Position numbers and translations under genes: made by a program
In this document: in pieces, positions 1-46,181 of the stretch
Layout of the letters: each line of letters starts with the position of its first letter
Position numbering within the stretch: position 1 is the first letter of the stretch
Virus record (IMG/VR): IMGVR_UViG_3300008954_000083
Span: 1 to 46,181 of that record
Source: a virus
Reading direction: 5' to 3' (one strand)
DNA length: 46,181 bases
The notes under the pieces: model-generated
The model's input: the letters and a program-made list of their open reading frames with translations, nothing else
Told to the model about the DNA's origin: nothing
The model's database searches: none

Positions 1-441
1 GGCGCAGACGTGCTTGTCGGACTTCGCCTTGAACTTCGGGGCACCGCAGGAGCACCGCTCGGGGTTCCGGGCCAGCCCGAACACGCTGCGCATCCGGGTC
101 AGGGTGCGCTCGCAGATGGCCTCGATGGTGCCGGTCCGGTTGACCCGCTTCTCGGCTTTCGCCAGCCCTCGCTCCTTGCCGTCGCGGTCCGACTTGTAGA
201 CGGCGCAGACGCGGATGGCGTCCTTGCCGCAGCGGCGAGCCTTGCCGTGCTCGATGGTCGTGTAGACCAGGACCCGGATGTCGGCGTTGCGGTCGCTCAC
301 GCGGCCCCAGACCTCCTCGTTCGTGCCCGGCAGCGTCACCTGCTCGAAGCCCGCCGTGCGGAGCATCGTCTGAAGCTCGTGTGCCAGGTCTTCGCGGTGG
401 CGGATGCTGGCGGGGTCGTACTTGCGGGTCGTGGTCATCAT
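1..441 (-). CDS. Hypothetical phage protein with C-terminal Cys cluster (3' end cut by window edge)
   Basis: This leftward frame starts at an ATG ending at 441 (or the second ATG at 438), with GGAG four to seven bases upstream, and stays open for 147 codons to the window edge. The residues visible begin MMTTTRKYDPASIRHR and include a central stretch EEVWGRVSDRNADIRVLVYT and a basic helical part. Near the edge comes RCSCGAPKF...KHVC, a CxC pair with a later Cys that looks like the first part of a small zinc-binding knuckle. I do not recognise the family. The gene is divergent from the gene starting at 563 and shares with it a 121-base region containing a nested inverted repeat. The codon pattern is the same G+C-rich one as the neighbours. 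That it is a coding gene is well supported; its function is unknown. Confidence 0.75.
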   Translation of the reverse strand, partial: MMTTTRKYDPASIRHREDLAHELQTMLRTAGFEQVTLPGTNEEVWGRVSDRNADIRVLVYTTIEHGKARRCGKDAIRVCAVYKSDRDGKERGLAKAEKRVNRTGTIEAICERTLTRMRSVFGLARNPERCSCGAPKFKAKSDKHVCA

Positions 442-562
442 CGTTCTCCGTCGTCCACCCCCACTACTGGCGGGTTCCTTCGTCTGAGCCCTGAAAGCAG
501 AAAAAGATCGAGGCTCAGAAAGGGCTCGTCGCCAGTGGTGGACACGGACGATGGAGATCCCG
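442..562. promoter_or_regulatory. Divergent intergenic region with nested inverted repeat
   Basis: This gap separates the leftward gene ending at 441 from the rightward gene starting at 563. It holds an outer inverted repeat, CCACTACTGGCG at 461-472 against CGCCAGTGGTGG at 530-541 (11 of 12 positions pair). Inside it is a perfect 7-bp repeat, GAGCCCT at 486-492 against AGGGCTC at 521-527. An A-rich segment (GCAGAAAAAGATC) lies in the middle. Divergent promoters and an operator are expected here, but no clear -35/-10 pair is visible. The structure could also act as an RNA hairpin in the 5' leader of either gene. Confidence 0.5.
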
Positions 563-1303
563 ATGACGACGCCCGACCTGAACATCCTGGTGCCCCTCTC
601 GAAGGGCGACCTGACCGTCCTGGCCTGGTACGCGGCCTGGACGCCCGAGGTTCACCAGGCGCACTGGAAGGTCCGCCGCGCGCAGCCGCTCAACCGGAGC
701 TACGCCATCGGCGTCGGTCGGCTGCTGGAGTCGATGATCTCCTTCGGCATCCGCACCCGGCAGGACACCAACGCGACCTACCGCAAGGACGGCGAGGAGT
801 TCCCGAACCCGAAGTACGACACGTTCAACGTGGTCGAGTGCCGCATGACGATGGTGAAGGCTATCGGCTGGTGGGCCTCGCTCATCGATCTGTACCCGCA
901 CGTCGCCGAGGCCATGCCCGAGTTCACCGCCTGGATGGAGGACGAGAAGGCCGTCGCGCGGTGGGTCGCCAACTTCGACCTCGGCCCCGAGAAGTTCGAC
1001 CGGGCGGCGGACACGGCCAAGATGAAGGCGGACGAGGCCAAGCGGCAGGCCCGGCACGTCCTCCAGTGGATCGCCAACAAGCCCGGCATCACGGTCGTCT
1101 ACCAGGGCGAGACGGTGGCCGTGGCCGAGCAGGAGGGTTCCCCCGACCACGTCTTCGTCATCATCGACGGCGAGGATGTCGAGGTGCCGCTGACCGACCT
1201 GACGCTCTCGGCGGAGGCGAAGGCCGAGCGCGACGAGCACCTCAAGGAGGCCCGCAGGCAGACCGAGGCGATGCTGGCGGAGATGTGGGCTGAGACGGCC
1301 TAG
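563..1303 (+). CDS. Hypothetical protein (246 aa)
   Basis: I chose the ATG at 563 because GGAG lies six bases upstream; an in-frame ATG at 551 has no such site. The protein begins MTTPDLNILVPLSKGDLTVL and is soluble, with no membrane segment. Its first 150 residues are rich in Trp and Arg and look helical (WYAAWTPEVHQAHW, IGVGRLLESMISFGIRTRQ). A short beta-rich part follows around residues 175-205 (ITVVYQGETVAV, HVFVIIDGEDVEVPL), and the tail is charged and helical. No catalytic motif is recognisable. Its stop codon overlaps that of the convergent GIY-YIG gene at a shared CTAG. The function is unknown; being next to nucleases and thyX, it may belong to early or accessory metabolism, but that is only inference. 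Confidence 0.75.
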   Translation: MTTPDLNILVPLSKGDLTVLAWYAAWTPEVHQAHWKVRRAQPLNRSYAIGVGRLLESMISFGIRTRQDTNATYRKDGEEFPNPKYDTFNVVECRMTMVKAIGWWASLIDLYPHVAEAMPEFTAWMEDEKAVARWVANFDLGPEKFDRAADTAKMKADEAKRQARHVLQWIANKPGITVVYQGETVAVAEQEGSPDHVFVIIDGEDVEVPLTDLTLSAEAKAERDEHLKEARRQTEAMLAEMWAETA

Positions 1304-1692
1304 TCGTCTTCGCGGGGCCGCGTCAGGTCGATTCGACCCGCCATCCACCCCCTCGGGGGACCGGGCGGGTGGATCGGCCCGGCGGCCGTCTCCCACCACG
1401 AGTTGACCACTTCGAGATCGAGCAGGTCGTACAGGTCGTCGGGCAGGCTCCCGAGGCCGGGCTCGATGAACCACTCCCCCTTGTACGTCCCCTGCGAGCG
1501 GTAGCCCCGGAGTGCGTGGTGGACCCGCCGCTCCCGCCACCCCGCGTTCTCGACGACAAGAATGATGCGCAGCTCGAACGGTGAGCCGACCTGAAGGTCC
1601 CGCAGCCGCCGTTCGGGGTCAGAGCTTCGTCCGACCTTGAAGGCCCCCGTCGTGTGGCTCTGGATCACATACAAATGGGCTCCGCCCCTCAT
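1300..1692 (-). CDS. GIY-YIG-type (T5orf172/MUG113-like) nuclease-family protein
   Basis: The start ATG at 1692-1690 overlaps the stop of the upstream HNH gene (ATGA), which implies translational coupling; the frame extends further upstream but only inside that gene. The 130-aa product begins MRGGAHLYVIQS. It has the compact GIY-YIG layout seen in the T5orf172 subgroup: LYVIQ...FKVGRSSDPERRLRDLQ in the first half, an arginine helix, then a Glu/His-containing helix (GWRERRVHHAL) and a GEWF stretch. Family members cut or nick DNA, and phage versions are often selfish or accessory nucleases. The C-terminal 45 residues carry a Pro-rich turn (PIHPPGPPRGW) and have no assignment. The stop overlaps the convergent neighbour at CTAG 1300-1303. 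The fold is fairly certain; activity is unproven. Confidence 0.75.
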   Translation of the reverse strand: MRGGAHLYVIQSHTTGAFKVGRSSDPERRLRDLQVGSPFELRIILVVENAGWRERRVHHALRGYRSQGTYKGEWFIEPGLGSLPDDLYDLLDLEVVNSWWETAAGPIHPPGPPRGWMAGRIDLTRPREDD

Positions 1693-2270
1693 GCCGCCCT
1701 CTCGTACCAGTCGAGGTAGCGGCGGCAGTAGCCCGCCAGCTCCTCGAAGGTGAAGTTCTGCTTCATCCGGTTGAACGCCCAACACGCCAGCACGACGTTG
1801 CCCTCAACGTACCCCTCGGCGGGAACCCTCCGGTCGAGGCTGATGGCCGTGTCCGCCCTGTCGCTGGCCCAGGTGAGTTCGGTGCCCGTGTAGAGGCACT
1901 TGCCCTCCTGTTGCTCCCACAGAGCCTCCAGGTGGGTGACGGGGAGGTCGAACGGGACGCCCTGCTTCCGGGCGTTGTTCCGGGCGGCGTTCCGCAACTG
2001 CTTGAGCTTCCGCTGCGGCGACGAACATCGCCAGGCGTTCTGGTAGTCGCGGTGGCAGGCCCGGCAGAGCGTGTTGCCCCCGGTGAACGCCGACGCGGGC
2101 AGGTCTTGCTCGCAGTGCGGGCAGACGCGGTTGGGCATGGCGGCCAGCCTCTCCCTATACCGCTGCTGCTTCTGGCGGTTGGCTTCCTTGCGGCACTCCA
2201 GACACCGCTGGGCCTTGCCGGGGAACTCGTCGAGAGGTTTGGGCTTCTCGCAGACGGTGCAGGTTCGCAT
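1689..2270 (-). CDS. HNH-type endonuclease with two N-terminal zinc knuckles
   Basis: The 193-aa product starts at the ATG at 2270 with GGAG six bases upstream. Two Cys4 knuckles open it: CTVC...CLEC near residues 4-25 and CPHC...CRAC near residues 50-72, joined by a basic helix. The C-terminal half is HNH/endonuclease-VII-like: GKCLYTGTELTW, then SLDRRVPAEGYVEGNVVLAC and FNRMKQNFTFEEL. The SLDR position stands where many relatives have DH, and the GYxxGNVVLxC...N strand-helix unit is typical of phage HNH enzymes. Such proteins are homing or packaging-associated nucleases. The gene is translationally coupled to the GIY-YIG gene. An inverted TATACT repeat lies 20-40 bases upstream of the start. 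Family confidence is good; its biological role is unknown. Confidence 0.8.
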   Translation of the reverse strand: MRTCTVCEKPKPLDEFPGKAQRCLECRKEANRQKQQRYRERLAAMPNRVCPHCEQDLPASAFTGGNTLCRACHRDYQNAWRCSSPQRKLKQLRNAARNNARKQGVPFDLPVTHLEALWEQQEGKCLYTGTELTWASDRADTAISLDRRVPAEGYVEGNVVLACWAFNRMKQNFTFEELAGYCRRYLDWYERAA

Positions 2271-2291
2271 CAGGGTCTCCGCTGGTCACAC

Positions 2292-2307
2292 TATACTGCG
2301 GAGTATA
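2292..2307. promoter_or_regulatory. Inverted TATACT repeat upstream of the nuclease pair
   Basis: TATACT (2292-2297), GCGG and AGTATA (2302-2307) form a perfect 6-bp inverted repeat between the end of thyX and the start of the HNH gene. On the minus strand it places a TATACT -10-like hexamer upstream of the HNH start; on the plus strand it gives the same hexamer. No good -35 is visible at 17 bases. It could be a promoter, an operator, or a weak hairpin in the thyX-HNH transcript. Confidence 0.4.
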
Positions 2308-2329
2308 AGGTGACTAACGGGGGCTCCAT

Positions 2330-3301
2330 CTACCCGCTGGGCGTGAGCAGGCGGTTGAGCTTCGCGGTCAGCTCCTTCTTCTCGCGGCCCTTGACCCCGG
2401 CCTCGGCCACCCCGGCGGCGACGATCTCGGCGACGCTCTTGTCGATGGCCTCGGGGAGCATCCGCAGGAGGCTGGAGAGCCCGACCACGTCGGCCCGCGT
2501 CAGGTACATGGCCTGGAGCCGGTAGTCCTCGAACGCCTCCCACGCCCAGGGCACCCACACCTTCACGATCTCGGCGATGGCGTTGGCGTACTCGCGAATC
2601 TCCTGCTGCGCGTGGGGGTCGAGCCGCAGGCCGAGGAAGTGGAACAGGTTGTGGAGGTCCATCTTCCAGTACGCCTCGGTGTACGTGGAGAGCGGGAGGT
2701 CCTTGCGGGCCTGCTCCTTCGCGACGCCGAAGGACAGCCGCTCCTCGTACACCTCGCGGGCCGTGCGCTGCGCCTCGCTCTCCCGCTCCGTCAGGTAGTT
2801 GGCCGGGCTGGTGAAGTAGTCGCTGCCGACCCACCCGCCGAACGGGAACTCGCCGTTGTCGTCGTCCATGCGGATCTCGAAGCCCTCGGGCCAGCCGCCG
2901 ACCTCGCCCGCCGACCCCTGCTTGTTGTCCTTGCTCTGCGACCGCCAGGTGGTGACCTTCTGCGCGGAGTCGATGGCCGGGGCGTAGCGGGTCGAGGACT
3001 CGTTCACGTTCGCCGTGCGGTGGCGAATCCACTGCCGCCAGGCGTCCATCGGGACCCGCACGCGGATCTTCAGCTCGCACATCTCGAACGGCGTCGTGTG
3101 CCGCCCCCGCATGAGGTAGCGGAGCAGGCTGCGGTTCTGCGCGTCGGTGTGCTCGGAGGAGTGGCCGAAGAAGCTGACGCGGGCGGCGTCGATGATGGCG
3201 AGGTCGTCCCCCATCACGTCGATGAGCTGGATGTGGCCGTCGTCGAGGACGGGCATGGGGGTCGTGAACTTCTGGAGTCGCTCGGGAACGGGCATGTGCA
3301 T
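2330..3301 (-). CDS. thyX: FAD-dependent thymidylate synthase ThyX
   Basis: ThyX makes dTMP from dUMP using methylenetetrahydrofolate, FAD and NADPH, supplying thymidine for phage DNA synthesis. The diagnostic ThyX motif RHR-x7-S is present as RHRTANVNESS at about residues 93-103, followed by TRY. The N-terminal part (IIDAARVSF, LLRYLMRGRHTTPFEM) and the C-terminal helix (YWKMDLHNLFHFLGLRLDPH) also fit the family. At 323 aa it is longer than the usual 220-250 aa; the extra length includes an insert after the motif, about residues 111-165, rich in charged and Gly residues. The start is the ATG at 3301 (or 3295), with GGAG just upstream. It is divergent from the spanin-like pair and lies upstream of the nuclease genes on the same strand. 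Confidence 0.95.
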   Translation of the reverse strand: MHMPVPERLQKFTTPMPVLDDGHIQLIDVMGDDLAIIDAARVSFFGHSSEHTDAQNRSLLRYLMRGRHTTPFEMCELKIRVRVPMDAWRQWIRHRTANVNESSTRYAPAIDSAQKVTTWRSQSKDNKQGSAGEVGGWPEGFEIRMDDDNGEFPFGGWVGSDYFTSPANYLTERESEAQRTAREVYEERLSFGVAKEQARKDLPLSTYTEAYWKMDLHNLFHFLGLRLDPHAQQEIREYANAIAEIVKVWVPWAWEAFEDYRLQAMYLTRADVVGLSSLLRMLPEAIDKSVAEIVAAGVAEAGVKGREKKELTAKLNRLLTPSG

Positions 3302-3391
3302 CTCTCCGGGCCGAAGCCGGTCGCTGGTGGGGTGGTGGTCTTCCTATACCCGGCAGAGGATAAGAAGCTGTCCCCCTGACCGGAGGAACCG
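3302..3391. promoter_or_regulatory. Divergent promoter region between thyX and the lysis-like pair
   Basis: This 90-base gap separates two divergent genes. On the plus strand it contains CTATACCCGGCAG at 3344-3356, which resembles elements upstream of the genes at 25109 (CTATACGCCGCAG), 11276 (CTATCCCGCAG) and 19530 (CTATCCGGGC). TATACC at 3345-3350 could be a -10. No convincing -35 is seen. A good ribosome site, GGAGGA, lies just before the ATG at 3392. Confidence 0.4.
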
Positions 3392-3667
3392 ATGGACAAA
3401 TCAAAGTGGACAGACCTCGCGTTCAAGATCCTGTCGGTCCTGGTCATTCCGTTGCTGCTGTGGGGCGTGAAGCTCGAAGTCGGACAGGCTGTGCAGGACG
3501 AGAAGATCGAGCGGCTGGAGTCCGAGGTGGCGGCTGCGAAGGCGATCAAGGACGGCGTGACCGCGAACACCACGTCTCTCGGCAGGGTGGAGGAGAAGCT
3601 CGATGCGACCAACAGGCGACTGGACGACATTCGCTCTGACCTTCGGCGCTCTCTGCCTCCTCGGTAG
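3392..3667 (+). CDS. Small membrane-anchored coiled-coil protein, i-spanin (Rz)-like
   Basis: The 91-aa product begins MDKSKWTDLAFK, has one hydrophobic segment at about residues 9-26 (LAFKILSVLVIPLLLWGV), then a charged heptad-rich helix to the end (IERLESEVAAAKAIKD, GRVEEKLDATNRRLDDIRSD). A single N-terminal membrane anchor followed by a periplasmic coiled coil is the layout of an i-spanin. The next gene starts out of frame inside this one and encodes a probable lipoprotein, as in Rz/Rz1 pairs. A GGAGGA ribosome site precedes the start. Small single-span coiled-coil proteins of holin-like type look similar, so a holin-associated role is the main alternative. No endolysin is visible next to it. 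Confidence 0.6.
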   Translation: MDKSKWTDLAFKILSVLVIPLLLWGVKLEVGQAVQDEKIERLESEVAAAKAIKDGVTANTTSLGRVEEKLDATNRRLDDIRSDLRRSLPPR

Positions 3668-4313
3668 CGGCTGCCAGCGAGAGGCCAGCGCAGAGGCCGA
3701 GCCGGTCGCCTACGAGATGATGGCGGCCGACGAGATGGCCCCGGTGGCCGTCGAGGTCGTCGAGGACCCCGTCGCAGACGAGGTCGAGGCCATGCCTGAG
3801 CCCGAGCCCATGCCTGCGATGGCGATGGCGGCCCCGCCCCCGGTGATGGCCCCCACGCCAGAGCCGGTCCTGCTTGCGCAGCTCGCGACGCCGGTCGGTG
3901 CGGCCCCGGAGCATGTGGAGGTCCAGCCTGCCCCGGACCCCTCGGGCGAGGTGGATGCCGGTGCGGAGGGGCCGACGCCCCCGATGCTCGCACAGGCGGT
4001 GACCCCGACGCCGAAGCCCACACCGAAGGCGACCCCTGATCCGACGCCCGAGCCGGTCAAGGCGGTGCAGGCACAGCAGAAGGTCGTCAAGCGGACCTAC
4101 AAGAAGATCAAGGCGCTGGACCGGGATGTCGAGGATCTCGCCCTTGCGGTGAAGCAGCAGCGGTACGAGCGCCTGTCGGAGTTCGCCACCGTCCACAACT
4201 GGCAGTTCGACACGCCCCCGCCCGAGGCTGCGAACAACCCCGAGGTGATGAGCTGGTGGAGCGAGTGGCGGGAGCTGAAGCTGCTGTTCGAGCCGCCGGA
4301 GCCGACGAAGTGA
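3603..4313 (+). CDS. Proline-rich probable lipoprotein overlapping the previous gene, o-spanin (Rz1)-like
   Basis: The start ATG at 3603 sits inside the preceding gene in another frame and has a strong ribosome site, GGAGGAG, seven bases upstream, so the 65-base overlap is well supported. The N-terminus has a hydrophobic run ending in LLGSGC at residues 19-24, a plausible lipobox with Cys24 as the modified residue, although Gly at -3 is less usual. Residues about 30-150 are rich in Glu, Ala, Met and Pro (MPEPEPMPAMAMAAPPP, TPTPKPTPKATPDPTPEP), then comes a basic helix and a Trp-containing tail. Rz1-type o-spanins are Pro-rich outer-membrane lipoproteins, but usually about 60 aa; at 236 aa this one is large. 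It could be another periplasm-spanning lipoprotein. It overlaps the next gene by GTGA. Confidence 0.6.
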   Translation: MRPTGDWTTFALTFGALCLLGSGCQREASAEAEPVAYEMMAADEMAPVAVEVVEDPVADEVEAMPEPEPMPAMAMAAPPPVMAPTPEPVLLAQLATPVGAAPEHVEVQPAPDPSGEVDAGAEGPTPPMLAQAVTPTPKPTPKATPDPTPEPVKAVQAQQKVVKRTYKKIKALDRDVEDLALAVKQQRYERLSEFATVHNWQFDTPPPEAANNPEVMSWWSEWRELKLLFEPPEPTK

Positions 4314-4534
4314 GCGAGCACCCGACCAAGCGCGAGATCCAGGCGGCCTTCGGGCAGCGGGTCTACGAGTACAGGGACGACGAAGGCGTCGTCTACTACT
4401 CCTTCACGCGGGCTCCGAACATCATCAGCCCGCCGAAGCGGTTGCGGATGAAGAGCAAGGTCGGGGTCCACCTGATCAACTTCCTGACGCGGCTGCGGCG
4501 GCTGAGCGAGAGCCTCCAGGGGCCAGAGGGGTAG
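4310..4534 (+). CDS. Hypothetical small basic protein (74 aa)
   Basis: I place the start at the GTG at 4310, which overlaps the stop of the preceding gene (GTGA), the same coupling seen at 6973. The product begins VSEHPTKREIQAAFGQRVY, has a short beta-like part (YRDDEGVVYYSFTRA) and ends in an Arg/Leu-rich helix (LINFLTRLRRLSESLQG). There is no membrane segment or known motif. It is probably co-transcribed with the spanin-like pair and the next gene. The function is unknown. Confidence 0.65.
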   Translation: MSEHPTKREIQAAFGQRVYEYRDDEGVVYYSFTRAPNIISPPKRLRMKSKVGVHLINFLTRLRRLSESLQGPEG

Positions 4535-4568
4535 GGTGGCGCTCGGCTACCCGAACCCGGAAGGAAAC

Positions 4569-4943
4569 ATGAGCGACGACAACAACAACGCGACCGTCCA
4601 GCAGCACCCCGGCCAGCCCGGCCAGATCGTCCTCGGCGAGGTTCTCCCCGAGGCCCTGGCGAAGCTCACCGGCCTGAAGCAGCAGGCGGATCAGACGGTC
4701 CACCAGATCGGCGTCCACCGGGTGCAGGAGCACCGGCTGATGGATCAGCTTCGTCGCCTGGAGAACGCGACGAACCAGGTGGTGATGGAGGAGGGCAAGC
4801 GGCTCGGCATCCCCGAGGGGACCGCCTGGTCGGTGACGCAGGACGGCAAGGCCGTGCAGGTCGGGGCTCCCCCGATCCTCCGCCCGGTGCCCAACCCGCC
4901 CGCCGACAACCCCGAGGCCCCGGAGGCCCCCGAAGCGGGGTGA
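4569..4943 (+). CDS. Hypothetical coiled-coil protein (124 aa)
   Basis: The ATG at 4569 follows AAGGAAAC and gives MSDDNNNATVQQHPGQPGQ; a GTG at 4536 in frame is possible but lacks a better site. After a polar, disordered start comes a helix of about 55 residues (LPEALAKLTGLKQQADQTV, HRLMDQLRRLENATNQVVM) likely to form a coiled coil. A short conserved-looking segment (GIPEGTAWSVTQDGKAVQV) follows and then a Pro/Ala/Glu tail. Its size and layout are like small virion or chaperone proteins that precede neck genes. No family is recognised. Confidence 0.65.
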   Translation: MSDDNNNATVQQHPGQPGQIVLGEVLPEALAKLTGLKQQADQTVHQIGVHRVQEHRLMDQLRRLENATNQVVMEEGKRLGIPEGTAWSVTQDGKAVQVGAPPILRPVPNPPADNPEAPEAPEAG

Positions 4944-4955
4944 TACGAGGTGTAG

Positions 4956-6362
4956 ATGACGACCGCGTGGCAGTGGACGAGCGCGGGGGCGGCAGGCAAG
5001 CCGCTCCCCCCAAAGAACCCGCAGGTCGTCAGCCCCTACGTCATCGGGATGCTCGACATCCGGTGGGAGGACCCCTCTGTGCTTGCCCGCAACGCGGGCT
5101 TCACCATCGTCGGGGTCAACATCTACCGCTCCGAGGCGTCTGACCGAGGCCCGTTCCGCCGCATCAACGAGTTCCCCATCGGCGGCGGGTTCTACCGCGA
5201 CCGCACGAACTACTCCCGCGTCACCAAGGAGACGGTGGTGTGGGGGTCGAGCTGGCGCTACCGGGGCGACGCCCCGAACGACCGGCGATGGGTGTTCTGC
5301 ACCAAGAACCCCATCGCGAAGCGGTACGACTCGGCCCCCAACCAGGACGTGAACTTCGCGGACTCGCCGACCGACGTGCAGCTCTTCGTCAACGGCGAAG
5401 AGGTGGTGGTCGAGACGGTCTTCGGGAAGACCGGCGAGGTCACGCTCATCAACCGGCCGACCTTCGACGTGGGCACCGAGCAGCAGGTGGACCCGGTCTT
5501 GCCCACCGAGGCCGACCGGGTGGAGATCAGCTACTACACGCCGACGAACCACGTCCCGTCCGGGCTGGAGCACAACATCTGGTACAGGGTGACCACGGTC
5601 GCCGTGGACGCCACGACCCCGAGCGGGTACGTCGAGTCGCCCCTGGAGTGGGCCGAGCCGAAGTCCGTCGTCCAGGTGGAGGAGCTGGACTACATCTGGC
5701 GTGAGGCCATGCGGCGGAACGCCTGGATTCTCCAGCAGGGCGGCGAGCGGGTGAAGATGTTCGTCCGCAAGATCCTCGGCATCCCCTGCGACTGCACCAT
5801 CGAGGACAAGACCAGGGAGTACAGCAAGCAGCCCTCGAACCGCTGCCTGACGTGCTTCGGCACGGGCTTCAAGGGCGGGTACGAAGGCCCCTACGAGGTC
5901 ATCATCGTCCCCGACGACGCCGAGCGGCGGATCTCGCAGGCGGTGTCCGGGCGGCGGAAGGAGCACACCTACGAGGTGTGGACCGGCCCGAGCCCGCTGC
6001 TCACGCAGCGCGACTTCGTGATCAAGCAGACCAACGAGCGGTACTCGGTCGGTCCGGTGCGGCGGCCTTCCCATCGGGGCAACCTGATGCAGCAGCACTT
6101 CAACATCGCCTACCTGGACCAGGGCGACATCCGCTACAAGGTCCCGGTCTACGGCACGACCGAACTGGCCTGGCCCGAGACTCGCGGCCAGCACTGCGTG
6201 CGGCCCTTCACGCCGCAGCCGGTGGACCACCCGATGGCGGGTCCGGCCCCGTGGCCTGTGGGCACCGATGCGCAGCACCCGATGCAGACCGAGAAGGCTG
6301 AGATCTGCGACGAGAACGAGCGCAGGGGCCGCACGAGGGTCTGGGAGAACACCGAATACTGA
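4956..6362 (+). CDS. Probable neck/virion structural protein with FN3-like and zinc-binding parts
   Basis: This 468-aa protein opens the neck operon. Residues about 45-235 look like a fibronectin-III-type beta domain (FTIVGVNIYRSEASDRGPFR early, HNIWYRVTTVAV late) with an insert carrying beta strands (DVQLFVNGEEVVVETVFG). Around residues 275-300 there is a CDC...CLTC cluster in a glycine-rich turn, a likely zinc site. After it comes a beta-rich part (EVIIVPDDAERRISQ, FVIKQTNERYSVGPV) and a Pro-rich tail. The position immediately before an HK97-gp10-like gene, overlapping it by one base (TGATG), suggests a head-tail connector or baseplate-proximal virion protein. The exact role is not shown by the sequence. 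Confidence 0.7.
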   Translation: MTTAWQWTSAGAAGKPLPPKNPQVVSPYVIGMLDIRWEDPSVLARNAGFTIVGVNIYRSEASDRGPFRRINEFPIGGGFYRDRTNYSRVTKETVVWGSSWRYRGDAPNDRRWVFCTKNPIAKRYDSAPNQDVNFADSPTDVQLFVNGEEVVVETVFGKTGEVTLINRPTFDVGTEQQVDPVLPTEADRVEISYYTPTNHVPSGLEHNIWYRVTTVAVDATTPSGYVESPLEWAEPKSVVQVEELDYIWREAMRRNAWILQQGGERVKMFVRKILGIPCDCTIEDKTREYSKQPSNRCLTCFGTGFKGGYEGPYEVIIVPDDAERRISQAVSGRRKEHTYEVWTGPSPLLTQRDFVIKQTNERYSVGPVRRPSHRGNLMQQHFNIAYLDQGDIRYKVPVYGTTELAWPETRGQHCVRPFTPQPVDHPMAGPAPWPVGTDAQHPMQTEKAEICDENERRGRTRVWENTEY

Positions 6363-6976
6363 TGGGCGACCTCGGACGAATCCGGGGCGTCTACGGTGGC
6401 CCCGTCGCGAGCAAGATGCAGATCCCGGTCACCAGGGACCTGCTGGAGAAGCTCGGCGAGTGCCTGGTGGACGCCTTCATCAAGGAGGCGAAGAAGGACT
6501 TCGCCAAGCGAGGCTGGTCGGGTGAGGCCGAGGACGGCTCGGCCATGATCTGGGACTCGTTCAGCTTCAAGATCCGGGGGGAGAGCACCCTCGAAGTCCT
6601 GAGCACGTACCCCCACCTCGACGAGCTGACCACCCGCAACACCCCCCGCTACCGGATGACCTGGCTCACCCAGGAGGCGAAGAACACCAGGCCCACCCGC
6701 TACCCGCTGACGGACGCCGAGAAGAAGAAGGGGATGAAGCGGGCGGGTAGGGTGCGAGACGGGGACCGGATGCCTTTGGTGGTCCCCATCAAGCCCCGAG
6801 GAGGTGGCACGGTGGTCTTCCGAACGGCCCCGCTGAAGTTGGAGGACGCCTGGGTCCACCCCGGTATCGCCCGCTTCACGTTCATCGAGCGCGCGGTCAG
6901 GACGGGCAAGGCCGGGTGCATCAAGATCCTCCAGGCGGAGGCTCTCAAGGGCGTCGTCAAGGCGTTGAGCCAGTGA
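6362..6976 (+). CDS. HK97-gp10-like tail-completion/neck protein (probable)
   Basis: The 204-aa product starts at an ATG sharing one base with the preceding stop. The C-terminal segment DAWVHPGIARFTFIERAV resembles the W-x-HPG...F signature near the end of HK97 gp10-type head-tail joining proteins, and the length fits. The N-terminal half has an amphipathic helix (LLEKLGECLVDAFIKEAKKD), as members of that group often do. The position between a virion protein and the neck cluster supports the call. Because the match is a short motif and gene order, it stays probable. Confidence 0.6.
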   Translation: MGDLGRIRGVYGGPVASKMQIPVTRDLLEKLGECLVDAFIKEAKKDFAKRGWSGEAEDGSAMIWDSFSFKIRGESTLEVLSTYPHLDELTTRNTPRYRMTWLTQEAKNTRPTRYPLTDAEKKKGMKRAGRVRDGDRMPLVVPIKPRGGGTVVFRTAPLKLEDAWVHPGIARFTFIERAVRTGKAGCIKILQAEALKGVVKALSQ

Positions 6977-7629
6977 TCGAGGCCCGCATCGAGTGCGAGT
7001 GCCAGGGGATCACCCTGTCCGACCTGGACCTGCACCTGACGAGGGGTCAGGTGGTGTTCATGGACGCCGCGAAGGCCCGTGCCTCGAAGGACATGCAGAG
7101 GGCCTGGCGAGTAGGCGCGGTGGCGGTGAAGTACGTCGAGCGATTCAAGGAGCGCAGGAAGGCCCCCGTGGCCCCGCACCCCCTCATCCCGGCTCGCGGC
7201 ATGGTCGCAGCTCCGCCGGAGCCCATTGACGAGGCGACCACCGAGATCGTCATCGTGGACCCTGGCGAGATCGCCGCACGGGTCGTTCACGAGCTGGGCC
7301 GCAACCCCATCACGGCCGCCGTGCGGGTAGAGGTGGGTCGCCAGGTACAGGCCCTCGAAGACCGTCTCGTGGCCCGCGTGGTCGAGGGGGTCCTGGCGTC
7401 CCTGAAAGTCAATCCGGTGCAGCAGGTGGCGGCACAGGCCCCGCAGGCGGGTACGGTGCCTGTCGATGGAGACGTGCCCGTGTTCGTCCCGTCGAAGATC
7501 GACGGACTCCAGGCCGATCTGGGGCTGGAGTCGGAGAAGGCGGACGAAGGGGTAGTGTCGGACGCAGCAGCCGCTCTGCGGGCAGCCCGTGGGGCTGGTA
7601 AGAAACGACGCACGGAGAAGCCGGAATGA
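6973..7629 (+). CDS. Hypothetical neck-operon protein (218 aa)
   Basis: The GTG start at 6973 overlaps the preceding stop (GTGA), and its own stop overlaps the next start (ATGA). The N-terminal 65 residues are compact (VIEARIECECQGITLSDLDL, GQVVFMDAAKARASKD, WRVGAVAVKYVERFKERRK). A Pro-rich linker and a helical middle (GEIAARVVHELGRNP, VGRQVQALEDRLVARVVEGV) follow, with a basic tail. Small virion proteins with this layout occur in neck operons, but I do not recognise a named family. Expression is clearly coupled to the actin-like ATPase downstream. Confidence 0.7.
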   Translation: MIEARIECECQGITLSDLDLHLTRGQVVFMDAAKARASKDMQRAWRVGAVAVKYVERFKERRKAPVAPHPLIPARGMVAAPPEPIDEATTEIVIVDPGEIAARVVHELGRNPITAAVRVEVGRQVQALEDRLVARVVEGVLASLKVNPVQQVAAQAPQAGTVPVDGDVPVFVPSKIDGLQADLGLESEKADEGVVSDAAAALRAARGAGKKRRTEKPE

Positions 7630-8636
7630 GCGCGAAGAAGAAGCAGACCTTCGGGGTCGGGCTGGACATCGGGACGATGAACATCGTCTCCGCTCGCCGG
7701 GCCGCCAGCGGCATCGAGACGAAGCGGATGCGCGACGCCTTCATGTCCTTGCCGAAGAGCAAGAGCCGGATGCTCAAGCTCTCGGACACGAGCTACGTCG
7801 AGCGTGAGGACGACATGCTCATCCTCGGCGACGCGGCGATGGAGATGGCGAACGTCTTCGGCGGCGATCCGCGACGCCCGCTGGCCGGGGGCCTGATCTC
7901 CGCCAGCGAGCAGGACGCCCTCGGCGTGCTGAAGCTGCTCATCCAGAACGTGCTCGGCGACCCCGCGACCTCCGACGAGGTCTGCTACTTCTCGGTGCCC
8001 GCTCCGCCCCTGGACCAGCCGGACCGGGACATCATCTACCACCGGGGCGTCTTCGAGCGCATCGTGGAGGAGTGCGGCTTCGACCCGTTCCCCGCGAACG
8101 AGGCGATGGCGATCATCTTCTCCGAGTGCGCCCCCGAGGGCTTCAGCGGCCTGTCCTTCAGCTTCGGCTCGGGCATGACGAACGTGGCCCTGGCCCTGAA
8201 CACGACCGAGGTGCTGTCCTTCTCCGTGCAGCGGGGTGGGGACTGGATCGACAAGCACGCCGCTCAGGCGGTGGGCATGACGCAGGCTCAGATGTGCGCC
8301 CTCAAGGAGGCGGGCATCGACCTGGTGACGCACGAGACGCAGCCGGAGGAGGCGCTCGCCCTGTACTACAAGGCGATGATCGAGTTCGCGCTCGACCAGG
8401 TCGTGGCCCACTTCGCCTCGAAGGCCGGGCAGTACACCTTCCCGAAGCCGATCCCGATCATCGTCTCCGGCGGCACGAGCCAGGCGGGCAGCTTCCTCGA
8501 CCTCTTCAACAAGGTCTGGCGGAAGAAGAAGCGCAAGTTCCCCATCGAGGTCAGCGAAGTCCGCGCGGCCAAGGACCCCCTCAACGCCGTCGCCTTCGGG
8601 ATGCTGGTCCAGGCGATGCAGGAGTACGAGGAATGA
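7626..8636 (+). CDS. Actin/Hsp70-fold ATPase (MreB/ParM-like)
   Basis: The 336-aa protein carries the three nucleotide-site signatures of the actin superfamily. Phosphate-1 is GVGLDIGTMN at residues 10-19. Phosphate-2 is FSFGSGMTN at about 178-186. The adenosine motif is IIVSGGTSQAG around residues 279-289. Between them lie FSVQRGGDWID and helices typical of the fold. In phosphate-2 the usual leading Asp (DxGxGTT) is Ser179. Proteins of this fold form filaments or act as chaperones. In phages they are known as DNA-positioning filaments, while chaperone-like roles are unproven. It sits in the middle of the neck operon, coupled on both sides by ATGA overlaps, so it is probably made with virion proteins. 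Whether it polymerises cannot be told from the sequence. Confidence 0.8.
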   Translation: MSAKKKQTFGVGLDIGTMNIVSARRAASGIETKRMRDAFMSLPKSKSRMLKLSDTSYVEREDDMLILGDAAMEMANVFGGDPRRPLAGGLISASEQDALGVLKLLIQNVLGDPATSDEVCYFSVPAPPLDQPDRDIIYHRGVFERIVEECGFDPFPANEAMAIIFSECAPEGFSGLSFSFGSGMTNVALALNTTEVLSFSVQRGGDWIDKHAAQAVGMTQAQMCALKEAGIDLVTHETQPEEALALYYKAMIEFALDQVVAHFASKAGQYTFPKPIPIIVSGGTSQAGSFLDLFNKVWRKKKRKFPIEVSEVRAAKDPLNAVAFGMLVQAMQEYEE

Positions 8637-8869
8637 GCGACGAAGGCTTCGAGCAGGTTTCTTTTCTGGACGAGCGGCCCGCGCAGGGCGCACGGGTGAC
8701 CGTCGAGTTCGCCGACCCGGACGTGCCGAAGACGGTGTTCGACTTCGACGAGCTGCACATCGAGCAGAGCCGCGAGGTCCACAAGAAGACGGACGGGGCG
8801 GGCAACGTGGTCGAGCTGGTGCCCGACAAGCTCACCGTCACCGTGCTGACCGGGAAGAAGACCGACTGA
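8633..8869 (+). CDS. Hypothetical small acidic protein (78 aa)
   Basis: The ATG at 8633 overlaps the stop of the ATPase gene, and its stop shares a base with the next start. The product begins MSDEGFEQVSFLDERPAQGA and is mostly beta-like (ARVTVEFADPDVPKTVF, VVELVPDKLTVTVLTG). The tight coupling raises the possibility that it is a partner of the actin-like ATPase, but nothing in the residues proves this. No family is recognised. Confidence 0.7.
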   Translation: MSDEGFEQVSFLDERPAQGARVTVEFADPDVPKTVFDFDELHIEQSREVHKKTDGAGNVVELVPDKLTVTVLTGKKTD

Positions 8870-9090
8870 TGCAGATCCGGGCTCGGCTCTGCGACCCGGA
8901 ACGATCCGTCCCGCACCAGGGCAAGGACTACAGGTTCGTCTGCGCCTCCGAGGCGGACAACGAGACGACCTTCGCTTGCACGGGCTCCGAGCACCGGCTG
9001 GAGGGGGTCGAGATCCTCTGCGACTGCCCCTGCCACGAGGCCCCTGTCGTGGTGGCCCTCCCTGATTCGCCTATCGACGGCGGAGGGTAG
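8869..9090 (+). CDS. Hypothetical Cys-containing small protein (73 aa)
   Basis: The product starts at the ATG at 8869 with a TGATG overlap and begins MQIRARLCDPERSVPHQGKD. Cys residues occur at RLCD, VCAS, FACTG and LCDCPCH. The terminal CDCPCHEAP cluster, preceded by GSEH, could bind a metal. It is followed by a 20-base gap and the next virion gene. The function is unknown. Confidence 0.65.
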   Translation: MQIRARLCDPERSVPHQGKDYRFVCASEADNETTFACTGSEHRLEGVEILCDCPCHEAPVVVALPDSPIDGGG

Positions 9091-9110
9091 ACCCCCGTGG
9101 AGGCGACGCC

Positions 9111-10325
9111 ATGTACTTCCAGCTCACCGAGGCGCTGAAGCGACGCTTCATCGAAGAGCTGCGTCGCTACTGGTCCTACCACCCGAAGTACCGCGACGAC
9201 CTGGTCGAGAACATCCAGGGGAAGTTCAGCTTCAAGGAGCGCCCGCAGCACGGGATCATCATCAAGACCGGCTCGGGCAACCGGGTGGACCTCTCCGCCG
9301 ACAACTACGTCGGCGTCGTCGAGAGCTACTGCCTGCTCACCAAGGTCAAGAACAAGCCCGGCCTCTCGCTGGAGTGGGTGCGCGAGGATGCCGTCGCGGT
9401 CCAGAACAACGGCGGCCTGTTCCCGACCGACCCCGGCATCTACTACATCGACATCGTGGAGGAGGCCGGGAGCCTGGTCTTCTACGTGGACCCGCTCATC
9501 GAGGTGGTCCGCGAGCCGGTCACCCTGCTCACCGATACGACGGCACAGCTTGCGCAGGCCCCGCTGCCGGGCAGCCTCCGCCTGTTCGAGCAGCCCTCCG
9601 GCTTCCGCATGACCGAGGGGGTGGGCTACACCCTGGACACCGACGCCGGAGGCGAGCAGCTCACCGGGGGCATCACCCTGGCGAGGCCGCTGACGGGTGG
9701 GCGGTGGTTGCAGGCCGACTACCGCTACCCGCTGGAGTCGCAGGGGCCGTACCCCATCACCGAGATGCACGCCAACAACACCGCCCTGCCGGGCGTGGTG
9801 CTGGCCTTCGGTCGCCGGGCACAGGCCGGTGACCAGCTCGCCATCGTGGTCCACGACATCCGCCGCCCGGCGGCCCTGGAGTACGGCGGCAAGTGGGAGT
9901 TGCAGCTCGACTGCGACGTGATGAGCCGCGACGTGTACTCGCAGCAGGAGATCGTCGATCAGACGGTCGTGTACCTGTGGGGCGTCCTCCGATCCCACCT
10001 GTCCCACCAGGGCATCGAGATCACCGATGTCTCGCTGGGCGGGGAGTCGGAGGAGGTGTACGACGAGAACGGCGACGACTACTTCTACAACGCGAACTTC
10101 TCGATCACCTGCCAGACCGACTGGTCCCTTCACGTCCCCATCGACGGCTGGCTCCGGCAGGCCGCTCCGCTGACGCGGGAGCAGGCAGCGGAGATCGAGG
10201 CCCTGTCCGATGATGAACTTCGGGGGGAGGACGGTAACATCAAGGCACTGGAAGACCTTGGTGTCCAGGCCGTGCAGGACCCCTTCTGGTCGGGCAAGGC
10301 AGGCACCTTCCCGATGATCAAGTAG
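9111..10325 (+). CDS. Probable virion protein, neck or tail-terminator type
   Basis: This 404-aa protein begins MYFQLTEALKRRFIEELRRY, a helical start common in phage neck proteins, followed by beta-rich domains (ISFKE-type strands, NRVDLSADNYVGVVESYCLL, GIYYIDIVEEAGSLVFYVD). A C-terminal alpha/beta part around residues 265-350 (KWELQLDCDVMSRDVYSQQE, VVYLWGVLRSHLSHQGIEIT, FSITCQTDWSLHVPI) resembles the layout of tail-terminator subunits: a strand, a helix, then paired strands. The position after the neck proteins and before the sheath fits a terminator or neck role. The assignment is by layout and context only. Confidence 0.6.
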   Translation: MYFQLTEALKRRFIEELRRYWSYHPKYRDDLVENIQGKFSFKERPQHGIIIKTGSGNRVDLSADNYVGVVESYCLLTKVKNKPGLSLEWVREDAVAVQNNGGLFPTDPGIYYIDIVEEAGSLVFYVDPLIEVVREPVTLLTDTTAQLAQAPLPGSLRLFEQPSGFRMTEGVGYTLDTDAGGEQLTGGITLARPLTGGRWLQADYRYPLESQGPYPITEMHANNTALPGVVLAFGRRAQAGDQLAIVVHDIRRPAALEYGGKWELQLDCDVMSRDVYSQQEIVDQTVVYLWGVLRSHLSHQGIEITDVSLGGESEEVYDENGDDYFYNANFSITCQTDWSLHVPIDGWLRQAAPLTREQAAEIEALSDDELRGEDGNIKALEDLGVQAVQDPFWSGKAGTFPMIK

Positions 10326-10331
10326 GACCCG

Positions 10332-10622
10332 ATGGAAGAAGTACGACACAAGACGGCGAAGTCCTGGTTCGACCAGCTCGAAGCCTGCCGGGGGCACGAA
10401 CTCGTCTCCGCCGACGAGACGGTGAGGCGGAGCATCGGGTTCATCGACCACACCGATGAGAAGCACCACCTCATCAACCTGAACGCGCTCTCCCACACCA
10501 TCGACGAAGCTCTCGGGCCGCCGCTGTCGGTCGAGGAACTGGAGGTGCAGACGGAGCCGACCCTTCGTGGGCTCATCCGCACCCCGGAAGGCCGGAAGAT
10601 GCTCGTCGGGAGGTTCTGCTGA
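10332..10622 (+). CDS. Hypothetical protein (96 aa)
   Basis: The gene starts six bases after the preceding stop and ends with a TGATG overlap with the next. It begins MEEVRHKTAKSWFDQLEACR and contains a His-rich segment (IDHTDEKHHLINLNALSHTI) and a helical, basic end (RGLIRTPEGRKMLVGRFC). No motif is recognised. The spacing shows that it belongs to the neck/tail operon. Confidence 0.65.
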   Translation: MEEVRHKTAKSWFDQLEACRGHELVSADETVRRSIGFIDHTDEKHHLINLNALSHTIDEALGPPLSVEELEVQTEPTLRGLIRTPEGRKMLVGRFC

Positions 10623-11050
10623 TGCCCACCTACGAGTACCAGTGCGCCTGTGGCGTGCGCTTCGACGGGCGTGCGCCTGTCGCCGACCGGCGGAAGCCGA
10701 AGGAGTGCCCGGACTGTGGCGAGGACGCCCCTCCGATGCCGCCTTCGACGGTGGCCGGGCACTTCAACAAGAACGTGGACGGCCCCGGCCCGCAGAACAC
10801 CGGCATCCACGACCTGGACACGCACATCGATCGCGTGATCGGCCAGTCCTCCCGCCAGGGGTGGGATGTCGCCGAGGGCCGGAAGCGGCAGAAGGAAGAG
10901 GTCATGGCCGCCGAGGGGGTCACCGGCAAGGACCTCTCGAAGCGGCCGGACGGCAGCTACGGCGTGCTCAAGCCGGAGGAGCGTGCAGTCCACGACCGAG
11001 CACAGAAGATCCACGAGAAGGCGGGCGAGTGGAAGCGGGACAGCCGTTAG
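10622..11050 (+). CDS. FmdB-like zinc ribbon protein
   Basis: The N-terminus MPTYEYQCACG with a second knuckle CPDCG is the FmdB-type zinc ribbon, with Cys at residues 8, 10, 29 and 32. The first pair is CxC rather than the usual CxxC. The remaining 110 residues are phage-specific: HFNKNVDGPGPQNTGIHDLD, then a charged helical part (EGRKRQKEEVMAAEG) and a basic tail. Such ribbons recur near phage tail genes with no proven role. This is the last gene of the operon before the sheath leader. Confidence 0.75.
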   Translation: MPTYEYQCACGVRFDGRAPVADRRKPKECPDCGEDAPPMPPSTVAGHFNKNVDGPGPQNTGIHDLDTHIDRVIGQSSRQGWDVAEGRKRQKEEVMAAEGVTGKDLSKRPDGSYGVLKPEERAVHDRAQKIHEKAGEWKRDSR

Positions 11051-11275
11051 TTAGGCTATCCCGCAGCAGTTACAGCGAAGGGCGAGTTCTTCGGGACGAC
11101 GCCTGGGCACCTCCTCTCCCTGCGGGGAGATGGTCACGATGGGGATGAACGACTGGATGGATCACTAGCTGGTGCTCTCCTTCGGGAGATCTGCCTCCCC
11201 CCTTGAAGGGGCGGATGGATTCGATGCGGACAGCCGGATGCTCGAACCCCGTGGACCAACTCGTGAGGTGCCCTG
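11051..11275 (+). promoter_or_regulatory. Structured leader of the tail sheath gene
   Basis: This 225-base gap holds CTATCCCGCAG at 11056-11066, matching other promoter-like elements of this window. Two hairpins with nearly the same stem follow: TCTCCC/GGGAGA at 11115-11120 and 11125-11130, and TCTCC/GGAGA around a TTCG loop at 11176-11189. A third, weaker CCCC-TTGAA-GGGG hairpin lies near 11198-11210. Between the two main hairpins is a 12-codon reading frame, ATG 11130 to TAG 11168 (MVTMGMNDWMDH), preceded by GGGGAG. The left and right stems could exchange partners. No other gene is seen here; an attenuator or a stabilising 5' leader for a highly expressed gene are both possible. Confidence 0.45.
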
Positions 11276-14200
11276 ATGGCTTTCCCCGGACTGAACTACG
11301 CTCCCCCCAACGTCTACACCGAGACGGACTTCGAGAACCCGCTCATCGGGGCCATCGAGTCCCTGAAGGTCCCGGTCCTCATCGGTGAGGGCAACGAGTA
11401 CCTCTCGCAGACCGACCTGGAGGTCGTGCGCGGCTCCTCCGCCACGGTGGACCAGCGGATCGTCGGCGAGGACATGACCGGCCGCTCGGTGGTCAGCGTC
11501 TCGGCGACCGGGGCGGTGACGCGGGGCAACTTCGACGGCACGCTGACGAAGGTGCAGGTGCGGAACCTGCCCATCGTGGACGGCACGGGTCGGGGCACGA
11601 CCAGCAACAGCCGCAGCGACGTGAGCGTCACCATCAACGGGCTGCCCATCGTGGTCCTGTCGGTGACGGGTGCGACCGGCATCATCGAGCTGGCGACGGC
11701 TCCGAAGCTCGGCGACCTGGTCCGGGTCAGCTACTTCTTCAACCGCGAGGACACCCTCGTCACGGACGACGTGTCCGACCAGGTGACGGCCGAGGCGGCC
11801 ATCATCCGGGCCAGCGTCGGCATCAAGGACGTGAACGCCCCGACGCCGGGGACCACGACCCTCGACATCCACGCGGACACCCTCGGCCCCAACGGCCAGG
11901 TGGTCGTCCCGGCGAACAACGTGCTGAACCTCGTCGTGGACGGCACGCAGACCACGCTGACGCTGACGCCCAAGTCCGACTACACGATGCAGCAGATCGC
12001 GAACGTGATCTCCGGTGCGGGCATCGGGACGCTGACGGGCGCGACCTTCGTCAACAACCACGGCGAGAGCACCCTGTCGCTCAACGCCGACCACGACCTG
12101 ACGGTCCTCGACGGCACGGCGAACGCGCTGCTCGGCCTGGTGGCCGGGAGCACGAGCACCCGCCGCAAGACCTTCTACACCTTCAACGGCCCCATCGTGG
12201 ACGGCACCAACGGCGGCGTCACGACGACCGATCCGAGCCACGTCACGGTGAAGGTGGACGGCACGCAGGTCATCCCCGAGAGCGTGGACGGCGCGACGCG
12301 GGCCATCACCCTGACGCAGGCCCCGGTGGCCGGTGCGACGGTGACGGTGACCTACTGGTTCAACACCTGGCAGGACACCTACGACCACCTGGCGCACGTC
12401 AACGTGACGAGCCTCACCCGCGTCGGCGACGTGCCGGGCGGCAGCCAGTACATCCAGGGCGCGGACTTCGTGCTGGAGAACGACCGGGTCATGTGGGGCA
12501 CGGCGGCCCTGGTCGCCAGCGGCATCACGACGACCGGCTCCGAGCTGTTCGACGACACGCAGATCACCCCGACCCTGATCGACAACCGCACCTTCATGTC
12601 CCCCTGCACGGCCGTCGTGTCGTCGCAGGGTGCCGCGAGCGCGACCGAGTTCCAGCTCCCGCTGAACCCGACCCTCGGCAACGGCCGCTCGACGAGCCTC
12701 GGGCAGAGCCTCTTCCAGAGCGTCGCCAACGACCGCATCGGCGTCCCGGTGAACCGGCCCGACGTGGTCGATGTCTACTGGGGCTTCTCGGTGGACGACG
12801 CCCTGGCACGGGGCAAGGTGGACGCCGTCAAGGTCGAGGGGAGCGTGGTCACGCTGCGCGAGCCCGTCCCGGTCGGGGCGAGCGTCTACGCCAGCTTCTA
12901 CCACTCCCTCATCGTGGACATGGCCTACACCCTGGCCGTGGTCATCCCCGGCGTCAGCGGCGTCGGGACCTACACGATTCAGGACTCCGGCAGCAACGAC
13001 GTGTTCACGCCGACGTTCGACAACAGCACGAAGTCGGCGGGCCTCACCGGCATCGACATCGTGTTCCCGAGCGGCAGCGAGCTGACCCCGGACCTGCACT
13101 TCGAGGGCGGCTCCGGCACGACCTTCCAGGGTCCGGTGGAGGAGGTGGTCACGGTCACCTTCTCGGACACCTCGGACACCCCGGCGAAGTACACGGTCGC
13201 CGGACCGGCCCCCTACGCCTTCATCCCCGCCGAGTCCGACCTGGTGGCGATGACCATCAACGGCGACACGGTCCTCCCGGCGGCGGGCACCGACCTCGAC
13301 ACCATCTCCGGTGGTGCGGCGGGCGTCATGGCCCACTTCGTCGGCGAGCCGCTGGAGTACCCGGACGGCACCGACTTCGACGTGGCCGACTTCACGGCGG
13401 GTGCCGAGCAGATCATCCTCACCGTGGACGGGGTGGAGATCACCGCCACCGTCCCGGCCGTGGCGAACACCACGGTCGCGGACATCGCGGCGGCCATCAA
13501 CGAGGCGGCGGACGGCCACGTCGGCGTCGCGGGCGCGGCTGCCCCGGCGACGACGACCTTCGAGCTGGACGCGACCTACCGCGTGCCCATCGACGACTAC
13601 TACAACGGCTGGCTCGTCGTCGTCGGCAACGGGGCGACGGCCATCACGGCGGGCTCGGTCGGCGAGGTCCTCGACTACAACGGGACCACGGGCGTCGTCA
13701 CCCTGACGGCGGCCATCGACGGCGTGAACGCCTTCGTCCTGGCCGACCCCTACAAGCTCTACAACCCGGACACGATGCCGGTCCTGAAGGGCGCGACGCG
13801 CTTCAACGGCCCGGTGGACCTGGCCGGTGGTGCGGGCTTCGACACCATCACCGTTCGCATCCTCGGCGACACCCAGGCGGCGGTCTCCCTGAGCGCCACC
13901 GTGGCGGCCCTGCACAGCTCGGTCACCGACCTGGCGACGGACCTCAACGAGGCCTTCCGGGGAGCCCCGGTCGGCGGCCACACGTTCCTCATCGGCCCGG
14001 CGGCGGCGTCGGCGGTGGCGACGCTGGCGGCGGCCAACCTCGGCACGGACTTCATCTTCTCGGCGGACGGCGACGGTCGCCTCCAGGTGCAGTTCCAGCC
14101 CGGTCCCCTGGACCAGGCGGCCTACCTGGAGATCGTGGCGCAGGGCGCGGCGGCGGACGACCTCGGTGTCCTCGCCGGGTTCGACGTGGCGGGGGCGGCC

Positions 14201-16618
14201 GGTCAGCAGGCCAAGCTCATCAGCGGGCCGAACGGCGGCGTCGGCTCCGACGTGGGCATCGCGCGGGGCTACCGCCTCCAGGTGCCCGCCGCGACCGGCA
14301 CGTTCAACTACGACCGCCTGGTCCTCCGCAACCGGCTCCAGCCGGGCGGCGTGTCCGTCACGGCGCACGACGCGGTGGACCAGTGCCAGCTCCTCGTCGG
14401 GGCGGGCTCGGGCAACACGAAGGCCGGGATCAGCAACGCCGAGTACGGCGAGGCCGGTCACGGCGGCACGGTCCTGGCGGCCTCCGTCCTCGGCCGGGTC
14501 GGCTTCGCGGGCGGCACCGACGCCGTGGGCGAGCCGCAGGTCACCTTCTTCGACGGCACGGGCGCGCAGGCGGCCAACAACGTGCTGGAGTTCACCCTCG
14601 ACGGTGAGCCGGTGCGGGTCGAGTTCGCGGCTGCTGCGGCGGGGACGGTGAACATCCTCGGCATCGCGGCGGGGGCGGGCAACCGCATCATCCTCCAGAT
14701 CCAGACGGCCATCGCCAACCTGCCGGGTGCCCCCTTCGGGAACCTGGGGGCGGTCCAGGCGGCGGGCATCGTCCAGGCCGAGGGTGCGGGCTTCCGCATC
14801 ACCAGCCAGGGCTTCCACGAGACGCACCGCGTCGAGGTGGGTGCCGGGTCGGCCAACACGCTGCTCGGCCTGACCGAGGGCACGGTGGCGGCTCGGGTGC
14901 TGGTGACGGCGGAGCTGCTGGCCTCGGCCCTCAACTCGCACCGCGAGCCGGGCAGCCTGTCGAACTTCCTCCACGACTTCTCCTCCATCGGCGGAGCGGC
15001 GACGGAGTTCGCGGGCCAGGCGCTCGCCAAGGTGGTGACGGACGCCGCGTCGCGGAAGTACCTGCACATCATCTCGGCGGGACCGGCGGCCACCGACTAC
15101 GGCACCGGCTCCACCATCACCCTGCTCGACGCGACGACCCGCTCCTGGCTGTTCGTCGGGACGGGCATCGACGAGCTGGACAGCAACGGCTCGGCGGGTG
15201 AGGCCGGGATCAACGGGTTCTTCGTCACGTCCTCGGACGCGGTGAACGGCTCCGGCTCGGCGGACACCTCGATCCTGAACGCGGGCACGGGGCAGGACGG
15301 CACCATCGGCCAGACCTACCGCGACGCGGTGACGGGCCTGACCTTCACCATCCTGCCGCGCGGCTGGCACGACAACTCGGCCGGGCCGTGGATCGCCTAC
15401 CCGGACGCGGCGACGTTCCTGTTCCGGGTGAGCAAGACGGTCACGACCGACGCCAACCTGCCCATCCGGTCCATCCCCGGCATCGAGCTGAAGGTGGCGA
15501 ACACGTCCGACGTGGGCGTGGGGGACACGGCGACCGTGACGACGTACCCGCGTGGGGGCGAGGAGCCCGCCATCGGGGACCTCTACTACGCCAGCTACGT
15601 CTACCAGAAGCAGGACTTCACGACGGCCTTCTTCACCCGCATGTCGTCCATCATCGCGGCCTACGGCTCCATCCACCCGGAGAACCCGGTGTCGCTGGCG
15701 GCCTACCTGGCGATGATCAACGGGGCGGTCCTGGTCGGCATCAAGCAGGTGCCGAGGGCCGAGGGCAGCAACTTCGCCGACGTGACGACCTACGTGTCGG
15801 CCGTCACCGAGCTGGAGGGCGTGCTGCCCGGCCACATCGAGCCGGACCTCATCACCCCGCTGCTCGGCAGCTCGACGCAGCTCTACCAGCTCCTCTCGCG
15901 GTCCAACGACATCCAGTCGTCCATCCGCTACCGGAGCGAGCGCACGTCGGTCATCGGCATGTCGGCGGGCTCGACGGAGGAGCAGGCGAAGACGCTCGCG
16001 GGGGTCCTCTCCAGCGACCGGATGCGCCTGGTCTACCCGGACATGGCCCTCATCGACATCGAGGACGACAACGGGACGAGCAAGGAGCACCTGATCGACG
16101 GCCCGATGCTGGCCGCCATGATGGTCGGCTCGGTCGTGTCGCCGAACTACGACGTGGCGTCCCCGTGGACGCGGCGGAAGCTCGTCGGCCCGAGCCAGCT
16201 CGCCCGGACCCTCGACGCGGTGCAGCAGAACCAGCTCGCCGTCGCGGGCATCACGGTGCTGGACGACAAGCCCCCCTTCATCCGGGTGCGTCACGGTCTG
16301 ACGACCGACATGACGAACATCCTGACGAAGACGCCGACCGTCCGGCTCATCGCGGATCACGTCCAGCAGCAGAGCCGGGCCACGCTCGACCCGTTCATCG
16401 GGCTGAAGTTCCTGCCCGGCATCCTCTCGCAGGTCGAGGGGCGGCTCGCGAAGATGATGCAGACGCTCGTGAAGCAGCAGATCATCGCGATCTACACCGG
16501 CCTGAAGGCCACCCCCGACGCCGACGACCCCACGGTCGCCAACGTCGAGGCCTTCTACCAGCCGGTCTTCCCGCTGCTCTACATCGTCCTGCGGTTCCAC
16601 CTGCGGGCGAGCCTGTAG
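11276..16618 (+). CDS. Contractile tail sheath protein, exceptionally long (1780 aa)
   Basis: Sheath subunits stack around the tail tube and contract to drive infection. The sheath core is visible at both ends: an N-terminal segment (NPLIGAIESLKVPVLIGEG) and a C-terminal domain from about residue 1440. That domain includes SDRMRLVYPDMALIDIED, GPMLAAMMVGSVVSPNYD, SPWTRRKLVG, RVRHGLTTDMTNILTKTPTV and a final part (QVEGRLAKMMQTLVKQQI, LYIVLRFHLR). Most sheaths are 400-700 aa; here over 1000 extra residues lie between. They include a beta repeat seen three times, near residues 115-160 (...VRVSYFFNREDT), 322-369 (...VTVTYWFNTWQDT) and 514-545 (...VYASFYHS). A flagellin hook-IN-like unit spans about 215-288 (LNLVVDGTQTTLTL...TANALLGL), with further related units. 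These should decorate the tail surface. Confidence 0.9.
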   Translation: MAFPGLNYAPPNVYTETDFENPLIGAIESLKVPVLIGEGNEYLSQTDLEVVRGSSATVDQRIVGEDMTGRSVVSVSATGAVTRGNFDGTLTKVQVRNLPIVDGTGRGTTSNSRSDVSVTINGLPIVVLSVTGATGIIELATAPKLGDLVRVSYFFNREDTLVTDDVSDQVTAEAAIIRASVGIKDVNAPTPGTTTLDIHADTLGPNGQVVVPANNVLNLVVDGTQTTLTLTPKSDYTMQQIANVISGAGIGTLTGATFVNNHGESTLSLNADHDLTVLDGTANALLGLVAGSTSTRRKTFYTFNGPIVDGTNGGVTTTDPSHVTVKVDGTQVIPESVDGATRAITLTQAPVAGATVTVTYWFNTWQDTYDHLAHVNVTSLTRVGDVPGGSQYIQGADFVLENDRVMWGTAALVASGITTTGSELFDDTQITPTLIDNRTFMSPCTAVVSSQGAASATEFQLPLNPTLGNGRSTSLGQSLFQSVANDRIGVPVNRPDVVDVYWGFSVDDALARGKVDAVKVEGSVVTLREPVPVGASVYASFYHSLIVDMAYTLAVVIPGVSGVGTYTIQDSGSNDVFTPTFDNSTKSAGLTGIDIVFPSGSELTPDLHFEGGSGTTFQGPVEEVVTVTFSDTSDTPAKYTVAGPAPYAFIPAESDLVAMTINGDTVLPAAGTDLDTISGGAAGVMAHFVGEPLEYPDGTDFDVADFTAGAEQIILTVDGVEITATVPAVANTTVADIAAAINEAADGHVGVAGAAAPATTTFELDATYRVPIDDYYNGWLVVVGNGATAITAGSVGEVLDYNGTTGVVTLTAAIDGVNAFVLADPYKLYNPDTMPVLKGATRFNGPVDLAGGAGFDTITVRILGDTQAAVSLSATVAALHSSVTDLATDLNEAFRGAPVGGHTFLIGPAAASAVATLAAANLGTDFIFSADGDGRLQVQFQPGPLDQAAYLEIVAQGAAADDLGVLAGFDVAGAAGQQAKLISGPNGGVGSDVGIARGYRLQVPAATGTFNYDRLVLRNRLQPGGVSVTAHDAVDQCQLLVGAGSGNTKAGISNAEYGEAGHGGTVLAASVLGRVGFAGGTDAVGEPQVTFFDGTGAQAANNVLEFTLDGEPVRVEFAAAAAGTVNILGIAAGAGNRIILQIQTAIANLPGAPFGNLGAVQAAGIVQAEGAGFRITSQGFHETHRVEVGAGSANTLLGLTEGTVAARVLVTAELLASALNSHREPGSLSNFLHDFSSIGGAATEFAGQALAKVVTDAASRKYLHIISAGPAATDYGTGSTITLLDATTRSWLFVGTGIDELDSNGSAGEAGINGFFVTSSDAVNGSGSADTSILNAGTGQDGTIGQTYRDAVTGLTFTILPRGWHDNSAGPWIAYPDAATFLFRVSKTVTTDANLPIRSIPGIELKVANTSDVGVGDTATVTTYPRGGEEPAIGDLYYASYVYQKQDFTTAFFTRMSSIIAAYGSIHPENPVSLAAYLAMINGAVLVGIKQVPRAEGSNFADVTTYVSAVTELEGVLPGHIEPDLITPLLGSSTQLYQLLSRSNDIQSSIRYRSERTSVIGMSAGSTEEQAKTLAGVLSSDRMRLVYPDMALIDIEDDNGTSKEHLIDGPMLAAMMVGSVVSPNYDVASPWTRRKLVGPSQLARTLDAVQQNQLAVAGITVLDDKPPFIRVRHGLTTDMTNILTKTPTVRLIADHVQQQSRATLDPFIGLKFLPGILSQVEGRLAKMMQTLVKQQIIAIYTGLKATPDADDPTVANVEAFYQPVFPLLYIVLRFHLRASL

Positions 16619-16628
16619 ACCCTGACCA

Positions 16629-16656
16629 GCCCCGGCGGTTCTTGAGCCGCCGGGGC
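16629..16656. terminator. Bidirectional hairpin terminator between convergent genes
   Basis: GCCCCGGCGG at 16629-16638 pairs perfectly with CCGCCGGGGC at 16647-16656 around the 8-base loop TTCTTGAG. It lies eleven bases after the sheath stop and just before the stop of the leftward gene ending at 16658, so it can end both transcripts. There is no clear T-run on either side, so the efficiency of intrinsic termination is uncertain. Confidence 0.8.
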
Positions 16657-16657
16657 G

Positions 16658-17663
16658 TCAGTCCTCGTCGTCGCCTCCCAGGAACCGGCTCCAGTCCCAG
16701 CCGGTGTTCTCCCGGCGGGCCGTCTCCAGCGTCTCATCGGCCTTCCTGGCGGCCTCCAGGGCCTCGTCGCGCTCCCTGCGGAGTTCGGTGAGGGCCTGCT
16801 CCACGTCGTCGGGCACACGCGCCACCATCTCCTTCAGGGACTTCTCGGCGGCCTGCATCCGCCTCTCTGCCGCCAGCCGCTCCTGGGTGAGCCGGTCGTT
16901 CTCCAGCCGGAGTTCCTTGCGCTCCTCGATGGCTGCCGTGCCATCGGCGAGCATCGTGGTCACCAGCTCGTTCTTGCGGGCCAGGCACTCCTGGCGGGCC
17001 AGATCTTCGTCGAACCGGGCCTCACCCTTGGGGTAGTAGTGGCCCCACATGCCGAGGTCCTCGATGACCTTGCGGACCTTGTGGGTGCAGACGGTCACCC
17101 GGTCCTTGCGGTCGGACCGGCCCCAGGGCTGGACCCAGACTTCGTCGTCGCCCACGCAGTTCAGGTAGCGCAGATGCGGCATCACGAACTGGAGTCGAGG
17201 CCGGAACAGGGTCCGGCCTTTCCTGGCGGGCTTGATCCAGTAGGGGCGGATGCTCGGCTCGGTGATGTCCCCGGACCACCAGTGGCCCCCCGTTGTCCTG
17301 CACGATGCGGTGCAGGCTGTTGGGGGCGCTGTGGCCCTCCAACCGCCCCGTCGTCTGCCCGATCTTCCGCTCCGTTGCGCGGTCGGGCAGGCCGATCTCG
17401 GGCAGGTCGAACGTCCGGGGGTGTGGCTCGTCGTCTCGGTAGGTGGGCTGATCGAACCCCCTCATCTGCTCCTGCGTCAGCCAGACCTCCTCGACGGTGC
17501 CTGTGAACAGGTCGAGCAGCGGATGGGACACGTAGCAGGAGAGCCGGTCGGTGGTGATGTACTCCTGGCCCTCGTGCATCACTCGTGCGAGCGGGCGCTC
17601 GTAGCACGTCGTCACGCGATGGCCGGACCCCATCAGGGTCCAGATGTGGGGCTCCTTGTCCAT
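16658..17663 (-). pseudogene. Coiled-coil protein interrupted by a one-base frameshift
   Basis: One coding region is split into two frames. The first part starts at ATG 17663 (MDKEPHIWTLMGSGHRVTTC...) and reads well to LHRIVQDNGG. After the run of six C at 17286-17291 (G on the coding strand) its translation turns into Arg/Pro-rich nonsense. Removing one base from that run gives a smooth continuation, QDNGGHWWSGDITEPSIRPY, leading into the second frame. That frame encodes RYLNCVGDDEVWVQPWGRSD and a long coiled coil (ELRLENDRLTQERLAAERRM), ending WDWSRFLGGDDED. The joined product would be about 334 aa. It is the last gene of a leftward operon. The shift may be a real mutation, a homopolymer sequencing error or a recoding site. 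The family is not recognised. Confidence 0.7.
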
Positions 17664-17697
17664 ACAGCTACCACCTGCGGGCTCGGGGTCTTGAGCC

Positions 17698-17946
17698 CTA
17701 CACGTCCAGGGCTTCGAGGGCGCGTCTGACGAGCTTCCAGACGGGGTACGAGAGCCGGGGGTAGTCCAGCACCTCGGCGGTGCGCTGGACGGTCCTGGCG
17801 GCCCCCTTGCGCATCAGGCGGACGCCGTAGTTGCCGCGTCGGGGCCGGTTCTTGTGGTCGCCCCGGTTGTGGATCAGCATCCGGCCGATCTCCTCCGCCT
17901 GGTCCTCGTGGCCGAGGGGCCAGATTTCGATCTTCACGACGAGCAT
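17698..17946 (-). CDS. Conserved-looking small protein (82 aa)
   Basis: The product begins MLVVKIEIWPLGHEDQAEEI, an alpha/beta start with a hydrophobic strand and the segment IGRMLIHNRG. It ends in YPRLSYPVWKLVRRALEALD. I recall similar small proteins from phages and high-GC bacteria, without a known function. Its start lies 13 bases inside the end of the upstream gene, so the two are probably translated together. There is no membrane segment. Confidence 0.7.
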   Translation of the reverse strand: MLVVKIEIWPLGHEDQAEEIGRMLIHNRGDHKNRPRRGNYGVRLMRKGAARTVQRTAEVLDYPRLSYPVWKLVRRALEALDV

Positions 17947-18197
17947 GAGGGCACCTTGAACATCCCCTGGACGCGGGCCTTGATGGCGTCGGGGTCACGG
18001 AGAATCTCGAAGGTGCCGTTGTCGCTCAGGTGCGACTCGCTCATGCAGATGGCGGCCCCCTGCACGACGAGGATCTCCCCGCTGCGGAGCAACTCGAAGT
18101 CCGTCTGCGTCAGCAGGTCGCCGACGCGGTACTCGCTGTTGACATCCATCCGCCGGGTGGTGTCCCCGTCCTTGAGGAAGACGGTGAGGAATCGCAC
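17934..18197 (-). CDS. Hypothetical protein (87 aa)
   Basis: The frame begins MRFLTVFLKDGDTTRRMDVN and continues with beta strands (YRVGDLLTQTDFELLRSGEI, ILVVQGAAICM) and a helical end (DPDAIKARVQGMFKVPS). The pattern is that of a small soluble domain of beta strands with one helix. It lies five bases downstream of the preceding gene in the leftward operon and overlaps the next by 13 bases. The function is unknown. Confidence 0.65.
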   Translation of the reverse strand: MRFLTVFLKDGDTTRRMDVNSEYRVGDLLTQTDFELLRSGEILVVQGAAICMSESHLSDNGTFEILRDPDAIKARVQGMFKVPSCSS

Positions 18198-18202
18198 GGC
18201 GG

Positions 18203-18520
18203 CTACTTGATGCCCACGGTCGTCGTGGTCGTCACGGTCAGCTTGCGCTCGACCTTCAGGACCGCGAAGACGGGCTGCTTCCAGCCGTAGCTGTGCTTCG
18301 GGACCTTCGAGAGTTCAGCCACCTTCGCGTTGAGGGCCGCCTCGTCGGTGGTCACCCAGTGCTCGAAGGTCTCGTTGGTGGCCGTGTGCGCGGGGTAACC
18401 GTGCCCTGGGTGGGTGCGGCTCCGCTCGTCGCCGGGGACGTGGACGCTGTTGCTCTTGTAGACGTGGACCGCGAAGTGCGGCCCCTCGGGGATGTCGGCC
18501 GGGGCCTGTACGCGGATCAT
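18203..18520 (-). CDS. Hypothetical protein (105 aa)
   Basis: The product starts MIRVQAPADIPEGPHFAVHV and is rich in His and Thr in the middle (GHGYPAHTATNETFEHWVTT). It has a helix (EAALNAKVAELSKVP) and a C-terminal beta strand (QPVFAVLKVERKLTVTTTT). Its start overlaps the stop of the upstream gene by four bases (ATGA), which implies coupling. No family is recognised. Confidence 0.65.
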   Translation of the reverse strand: MIRVQAPADIPEGPHFAVHVYKSNSVHVPGDERSRTHPGHGYPAHTATNETFEHWVTTDEAALNAKVAELSKVPKHSYGWKQPVFAVLKVERKLTVTTTTTVGIK

Positions 18521-18765
18521 TCGGTTGCCTCCAGCATCTTCTCGGTCTTGCGGTACATGGGGTGGCCGTCCCTCCAGCCATCGCGCAGCTTGGTCAGGTC
18601 GGTGATCATGTCGGTGAGCATCCCCCAGCCCACCTCGAACCGGGCGTCTTCCGCCGGGGTCAACTCCCGGCCCATCGCCTTCACCGCCTCGATGTTCCGC
18701 TGTCGTCGGGCCTCCAGCCCGGCGATCATCTCGTCGATGTCGGCGATGAAGTGCTTCTGCTCCAT
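18517..18765 (-). CDS. Hypothetical helical protein (82 aa)
   Basis: I place the start at the ATG at 18765, which overlaps the stop of the upstream gene (ATGA); the same frame runs further upstream but only as a shadow of that gene. The product MEQKHFIADIDEMIAGLEAR... is almost all helix, with a second amphipathic part (GMLTDMITDLTKLRDGWRDG). It could form a coiled coil. The function is unknown. Confidence 0.65.
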   Translation of the reverse strand: MEQKHFIADIDEMIAGLEARRQRNIEAVKAMGRELTPAEDARFEVGWGMLTDMITDLTKLRDGWRDGHPMYRKTEKMLEATE

Positions 18766-19433
18766 CAGGGGCCTTCCACCAGCCAGGACTTCGCGGTGTC
18801 CCTCCAGCCCGGCCGGTTCTCGTCGAGCCAGGCTCGGGCCGCGTTCTTCGCCTCGTGGTTGGCGGCGTTGTTCGCCCTGTTGAGGGACTCCCGCTGGTCC
18901 TCGGGGAGGGCGTCCCAGTCGAGGTAGTAGCGCGTCGGCACGTCGTCCCCGTAGGTGCGGATGTCGTCGCGGCTCGTGGGGTACTCGAAGGGGACGGCGT
19001 GAACCGGGGTGCCGCCGTCGAGCACCTGCGCGACCGCGTGCTTGGGGCCTACGTCGGTCTCGCGAATGATGTAGCGGGCGTTGGTGCGGTACGAGATCGG
19101 CTCCCACCCGTGGATGTGCCACCAGAGCCGCTGGCGGCCCTGGTCGTCGAACAGGCCGTTGTGCCCGCCCCCGCCGTGCCGCTTGGCGACCCAGCCCTCG
19201 GGGAGCTTGACCCGCATCGTCGGCTCGCGGCCGACGAGCTTGGTGATGCCCTGCCCCTCGCCGAGCACCTCGATGCCCCACAGGCCCAGAGCCTTGCGGA
19301 ACTCCGCGTTGTCGGGGATCTGACCCTCGGCGAACTTCTGCGCGAAGTCCACGGCCTGGGCGACGCCCTGCGGGCCGCCGTCTTCCTTCGCGAGTTCGAG
19401 GGCGAGGTCGCCGAATAGTTCGTTGCCGGGCAT
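18765..19433 (-). CDS. Hypothetical protein, first gene of the leftward operon (222 aa)
   Basis: The start is the ATG at 19433 with AAGGAGG just upstream. The product begins MPGNELFGDLALELAKEDGG. An N-terminal helical part (QAVDFAQKFAEGQIPDNAEF) precedes a segment rich in Trp, Gly and His (GWVAKRHGGGGHNGLFDDQG, RLWWHIHGWEPI). A beta-rich middle (RYIIRETDVGPKHAVAQVL) and a helical C-terminus (RANNAANHEAKNAARAW) follow. No catalytic motif is recognised. It heads a run of six closely spaced or overlapping leftward genes ending at the terminator at 16629. Confidence 0.7.
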   Translation of the reverse strand: MPGNELFGDLALELAKEDGGPQGVAQAVDFAQKFAEGQIPDNAEFRKALGLWGIEVLGEGQGITKLVGREPTMRVKLPEGWVAKRHGGGGHNGLFDDQGRQRLWWHIHGWEPISYRTNARYIIRETDVGPKHAVAQVLDGGTPVHAVPFEYPTSRDDIRTYGDDVPTRYYLDWDALPEDQRESLNRANNAANHEAKNAARAWLDENRPGWRDTAKSWLVEGP

Positions 19434-19529
19434 ACGCCTCCTTCCCCACAACCACCCTCGACCGGGCCAGGTTGAGCCCCCGTTTTTTTGTCTATCCGGG
19501 CCGGAAGGTAGGACCAGTGGAGGCCCTCG
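19434..19529. promoter_or_regulatory. Divergent promoter region of the accessory block
   Basis: This gap separates the leftward operon from the rightward 369-aa gene. On the plus strand it reads TTGAGCCCCCG, a run of seven T, then CTATCCGGGC at 19492-19501. The GAGCCCCCGTT stretch recurs on the minus strand near 2315-2325, also upstream of a TATACT element, so it may be part of a phage promoter or control site. The run of T is unusual in this G+C-rich sequence. Exact -35/-10 boxes cannot be assigned. Confidence 0.4.
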
Positions 19530-20639
19530 ATGACGACGCCCTTGCGACAGGAACTCAAGAAGCTGGCGAACGAGGTGCCCGAGCTGCGGCCGATGCTCGT
19601 CCCGGTGCTGGCGGCCGAGGGCGAGATGCCCCGGTACGTGCCCGAGCACATCATGCGGCACATCGACCGGGTGGCCCAGGCGCACCTCTGCCGTCAGGCG
19701 GGCGTGCCCTTCGACAAAGAGGCCCGAGGCCTGCCCCGCAGAGGGCAGAAGGTCAAAGTCACGGTGGACACGCCGTTCGACAAGGAGAATGGCAGCAGCG
19801 TGAAGGTGCCTGCCGGGACCATCGGCACGGTCCTCGAAGTGGTCGAGGCGGGGATGCCCTCTGCCGGGCTGCTCGACCAGATGGGGATGGGGGCCTACGA
19901 CGGCGACACCGTGCTCGTCAACTTCGGCCGCTACGGCAAGCTGATCGCGGAGGAGTACGACTTCCAGCGGTTCGGCGGCAGCAAGACCCCGCGTCTTGTC
20001 CGCCTGGCTGCCTCGAAGCAGGCGGCGATGCTGTCGGAGCGCGAGTACGACTCGCTGCGTCCTCGCCAGCGGATCTGGTTCGGCCTGTCCACGAGCTACG
20101 TCTTCACGAACGACGACGGGATGGCCGAGTTCGAGGTGGGCCGCAAGACCTACTCGAAGAAGTACGACGTGTACTCCATCCGCCTGTTCCCCATCATCGA
20201 CGGCAAGCCGCACAAGGGCGGGGCGAAGTTCATCCTGTTCAAGCGGGAGGGCGGCTACATCAGCCTCAGCCACGGCGGTATGGGGGCCATCGTCAAGAAC
20301 TACCGGCTGGCCTCGCAGAAGCAGGCTTCAGCCGTCATCGTCGGCGACATCTTCTACTCGTCCTGGGGCTACGACCAGACGAACATCGACTTCTATCAGG
20401 TGACGGGCACGACCCGGACGATGGTGAAGCTCAAGAAGATCCAGAAGAAGATCGTCGGTGGGAAGGGGCAGCCGCAGGAGAAGGTGATGCCCATCCCGAA
20501 CTCGATGGCGGGGCCGGAGCTTCGCAAGAAGCTCAAGGAGTACCAGGGGCGGGCCTACGTCAACCTGAACAGCTACGCCTCCGCCTACAAGTGGGACGGC
20601 AAGCCCAAGTCACAGACGGGCGGAGCCTACGGCCACTAG
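19530..20639 (+). CDS. Conserved phage protein with LRxxLxxLA...PELR N-terminus (369 aa)
   Basis: The N-terminus, MTTPLRQELKKLANEVPELR followed by PMLVPVLA, matches a leader-like helix I recall at the start of many unrelated phage proteins (LRxxLIxLAxxNPxLRPxLLPLL); its role is unknown. Residues about 70-150 form a beta-barrel-like part (GQKVKVTVDTPFDKE, VPAGTIGTVLEVVE, GDTVLVNFGRYGKLI). Near residue 270 is a segment GDIFYSSWGYDQTNIDFYQV, followed by a basic run KLKKIQKKIV; related WGYDQTN segments occur in small phage proteins of unknown function. No enzyme motif is seen. It is convergent with the next gene, with stops overlapping at CTAG. Confidence 0.7.
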   Translation: MTTPLRQELKKLANEVPELRPMLVPVLAAEGEMPRYVPEHIMRHIDRVAQAHLCRQAGVPFDKEARGLPRRGQKVKVTVDTPFDKENGSSVKVPAGTIGTVLEVVEAGMPSAGLLDQMGMGAYDGDTVLVNFGRYGKLIAEEYDFQRFGGSKTPRLVRLAASKQAAMLSEREYDSLRPRQRIWFGLSTSYVFTNDDGMAEFEVGRKTYSKKYDVYSIRLFPIIDGKPHKGGAKFILFKREGGYISLSHGGMGAIVKNYRLASQKQASAVIVGDIFYSSWGYDQTNIDFYQVTGTTRTMVKLKKIQKKIVGGKGQPQEKVMPIPNSMAGPELRKKLKEYQGRAYVNLNSYASAYKWDGKPKSQTGGAYGH

Positions 20640-21694
20640 CAGCCTTCGGGACAGCACAACTGGAGGGTGAGGTCCGCGCGGTCGAAGCCCTCGAACAGGG
20701 CCTCGCGGACCTTGGCCTCGTGCAGCCGGTTCAGGGTGTCGAGGAACTCGTTCAGGGACATCCCGGTAGCCTTGGCCTGGATGAGGACCCCTTCCCGAAC
20801 CGCATCTGAGACCGCGTTCCAGTCGTAGGGGTCGGCCTTCGTGTCGCCTTCTTCCTCTTCTTCTGGCTCATCCTCCGCACGCGGCGGCACGAACTGGAAG
20901 GGGTCGGCATCGGGCACGGGCTCGTCGTCCCCCTCCTCTTCGTCGTCATCCCCCAGCACCTTGCCGAGGTCCACGGGGAGCAGGGGCAGCTCGTCCCCCA
21001 TGTCGGTCGTGTCCGCAGGCTGCTTGTTGAGCCAGTCGTCGTCGTCCTCGTCGATGCCCGCCAGGGCGGCGGCGATCTCGTCCGGGGCCACCGCGTCCGG
21101 TAGGCGGGCCGCGTTCTCGATGTCCGCCTCCGTGATGCCGGGGGCTCCGGGCACCTCGTCCTCGGGGTCGGGGACCAGGACGGGCGGGGCCGGGGGGTCC
21201 GGCATGGCGTAGACCGGCGTGCGGGACGAGCGGTCCTCGACGATCTTGTCGTGCTCGGCGAGGGCGGTCAGGCCGCGACGGGCGGAGTCCAGCGAGATGT
21301 TCGCGATGGCGGCCACCTCACGGGGGTTGGCCGGGGGCTGCCCGAGCCGCTGCCGCTGCTGGAGCACCGCGAGGCAGACCGCCTCCTTGTAGGAGTCGAT
21401 GAACAGGTCCGAGCAGGCGTCCACGTCCACCAGGAGGTCCGCCATCTGCGACCCCTGCGGCGTGAACTCGTAGACCCCGTCGTCCACCGTCAGCAGGTGC
21501 TCCACGGTGGTCATCCGCTGGAGCATCTGCGTGAGGGCCGAGGGGGCGATGTACGCCTTGCCGTAGGACTCGGGGGCGGACTTCCGGCGGTCGGCGATGA
21601 ACTCGCTGATCTCGCCGGAGCTGGTGGTCTGGTCGGCGACCGCCCGCTGCCGGACGATGTAGAGGATCTGGAAGGTGCGGGCGTTGACGGCCAT
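20636..21694 (-). CDS. Winged-helix-like protein with highly acidic C-terminal half (352 aa)
   Basis: The start ATG at 21694 has GGAG seven bases upstream and gives MAVNARTFQILYIVRQRAVA. The first 180 residues are helical and look like one or two winged-helix units (ISEFIADRRKSAPESYGKAY, ALTQMLQRMTTVEHLLTVDD, GVYEFTPQGSQMADLLVD; then VAAIANISLDSARRGLTALA). This suggests DNA binding, perhaps as a transcription regulator. Residues about 200-300 are dominated by Asp, Glu and Pro (GIDEDDDDWLNKQ, DDDEEEGDDEPVPD), which could mimic DNA or bind a partner. The end is a short helical domain. It is divergent from the MerR gene across 114 bases and may regulate it or be regulated by it. The family is not identified. 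Confidence 0.7.
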   Translation of the reverse strand: MAVNARTFQILYIVRQRAVADQTTSSGEISEFIADRRKSAPESYGKAYIAPSALTQMLQRMTTVEHLLTVDDGVYEFTPQGSQMADLLVDVDACSDLFIDSYKEAVCLAVLQQRQRLGQPPANPREVAAIANISLDSARRGLTALAEHDKIVEDRSSRTPVYAMPDPPAPPVLVPDPEDEVPGAPGITEADIENAARLPDAVAPDEIAAALAGIDEDDDDWLNKQPADTTDMGDELPLLPVDLGKVLGDDDEEEGDDEPVPDADPFQFVPPRAEDEPEEEEEGDTKADPYDWNAVSDAVREGVLIQAKATGMSLNEFLDTLNRLHEAKVREALFEGFDRADLTLQLCCPEGC

Positions 21695-21772
21695 GTCGTG
21701 TCTCCGTTCGGCGTTCAGCCCGCCTACCCGCTGGGGCTCGGGGTGGACCCCCACAGAAAACGCGACACCCAC

Positions 21773-21808
21773 TTGACACTGTCGGATTCTTGCCGTAGCT
21801 TCCTCCGC
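21773..21808 (+). promoter_or_regulatory. Promoter of the MerR-VIT/VWA operon with overlapping palindrome
   Basis: A perfect TTGACA (21773-21778) is followed after 17 bases by TAGCTT (21796-21801), a moderate -10. The start codon lies eight bases later, so the transcript may be leaderless or nearly so. The palindrome GACACTGTC (21775-21783) overlaps the -35 and is a likely operator, perhaps for the MerR protein itself or the divergent winged-helix protein. This is the most orthodox promoter in the window. Confidence 0.6.
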
Positions 21809-22219
21809 ATGAGTGGAGAGACCTACACGCTGTTGGAGTTGGCAGACCGGACGGGCTTCAGTGCCCGGACCATTCGCCACTACATCAGCAAGAAGCTACT
21901 GCCGCCGCCGCTCAAGGCGGGTCGCGACGCGACCTACGGCCGGGTTCACCTCGACGCCCTCAACACCGTCAAGGAGCTGAAGGAGGCCGGGCTGACGCTC
22001 GACCACATCCGGGTCCAGATGGAAGAGCGTGGCGAGCTGGACCCGAGCCTGCCCGTTCCGCAGCCCTGGCTCATCATCCAGCCCACGCCCGACGTGGCCG
22101 TGATGGTGCGCTCGGATGTCCCGCCCTGGCGGAGGCACAAGATCGACCGCGCCCTGATCTCGTTCGTCCGAGCGGTTCAGGACCCCAACGAGAGCCCGGA
22201 TTCGTCCGAGGGAGCATGA
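21809..22219 (+). CDS. MerR-family transcription regulator
   Basis: The 136-aa product begins MSGETYTLLELADRTGFSAR and has the MerR winged helix-turn-helix: LLELADRTGFSARTIRHYIS, then LLPPPLKAGRDATYGRVHLD and LNTVKELKEAGLTLDHIRVQ. It lacks the long dimerisation helix and the Cys effector site of metal sensors. The C-terminal 50 residues (QPWLIIQPTPDVAVMVRSDV) look like a small separate part. MerR proteins usually twist promoters with long spacers and control themselves. Its ATGA overlap with the VIT/VWA gene shows that the two are made together, so it probably regulates that operon. Confidence 0.85.
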   Translation: MSGETYTLLELADRTGFSARTIRHYISKKLLPPPLKAGRDATYGRVHLDALNTVKELKEAGLTLDHIRVQMEERGELDPSLPVPQPWLIIQPTPDVAVMVRSDVPPWRRHKIDRALISFVRAVQDPNESPDSSEGA

Positions 22220-24122
22220 AGATGAACGCCCACGCAGTGAACACCCTGATCGACACGAGCACCGGCCAGCAGATCGACCTGGCGATGCAGAGCCTCGAAG
22301 TCACCGGCCGGGTCTACCCCATCGGCAGCTTCGTGCGCGTCATCCACCGCTTCCGGTGCCTCGGCACGCGACCGATGGAGGCCGTGTACGTCTCGCAGCT
22401 CCCGACCGGCGGCACGCTCCGCCGCTTCAAGGTCATCGGCGAGAACTTCGAGTCGGAGTCCCGGCTGGAGAAGCGCGACAAGGCCCGCAAGGAGTACGAG
22501 ACGGGCGTGGCGGCCGGGCACCTGTCGGTGCTCGCCGAGACGAACATCGACGGCATGGTCAACCTGACGGTCGGCCAGGTGCAGCCCGACGAGGAGATCA
22601 GCGTCATCATGGACGTGGTCGTCGGCGTGGACACCAAGGACAAGGGCTTCCGCTTCCGCTACCCCTTCACCCTGGCCCCCAACTACCACCCGCAGGCGAA
22701 GGCGTCGGCGTCCGAGGACGGGGGCTCCATCGAGCTGCCCTCGGACATCTTCGGCGACCTGGTGCTGCCCGAGTGGAAGAACAGCGGCTTCGGGCTGCAC
22801 GAGGTGACCTTCAACCTGACGTGCTTCGGCGGCACCGACCTGGCGACCGTCTCCTCCCCGAGCCACCGCATCAAGGTCGCTCCGCAGGCGGACGGCAGCA
22901 AGCTGGTGAGCCTCGCCGGGATGAACGACACGCCGAACCGCGACCTGGTGATCGACGTGGAGGTGCCCGAGGCGCAGGCGCTCATCTTCGGCGACGCGAC
23001 CCTGCTCGGGGCCACGGCGACGGGTGACGAGCCGGTGGTGCCCAAGGACGCGGCCCGCTGGACCGCCTTCCTGCCCTCCTCCGCCTTCCCGAAGGTGAAG
23101 CGGCAGCCCCGCCGGGTGTGCTTCCTGATCGACCGCTCCGGCTCGATGCACGGTGCGCCCATCGAGAAGGCGAAGCAGGCGCTCCTGGCCTGCCTGTCGG
23201 TCCTCCAGCCGGACGACGAGTTCGGCATCGTCCACTTCGGCTCGGACTCGGTGAAGTTCGACGTGACCTCTCCTCGAAGATGGACATGGCCGGGGCGGGC
23301 ACCCCGACCCGCGACCGCGTCGAGCAGAAGATGGTCGCGGTCTCCGAGGGCTTCGGCCTCGCCAGCCGGGTGATGAGCCTGGTCACGGTCGTCGAGCGCA
23401 TCGGCGACCAGGCGGGCATCACGCCCGAGCAGAAGGTCGTCTCGGTCGGCACCCCCGAGGGGCAGGACCCGGCGGGCGTCTTCCCGGTGTCGGTCAACTA
23501 CGCCTCGATCCTCGGCCAGACGGCTCCCGTGGCGGGCGGCTTCGCCTCGCGGGGCATCCGCCGGAGCGTCACCCGGAGCCGCCCCTCGGCGGCCATGTAC
23601 TCGATGTCGGCGGACGCCTCCCTGGGCTTCGGCAGCTTCGAGACGACGCGCGGCGGCAGCATGATGAAGGGCGGCGGCTCCCGCAGCCTGTCGTTCGGCG
23701 GGGACCTGAACCGGGAGCACGAGGCGATCCCCGTGGCGGCGGTGTCGGCCTTCGCCTCCTCGGTGGACGACTTCGACCTGTCCTTCACCTTCAGCGGCAA
23801 CCTGCTGGTGGACGTGGCGGGGCTCGCGGCGGACGGCGGCGTCATCGGCGACACCATCGAGGAGCGGGTGCTCAACACCACCATCCTGATGCTGGTGGTC
23901 GCGGCGGCGGCGAAGGAGATGCCCGGCGTCTACGAGCAGCACCTCGACCGGATGGCGAACTTCCTCGCCGCCAACAAGGAGGCGGTCAACGGCCAGTCGG
24001 TCGCGGTCCGCAAGGCCATCCTGGCGGCCCGGAAGCCCGAGCGGCTCAAGGGCAAGCAGGCCGACTACGAGGCCCTGTTCGCCTCCGACGACCCCTGGCC
24101 GACCATCCGCGCGTCCATCTGA
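22216..24122 (+). pseudogene. VIT/VWA-domain protein, interrupted within the VWA domain
   Basis: Translation starts at ATG 22216 (MKMNAHAVNTLIDTSTGQQI), coupled to MerR. Residues about 5-130 form a VIT domain (LEVTGRVYPIGSFVRVIHRF; KRDKARKEYETGVAAGHLSV). The VWA domain begins near residue 300 with CFLIDRSGSMHGAPIEKAKQ, including the DxSxS metal site at 306-310, and runs to IVHFGSDSVKFD. There the frame turns to nonsense and stops at 23373. From about 23268 another frame continues with the post-VWA part: SSKMDMAGAGTPTRDRVEQK, LASRVMSLVTVVERIGDQAG, and on to 24122. About 100 residues of the VWA domain, including its later metal ligands, appear to be missing, together with a shift of frame. Full-length relatives are cellular adhesion or scaffold-type proteins; they are rare in phages. 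A deletion or an assembly error would explain the break. Confidence 0.7.
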
Positions 24123-24132
24123 CGAGCTGGAG

Positions 24133-24174
24133 CCTCCTGCGGGGTAGGGTCAAGATCCCAATCCCCGCAGGAGG
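24133..24174 (+). promoter_or_regulatory. 12-bp hairpin that buries the ribosome site of the PLD gene
   Basis: CCTCCTGCGGGG (24133-24144) pairs perfectly with CCCCGCAGGAGG (24163-24174) around an 18-base loop (tagggtcaagatcccaat), in which GGG and CCC can add three pairs. The right arm ends in AGGAGG, the ribosome-binding site six bases before the PLD start at 24181. A closed hairpin would block translation initiation; it could also end transcription from the upstream gene. TAGGGT at 24145-24150 in the loop is -10-like but is not a clear promoter. Confidence 0.7.
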
Positions 24175-24180
24175 TTCCTC

Positions 24181-24630
24181 ATGGCCCGCAGGCCCCACGT
24201 CTCGACGTACTTCTCCCCCCGCCAGGGGGCTGCCGACCAGATCATCGGCTTCATCGACCACTGCGAATCCACCCTGGACATCGCGGTCTACGCCATCACG
24301 CACGACGAGATCGCCGAGGCCATCGCCCGAGCGCACAAGCGCGGGGTGAAGGTCCGCGTCATCACCGACCACCTCATGTCCACGAACAAGGGGTCGGACG
24401 ACGAGAAGCTCAAGGTGATGGGCGTCGATGTCCGCAAGGACACGCAGGCCGGGGCGATGCACCACAAGGTGTGCATCGGCGACTCCTCCGCCGTGATCAC
24501 CGGCTCGTTCAACTGGTCGAAGAACGCGGACAAGCACAACGCCGAGAACTTCGTGATCATCCGGCTGAAGTACGCCGTGCGGGCGTTCCAGAAGGAGTTC
24601 GAGCGCATCTGGAAGCTGAACGCCTACTAG
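24181..24630 (+). CDS. Phospholipase-D-family nuclease (single HKD)
   Basis: The 149-aa protein has one PLD catalytic motif, HHKVCIGD at residues 94-101 (HxKx4D), followed by the typical GSFNWS. The first half (FIDHCESTLDIAVYAITHDE, AIARAHKRGVKVRVITDH) matches the Nuc/endonuclease-type small PLD family. Such proteins act as homodimers that cleave DNA or other phosphodiesters. No signal peptide is visible, so a cytoplasmic role is likely. In a phage it could process DNA, attack host or competing DNA, or serve as a DNA-end factor. Its translation start lies in a 12-bp hairpin, and its stop overlaps the convergent HTH gene at CTAG. Confidence 0.85.
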   Translation: MARRPHVSTYFSPRQGAADQIIGFIDHCESTLDIAVYAITHDEIAEAIARAHKRGVKVRVITDHLMSTNKGSDDEKLKVMGVDVRKDTQAGAMHHKVCIGDSSAVITGSFNWSKNADKHNAENFVIIRLKYAVRAFQKEFERIWKLNAY

Positions 24631-25031
24631 CTCTCCCACACCTTCCGGCGACGGCGGGTCGGCTCCGGCCGTGGGATGTGTGACCAGGTCTTCCCCCGGC
24701 CGATGTCGGCGATGGCCTGGCGGGTGACCCCGTAGTCCCGAGCCACGGAGGAGGGCTTCTCGGTCGCCAGGCGGGCGAGGATGGTGGGGATGTCCTCGGC
24801 CTTGAGCTTCGCCCCTCGAACTCGAACCGCAGGTGGGTCGGGCCGGTCGAGATCCGGCCAGGCCTTCCCCTTGACGATGTTCGAGATCGCGCTCGGGCTG
24901 ACACCGAACTCGGCGGCCAGATCCTTCTGAAGCTCGCCCTCGGCTGCCCGGTCGATGATGGCCTGTGCCTGGTCGCTGGTGAGCCGCTTGTTCACCTGAC
25001 CAGCGTACTTCGCCCCCAAAATCAAGTCCAT
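24627..25031 (-). CDS. Tandem helix-turn-helix DNA-binding protein
   Basis: The 134-aa product contains two similar HTH units. The first is LTSDQAQAIIDRAAEGELQK with DLAAEFGVSPSAISNIVKGK; the second is LKAEDIPTILARLATEKPSS with VARDYGVTRQAIADIGRGKT. Both end in the GK-x-W turn often seen in HTH domains attached to phage homing endonucleases (IxxGKxWxHI). No nuclease domain is present, so this looks like a free-standing DNA-binding remnant or a regulator. The start is the ATG at 25031, without a clear ribosome site; a GTG at 24995 is an alternative. It is divergent from the tail tube gene and may control it. Confidence 0.75.
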   Translation of the reverse strand: MDLILGAKYAGQVNKRLTSDQAQAIIDRAAEGELQKDLAAEFGVSPSAISNIVKGKAWPDLDRPDPPAVRVRGAKLKAEDIPTILARLATEKPSSVARDYGVTRQAIADIGRGKTWSHIPRPEPTRRRRKVWES

Positions 25032-25108
25032 TTTCGTTTTCGCTAGGGCTTCTATACGCCGCAGGTAGTGAGCGAGACGGCATTGATCGCCCGCACGGAG
25101 GACCTCTC
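25032..25108 (+). promoter_or_regulatory. Upstream region of the tail tube operon
   Basis: CTATACGCCGCAG at 25052-25064 repeats the element found upstream of the genes at 3392 (CTATACCCGGCAG) and 11276 (CTATCCCGCAG). TATACG at 25053-25058 would be the -10. A relatively A/T-rich stretch (ATTTTCGTTTTCGC) lies before it, which could help promoter melting or bind a factor. GGAGG precedes the ATG at 25109. It is the likely promoter for the long tail operon. Confidence 0.45.
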
Positions 25109-25975
25109 ATGGCGAACATGGACAACGGCCCCGCGAACGGCCTGGGCGGCAGCTCGTACCTCTACAACTTCGGGACGAGCCCCAACACCAGGACGGCGGT
25201 GAGCCAGAAGGTTCGTCTGCTGACGCCGCACTACGGGTCGGCGGCAGCGATGCACCAGATGGGCGTCGTCTCCAGCTTCAACCCGTCGCAGAGCCGCACG
25301 GTCGAGCCGGTGCGCGGCATCGGCTTCGGCGACCAGGTCGCCGAGCTGGTCCCGAGCGTGACCGAGCCGACGACCGGCTCGTTCGAGCGGGCGCTGCTCT
25401 ACCTGTGCAACCTCTGGCAGGCGACGGGCTACGCCTCCGGCGTGGACGGCCCCGTGCGCTCGCTGGCCCACCACCGCTGGCCCTTCGACATCGAGCAGCA
25501 GCTCGTGTTCTCCAGCCTGGCGGACATCGACCTCGGCCAGGCGAACACCGGGCACAGCGGCGACGCGGGCTCCTTCGACGGCGGCGTCGCTCGCATCGAG
25601 TACCCCGAGGTCACCAACGACTTCGGCCCGGCGGGGAACCCGGCGACGGGGACCGGCAGCGGCGGAGCGGGCAAGGCCCCGAAGAACGCCCGAGGCCACA
25701 GCGCCATCATCACCATCTACGAGGCGTGCTGGTTCACGTCCTGGTCCGCGACCTTCGCCAAGGACAGCGGGATGATCATGGAGTCCGGCGACGTGACCGT
25801 CAGCGACGTTCACGACTTCGCCTCCATGTACGGCGAGTTCCTCGCCACCGGCAACGACCCGACCATCGGGCAGCTCGGCTCCATCCGCTTCGGCGAGTCC
25901 GACCCGAACTTCCAGGTCGCGCAGACGGGCGGCGACATCACGGGCGGCAGCCCGATCTCGCCCTTCGTGAGCTGA
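25109..25975 (+). CDS. Probable tail tube protein
   Basis: The 288-aa protein has segments I associate with tail tube subunits of large myophages: VSSFNPSQSRTVEPVRGIGF, GDQVAELVPSV, RALLYLCNLWQATGY and HHRWPFDIEQQLVFS. They are followed by an Asn/Gly-rich insert and IITIYEACWFTSWSATFAKD. The size fits a tube with an insertion, and the position before two chaperone-like genes and the tape measure is that of a tube gene. In most myophages tube and sheath are adjacent; here 8.5 kb of other genes separate them. The subunits would form the inner DNA conduit. The assignment is by pattern and order. Confidence 0.75.
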   Translation: MANMDNGPANGLGGSSYLYNFGTSPNTRTAVSQKVRLLTPHYGSAAAMHQMGVVSSFNPSQSRTVEPVRGIGFGDQVAELVPSVTEPTTGSFERALLYLCNLWQATGYASGVDGPVRSLAHHRWPFDIEQQLVFSSLADIDLGQANTGHSGDAGSFDGGVARIEYPEVTNDFGPAGNPATGTGSGGAGKAPKNARGHSAIITIYEACWFTSWSATFAKDSGMIMESGDVTVSDVHDFASMYGEFLATGNDPTIGQLGSIRFGESDPNFQVAQTGGDITGGSPISPFVS

Positions 25976-26240
25976 CCGAGCCGCCCGGAAGCAGTAGCCG
26001 GGCTGGGTAGGATGTAGACGACTGCCTCGTCCCCATGTGGGGGCGATGGTTCATGTGACCACGGAAACAGCCGGTGGCCCGCGACGGACTACTCGACGAA
26101 TGTGACGACCCTCTGCTTGCTCTGTACTCCTCCCCCAGCGGGATGGCTCGATGTGCTGACGACGGATACGGCCTGATCACGACCGCTTGACCTGTCCAGC
26201 GCCGCCACTGCTGTTTCCCGACCAGTAGGGGAACGTGCAG
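25976..26240 (+). other. Gap between tail tube and chaperone genes
   Basis: I see no protein-coding gene in these 265 bases. CCCCATGTGGGG at 26031-26042 can form a small hairpin and may act as a weak terminator after the very abundant tube message. TAGGAT at 26008-26013 fits a TAnnnT -10 element, but no -35 is clear. AGGGGA near 26226 is the ribosome site of the next gene. A leader function for the downstream operon is possible. Confidence 0.4.
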
Positions 26241-27404
26241 ATGCAGATCGACTTCAAGGCCCTGGAGCAGGCACTTGCTCCCATCGCCGAGATCGGACAG
26301 GGCGAACTCACGTTCGACGCTGGTTCGACGACCATCACCATCCGGGTGCTCCTGCCCTCGGAGGAGGTGGAGGCGCAGAAGTACGCCGCCGGAGCCCTCA
26401 ACGAGTCCGACCAGGGCGAGCACTCGGCCGTGGACTACCTCGACCGCTTCCGCATCGGCTGCCTGTCCCACGCGGTCATCGCGGTCGGCGAGACGAGCTT
26501 CCGGGGCGTCGAGTACGTCGAGACGGGCGAGAAGCTCGACACGGGCGTCCCCATCAAGATCCAGAAGTACAAGGCCATGCGGCAGCTCCTCTCCCGCTGG
26601 AGCCGGGCCGCCCTGACCGCCGTCTTCGCCAAGTTCAACGACCTGGTCACGAAGACCGAGGCGGAGGCCGAGAAGCAGATCGAGTACGAGCCGTCCAGCA
26701 TCCCGGCCGAGATCGAGCGGCTCCAGAAGCGCATGGAAGACCTTCAGGCGCAGTTGGAGCAGAGCAAGGCGGCCGAGCAGGCGAAGTTCTCCGACAAGGT
26801 GGCCGCGCTCGCGAAGGCGGACGACCAGGAGCCCGAGGCTCCGCCGCAGCCCGAGGTGGACCCGGACGAGCCGGTCATCAACCCCGAGCAGGCTCTCCCG
26901 GCCGCAGCTCGCCGCACCGGCCCCATCAGCCCGTCGTCGGCCCCGCCCCCGCCGGAGCGGCAGCCCCGGCCTGCACGGCCCGCCCCGGCACAGACGCGGC
27001 CCGCCACGCCCCCGGCGGACTCGTCGTTCATCAACATGGACGACGACGACAACCTGGACGCGGCCCTGGACGCCGAGCACAACCGCCTGCTGGAGATGCG
27101 TCGGCGATCTGCCGCCGGGCAGCAGCCGGTGGACCAGGGGTCGGCCTTGCAGGGGGTCCACCCGCAGGTGCGCCGAGCGCCCCACCTGGACGCCCGAGAG
27201 GCGGAGGAGGAGGTCGGAGCCCTGGCGGCCTCGGCGAAGGCCACGCAGCGAGGGGAGATCGACGGAGCCCCGGTGTTCGAGATGCCCGTGCAGGACTTGG
27301 GCACCCCGGCCGCGAGGACTCCCTCGGCCGCCCCTGTCCTCAACCCCCCGAAGGAGGCCAGCGGGTCGCGGAACCCAAGGTTCAAGTCGCCCCCGAAGCC
27401 CTGA
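26241..27404 (+). CDS. Probable tail assembly chaperone with Pro-rich C-terminus
   Basis: The start is the ATG at 26241 (a GTG at 26235 is also possible). The N-terminal 150 residues resemble assembly chaperones that lie between tube and tape measure: ITIRVLLPSEEVEAQKYAAG, YLDRFRIGCLSHAVIAVGET, LLSRWSRAALTAVFAKFNDL. A coiled coil follows (ERLQKRMEDLQAQLEQSKAA), and a long Pro/Ala/Glu-rich tail runs to the end, ending in a basic stretch. In many phages two chaperones are made by frameshifting; here a separate second gene follows after 11 bases, so no frameshift is needed. The likely role is keeping the tape-measure protein soluble during tail assembly. Confidence 0.6.
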   Translation: MQIDFKALEQALAPIAEIGQGELTFDAGSTTITIRVLLPSEEVEAQKYAAGALNESDQGEHSAVDYLDRFRIGCLSHAVIAVGETSFRGVEYVETGEKLDTGVPIKIQKYKAMRQLLSRWSRAALTAVFAKFNDLVTKTEAEAEKQIEYEPSSIPAEIERLQKRMEDLQAQLEQSKAAEQAKFSDKVAALAKADDQEPEAPPQPEVDPDEPVINPEQALPAAARRTGPISPSSAPPPPERQPRPARPAPAQTRPATPPADSSFINMDDDDNLDAALDAEHNRLLEMRRRSAAGQQPVDQGSALQGVHPQVRRAPHLDAREAEEEVGALAASAKATQRGEIDGAPVFEMPVQDLGTPAARTPSAAPVLNPPKEASGSRNPRFKSPPKP

Positions 27405-27415
27405 AATGAGGACGG

Positions 27416-28609
27416 ATGCTCCCGAGGACCACCACAGAGCAGCGCAACCGCTTCTACGAGGACGTTGACGCCCTGCTGTCGCCAGGGTTCTTGACGCACT
27501 CCGTGGTCGTCGGGGGCGTTCGCCTGAACATGCGGTCCTTGGGCACGGGTGACCTGTTCATGCTCAACGCCCGGACGGCGGGCGTCTCCATGTACGAGTG
27601 GCGGGTGTGGGCGGTCGCGACGGCGATCTGGATGGTCAACGGCCGCACGGTCCTCGGCCACGACAACGCCATCCCCTTCCTCGCCGAGTACGTCCGGCAG
27701 CTCCCCGTCCCGGTGCTGGAGATCCTGTTCAGCATCCTGCTCGGCCTGTGGGTCCGGGTGGGCGACGCCGTGGGGGCCGTGGAGGTCTACAACTACGAGA
27801 CGAACAGCCGCTACCGCTGGAAGTCCATCGGCTCTGCCGGGCTCCTGCACTCCGGCGTGCCTGGTGCTGCGACCCTCGGGTTGAACGCCATCCAGCGCAT
27901 CTGGGTCGCCTTCAACGAGATGGAGGACACGAAGCGGCAGGAGGAGACGGCGTGGGAGGGCTTCAAGCTCGTCGCCTCGTCGAACGCCCCCAAGGCCATC
28001 GCGAAGATGGACAAGAAGGACCAGCAGCGTCGGGGTGACGAGTCGAAGGACCGGCAGGGTCGGCTGGACCGCTACTTCTACGAGCAGGTCGGGGTGCTGA
28101 AGCCGAAGGGCGAGGCACAGGGCGACGGCTCGACGCACCGCATCGAGGGGTCGAAGTCGGTCGAGGACCTCGAAGAGGAGATGAGGCGTTGGGTCACCGA
28201 CGACCAGGATCTCCACGACCGGGTGGTCGCCGAGTACAAGGCCCGCATCCTCGCGCAGCACGAGCAGGCCAGGCAGGAGCGTGAAGCTCGCCGGGCGGCC
28301 TTGCAGAAGAAGCGGGAGGAGCTGGAGTGGGAGACGGGCGAGTTCAAGCCCCGCCCGCTCATGGCGGTGACCGGCGAGCAGCTCCAGGCGATGCTGGCGC
28401 AGCGTGGTCCGGGCTCGAAGGTGGCGTTCTTGCCGCAGGCCCCTGCCACGGAGGGGGTGCGCAACAGGTACGGGATCAAGCCGTCCACCGGCAATCTCCA
28501 GGTGCAGGAGGGTCGTGTGGTGAACCCGAACGCCGAAGCGGACACAGACCAGAGGACGCTCGGAGAGCTGATCAAGGGCCGCAGCCCGGCCTTCGGGGCA
28601 GGGGAGTAA
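27416..28609 (+). CDS. Second tail-assembly-type protein (397 aa)
   Basis: The product begins MLPRTTTEQRNRFYEDVDAL. The N-terminal half is helical with hydrophobic stretches (YEWRVWAVATAIWMVNGRTV, VLEILFSILLGLWVRVGDAV), features shared with assembly chaperones or minor tail proteins. The C-terminal half is charged and coiled-coil-like (HEQARQEREARRAALQKKRE), with a short conserved-looking PRPLMAVTGEQLQAML. It lies directly before the tape measure, three bases apart. The hydrophobic stretches could also be membrane segments, but the context favours tail assembly. Confidence 0.6.
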   Translation: MLPRTTTEQRNRFYEDVDALLSPGFLTHSVVVGGVRLNMRSLGTGDLFMLNARTAGVSMYEWRVWAVATAIWMVNGRTVLGHDNAIPFLAEYVRQLPVPVLEILFSILLGLWVRVGDAVGAVEVYNYETNSRYRWKSIGSAGLLHSGVPGAATLGLNAIQRIWVAFNEMEDTKRQEETAWEGFKLVASSNAPKAIAKMDKKDQQRRGDESKDRQGRLDRYFYEQVGVLKPKGEAQGDGSTHRIEGSKSVEDLEEEMRRWVTDDQDLHDRVVAEYKARILAQHEQARQEREARRAALQKKREELEWETGEFKPRPLMAVTGEQLQAMLAQRGPGSKVAFLPQAPATEGVRNRYGIKPSTGNLQVQEGRVVNPNAEADTDQRTLGELIKGRSPAFGAGE

Positions 28610-28612
28610 CCG

Positions 28613-31600
28613 ATGGCGATCAACGATGTCCTCGGCCTGACAGTCGAGCTTGAGGCGGACACGAAGAAGTTCGTCAAGGACCTCCGCAAGGCGGCAGGCA
28701 ACGTCGATCTCGGGTTCAACCCGACTCCGCTCATCCGTCAGTTCGCCCGCTCGCAGAAGGACATCCAGAAGATCCTCACCGGCACGGTGGCGGACGCGGC
28801 AGGCAAGGGCTTCGCGCTCACGAACATCCAGGGGCTCACCCGCAAGCTGACCTCGGTGTCCGACCAGATCGCCACCTCGAACAAGCGTGTATTCGAGTTG
28901 AGCATCGAGATGGGCCGCCGAGGCATCGAGCAGCAGGAGAAGCAGCGGCTCAAGGCTCTGCGTGCGGAGGAGAAGGAACGCCTGGCCGGTTTGCAGCGGC
29001 AGTTCAAGGCGGAGAAGACCGCCACCGACGAGGTCATGCAGCGTCGCAAGAAGGCGATGGTGCAGGCCGCGAAGCTCGCCTCGAAGGAGCATTTCAAGGG
29101 CACCATCAAGGCGGGCGACGCCTTCGCGGACGGCATCACGTCGGCCTTCAGCAAGATCAAGAGCGGGGACGTGAGCGGGTTGCTCAAGGGCCTCGGAGGG
29201 GGCGTCGGTGGGGCGGGGACGAAGGCCCTGAAGAAGGCGCAGGAGGGAGGGGCTGGAGCCGGGTTGCTCAAGGGCCTCGGAGGGCTCCTGACGAAGGTCG
29301 GACCGGCCATCGCCGCCATCGGTGCGCTCGCCGCAGGGATTGGTGCGCTTGTCGCCATCGCCGTCGCTGCGGACTCCGCGATGAAGGACTTGAATCGCAC
29401 CCTGATGACGAGCGGGTTGGCAGGGGCCGACCTGGCGGACCAGTACGGCAGGCTCGGTGACACCCTCACCAACATCAGCCAGCACTTCGCCGAGGCGTTC
29501 ACGCTCAAGAACGTGTGGGGCACCACGGCGAAGGACCACTTGGAGATCCTCGGCGGGTTCGCCAGTGCAGGCGTCTCATTCCGGCAGATGAAGGAGGGCA
29601 TCGCCCAGGCCGCCGATGGGATGAAGCGGCTGGAGGAGTACACGGTCGCGGCCCTCACCTACAGCAAGCTGCTCGGCCTGAGCACGCAGGAAATGAGTTC
29701 GACGATGGCCTCCTACATGGAGGAACTCGGGCTCACCCTTGAAGGCGTCTCGGGCAGGTTCGCGAACATCACCGTCGCGGCGAAGGAGTCGGGCTTCGCG
29801 ACCAAGCGGTTCTTCAACATGCTGCTCCAGGCCACGAGCGGGATGTCGATGTATAACGTCCGGCTCGAAGAAGCGGCCGGGCTGCTCATCAACCTCGGCA
29901 AGATCCTCGGCCAGAAGATGGGCGGCGATTTCCTTCAGCAGTTGATGAAGGGCTTCAAGGACGAGGGCACCCAGGACCGCATCAAGAAGACGATGACGAC
30001 GGGCGTGAAGCTCTCGTCCCGCATTCTCCAGAAGGACGCTGTGCGGTCGGCCGAGGAGTTCGGGCGCAAGCTCGAAGAGCTTGCCTCGAAGGACCAGGGC
30101 AAGGCGTCCGCCATCCAGGGCATCCTCGGCGATTTCGGGTTGGGTGGGCTGAAGGGCGAGGACCTCGCGAAGGCCCTCGGCAAGATGTCCCCGCAGAAGC
30201 TCGGGATGCTCACCGCGCAGGTGGGTGCGACCGGCGGTGCTGGGGCGGGCCTGGCCCGGTCGCTGATGGACCTGGCGACGCAGGGGCAGTCCTTCAAGGG
30301 CGGCCTGGGTGGTGCGCAGGCTGCCCGCTCATCGGCCGGTGCGGGTGCGACCCTGTTCCTCCAGCTCAACGAGGCACAGCGGGTCCTGGGCCGCTCTCTG
30401 GACCAGATCGACCTCTCGGAGAAGGAGCAACTGATGGCCTTCGAGCAGATCACCGGCAAGAGCGGGGAGGCTGCCAGGCAGCTCCGGCGGGTCGGCATGG
30501 AGATGCGTGGTCAGTACGACACGATGCGCAAGGCGCAGGAGGGTGGCCCGGAGGCGTGGGCCGAGTACAACCAGAAGTTCGCCGACGAGTGGGGGGTCCG
30601 CATCAACGAGGCGTCCGGTGCGTTGGAGAAGATCGTCAAGTCGTCAGACGGGACGACGCGCTTCGAGCAGATGGGCGGGTCCTTGGAGGACTTCTTCCTC
30701 AGCCAGGGTGACCGGCTCAAGGGGATGGAGGACAAGAAGATCGCCGAGGACATCATGCTCGCGCAGGAGATCGCCGGGAACACGACCGACATGGCGAAGA
30801 TTCTGGAGCAGGGCATCGAGTACCTGCTCTCGAAGATCTACTCGTCCGTCCAGTACATCGCCTCGATCATGGGCCAGGACAAGTTCTCGGACGAGGAGAA
30901 GGCCGCCCGAGGCCGGGCGATGGGCGAGGTGTCCGAGAAGGAGGAGGAGTCCCGCAAGGAGCTGCGACGCCAGCAGTCGGCCATCGACCGGCTGAAGCTG
31001 GAACTGAAGGTCGGTGCCTCGCCCGAGCGCAAGGCGGAGATCGAGGCGGAGATCGACAAGCGGGAGCTGGCGAAGAAGAAGCTCGGCGGCCGGGTGGATG
31101 CCTACAGGGCCATCAGTCGAAGCCTTGGCCGGATGACGGCGGCGGATGCCCACAAGTACGGGGAGAACCTCGACGCCAAGGGGATGATCGGGGCGGCGGC
31201 GGCCTCCCCACAGGCGAAGGACGCCATCGGGCGGGCGATCATGGCGATCAACCCGAGGGCCGATGTCGCCGAGCACGCGAGGTCGGCAGGGGCCTCCGCC
31301 GGGTGGGAGGCGGGCCGCCACATCCAATCCGCGTCGTTCGCCGACAAGCCCTGGGTGGGTGGTCGAGACTCCGCACAGCAGCTTGTCTCCGACATCGAGG
31401 GCCGGGAGAGCGAGAAGGTCTGGTCCGGGTATGCACAGGAGTACCTCGGCTTGCCGATGGGCGTGCGTTCCATCGATCGCCTGGAAGGGGCGCTGGAGGG
31501 TCCGGCAGCAGGGGAGATGCGGCGGAAGTTCGGTGGGGCAGCCGCTATCAAGGACGAGATACCAATGGAGGAGTGGCTCCGCGACATCTACATCGGCGAG

Positions 31601-32203
31601 AAGCGGGATGCCGACGACCGCTCGAAGCGGGAGCTGACGGCGGAGGAGAAGCAGCTCAAGGAGCAGACCGACGAGCTGGTGAAGGCCATCGAGAGCCAGA
31701 ACGAGGAACGCCAGGTTCAGGAGCTTGCCACCCTGCTCGCCCGCTCCGGCGAGGAAGGCGGAGCAACGGCTCTGGTCAGCAAGGCTCGCGGGCTGCTCCA
31801 GGGCCGGACCGGCGGGATGAATCTTCAGCGCAAGGTCAAGGACCCGAACACGGGCGAGGAGAAGTCGCTCGGCGACATTCTGCACGGAGCGGCAGGCACA
31901 GCAGCGATGGGTACGGCCCTGTCCCGCAAGGGCCACAGCTCGCCGTTCATGGGGCCGCTGCCCCCTCCCACCCAGCCAGGCGGCGACTTCGCGGCCTTCT
32001 ACAGCGCCAGCAAGGGCCGGTTCACCGGCCGGGTGGACTTCAACGGCCGGGACAACGTGGCGATGGAGGGTCGGCGTTCCGGCGGCCCCCGCGACACGGC
32101 CCGGAGTGGGGGCAAGGGCAGCATCGTCATCAACAGCTTCGGCAACTCCGCCGAGATCATCCGTGGCCTTCAGGCCGCCGCAGCCGCAGGGGTCCTTAGC
32201 TGA
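28613..32203 (+). CDS. Tail tape measure protein
   Basis: This 1196-aa protein sets tail length and is ejected with the DNA. It starts MAINDVLGLTVELEADTKKF and shows the usual layout: helical coiled-coil N-terminus (about residues 60-160), a hydrophobic Gly/Ala segment at 230-254 (GPAIAAIGALAAGIGALVA) likely to cross the inner membrane, and long helical repeats. A second coiled coil lies near residues 770-830 (ESRKELRRQQSAIDRLKLEL), and the C-terminus is Gly/Pro-rich (GPLPPPTQPGGDFAAFYSAS). No lytic or peptidase motif is evident within it. It is followed, with a one-base overlap, by the baseplate genes. Confidence 0.85.
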   Translation: MAINDVLGLTVELEADTKKFVKDLRKAAGNVDLGFNPTPLIRQFARSQKDIQKILTGTVADAAGKGFALTNIQGLTRKLTSVSDQIATSNKRVFELSIEMGRRGIEQQEKQRLKALRAEEKERLAGLQRQFKAEKTATDEVMQRRKKAMVQAAKLASKEHFKGTIKAGDAFADGITSAFSKIKSGDVSGLLKGLGGGVGGAGTKALKKAQEGGAGAGLLKGLGGLLTKVGPAIAAIGALAAGIGALVAIAVAADSAMKDLNRTLMTSGLAGADLADQYGRLGDTLTNISQHFAEAFTLKNVWGTTAKDHLEILGGFASAGVSFRQMKEGIAQAADGMKRLEEYTVAALTYSKLLGLSTQEMSSTMASYMEELGLTLEGVSGRFANITVAAKESGFATKRFFNMLLQATSGMSMYNVRLEEAAGLLINLGKILGQKMGGDFLQQLMKGFKDEGTQDRIKKTMTTGVKLSSRILQKDAVRSAEEFGRKLEELASKDQGKASAIQGILGDFGLGGLKGEDLAKALGKMSPQKLGMLTAQVGATGGAGAGLARSLMDLATQGQSFKGGLGGAQAARSSAGAGATLFLQLNEAQRVLGRSLDQIDLSEKEQLMAFEQITGKSGEAARQLRRVGMEMRGQYDTMRKAQEGGPEAWAEYNQKFADEWGVRINEASGALEKIVKSSDGTTRFEQMGGSLEDFFLSQGDRLKGMEDKKIAEDIMLAQEIAGNTTDMAKILEQGIEYLLSKIYSSVQYIASIMGQDKFSDEEKAARGRAMGEVSEKEEESRKELRRQQSAIDRLKLELKVGASPERKAEIEAEIDKRELAKKKLGGRVDAYRAISRSLGRMTAADAHKYGENLDAKGMIGAAAASPQAKDAIGRAIMAINPRADVAEHARSAGASAGWEAGRHIQSASFADKPWVGGRDSAQQLVSDIEGRESEKVWSGYAQEYLGLPMGVRSIDRLEGALEGPAAGEMRRKFGGAAAIKDEIPMEEWLRDIYIGEKRDADDRSKRELTAEEKQLKEQTDELVKAIESQNEERQVQELATLLARSGEEGGATALVSKARGLLQGRTGGMNLQRKVKDPNTGEEKSLGDILHGAAGTAAMGTALSRKGHSSPFMGPLPPPTQPGGDFAAFYSASKGRFTGRVDFNGRDNVAMEGRRSGGPRDTARSGGKGSIVINSFGNSAEIIRGLQAAAAAGVLS

Positions 32204-32988
32204 TGCCGAGGGGCACGCCAGTCTTCAAGAGCGCGTTCGTCTCCCCGGAGAGCGAGTTCGACGGGACAGGTGTGCGTCCGGTGGTCTTCGACATCCTCGG
32301 CCCCGACCTGGCGACGAGCATCCTCCCCGAGGACGTGCGGATGGTCCTGCATGTGAACCCCTCGTCGATGTCGATGAGCTACGCCAAGCAGACCGAGCGC
32401 ATCCAGACGAAGGGCGGGTTCGTCGAGCAGCACTGGGGCGAGGCCGCCCGGAGCATCTCGTTCGCGATGGCGACCGGCGGGTTCAAGCGGCTGTACTCCG
32501 GCCTCTCGAACGTCACCGGGGGTGGCTTCGACACGGAGGGCACCAGGCGGGAGACCATCGCCTACGACAAGTACCTGGACCTGCTGGCCCTGTTCCACAA
32601 CAACGGCAGCATCTACGACGCCTCCGGGCAGATCGCCTTCCAGGGCATCATCAAGGTCAGCTTCGATGGCGGCATCTACCTGGGCTGGTTCGGCAGCTTC
32701 AACGTCGGCGAGGCGGCCGAGAAGCCCTACCAGTTCGACCTGACGGCCGAGTTCACCGTGGCCCACGAGGTCATGCGCCTGCGCACGAGCATGTCGCAGG
32801 CCGGAGCACCTGGGAGCTTCACGCCCGCCGAGAACTTCGTCGAGGGCTTCGGCGGCATCGGGCGGGCGGTCGATGAGGCCCGCCTGGCACGGCTGCGCAC
32901 GGCCGCGAGTGCGGCAGGCATCCAGGTGCCGGACAACGCCACCCTGGCGGACTACGAGGCCCTGGCGAAGGCCGTGGCGGGAGGTTGA
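32203..32988 (+). CDS. Baseplate/tail-hub protein, paralogue of the next gene (261 aa)
   Basis: The core MVLHVNPSSMSMSYAKQTER followed by GFVEQHWGEAARSISFAM, and the later LLALFHNNGSIYDASGQIAF, IIKVSFDGGIYLGWFGSF and FDLTAEFTVAHEVM, are baseplate-type segments of large myophages. The next gene repeats the same order of motifs, so the two are paralogues. This copy is the shorter and lacks the 140-residue N-terminal extension. The C-terminal 50 residues are helical (ARLARLRTAASAAGIQVPDN). The position after the tape measure supports a hub or tail-tip role. Confidence 0.65.
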   Translation: MPRGTPVFKSAFVSPESEFDGTGVRPVVFDILGPDLATSILPEDVRMVLHVNPSSMSMSYAKQTERIQTKGGFVEQHWGEAARSISFAMATGGFKRLYSGLSNVTGGGFDTEGTRRETIAYDKYLDLLALFHNNGSIYDASGQIAFQGIIKVSFDGGIYLGWFGSFNVGEAAEKPYQFDLTAEFTVAHEVMRLRTSMSQAGAPGSFTPAENFVEGFGGIGRAVDEARLARLRTAASAAGIQVPDNATLADYEALAKAVAGG

Positions 32989-32990
32989 CG

Positions 32991-34340
32991 ATGCCGGTTC
33001 TTGGCAGCATCCAGGTGGGTTCGGCCTCTCGCTTCTCCTCGAAGGGGAAGGAGCCGGAGCGGACCGCCTTCGAGCCGGATGTCAGCAACGCGCAGTTGGA
33101 GTCGCCCCCTCCGCCGTTGGAGTACAAGGGTCTGCGCGTCGGCCCCGACTTCTCGGTCGAGTACGAGGCCGCCACGGCCCCGGCCATCGACGGCAGCCGG
33201 GATCTCTCGCGGGTCCTGTCGCCCTTCATGATCCAGGTCGAGCCGCCGCTCATCATGTCGCAGGCGTTCGACACGGGCGGGGCGAAGAACATCGCGGGCA
33301 TCTTCGAGGGAGCCCACCGGGGAGCCCCGAACGCCTTCGTGACGGCTCGGACGGCCATCCAGCAGGACCTCCCCGGCGGGTCGCAGCTCTCGAACAGCGG
33401 CACGGTCGAGAGCTTCGTGAGCCAGGGGTTCATCAACCGACCCCGGACGAAGGACCGGACCATCGACGTGAAGGGGGACGGGCCGTCCCGCTTGGGCACG
33501 CCGTCCATCACCGACCTGAAGGTGGCGGCGGACATCACGATGCAGCTCCGGGCGCTCGTGAACACCCCGCCCCTGGTGCTGCTCATCAACCCGCAGACGT
33601 TGAACATGGTCTACACGAAGATCCAGCAGTTCAGCGACCGGACGCGGTACGGCTTCGTGTTCCAGGCGTGGGGGGAGGAGCAGCCCCGGCTGTCGATCTC
33701 CGCCAGGTGCGGTGCCTTCATCAGCGGGGGCCGGGGCGTCCAGTGGGCGTCCCGCCGGGACTCGGCTGCCTGGCAGAACCTCGCGACGGCGTTCCACTTC
33801 TACAGGAACAACGGCTACATCTACGACACGGTCGGCAAGTCGAACGCGAACCACATGGTGGGGGCGCTCTCCATCCACTACGACGGGTGGGTCTACTACG
33901 GGAACATGGAGTCGTTCTCCTACGCCTACGAGGAGGCGAACCAGCTCGGCGGCGTGGTCTTCGACATGGAGTTCACGGTCAACGCGATGGTGGACACCAG
34001 CAAGGTGAGCCCCGTCGTCACCCCGATGCGCTCCCCGATCCCCTCGGCGTCCGACCGCCGGTTCAGCGGCCTCAACGGCCCTCGGGGTACGGCGAGCCCC
34101 GGCGACATCTCGGTAGGGGCGGACGGAGTGCAGGTGGGCGGCGAGGACTTCTACTCGCGCAACGACTACACGCAGCGGCCTGGTGGGGTGACGCCGGACG
34201 GTCAGCCGGTGACCCGCACCTCCCCCGGCCTGGCAGGGGTAGCTTCAAAGAGCGGATCTGGCTTCCAGGCTGCCTCTGCGACGGCGGCTGCTCCGGCCGC
34301 TTCCTCAACCAGGCTCGTGCCCTTCGGCATCAGGAGGTAG
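32991..34340 (+). CDS. Baseplate/tail-hub protein, longer paralogue (449 aa)
   Basis: I chose the ATG at 32991 because GGAGG lies six bases upstream; a TTG at 32985 is less likely. The centre repeats the preceding protein: LLINPQTLNMVYTKIQQFSD, FQAWGEEQPRLSISARCG, FHFYRNNGYIYDTVGKSN, LSIHYDGWVYYGNMESFSYA and VFDMEFTVNAMVDTS. An N-terminal extension of about 190 residues has no assignment. The C-terminal 110 residues are Gly/Pro/Ser-rich and flexible. The tandem pair probably forms a hetero-ring at the hub. Confidence 0.65.
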   Translation: MPVLGSIQVGSASRFSSKGKEPERTAFEPDVSNAQLESPPPPLEYKGLRVGPDFSVEYEAATAPAIDGSRDLSRVLSPFMIQVEPPLIMSQAFDTGGAKNIAGIFEGAHRGAPNAFVTARTAIQQDLPGGSQLSNSGTVESFVSQGFINRPRTKDRTIDVKGDGPSRLGTPSITDLKVAADITMQLRALVNTPPLVLLINPQTLNMVYTKIQQFSDRTRYGFVFQAWGEEQPRLSISARCGAFISGGRGVQWASRRDSAAWQNLATAFHFYRNNGYIYDTVGKSNANHMVGALSIHYDGWVYYGNMESFSYAYEEANQLGGVVFDMEFTVNAMVDTSKVSPVVTPMRSPIPSASDRRFSGLNGPRGTASPGDISVGADGVQVGGEDFYSRNDYTQRPGGVTPDGQPVTRTSPGLAGVASKSGSGFQAASATAAAPAASSTRLVPFGIRR

Positions 34341-34343
34341 TTG

Positions 34344-37300
34344 GTGGGCCTCGAAGCGCGACCGTACATCGGCACCTGGCGTCTGAACGGGCAGCAGCTC
34401 GTCCAGCACACGCCCGACGCCCTGGTGTACCTCAACGGCGACACCGCGCTGCCGGGTTGCGCGAAGTGCAGCGGCAAGATCGACATCCAGCGGTTCTTGA
34501 CCGAGGTGTCGGTGGACGCAGGGACCGAGCCCGGCTCGGCCTCGGCGAGCTTCTCGCTCTCCATTCCGCTGCACCACACGGAGTCCTTCGGGCGCGACGC
34601 GAAGTTCCTCCTCCGGCCCGGCCTCGAAGTCCACGTCTACATGCGGGGCTACTTCCCTGTGCAGGGGCTCTTCGCCCACCTGGCGGAGCCGAAGGCGCAG
34701 GGGGAGATCGCCGGGTCGAACGCGGTCAACGCGCAGCAGCTCGAAGCCAACCCCGACGAGGTGGGCACGACTGCGGAGAAGCCGGTCCGCCCGAACGGCC
34801 AGCCCTACGCCACATCCGACCTGGAGAGGCGGGAGCAGAGCGACGGCGGCACGACCGACGCCAACATGCGGCAGACCGTCGCGATGATGGAGACGCTGCA
34901 CCAGTATTACGAGCAGCAGGGCTTCCAGGGCGTGGACATCCAGGTCACCCCGAACGGTGGCCTCCGCTCATCCGGGCACTCGGCGAACTCGCAGCACCAC
35001 AGCGGGTCGGCCGTGGACTTCGTGGCGTCGCACCAGGTGGGCGGTCGCCGGGTCGAGATCGACCGCACGACGACGTGGGCGTCGATCAACCGGCTCCGCG
35101 ACTCGGGCCACCTGCCGAGCACCTCGGGCATCGGGCTCTACCTCAAGGGTGAGGGCCAGTCGCCCACGTCGAGCCCGGTGTGGGGCAGTGCCCCGCACAT
35201 GGACGGCGGCACGGGCTACCGCCGAGGTCGTGAGTGGATTCACACGGTCGTCCCCGGCCGGGACCACGACGAGTCGCTCAAGGGCAGCCAGAAGCGGGCG
35301 TGGCTGCGGGCTTTGCAGCCGCGCATCGACGCCCTGCCCGACCCGAACTCGTCGGTCGCCAACTGGCAGCAGAACCAGGACGGGACCTACCCGGAGCCGA
35401 AGGTCACGACGGGGGTGGTTGCGGCGGAGGGCCAGGCGGCGACGCAGGCGGTGGTGGGGCCGTCGTTGCTGGAGGAGTACGGCCTGGCGGGCCAGGGCAT
35501 CGAGAACACCCTGGCCTACCCCTACTACCACGTCTTCCACGGGGTCGTGACGGAGGTGAGCCACAGCTACTCGGGCGGGGTGAACACCATCTCGGTGAAC
35601 TGCTCGTCGATGCTGCACTTCTGGCAGTACCACAACATGAGCACCAACGCCTCGGTGTTCGGTGCCCGTCCCCGCAACAGCAAGCTCAAGATGAGCCTGG
35701 TGGGGCACAACTTCACGGGGATGCACCCCTACCAGATCATGTACTCGCTCCACCACGACATGGTGGGGGCCGCTGGCGGGGTGGCGTGGGCGCTCGCCAG
35801 CAAGTCGAACACGTCAGCCGTGAGCGAGGTCGGGCAGGAGTCCCTGTTCTCGCTCAACATCCGGTACTGGGAGCGGCGCTTCTCCGGCCGGGCCATCCGG
35901 CTGCGGATGCACGGGGCGACCGGCGAGCTGTTCAGCACGATGGCGGCTGCCTGGCTGGGCCGCACGTCGTCCACGAGCATCATGCGGCTGATGCGGAACC
36001 GCTTCAACATCGAGGACGCCAAGCAGAACGCGAAGGGCGTGCTGGAGCAGGCGCAGTCGGTCGGGCTCTACAACGTGGGCAAGCGGAAGGCCCTGGCTGC
36101 GACTCGGGCCGCCTTCGGCCCGCAGCAGAACGAGGCGAACAAGCCCCGGTTCGAGCTGAACATCGTCGAGATGCAGGCGTTCGTCTCGAACATCGGCAAC
36201 TGGGGCCAGGTCAACCTGTTCGAGTCCAGCTACGAGAGCAAGCTCGACGTGGCGCAGAAGGTGATGGAGATCACCGGGTTCGAGTTCTACCAGGACGTGG
36301 ACGGCGACTTCGTCTTCAAGCCGCCCATGTGGAACCTCGACACGAGCAGCAGTCGCGTCTACCGCCTCGAAGACATCGACATCATCAACATCAGCTTCTC
36401 GGAGAAGGAGCCGCAGGTCACCTACATGACCTGCAAGGGCAGCCAGTTCAAGAACCTCGGCGGGACCGGCCTGGAGAACGAGTGGGGCGTCCGGGGGCAG
36501 TACATCGACTACCGCCTCGTCGCGCAGTTCGGCTGGCGGCCGGGCACCTACGAGACGGCGTACTTCAACGACAGCAAGTCGATGTTCTTCTCGGCCGTCA
36601 ACCGGATGGACGTGATGAACATCGGGATCAACGCCTGCCAGGTGACCATCCCGGTACGGCCCGAGCTGCGACCCGGCTTCCCGGTCTACATCCCGTATCT
36701 GGACGCCTACTACTACTGCAACAGCTTCGCCCACGCCCACGCGGTCGGCGGCCAGTGTACGACCTCGCTCACCCTGGTCGGCAAGCGGGCGAAGTTCTAC
36801 GCCCCAGGCAACCGGCCGGTGGGGGGCTCGCGTGGGGGCATCGACGACATCAAGCTCGGCGACACCGTGCTGCCGCAGCGGCCCTTGCAGGTGATCGACC
36901 CGGACGGCAAGCCTCGTCTCTCCGGGTTCCCCAACGTCGTCATGGCCCTGGACCCCACGGCCATCAACCCGCTGTTCTTCGTCGTCGGCAACGACCTCGA
37001 CGACATGAGCGACGTGCGGGTCATCAAGGCCCTGCTGAAGATGGGCCAGGACTTGAAGGTGCTCCAGGCCCCGAAGGAGCTGGAGAACGGCGGCCTGGTC
37101 TACGTGATGACGAAGCCGGTGGGTCGAGGCGACCAGGCGAAGCCCGTCACCGTCCAGTTCTACTTCCAAGAGGACGACCTGACGGGTACGTCGTCGGTCC
37201 CGTCTGACCAGCAGCAGGGGGCCACCACCGTCAACATCGTGGCCGAGGCCATCGAGTACGAGCGGCTCATCCGCAAGGCGTCGAAGAGCAAGGAGGACGC

Positions 37301-39491
37301 ACAGGAGGACCTCGACAACCTCCAGGGCAAGATCCTCGACAAGCAGGCCCGCAAGTCCGACCTGGCGAACGGCAAGGACCGCAGCAAGCCCGCCACGATC
37401 ACGAAGATCGAGAAGCTCGACGAGGACATCCTCGCGCTGGAGAAGCAGTTCCGGCAGAAGTCCGACCAGGTCAACCAGGAGCGCAAGGCCCTGGAGGCGA
37501 GCTGGCGGGACCCCAACAACGCGCAGGCCGGGGGCGTGGCCTTCCTGCTGGAGATGCGCGACCGGGTGGGTGCGAGCTTCAGGAACTCGGCGGAGTTCCA
37601 GGGTCGAGGCGACCTGTCGAGCACCATCAACCTGCTCGACATGCTCTCGGACAAGAAGGCGACCTTCAGCAACGGCTCGCAGCCGGGCAACTACCGCTAC
37701 TACTCCGCCTCCCACCCGGACCCCGCCGAGCAGGGACCGAAGGTGGTCAGCTACGTCGGGGACAACAAGAAGCGGACGGAGGAGGCCGCCCCGGCCTCCA
37801 TCGACGGCGACCGGCCGACCATCAAGATGTTCACGCGGACGCCGAACGCCCCGTTCAGCGGGGCCATCGTCCCCGAGGCCGAGCTGGTCGATGGGCAGCC
37901 GGAGGTCGGGATCAAGGTGCTGGACAGCAGCGGCCAGAAGTTCGGTCGGTCCTACCCGACGAGCGCGATCCTCGAACTCATGTTCAGCGTGCAGCCGGTC
38001 ACCATCGTCAAGAGCGTCACGACGAACTTCGCGACGACGAACATCGGCTCGCTCGGCAAGGGGGCGAAGGCGAAGCTCTCCGGGGCTTTCGCGAACCTCC
38101 CCAACCCGCCACAGGGTTCGGACACCATCGAGGGGTACTTCGGGACGGCCTGGAGCACCGAGGGGGTCAAGGTCGCGGAGGCCATCATCGCGATGAAGGC
38201 CAAGGCGGACGAGACGAACAGGTCCATCGGGGCGGTGAGTGCTCCGGCGTTCCCGGCCAGCGTGACCATCGGGACCACGAAGGTCGCGGGGACGACGGTG
38301 CTCGCCCTGCTCAAGTGCAAGGAGAGCCCGGCGGCCAGTGCGACCATCGACATCGGTGCGGGCCTGGCCGGAGGCACCTACGCCGACGTGGTGAAGGTGG
38401 CGGCGAAGAGCCTCGGGTCGAGCTTCTACCGCCAGGTCGAGCAGGTCCGCAGGACGGCCGCGAAGGCGGTGGTGAAGTCGGGCGGCAAGAGGGGGACCGA
38501 GCTGGACGCGATCCTCGGGGCGTTCAACAACGCTCTGGCGGGCAGCCTCAACACGACGGTCGCGGCGAGCAACCGCCGCAAGGGCAAGCGCAACGCCCGC
38601 AAGGTGGAGACGACCTTCAGCCCGGTGTTCCCCGTGTCGGATGCGCGGGGCTACGAGGTCATCGGGACCTACCGCTACGGCCGGGACGTGAGCATCGAGC
38701 CGGACGGGGTCTTCGACCAGCTCCACAAGTCCGACATCTTCAGCCTGCTCGACAAGAAGCTCGTCGAGCAGATCCTCCAGTTCTTCGTGCAGAACCGGAA
38801 GATCAGGACTCCTCCGATGGAGACGGTGGTGGTCGGCGGCAAGACCGTGACCCGCCCGGTGGAGGGTGCCGAGGTCGGCGTGCAGCCCCGAGGCGACACG
38901 GCTCGCTACCTCAACGACGAGCTGATCGCGCAGCTCCGGGCACGCGGCCTGACCGACAAGCAGATCCTCGACTACGGCTTCCTGCTCACGACGGACGACC
39001 CGAACCAGCTTCAGTTCTCGCTGGCGAACATCTTCTCGGAGAACAAGCTCGACGGCGTCCAGAAGATCCCGGTCATCAACGCGGCCTACTCGCTGGCCGA
39101 CATGAACGTCCAGCAGAGCGGGCACATCTGCGACTGCAAGGCGGCGGAGGCCGACGTGCTGCTCTCCGCCTACGGGCACGAGCAGTTCCTCTCCTTCTCG
39201 CAGTCGGGCACGCCCCATCACGAGGGCCTCGGCACCGACCCGGCCGACGCGGGCACGAGGTGGGTGGCGATGAACGCTGCGGCGGCGGCCGACTCGTGGC
39301 GGGTGCAGCAGCAGGCGCTTCGAGGTCAGGTGCTCGACCGGGGTGGCTCGCACATCGTCCGCCAGACCAGCGAGGCCATCGAGTCCGTGCAGGATGCGGT
39401 CAGGGAGGCGAGGGAGAACTTCATCGGGGTCGATGGAGAGCAGTCCAACCTGGCGGCCTTCGCTGACGCAATCACCGGGGAGGACTCCTGA
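34344..39491 (+). CDS. Giant tail hub protein with embedded M15-type zinc peptidase (1715 aa)
   Basis: I chose the GTG at 34344, six bases after GGAGG; a TTG at 34341 is possible. Residues about 180-300 carry a zinc peptidase site of the M15/VanY type: SQHHSGSAVD at 216-225 (S-x-H-x-x-G-x-A-x-D) and PHMD with His285. Such domains cut peptidoglycan cross-links. From about residue 390 to 830 comes a hub-like region: YPYYHVFHGVVTEVSHSY, VAQKVMEITGFEFYQDVDGD, RPELRPGFPVYIPYLDAYYY, and CTTSLTLVGKRAKF. A coiled coil lies near 970-1050. The last 600 residues have no assignment and end in a region with CDCK and YGHEQFLSF. It links the hub ring to cell-wall cutting in one chain. Confidence 0.75.
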   Translation: MGLEARPYIGTWRLNGQQLVQHTPDALVYLNGDTALPGCAKCSGKIDIQRFLTEVSVDAGTEPGSASASFSLSIPLHHTESFGRDAKFLLRPGLEVHVYMRGYFPVQGLFAHLAEPKAQGEIAGSNAVNAQQLEANPDEVGTTAEKPVRPNGQPYATSDLERREQSDGGTTDANMRQTVAMMETLHQYYEQQGFQGVDIQVTPNGGLRSSGHSANSQHHSGSAVDFVASHQVGGRRVEIDRTTTWASINRLRDSGHLPSTSGIGLYLKGEGQSPTSSPVWGSAPHMDGGTGYRRGREWIHTVVPGRDHDESLKGSQKRAWLRALQPRIDALPDPNSSVANWQQNQDGTYPEPKVTTGVVAAEGQAATQAVVGPSLLEEYGLAGQGIENTLAYPYYHVFHGVVTEVSHSYSGGVNTISVNCSSMLHFWQYHNMSTNASVFGARPRNSKLKMSLVGHNFTGMHPYQIMYSLHHDMVGAAGGVAWALASKSNTSAVSEVGQESLFSLNIRYWERRFSGRAIRLRMHGATGELFSTMAAAWLGRTSSTSIMRLMRNRFNIEDAKQNAKGVLEQAQSVGLYNVGKRKALAATRAAFGPQQNEANKPRFELNIVEMQAFVSNIGNWGQVNLFESSYESKLDVAQKVMEITGFEFYQDVDGDFVFKPPMWNLDTSSSRVYRLEDIDIINISFSEKEPQVTYMTCKGSQFKNLGGTGLENEWGVRGQYIDYRLVAQFGWRPGTYETAYFNDSKSMFFSAVNRMDVMNIGINACQVTIPVRPELRPGFPVYIPYLDAYYYCNSFAHAHAVGGQCTTSLTLVGKRAKFYAPGNRPVGGSRGGIDDIKLGDTVLPQRPLQVIDPDGKPRLSGFPNVVMALDPTAINPLFFVVGNDLDDMSDVRVIKALLKMGQDLKVLQAPKELENGGLVYVMTKPVGRGDQAKPVTVQFYFQEDDLTGTSSVPSDQQQGATTVNIVAEAIEYERLIRKASKSKEDAQEDLDNLQGKILDKQARKSDLANGKDRSKPATITKIEKLDEDILALEKQFRQKSDQVNQERKALEASWRDPNNAQAGGVAFLLEMRDRVGASFRNSAEFQGRGDLSSTINLLDMLSDKKATFSNGSQPGNYRYYSASHPDPAEQGPKVVSYVGDNKKRTEEAAPASIDGDRPTIKMFTRTPNAPFSGAIVPEAELVDGQPEVGIKVLDSSGQKFGRSYPTSAILELMFSVQPVTIVKSVTTNFATTNIGSLGKGAKAKLSGAFANLPNPPQGSDTIEGYFGTAWSTEGVKVAEAIIAMKAKADETNRSIGAVSAPAFPASVTIGTTKVAGTTVLALLKCKESPAASATIDIGAGLAGGTYADVVKVAAKSLGSSFYRQVEQVRRTAAKAVVKSGGKRGTELDAILGAFNNALAGSLNTTVAASNRRKGKRNARKVETTFSPVFPVSDARGYEVIGTYRYGRDVSIEPDGVFDQLHKSDIFSLLDKKLVEQILQFFVQNRKIRTPPMETVVVGGKTVTRPVEGAEVGVQPRGDTARYLNDELIAQLRARGLTDKQILDYGFLLTTDDPNQLQFSLANIFSENKLDGVQKIPVINAAYSLADMNVQQSGHICDCKAAEADVLLSAYGHEQFLSFSQSGTPHHEGLGTDPADAGTRWVAMNAAAAADSWRVQQQALRGQVLDRGGSHIVRQTSEAIESVQDAVREARENFIGVDGEQSNLAAFADAITGEDS

Positions 39492-41905
39492 TGGCCGACG
39501 AACTCGGACGAGCGTGGAACACCCTCGGGCGCGTCCATCGTGGCGAGCTGGTCCAGCAGACCTTCGTCAAGAAGAAGAAGCTCGACGAGATGAACCCCGA
39601 CAAGGGGGGCAACCTCGGACTCGGCGTGGCCCGCGTCATCGGCATCGACTACGAGGAGCAGTACGTCACCCTGCGCACGGTGGTCGGCACCGAGCAGGAC
39701 TTCGAGAAGGTCCCCGTCCCGCTGACCTTCCCTGGGGCTGGCTGCCGCCACTTCTTCGGGGCGATGCCCGAGGTCGGCGACTACTGCGTGGTCGGCTGGC
39801 TCCCGCAGGAGTCCTCCGAGAAGTTCGGAGGCTCGGCCTCCCCCGTCATCCTCAACTGGATCGTCCCCGGCGTCTGGCCTGGCCGCGACTGGCTGGTGAT
39901 GTCGAACTTCACCGAGGACGAGCACGACGGAGGCACGAGCCGCGACAAGGAGGAGCTGCGGGGCATCTTCGACCGCATCCGGCACAAGCTCCGGCACATG
40001 CAGCCGGGCAACATCGTCGCGAGCAGCTCGCAGGGCTCCGACATGGTGCTCGACGAGGACGTGCTCCTCTCGAACCGCCGGGGCAACCAGATCATGCTCC
40101 GCGACGCGGACCAGGCGTTCCTGGTTCGGGCGCTCCAGCAGTTCACGGCCCTGGCGGGCAGCCGGGTCTACTCGGGCATGGTCCAGCGGGACGCCACCCG
40201 CCTGCCCACGACGATGTTCAGCGATGGGTTCGTGTGGGACGGCCTGGTGCAGGCCATCGGCGGGCAGGGCCTCCACGAGCTGGACCTGCCCGAGAGCAGC
40301 ACGTACCCCGAAGGAGCCATCACCCCGGACCCGATGCTGACCCGCTTGCGGTTCATCGGCCTGGAAGGGTCGGTCCTCACCTACCCGAAGTACCTGGACC
40401 CCTACGTCTTCCTCCGCAACGGCGGCTACATCGACGAGGACGGGGTCGCCGTCTCCGGCACCCCGACGAACGACGCGGTCTACGGCGGCAAGAACATCTA
40501 CCGGATCGGTGGGGAGACGCTCGACAACACCGCCCTGCTGCCAGGTGCTCGCTCCCTGACCGAGCACCGCATCGAGCTGGCCCACACCTCGGACGGTCTC
40601 CTCCCGGTCACCGAGCAGACGGATGGGTTCGACTCCGAGCGGCTGCCGCCCTCGGACCCGCAGACACCAGGCACCTCGCCGAACCGGCCCTACATCGAGT
40701 GGGTGGTCGGGTCGGTGGTCGGCAACGACCCCTTCTCCGCACAGGGCCGCAAGGAGTACGGGCTCCCGCTGGTCACCCGCATCTTCGACCACACGGGCGG
40801 CCTGTCCCCCGGCATCGAGGCTGCCCGCATCGCTCCTCCGGGCCAGTCCGGGGGCACCCCTCTGCGCGAGCACGCGGCGTCGCTGTTCCGCATGACCCCC
40901 ATCGACGGGACGCTCGCCCCGACCTGGTGGTCGGTGAACAAGCAGGGCCAGGCCCGCATCAACATCTCCGGGCCGCTCAACGGCTACAGCGTGGACGCGG
41001 CCATCGCGGGCGGGATGCGCCTGGCGGTGGGTGGTGGGCTGGAGCTGCTGCTCAAGGGCGGCATCCACTTCGGCACCCTCTCGAAGAACAGCCTCCGCCT
41101 GCGCAGCGAGCAGGGGCCGGTGGTCATCTACGGCGGCGGCTCCATCCGCGACGAGGAGGCGACGATGGAGCGCCTGCTCGGCACCGGAGGAGGCGAGGCG
41201 CAGACCGTGCCGAGCGTGGACATCCACGCCCGGACGAACGGGCGGTTCCGGGCCGAGAAGAAGCTGCTGCTCAAGGGCCAGGAGGTCGAGGTCAACGGCA
41301 AGGCGGCCACGGTGCGCGGCCACGACCTGATCGAGCTGACGACCAGCAAGCAGCTCACCGCCTCGGCGGAGGACGTGAAGTTCTCGGTCAGCGGCAAGCG
41401 GACGGACAACTTCACCGGGCCGAAGGGCCTGCTCCCGACGAACGCCCCTCTGCACGAGCGGAGCTACACCCCGAACTTCCCCGGCCTGGTGGCCGAGGAG
41501 GTCACCTACGAGATGGGCGACCGGGAGGAGACGTTCCAGCTCGGCAGCCACTCGACCAGCGTGCTCATCGGGGACATGAGCTACGAGACGGAGTTGGGCA
41601 CCTGGAAGGCCCGTGCGCTCCAGAACACGCTGGAGATCAGCGCAGGCGGCATCACCGGGGACGCCCTGACCGGCAACGTGAAGCTCAACGCCACGGCCGG
41701 AGCCGCGATCATGAAGGGCTCCGTCATCGCCCTGGTCGAGTCGCAGGGGCCGGTCCACATCAAGTCCGGCAGCTTCGTCCTCGTTCAGGCACAGGGCCAG
41801 TTGCCCGATGTCGGCCCGGTCATGTGCTCGGGTTCTCGCGAGCCTTTCACCAACCTGCCCTTCGCGACATGGGGGCTCGGTCACAAGAACTTCGTGGCGC
41901 TCTGA
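39491..41905 (+). CDS. Baseplate spike protein, gp5/VgrG-like
   Basis: The N-terminal region (about residues 10-125) looks like the OB-fold of tail spikes: GRVHRGELVQQTF, NLGLGVARVIGIDYEEQYVT, VPLTFPGAGCRHFFGAM, PEVGDYCVVGWLPQ. The C-terminal 250 residues are a repetitive beta-structure (LRLAVGGGLELLLKGGIHFG, EVNGKAATVRGHDLIELTTS, GNVKLNATAGAAIMKGSVIA), consistent with a trimeric beta-helix needle. The middle (about 130-480) is unassigned. It starts with a one-base overlap after the hub gene, and the two should work together to puncture the envelope. No PAAR tip is seen. Confidence 0.75.
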   Translation: MADELGRAWNTLGRVHRGELVQQTFVKKKKLDEMNPDKGGNLGLGVARVIGIDYEEQYVTLRTVVGTEQDFEKVPVPLTFPGAGCRHFFGAMPEVGDYCVVGWLPQESSEKFGGSASPVILNWIVPGVWPGRDWLVMSNFTEDEHDGGTSRDKEELRGIFDRIRHKLRHMQPGNIVASSSQGSDMVLDEDVLLSNRRGNQIMLRDADQAFLVRALQQFTALAGSRVYSGMVQRDATRLPTTMFSDGFVWDGLVQAIGGQGLHELDLPESSTYPEGAITPDPMLTRLRFIGLEGSVLTYPKYLDPYVFLRNGGYIDEDGVAVSGTPTNDAVYGGKNIYRIGGETLDNTALLPGARSLTEHRIELAHTSDGLLPVTEQTDGFDSERLPPSDPQTPGTSPNRPYIEWVVGSVVGNDPFSAQGRKEYGLPLVTRIFDHTGGLSPGIEAARIAPPGQSGGTPLREHAASLFRMTPIDGTLAPTWWSVNKQGQARINISGPLNGYSVDAAIAGGMRLAVGGGLELLLKGGIHFGTLSKNSLRLRSEQGPVVIYGGGSIRDEEATMERLLGTGGGEAQTVPSVDIHARTNGRFRAEKKLLLKGQEVEVNGKAATVRGHDLIELTTSKQLTASAEDVKFSVSGKRTDNFTGPKGLLPTNAPLHERSYTPNFPGLVAEEVTYEMGDREETFQLGSHSTSVLIGDMSYETELGTWKARALQNTLEISAGGITGDALTGNVKLNATAGAAIMKGSVIALVESQGPVHIKSGSFVLVQAQGQLPDVGPVMCSGSREPFTNLPFATWGLGHKNFVAL

Positions 41906-42483
41906 TGGCCCTGACCCCCGCCATCTACTACGCCGAGCTGGCTGCCTTCCGGGCCGCCGGGGCGTTCCCCTTCGGGGGTACGGCCTTCGACAAGCTGGCG
42001 TGGGCCATCGCGAACGCGATGGGGACGTGGGGGCCGACCGTGCAGCTTCAGGGGGTCACGGCCGGGACGGCAGGGGCAGGCACGATGGCCGTCCCCTTGA
42101 CGAGGGTGATTCTGACCCCGAACGCCCCGCTGTTCATCGGCGGCATGGCCTCCGCCGGGATGGTGGGGCCGTTGAGCCTCTCGCTCTCCACGGTCGTCTC
42201 CCTGGCGCTTGCTTCTGCGATCTCGAAGTTCGGGCAGTACGCAGGGGCGTCGGTGGGTGTCGGTGTGGGGGCCGACGTGTCGAAAGTGGTTCGAGCCGAT
42301 CAGGCGTCCTTGACGGGGCTCATCCTGGCGCAGCTCGGGCCGGGACCGGCAGCTCCGCAGATGGCGAAGGGCCTGGCGGCCGGAATCTCCTTGCTCCTCT
42401 TGACGGCAACAGGCGCGGGTACTGTGGTCGGGTCTGTCAGCCCGGCCGCAGCCTCGGGCACTTCAACGTCGGTGTTGGTGTAG
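41905..42483 (+). CDS. Hydrophobic Ala/Gly-rich baseplate-region protein (192 aa)
   Basis: The ATG at 41905 overlaps the stop of the spike gene (TGATG). The product MALTPAIYYAELAAFRAAGA... is rich in Ala, Gly and Leu, with hydrophobic stretches (GPLSLSLSTVVSLALASAIS, MAKGLAAGISLLLLTATGAG) and a conserved-looking start of the second half (FGQYAGASVGVGVGADVSKV). Such proteins occur beside spikes in large myophages, where the role is unclear; membrane insertion during infection is possible. Confidence 0.6.
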   Translation: MALTPAIYYAELAAFRAAGAFPFGGTAFDKLAWAIANAMGTWGPTVQLQGVTAGTAGAGTMAVPLTRVILTPNAPLFIGGMASAGMVGPLSLSLSTVVSLALASAISKFGQYAGASVGVGVGADVSKVVRADQASLTGLILAQLGPGPAAPQMAKGLAAGISLLLLTATGAGTVVGSVSPAAASGTSTSVLV

Positions 42484-42486
42484 CGC

Positions 42487-45400
42487 ATGAGCCTCGACTT
42501 CTCCGGTCACGTCCTTCGTGCTCCCCGCATCGCGCCGGGGAACATCGCCACCACGGGTGATCCCGACAACGGGGTGGTGCGGGACGTGCGCTTGCCGCCC
42601 AACACCAGGTCGGCCGCCCAGCCGGACATCGTGGACTACGCGGGCGACCAGTACCGGGCTGCCGTCCTTCAGGCCCCCGGCTCCTCCCCGCACGAGTACC
42701 TGGTGTGGGCCGCCTTCTCGTCGCAGCTCGCCATGCGGGAAGACGCGACCTGGTGGGTCGAGGACGGCTCCGGCCGCATCCCGGTCGGCAGCATCACCGT
42801 GCCCAACGGTGCAGGCACGTCCGAGGACGGCACGCTCAAGACCATCATCACCGACGACGGTGGGCGGGTCCTCGGGGTCATCACCCACATCGTCATCTCT
42901 CGTGGCGACCAGGCGCACGACGACGCCGGGTGGTCGAACGCGGACAACCCGGACCTGGGCCGCCAGGGCTCCGACCCGTACTACGTCGTCAAGCCGCTGG
43001 CGACGGACCAGGACGCCCTCTCCGGGGTGGTCACCCTCACCGACGCCAACGTCTACATCCCGACCGCGACATCGCTGGTGCAGACGGCTCTGGCAGCGAC
43101 CTTCGGCGGCGGGATCTCGCTCGACCGGGGCGACCGGGTGGTGTCGGTCCGGTACACGCTCGGGGCGCAGAAGTTCTGGTGGACCCGCAACGACCGCTAC
43201 GAGACGCGGTTCGGGTGGGACAACGCGCTCCAGCGATGGGCTCCCTACAGGGGCTCCGGGCCGGTCAACCTCGGCAGCCTGGTGTTCGACGAGCGGTACA
43301 CCCTCTCGCCCCCGCTCTCGAACCTCCCTGTGGGCTCTGTGCTGCCCGGAGACGGGTCGGTCGGCGACCAGTACGCCATGCTCCGCCTCGGCACGTCTCC
43401 GGGCGCTACGAGCGCCCCTGTGGGCCTCAACGACCCGGACGGGTTCACCGGGGTCAGCGTCGTCTCGGATGCGGCGGTGGAGGAGACCTACGACTTCTCC
43501 GGGTCCACCCTCGCAGGGGTGGTCGGGCAGACCAGCGGGGTCCTCCAGTTCAACCCGGCGTTCATCGAGAGGCACGCGGGCAAGACCCTCTGGTACGTCT
43601 ACCAGGGCTTCTCGGCCGACGCGGACGGCCTGGCCGGGGGCATCCTCGACGAGGACCTCTTCATCGCCCCGGTGCCCGGCCCGACCGACCGGCCCTTCAT
43701 CCGCATCAACAACCGGACGCCCCTGGCCGTCACCCTCGCAGCGGATGAGGCGACGCTGGCCGCTCTCGACCCGGTCGAGGGTTCTTGCGCCGTGGCGTTG
43801 ACGACGGGGCGGGTGAAGCTCGCGCAGGCCGACCTGAACAAGGCCGACCCCGAGAAGCTCGCCACGTTCAGCAAGCACTTCCTCGGGGCTCGCATCGTCT
43901 ACGACGGCGTCGCCCTCAACGCCATCCCGCAGCCGGTTCGAGGCCCGCAGGCCCTCGTGCAGGTGGACGGGGTGACCACCGACCTGCACCCGACCGGCCG
44001 GATGTACCTCCCGCCTTCGCTGCCCTGGCCGGAAGACCTGGCCGTGGGCGACGCGGCGTTCCGGGGGCTCGGGCTCTCCGGCGTGCTCTCGGTGCCGGAC
44101 GGCACGGGTGCCGTGCCGACGCCCGAGGGGGTGGTTCCGCTCGACAGCATGGTCTCGGTGCGGCCTGGTGGCGACACGCTGGCTGGTCCCCCGCAGACCT
44201 TGGGCCTCATCCGCCAGATCGAAGACGGCATCGGTGACACCATCCTGTTCTCGAAGAACGGGGCGGTCGAGAGCCTGGTGGTGGTGGCCCGCAACAGCGA
44301 AGTCCCCGCCTTGCAGTTCGACATCACGGAGGACGAGGCGTACATCGCCCGCGAGGGCACGAACATCGGCGGCACGCTGCACTCCCTGGTGCAGCTCGGG
44401 GCCAAGGCGATCAAGAACTTCGGCACCGACCCGGTGTACTTCCTCCAGGCGTCCTTCAACCCGGCCTCGTACACCGACCAGGCGGCCATCTACTCGAAGA
44501 GCCGCATCGTCTTCCGCTTCGACGGGACCGAGACGCTCTACTTCGCCATCGACGGGACGGCCTACACCTGGTCGAGCAGCACCCTGCTGGCCGCCCTGCC
44601 GCTCAACGAGTTCTTCACGGCGGATGAGGTCGCGGCCGACATCAACGCGGTCATCATCGGGGCGGGCAACTGCCGAGCTGCCGGTGACCGGGTGGTCCTC
44701 GAAGCGGACAACCTGGCGACCGGGACCGTCGAGATCGGCTGGGGCGACCCGAAGGACATCAGCGGGGCGGCGGCCCTCGGGTTCTTGCCCGGCTGGAAGG
44801 TGGACGGCGGCCAGGCCAACTGGCTGACGGACGCAGGCGTCTCGATGGGGCTCTCCCGCAGCCTGCTCAACCTGGACCGGAGCAAGCCGGACTCGGACTT
44901 CTACGCGCAGCAGCGGCACGAGGACGTGGTGCTGACGGAGTCGGTGCAGGGGACCCCCTTCACCTTCTTCGACTTCCCGCCGGTCGAGGACATCGCGGGC
45001 TTTGACGAGGGGGTGTTCTTCAACCTCCAGACGGTCGCGATCCAGGGCGACGACCTGCGCATCATCGACAAGCGGCTCGGGCACTTCGACGAGGTCCATC
45101 ACCGCTTCGACCAGGGGAAGTTCGCCTGGCTGGCGGAGTCGATCTCGTCGAACCCGGTCCAGCAGCGAACCTCCGTCATCAACCTCGGCAACCCCGTCGT
45201 GGTGCCGGAGTCCCTGCTCGGAGCCCCCGGCATCGACGGCACCCTCGTTGCGGCCGAGGACGGCGGCCGGTACGTCGCGCAGCGGCAGGGGGTGGACTAC
45301 CTGTTCACCGACGATGGCGGTTCCGGCACGACGCAGCTCATCACGCGCTACGGCGCACGGGTGGACCTCGGCGGGCGGGGCTCCTTCGTGCAGGGCGGCA

Positions 45401-46181
45401 CGACGTTCGAGGACCCGGACGCGGACTTCCAGGCGACCCTCGTTCCGGGGACCCTCATCTCCCTGACCTCGGGCGACGCGGCGGGCTTCTACGTCGTCCA
45501 GTCGGTGACCGATCCGACTCACTGCGAGGTCCAGCCCCCGTTCGTCGCCGACGCGGACAGGGCGATCCCGTGGGAGGCCTTCTCGGGCTTCCCCGACAGC
45601 GTCTACGACCCGGCCATCGTCGCCGACCAGGTGTTCAAGCCGTTCAACCACCTGGAGGAGGAGCCCTTCAAGATCCGGGTGCTCTGCCCGCTCGGCCTCA
45701 TCGCCCCCGCCACCGTGGACTTCAACGGCAACGTCGAGGACGCCAACGCCTCCGGCCGTCCGCTCTCCCTCCGCTTCGGCCCGGTCCACCCGGCGGCGGG
45801 CGTGGTGGCGACGCTCACGCCCCTCGCCCTGACCGAGATCGGGGTCATCACCAACGGGCAGCTCGTCCTGCCCGCCACGACGCATGTGGACGAGGCGGCC
45901 TTCGACATCCTGGTGGGCACCGACCGGAAGGTGCAGGGCACCGACCTGCTGGCCGTGGCGGCCTTCTCGAACGACCCGGCGGATGTCGAGTACCTGACGG
46001 CCCCCTGGACGGACGGCAGCGGGGTGCTGCACCCCAAGGGCGAGCTGAAGTTCAACTCGACCCTGCTCGTGGACGCCGAGTCCAGCCAGGTCACGCTGGC
46101 CGAGACGCTGCGGACGGCAGCCAACCTGGCTGCCGGTGCTGCGGAGTACGACTCGAAGACCGGCGACATCCGCATCGCGTC
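42487..46181 (+). CDS. Giant baseplate or tail-fibre structural protein (3' end outside window)
   Basis: The frame starts at ATG 42487 (MSLDFSGHVLRAPRIAPGNI), four bases after the preceding stop, and stays open for 1231 codons to the window edge. It is beta-rich and acidic, with no signal peptide or membrane segment. Recurring strand-turn units (VVTLTDANVYIPTATSLVQT, LQFDITEDEAYIAREGTNIG, IVFRFDGTETLYFAIDGTAY, FYVVQSVTDPTHCEVQPPF) suggest a chain of beta domains. The position after hub and spike fits a baseplate wedge or fibre protein. Residue composition is uniform along the gene, which argues against a fusion of unrelated genes. The family is not recognised. Confidence 0.7.
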   Translation, partial: MSLDFSGHVLRAPRIAPGNIATTGDPDNGVVRDVRLPPNTRSAAQPDIVDYAGDQYRAAVLQAPGSSPHEYLVWAAFSSQLAMREDATWWVEDGSGRIPVGSITVPNGAGTSEDGTLKTIITDDGGRVLGVITHIVISRGDQAHDDAGWSNADNPDLGRQGSDPYYVVKPLATDQDALSGVVTLTDANVYIPTATSLVQTALAATFGGGISLDRGDRVVSVRYTLGAQKFWWTRNDRYETRFGWDNALQRWAPYRGSGPVNLGSLVFDERYTLSPPLSNLPVGSVLPGDGSVGDQYAMLRLGTSPGATSAPVGLNDPDGFTGVSVVSDAAVEETYDFSGSTLAGVVGQTSGVLQFNPAFIERHAGKTLWYVYQGFSADADGLAGGILDEDLFIAPVPGPTDRPFIRINNRTPLAVTLAADEATLAALDPVEGSCAVALTTGRVKLAQADLNKADPEKLATFSKHFLGARIVYDGVALNAIPQPVRGPQALVQVDGVTTDLHPTGRMYLPPSLPWPEDLAVGDAAFRGLGLSGVLSVPDGTGAVPTPEGVVPLDSMVSVRPGGDTLAGPPQTLGLIRQIEDGIGDTILFSKNGAVESLVVVARNSEVPALQFDITEDEAYIAREGTNIGGTLHSLVQLGAKAIKNFGTDPVYFLQASFNPASYTDQAAIYSKSRIVFRFDGTETLYFAIDGTAYTWSSSTLLAALPLNEFFTADEVAADINAVIIGAGNCRAAGDRVVLEADNLATGTVEIGWGDPKDISGAAALGFLPGWKVDGGQANWLTDAGVSMGLSRSLLNLDRSKPDSDFYAQQRHEDVVLTESVQGTPFTFFDFPPVEDIAGFDEGVFFNLQTVAIQGDDLRIIDKRLGHFDEVHHRFDQGKFAWLAESISSNPVQQRTSVINLGNPVVVPESLLGAPGIDGTLVAAEDGGRYVAQRQGVDYLFTDDGGSGTTQLITRYGARVDLGGRGSFVQGGTTFEDPDADFQATLVPGTLISLTSGDAAGFYVVQSVTDPTHCEVQPPFVADADRAIPWEAFSGFPDSVYDPAIVADQVFKPFNHLEEEPFKIRVLCPLGLIAPATVDFNGNVEDANASGRPLSLRFGPVHPAAGVVATLTPLALTEIGVITNGQLVLPATTHVDEAAFDILVGTDRKVQGTDLLAVAAFSNDPADVEYLTAPWTDGSGVLHPKGELKFNSTLLVDAESSQVTLAETLRTAANLAAGAAEYDSKTGDIRIA

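Follow-up and report, generated by a model that had tools for sequence, protein, structure and literature searches.

A hairpin hiding the ribosome site of a jumbo-phage nuclease gene: a probable RNA timing lock of the T4 type

A stable hairpin buries the Shine–Dalgarno (SD) sequence of a Nuc/PLD-type nuclease gene in the window, that is, the whole stretch of 46,181 nucleotides of viral DNA analysed here (IMG/VR record IMGVR_UViG_3300008954_000083). The hairpin goes beyond chance, and its pairing is retained with changed letters before nuclease genes of related jumbo phages. We consider it probable that the hairpin is an RNA timing lock of the kind known from phage T4, equipped with an internal promoter, which would confine the expression of the nuclease.

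The nuclease gene and its hairpin

The features on which the analysis is based are the following.

21773–21801, plus strand: sigma-70-like promoter of the MerR–VIT operon, TTGACA-N17-TAGCTT
21809–22219, plus strand: MerR-type regulator gene, which opens the upstream operon and is the likely source of read-through RNA
22216–23373, plus strand: N-terminal part of the VIT/VWA gene, the frame ending after an internal deletion near 23262–23265
23118–24122, plus strand: open frame with the C-terminal remains of the VIT/VWA gene, its TGA stop codon (24120–24122) standing 6 nt before the stem
24129–24144, plus strand: 5' arm of the hairpin, the anti-SD side, with a perfect core at 24133–24144
24143–24150, plus strand: GGTAGGGT, candidate promoter element at the border of arm and loop, with a possible −10 box TAGGGT at 24145–24150
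24145–24162, plus strand: hairpin loop of 18 nt
24163–24178, plus strand: 3' arm of the hairpin, with the ribosome site
24169–24174, plus strand: SD sequence AGGAGG, fully paired in the long transcript (probability of being unpaired 0.000; opening cost 20.0 kcal/mol)
24181–24630, plus strand: Nuc/PLD-type nuclease gene, 149 amino acids, with the HxK(x)4D ... GSxN motif
25039–25057: window copy of the late promoter before the tail-tube-like gene

The nuclease matches the Pfam family PLDc_2 (PF13091) at 2.3e-29 and, with a family profile, the solved endonuclease 1byr at 1.3e-25; the HxK(x)4D and GSxN motifs are conserved, and the sequence match places the protein in the Nuc/PLD family. Like the Nuc endonuclease (PDB 1byr) and NucT, it has a single HKD motif and is matched over the full length of the protein; unlike NucT, it scores below the NCBIfam cut-offs and is encoded by a phage. 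The gene lies downstream of a co-directional unit able to read through into it. Relative to the related locus L011, the VIT/VWA gene of this unit carries a net deletion of 589 nt, affecting the VWA core, together with a frameshift, and ribosomes initiating there thus stop at 23373; the window copy (22216–24122) is either a pseudogene or an assembly error. The gene downstream of the nuclease is common to relatives whose contigs reach 619 kb, and one homologue, in the Tunturiibacter phage Tunturi_5, bears the annotation virion structural protein; we call the gene tail-tube-like on account of its position. The 110,937-base contig G001 contains the window at 99.996% identity, and we regarded the two as one phage; L003/L008, which represent the contig holding the window at this identity, were excluded from the independent loci.

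As an earlier sequence-only reading of this DNA had claimed, CCTCCTGCGGGG (24133–24144) and CCCCGCAGGAGG (24163–24174) are perfectly complementary around 18 nt, and the right arm holds the ribosome site AGGAGG, six bases (TTCCTC) before the ATG at 24181. The stem is slightly larger than first reported, comprising 16 bp (24129–24144/24163–24178), and the outward extension of the 12-bp core consists of four pairs, one of them G-U (24129–24132/24175–24178). The local fold of the hairpin region has a predicted energy of −67.9 kcal/mol, compared with −52.2 ± 4.4 kcal/mol in dinucleotide shuffles (z −3.6, 0/200). When the SD and the gene start were kept and the upstream sequence alone was shuffled, the cost of opening the SD was 5.9 ± 2.0 kcal/mol, compared with 20.0 kcal/mol in the actual sequence (z 7.1), a value reached by none of the 300 shuffles. 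Furthermore, the hairpin ranked first among the 1090 SD-led starts scanned in approximately 1.3 Mb of loci of this jumbo-phage family.

A scan for intrinsic terminators between positions 20000 and 28000 of the window found none, and the hairpin does not show the GC stem followed by a U-tract that marks such a terminator. The sigma-70 scan detected no promoter at the hairpin site. No Rfam family matched any part of the window at gathering score; the matches to the hairpin region lay far below their cut-offs and assigned it to no thermometer or riboswitch family.

Conserved pairing and selectivity among relatives

The relatives comprised 80 loci collected from viral contigs through the tail-tube-like protein and nine collected through the nuclease family; one scan of genome contigs returned two PLD relatives only, both without such a hairpin. 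The nuclease of L011, which shares 64% amino acid identity with that of the window and stands at exactly the same distance after the VIT gene, has its SD enclosed in a 14-bp stem that is perfectly paired, has a loop of 6 nt, and consists of other letters (ACCTCCTGTAGGGG-CGCTGT-CCCCTACAGGAGGT). Stems of 10 bp in L025 and 9 bp in L030 each cover the SD of a PLD gene and exceed shuffled sequences modestly (reached by 11/300 and 9/300, respectively); independent PLD hairpins numbered four only. At the same place in L056, a gene for a nuclease of the SNase fold has a strong hairpin over its SD, with a 15-bp stem and a 5-nt loop, and a diverged SNase gene in L138 has a weaker SD hairpin, which does not go beyond shuffles (25/150).

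Aligned by the position of the SD, the six hairpins (four PLD, two SNase) have canonical pairs throughout, and all non-SD pairs present in more than one of them have changed on both sides, in a small sample that includes two non-homologous nuclease genes and in which five SD positions are invariant and hence uninformative on covariation. MAFFT left the hairpins out of register, and the pairs were tabulated by SD position instead. The covariation that the sequence-only reading had proposed to look for is thus present in these few homologous sequences, where pairing is kept through compensatory changes, and the loops share neither length nor sequence.

The hairpin occurs behind a co-directional upstream gene (window, L011, and L025) and is absent from five PLD genes with a divergent upstream neighbour (L012, L100, L101, L102, and L103), orientation being called by a GC3 heuristic that is less certain for L100, where a co-directional frame is also listed. 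It is likewise absent from the PLD gene of L039, which lies in a tight operon and has no SD. In L030, the contig starts only a short way before the nuclease gene. In L024, L026, L042, and L051, no nuclease follows the VIT/VWA gene and a strong hairpin stands there; those of L024 and L026 have a U-tail and resemble terminators.

Nuclease genes are prominent among the starts with a buried SD. When every SD-led start in the family loci (the 1090 candidates mentioned above) was scored for an SD-covering stem, 12 distinct hits emerged; PLD nucleases account for four, among them the two highest-ranking. A further hit, in L040 (3772–4324), is a T5orf172/MUG113 (GIY-YIG-type) nuclease with a 12-bp stem over the SD. 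A hit in L058, apparently an internal start inside an exonuclease domain, was discounted.

Internal promoters and the proposed switch

The DNA before the tail-tube-like gene contains a clear common promoter, TTCGnTAG-N5-CTATA, which is the late promoter of the family and was seen in approximately 40 loci. Scoring with a matrix derived from these tail-gene promoters, which come from the phage family under study, revealed late-promoter matches at positions −42 to −49 relative to the nuclease start in L011, L025, L030, and L056 (region p 0.017, 0.015, 0.018, and 0.005, respectively), which is the right place for an internal promoter, and L138 repeats this layout of promoter and hairpin. In L011, a −10-like CTGTAG falls within the 5' arm. 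The predicted RNA start in the four relatives falls at −17 to −24, in the tip of the 5' arm or in the loop, and such an RNA would thus lose all or most of the 5' arm. The cost of opening the SD on the long and short RNA, respectively, was calculated as 16.7 and 4.3 kcal/mol in L011, 12.1 and 4.7 kcal/mol in L025, 14.4 and 8.2 kcal/mol in L030, and 20.6 and 9.3 kcal/mol in L056, the SD on the short transcripts of L030 and L056 still being fairly costly to open. In the window, the cost falls from 20.0 to 3.8 kcal/mol for an RNA starting within the loop.

Further strong late-promoter sites in the window lie at 2278 (plus strand), 2321 (minus strand), 11043 (plus strand), and 19479 (plus strand); between 2278 and 2330, two strong matches on opposite strands face each other and overlap in a near-palindrome (CTATACTGCGGAGTATAAGG). 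A lock as a general feature of late genes was rejected, as the cost of opening the SD differs little between the long and the short RNA in most of the 58 genes with a late promoter. In L056 (2349–2400), a late promoter precedes a 124-aa gene of unknown family, and SD opening costs 10.0 kcal/mol on the long and 1.2 kcal/mol on the short RNA. In L023 (2490–2540), a 14-bp SD-hiding stem with TAATAT in its loop precedes a run of seven T and a 145-aa gene that matches no family. The L023 hairpin may combine an SD lock with a terminator, as may the SNase-gene hairpin of L056 with its T-rich tail.

At the window hairpin itself, the late-promoter model gave no match (region p 0.31), and GGTAGGGT was therefore examined as a stand-in. 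This element occurs eight times on the window strand of the 110.9-kb contig and not at all on the other strand, and five of the eight copies lie in the 6.8% of the DNA that is non-coding, commonly shortly before a start codon. Because an equal strand bias is found in 172 of 4925 8-mers with similar copy numbers, the bias alone is unexceptional; the intergenic location is the better argument, and it gives moderate support to GGTAGGGT as a promoter element. GGTAGGGT lacks a good −35 box; TAGGGT recurs as the −10 box of the MerR promoter in L011. If GGTAGGGT acts as a −10 element, the RNA would start at approximately 24155–24160, in the loop. The promoter step is a prediction in the relatives, and it is put forward most cautiously for the window.

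The timing lock that we propose would work as follows. The long read-through mRNA from the MerR–VIT/VWA operon would contain both arms, fold, and hide AGGAGG, and the nuclease would remain untranslated from this transcript, as folding and comparison suggest. A separate predicted transcript beginning in the loop would lack the 5' arm, leaving the SD accessible and presumably allowing the nuclease to be translated. In the relatives, the internal start would arise from the match to TTCGnTAG-N5-CTATA; in this phage, it probably arises from another element, GGTAGGGT at 24143–24150. The effect would be to limit the DNA-cutting enzyme to the period when the hairpin promoter is active. The sequence-only reading had described a translational off-switch of a silent nuclease, of which the off state on the long transcript is supported, but not the proposed modes of opening, namely temperature, a ligand, or coupling with ribosomes from the VIT/VWA gene.

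Alternative explanations and parallels in T4

The SD could also be hidden with no internal promoter in this phage, the nuclease being silenced permanently and made at a low level, or being translated by ribosomes arriving from the upstream frame. The missing late-promoter match in the window speaks for this, as does the end of the upstream frame 6 nt before the stem. However, the VIT/VWA gene is frameshifted, its own ribosomes stopping at 23373, and a ribosome terminating at 24120 should cover only to approximately 24132. A ribosome ending at the stop of the downstream fragment should thus leave the bases that pair with the SD (24133–24138) paired, and coupling is unlikely in the window given both the frameshift and this limited reach. 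Moreover, the distance from stop to stem is not conserved in L011, and relatives have promoter matches placed inside the hairpin, so that permanent or coupled silencing appears unlikely. It is rather more doubtful that the hairpin serves mainly to terminate the MerR–VIT operon, with an incidental overlap of the SD. Relatives without the nuclease often carry U-tailed hairpins after the VIT gene (L024 and L026), and T-rich tails end the hairpins of L056 and L023, but in the window, L011, L025, and L030 the stem has no U-tract behind it, and the terminator scan was negative; furthermore, pairing invariably includes the SD side of the stem, and no hairpin occurs where read-through is not expected.

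The long dyad adjoins regulator genes, as might be expected of a DNA operator bound by a protein such as the MerR regulator or a nearby HTH protein. An operator should keep its letters, whereas the sequence and spacing of the dyad differ in each homologue except for the SD and its complement, making this explanation very improbable. Burial of the SD would also suit an RNA thermometer or a ligand riboswitch, yet the stem is nearly perfect and, at 20 kcal/mol, too stable for gradual melting with temperature, no thermometer family is matched, and the loops, sharing neither sequence nor length, offer no conserved aptamer for a ligand; with no Rfam family at gathering score, such a sensor is highly improbable. 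Although GC-rich DNA favours stems and 26 inverted repeats are listed across the window, a functionless repeat arising by chance is extremely improbable in view of the 0/300 shuffles, the first rank among 1090 starts, and the compensatory conservation in homologues.

The timing lock has precedents in T4, where e, soc, 49, and I-TevI are established cases of a hairpin combined with a promoter; segB and mobE have been reported as further cases (PMC2988022, PMC3014915). In e, soc, and 49, which are lysis, capsid, and recombination genes, a harmful or late product is silenced on read-through mRNA, lysozyme (e) being reduced approximately 100-fold, and the late promoters are encoded within the 5' strand of the stem (PMC3014915); the mechanism was measured in those genes, whereas we infer it here. 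Hairpins of homing-endonuclease genes are known for I-TevI, I-TevII, I-TevIII, and segB of T4 and for mobE of Aeh1 (PMC2988022). As in this set, the gene concerned encodes a nuclease, long transcripts have their SD concealed in the hairpin, and a phage promoter, here a predicted one, would yield an RNA without the 5' arm. In contrast to this set, the folds are Nuc/PLD, SNase, and one T5orf172/MUG113 (GIY-YIG-type), the phages belong to a jumbo-phage family with another late promoter (TTCGnTAG-N5-CTATA), and the gene is free-standing beside a tail-tube-like gene. The patchy presence of the nuclease beside the tail-tube-like gene is compatible with a homing endonuclease. In L004, an HNH-like endonuclease with an HTH (4425–5702, minus strand) stands beside the PLD nuclease gene, which hints that the site is visited by mobile nucleases.

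The principle of the lock is known, and, as far as the literature searched shows, this phage family, its promoter, and these nuclease folds have not been described with it. The analysis reveals the late-promoter sequence of this jumbo-phage family. Tentatively, and with somewhat less than even confidence, we suggest that unrelated nuclease folds (Nuc/PLD, SNase, and GIY-YIG type), coming and going beside structural genes within one jumbo-phage family, each gained a hairpin that hides the SD and in most cases has a promoter within the 5' arm, and that the switch of the T4 homing endonucleases thus evolved here independently. If so, the lock could be used as a sequence signature for timed phage nucleases, and a stem that conceals the SD and has a promoter inside the 5' arm would provide a simple search rule for timed toxic genes in uncultured phages. 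The T4-style restraint of dangerous nucleases on read-through mRNA would then be a general solution, found again with unrelated promoters and enzymes.
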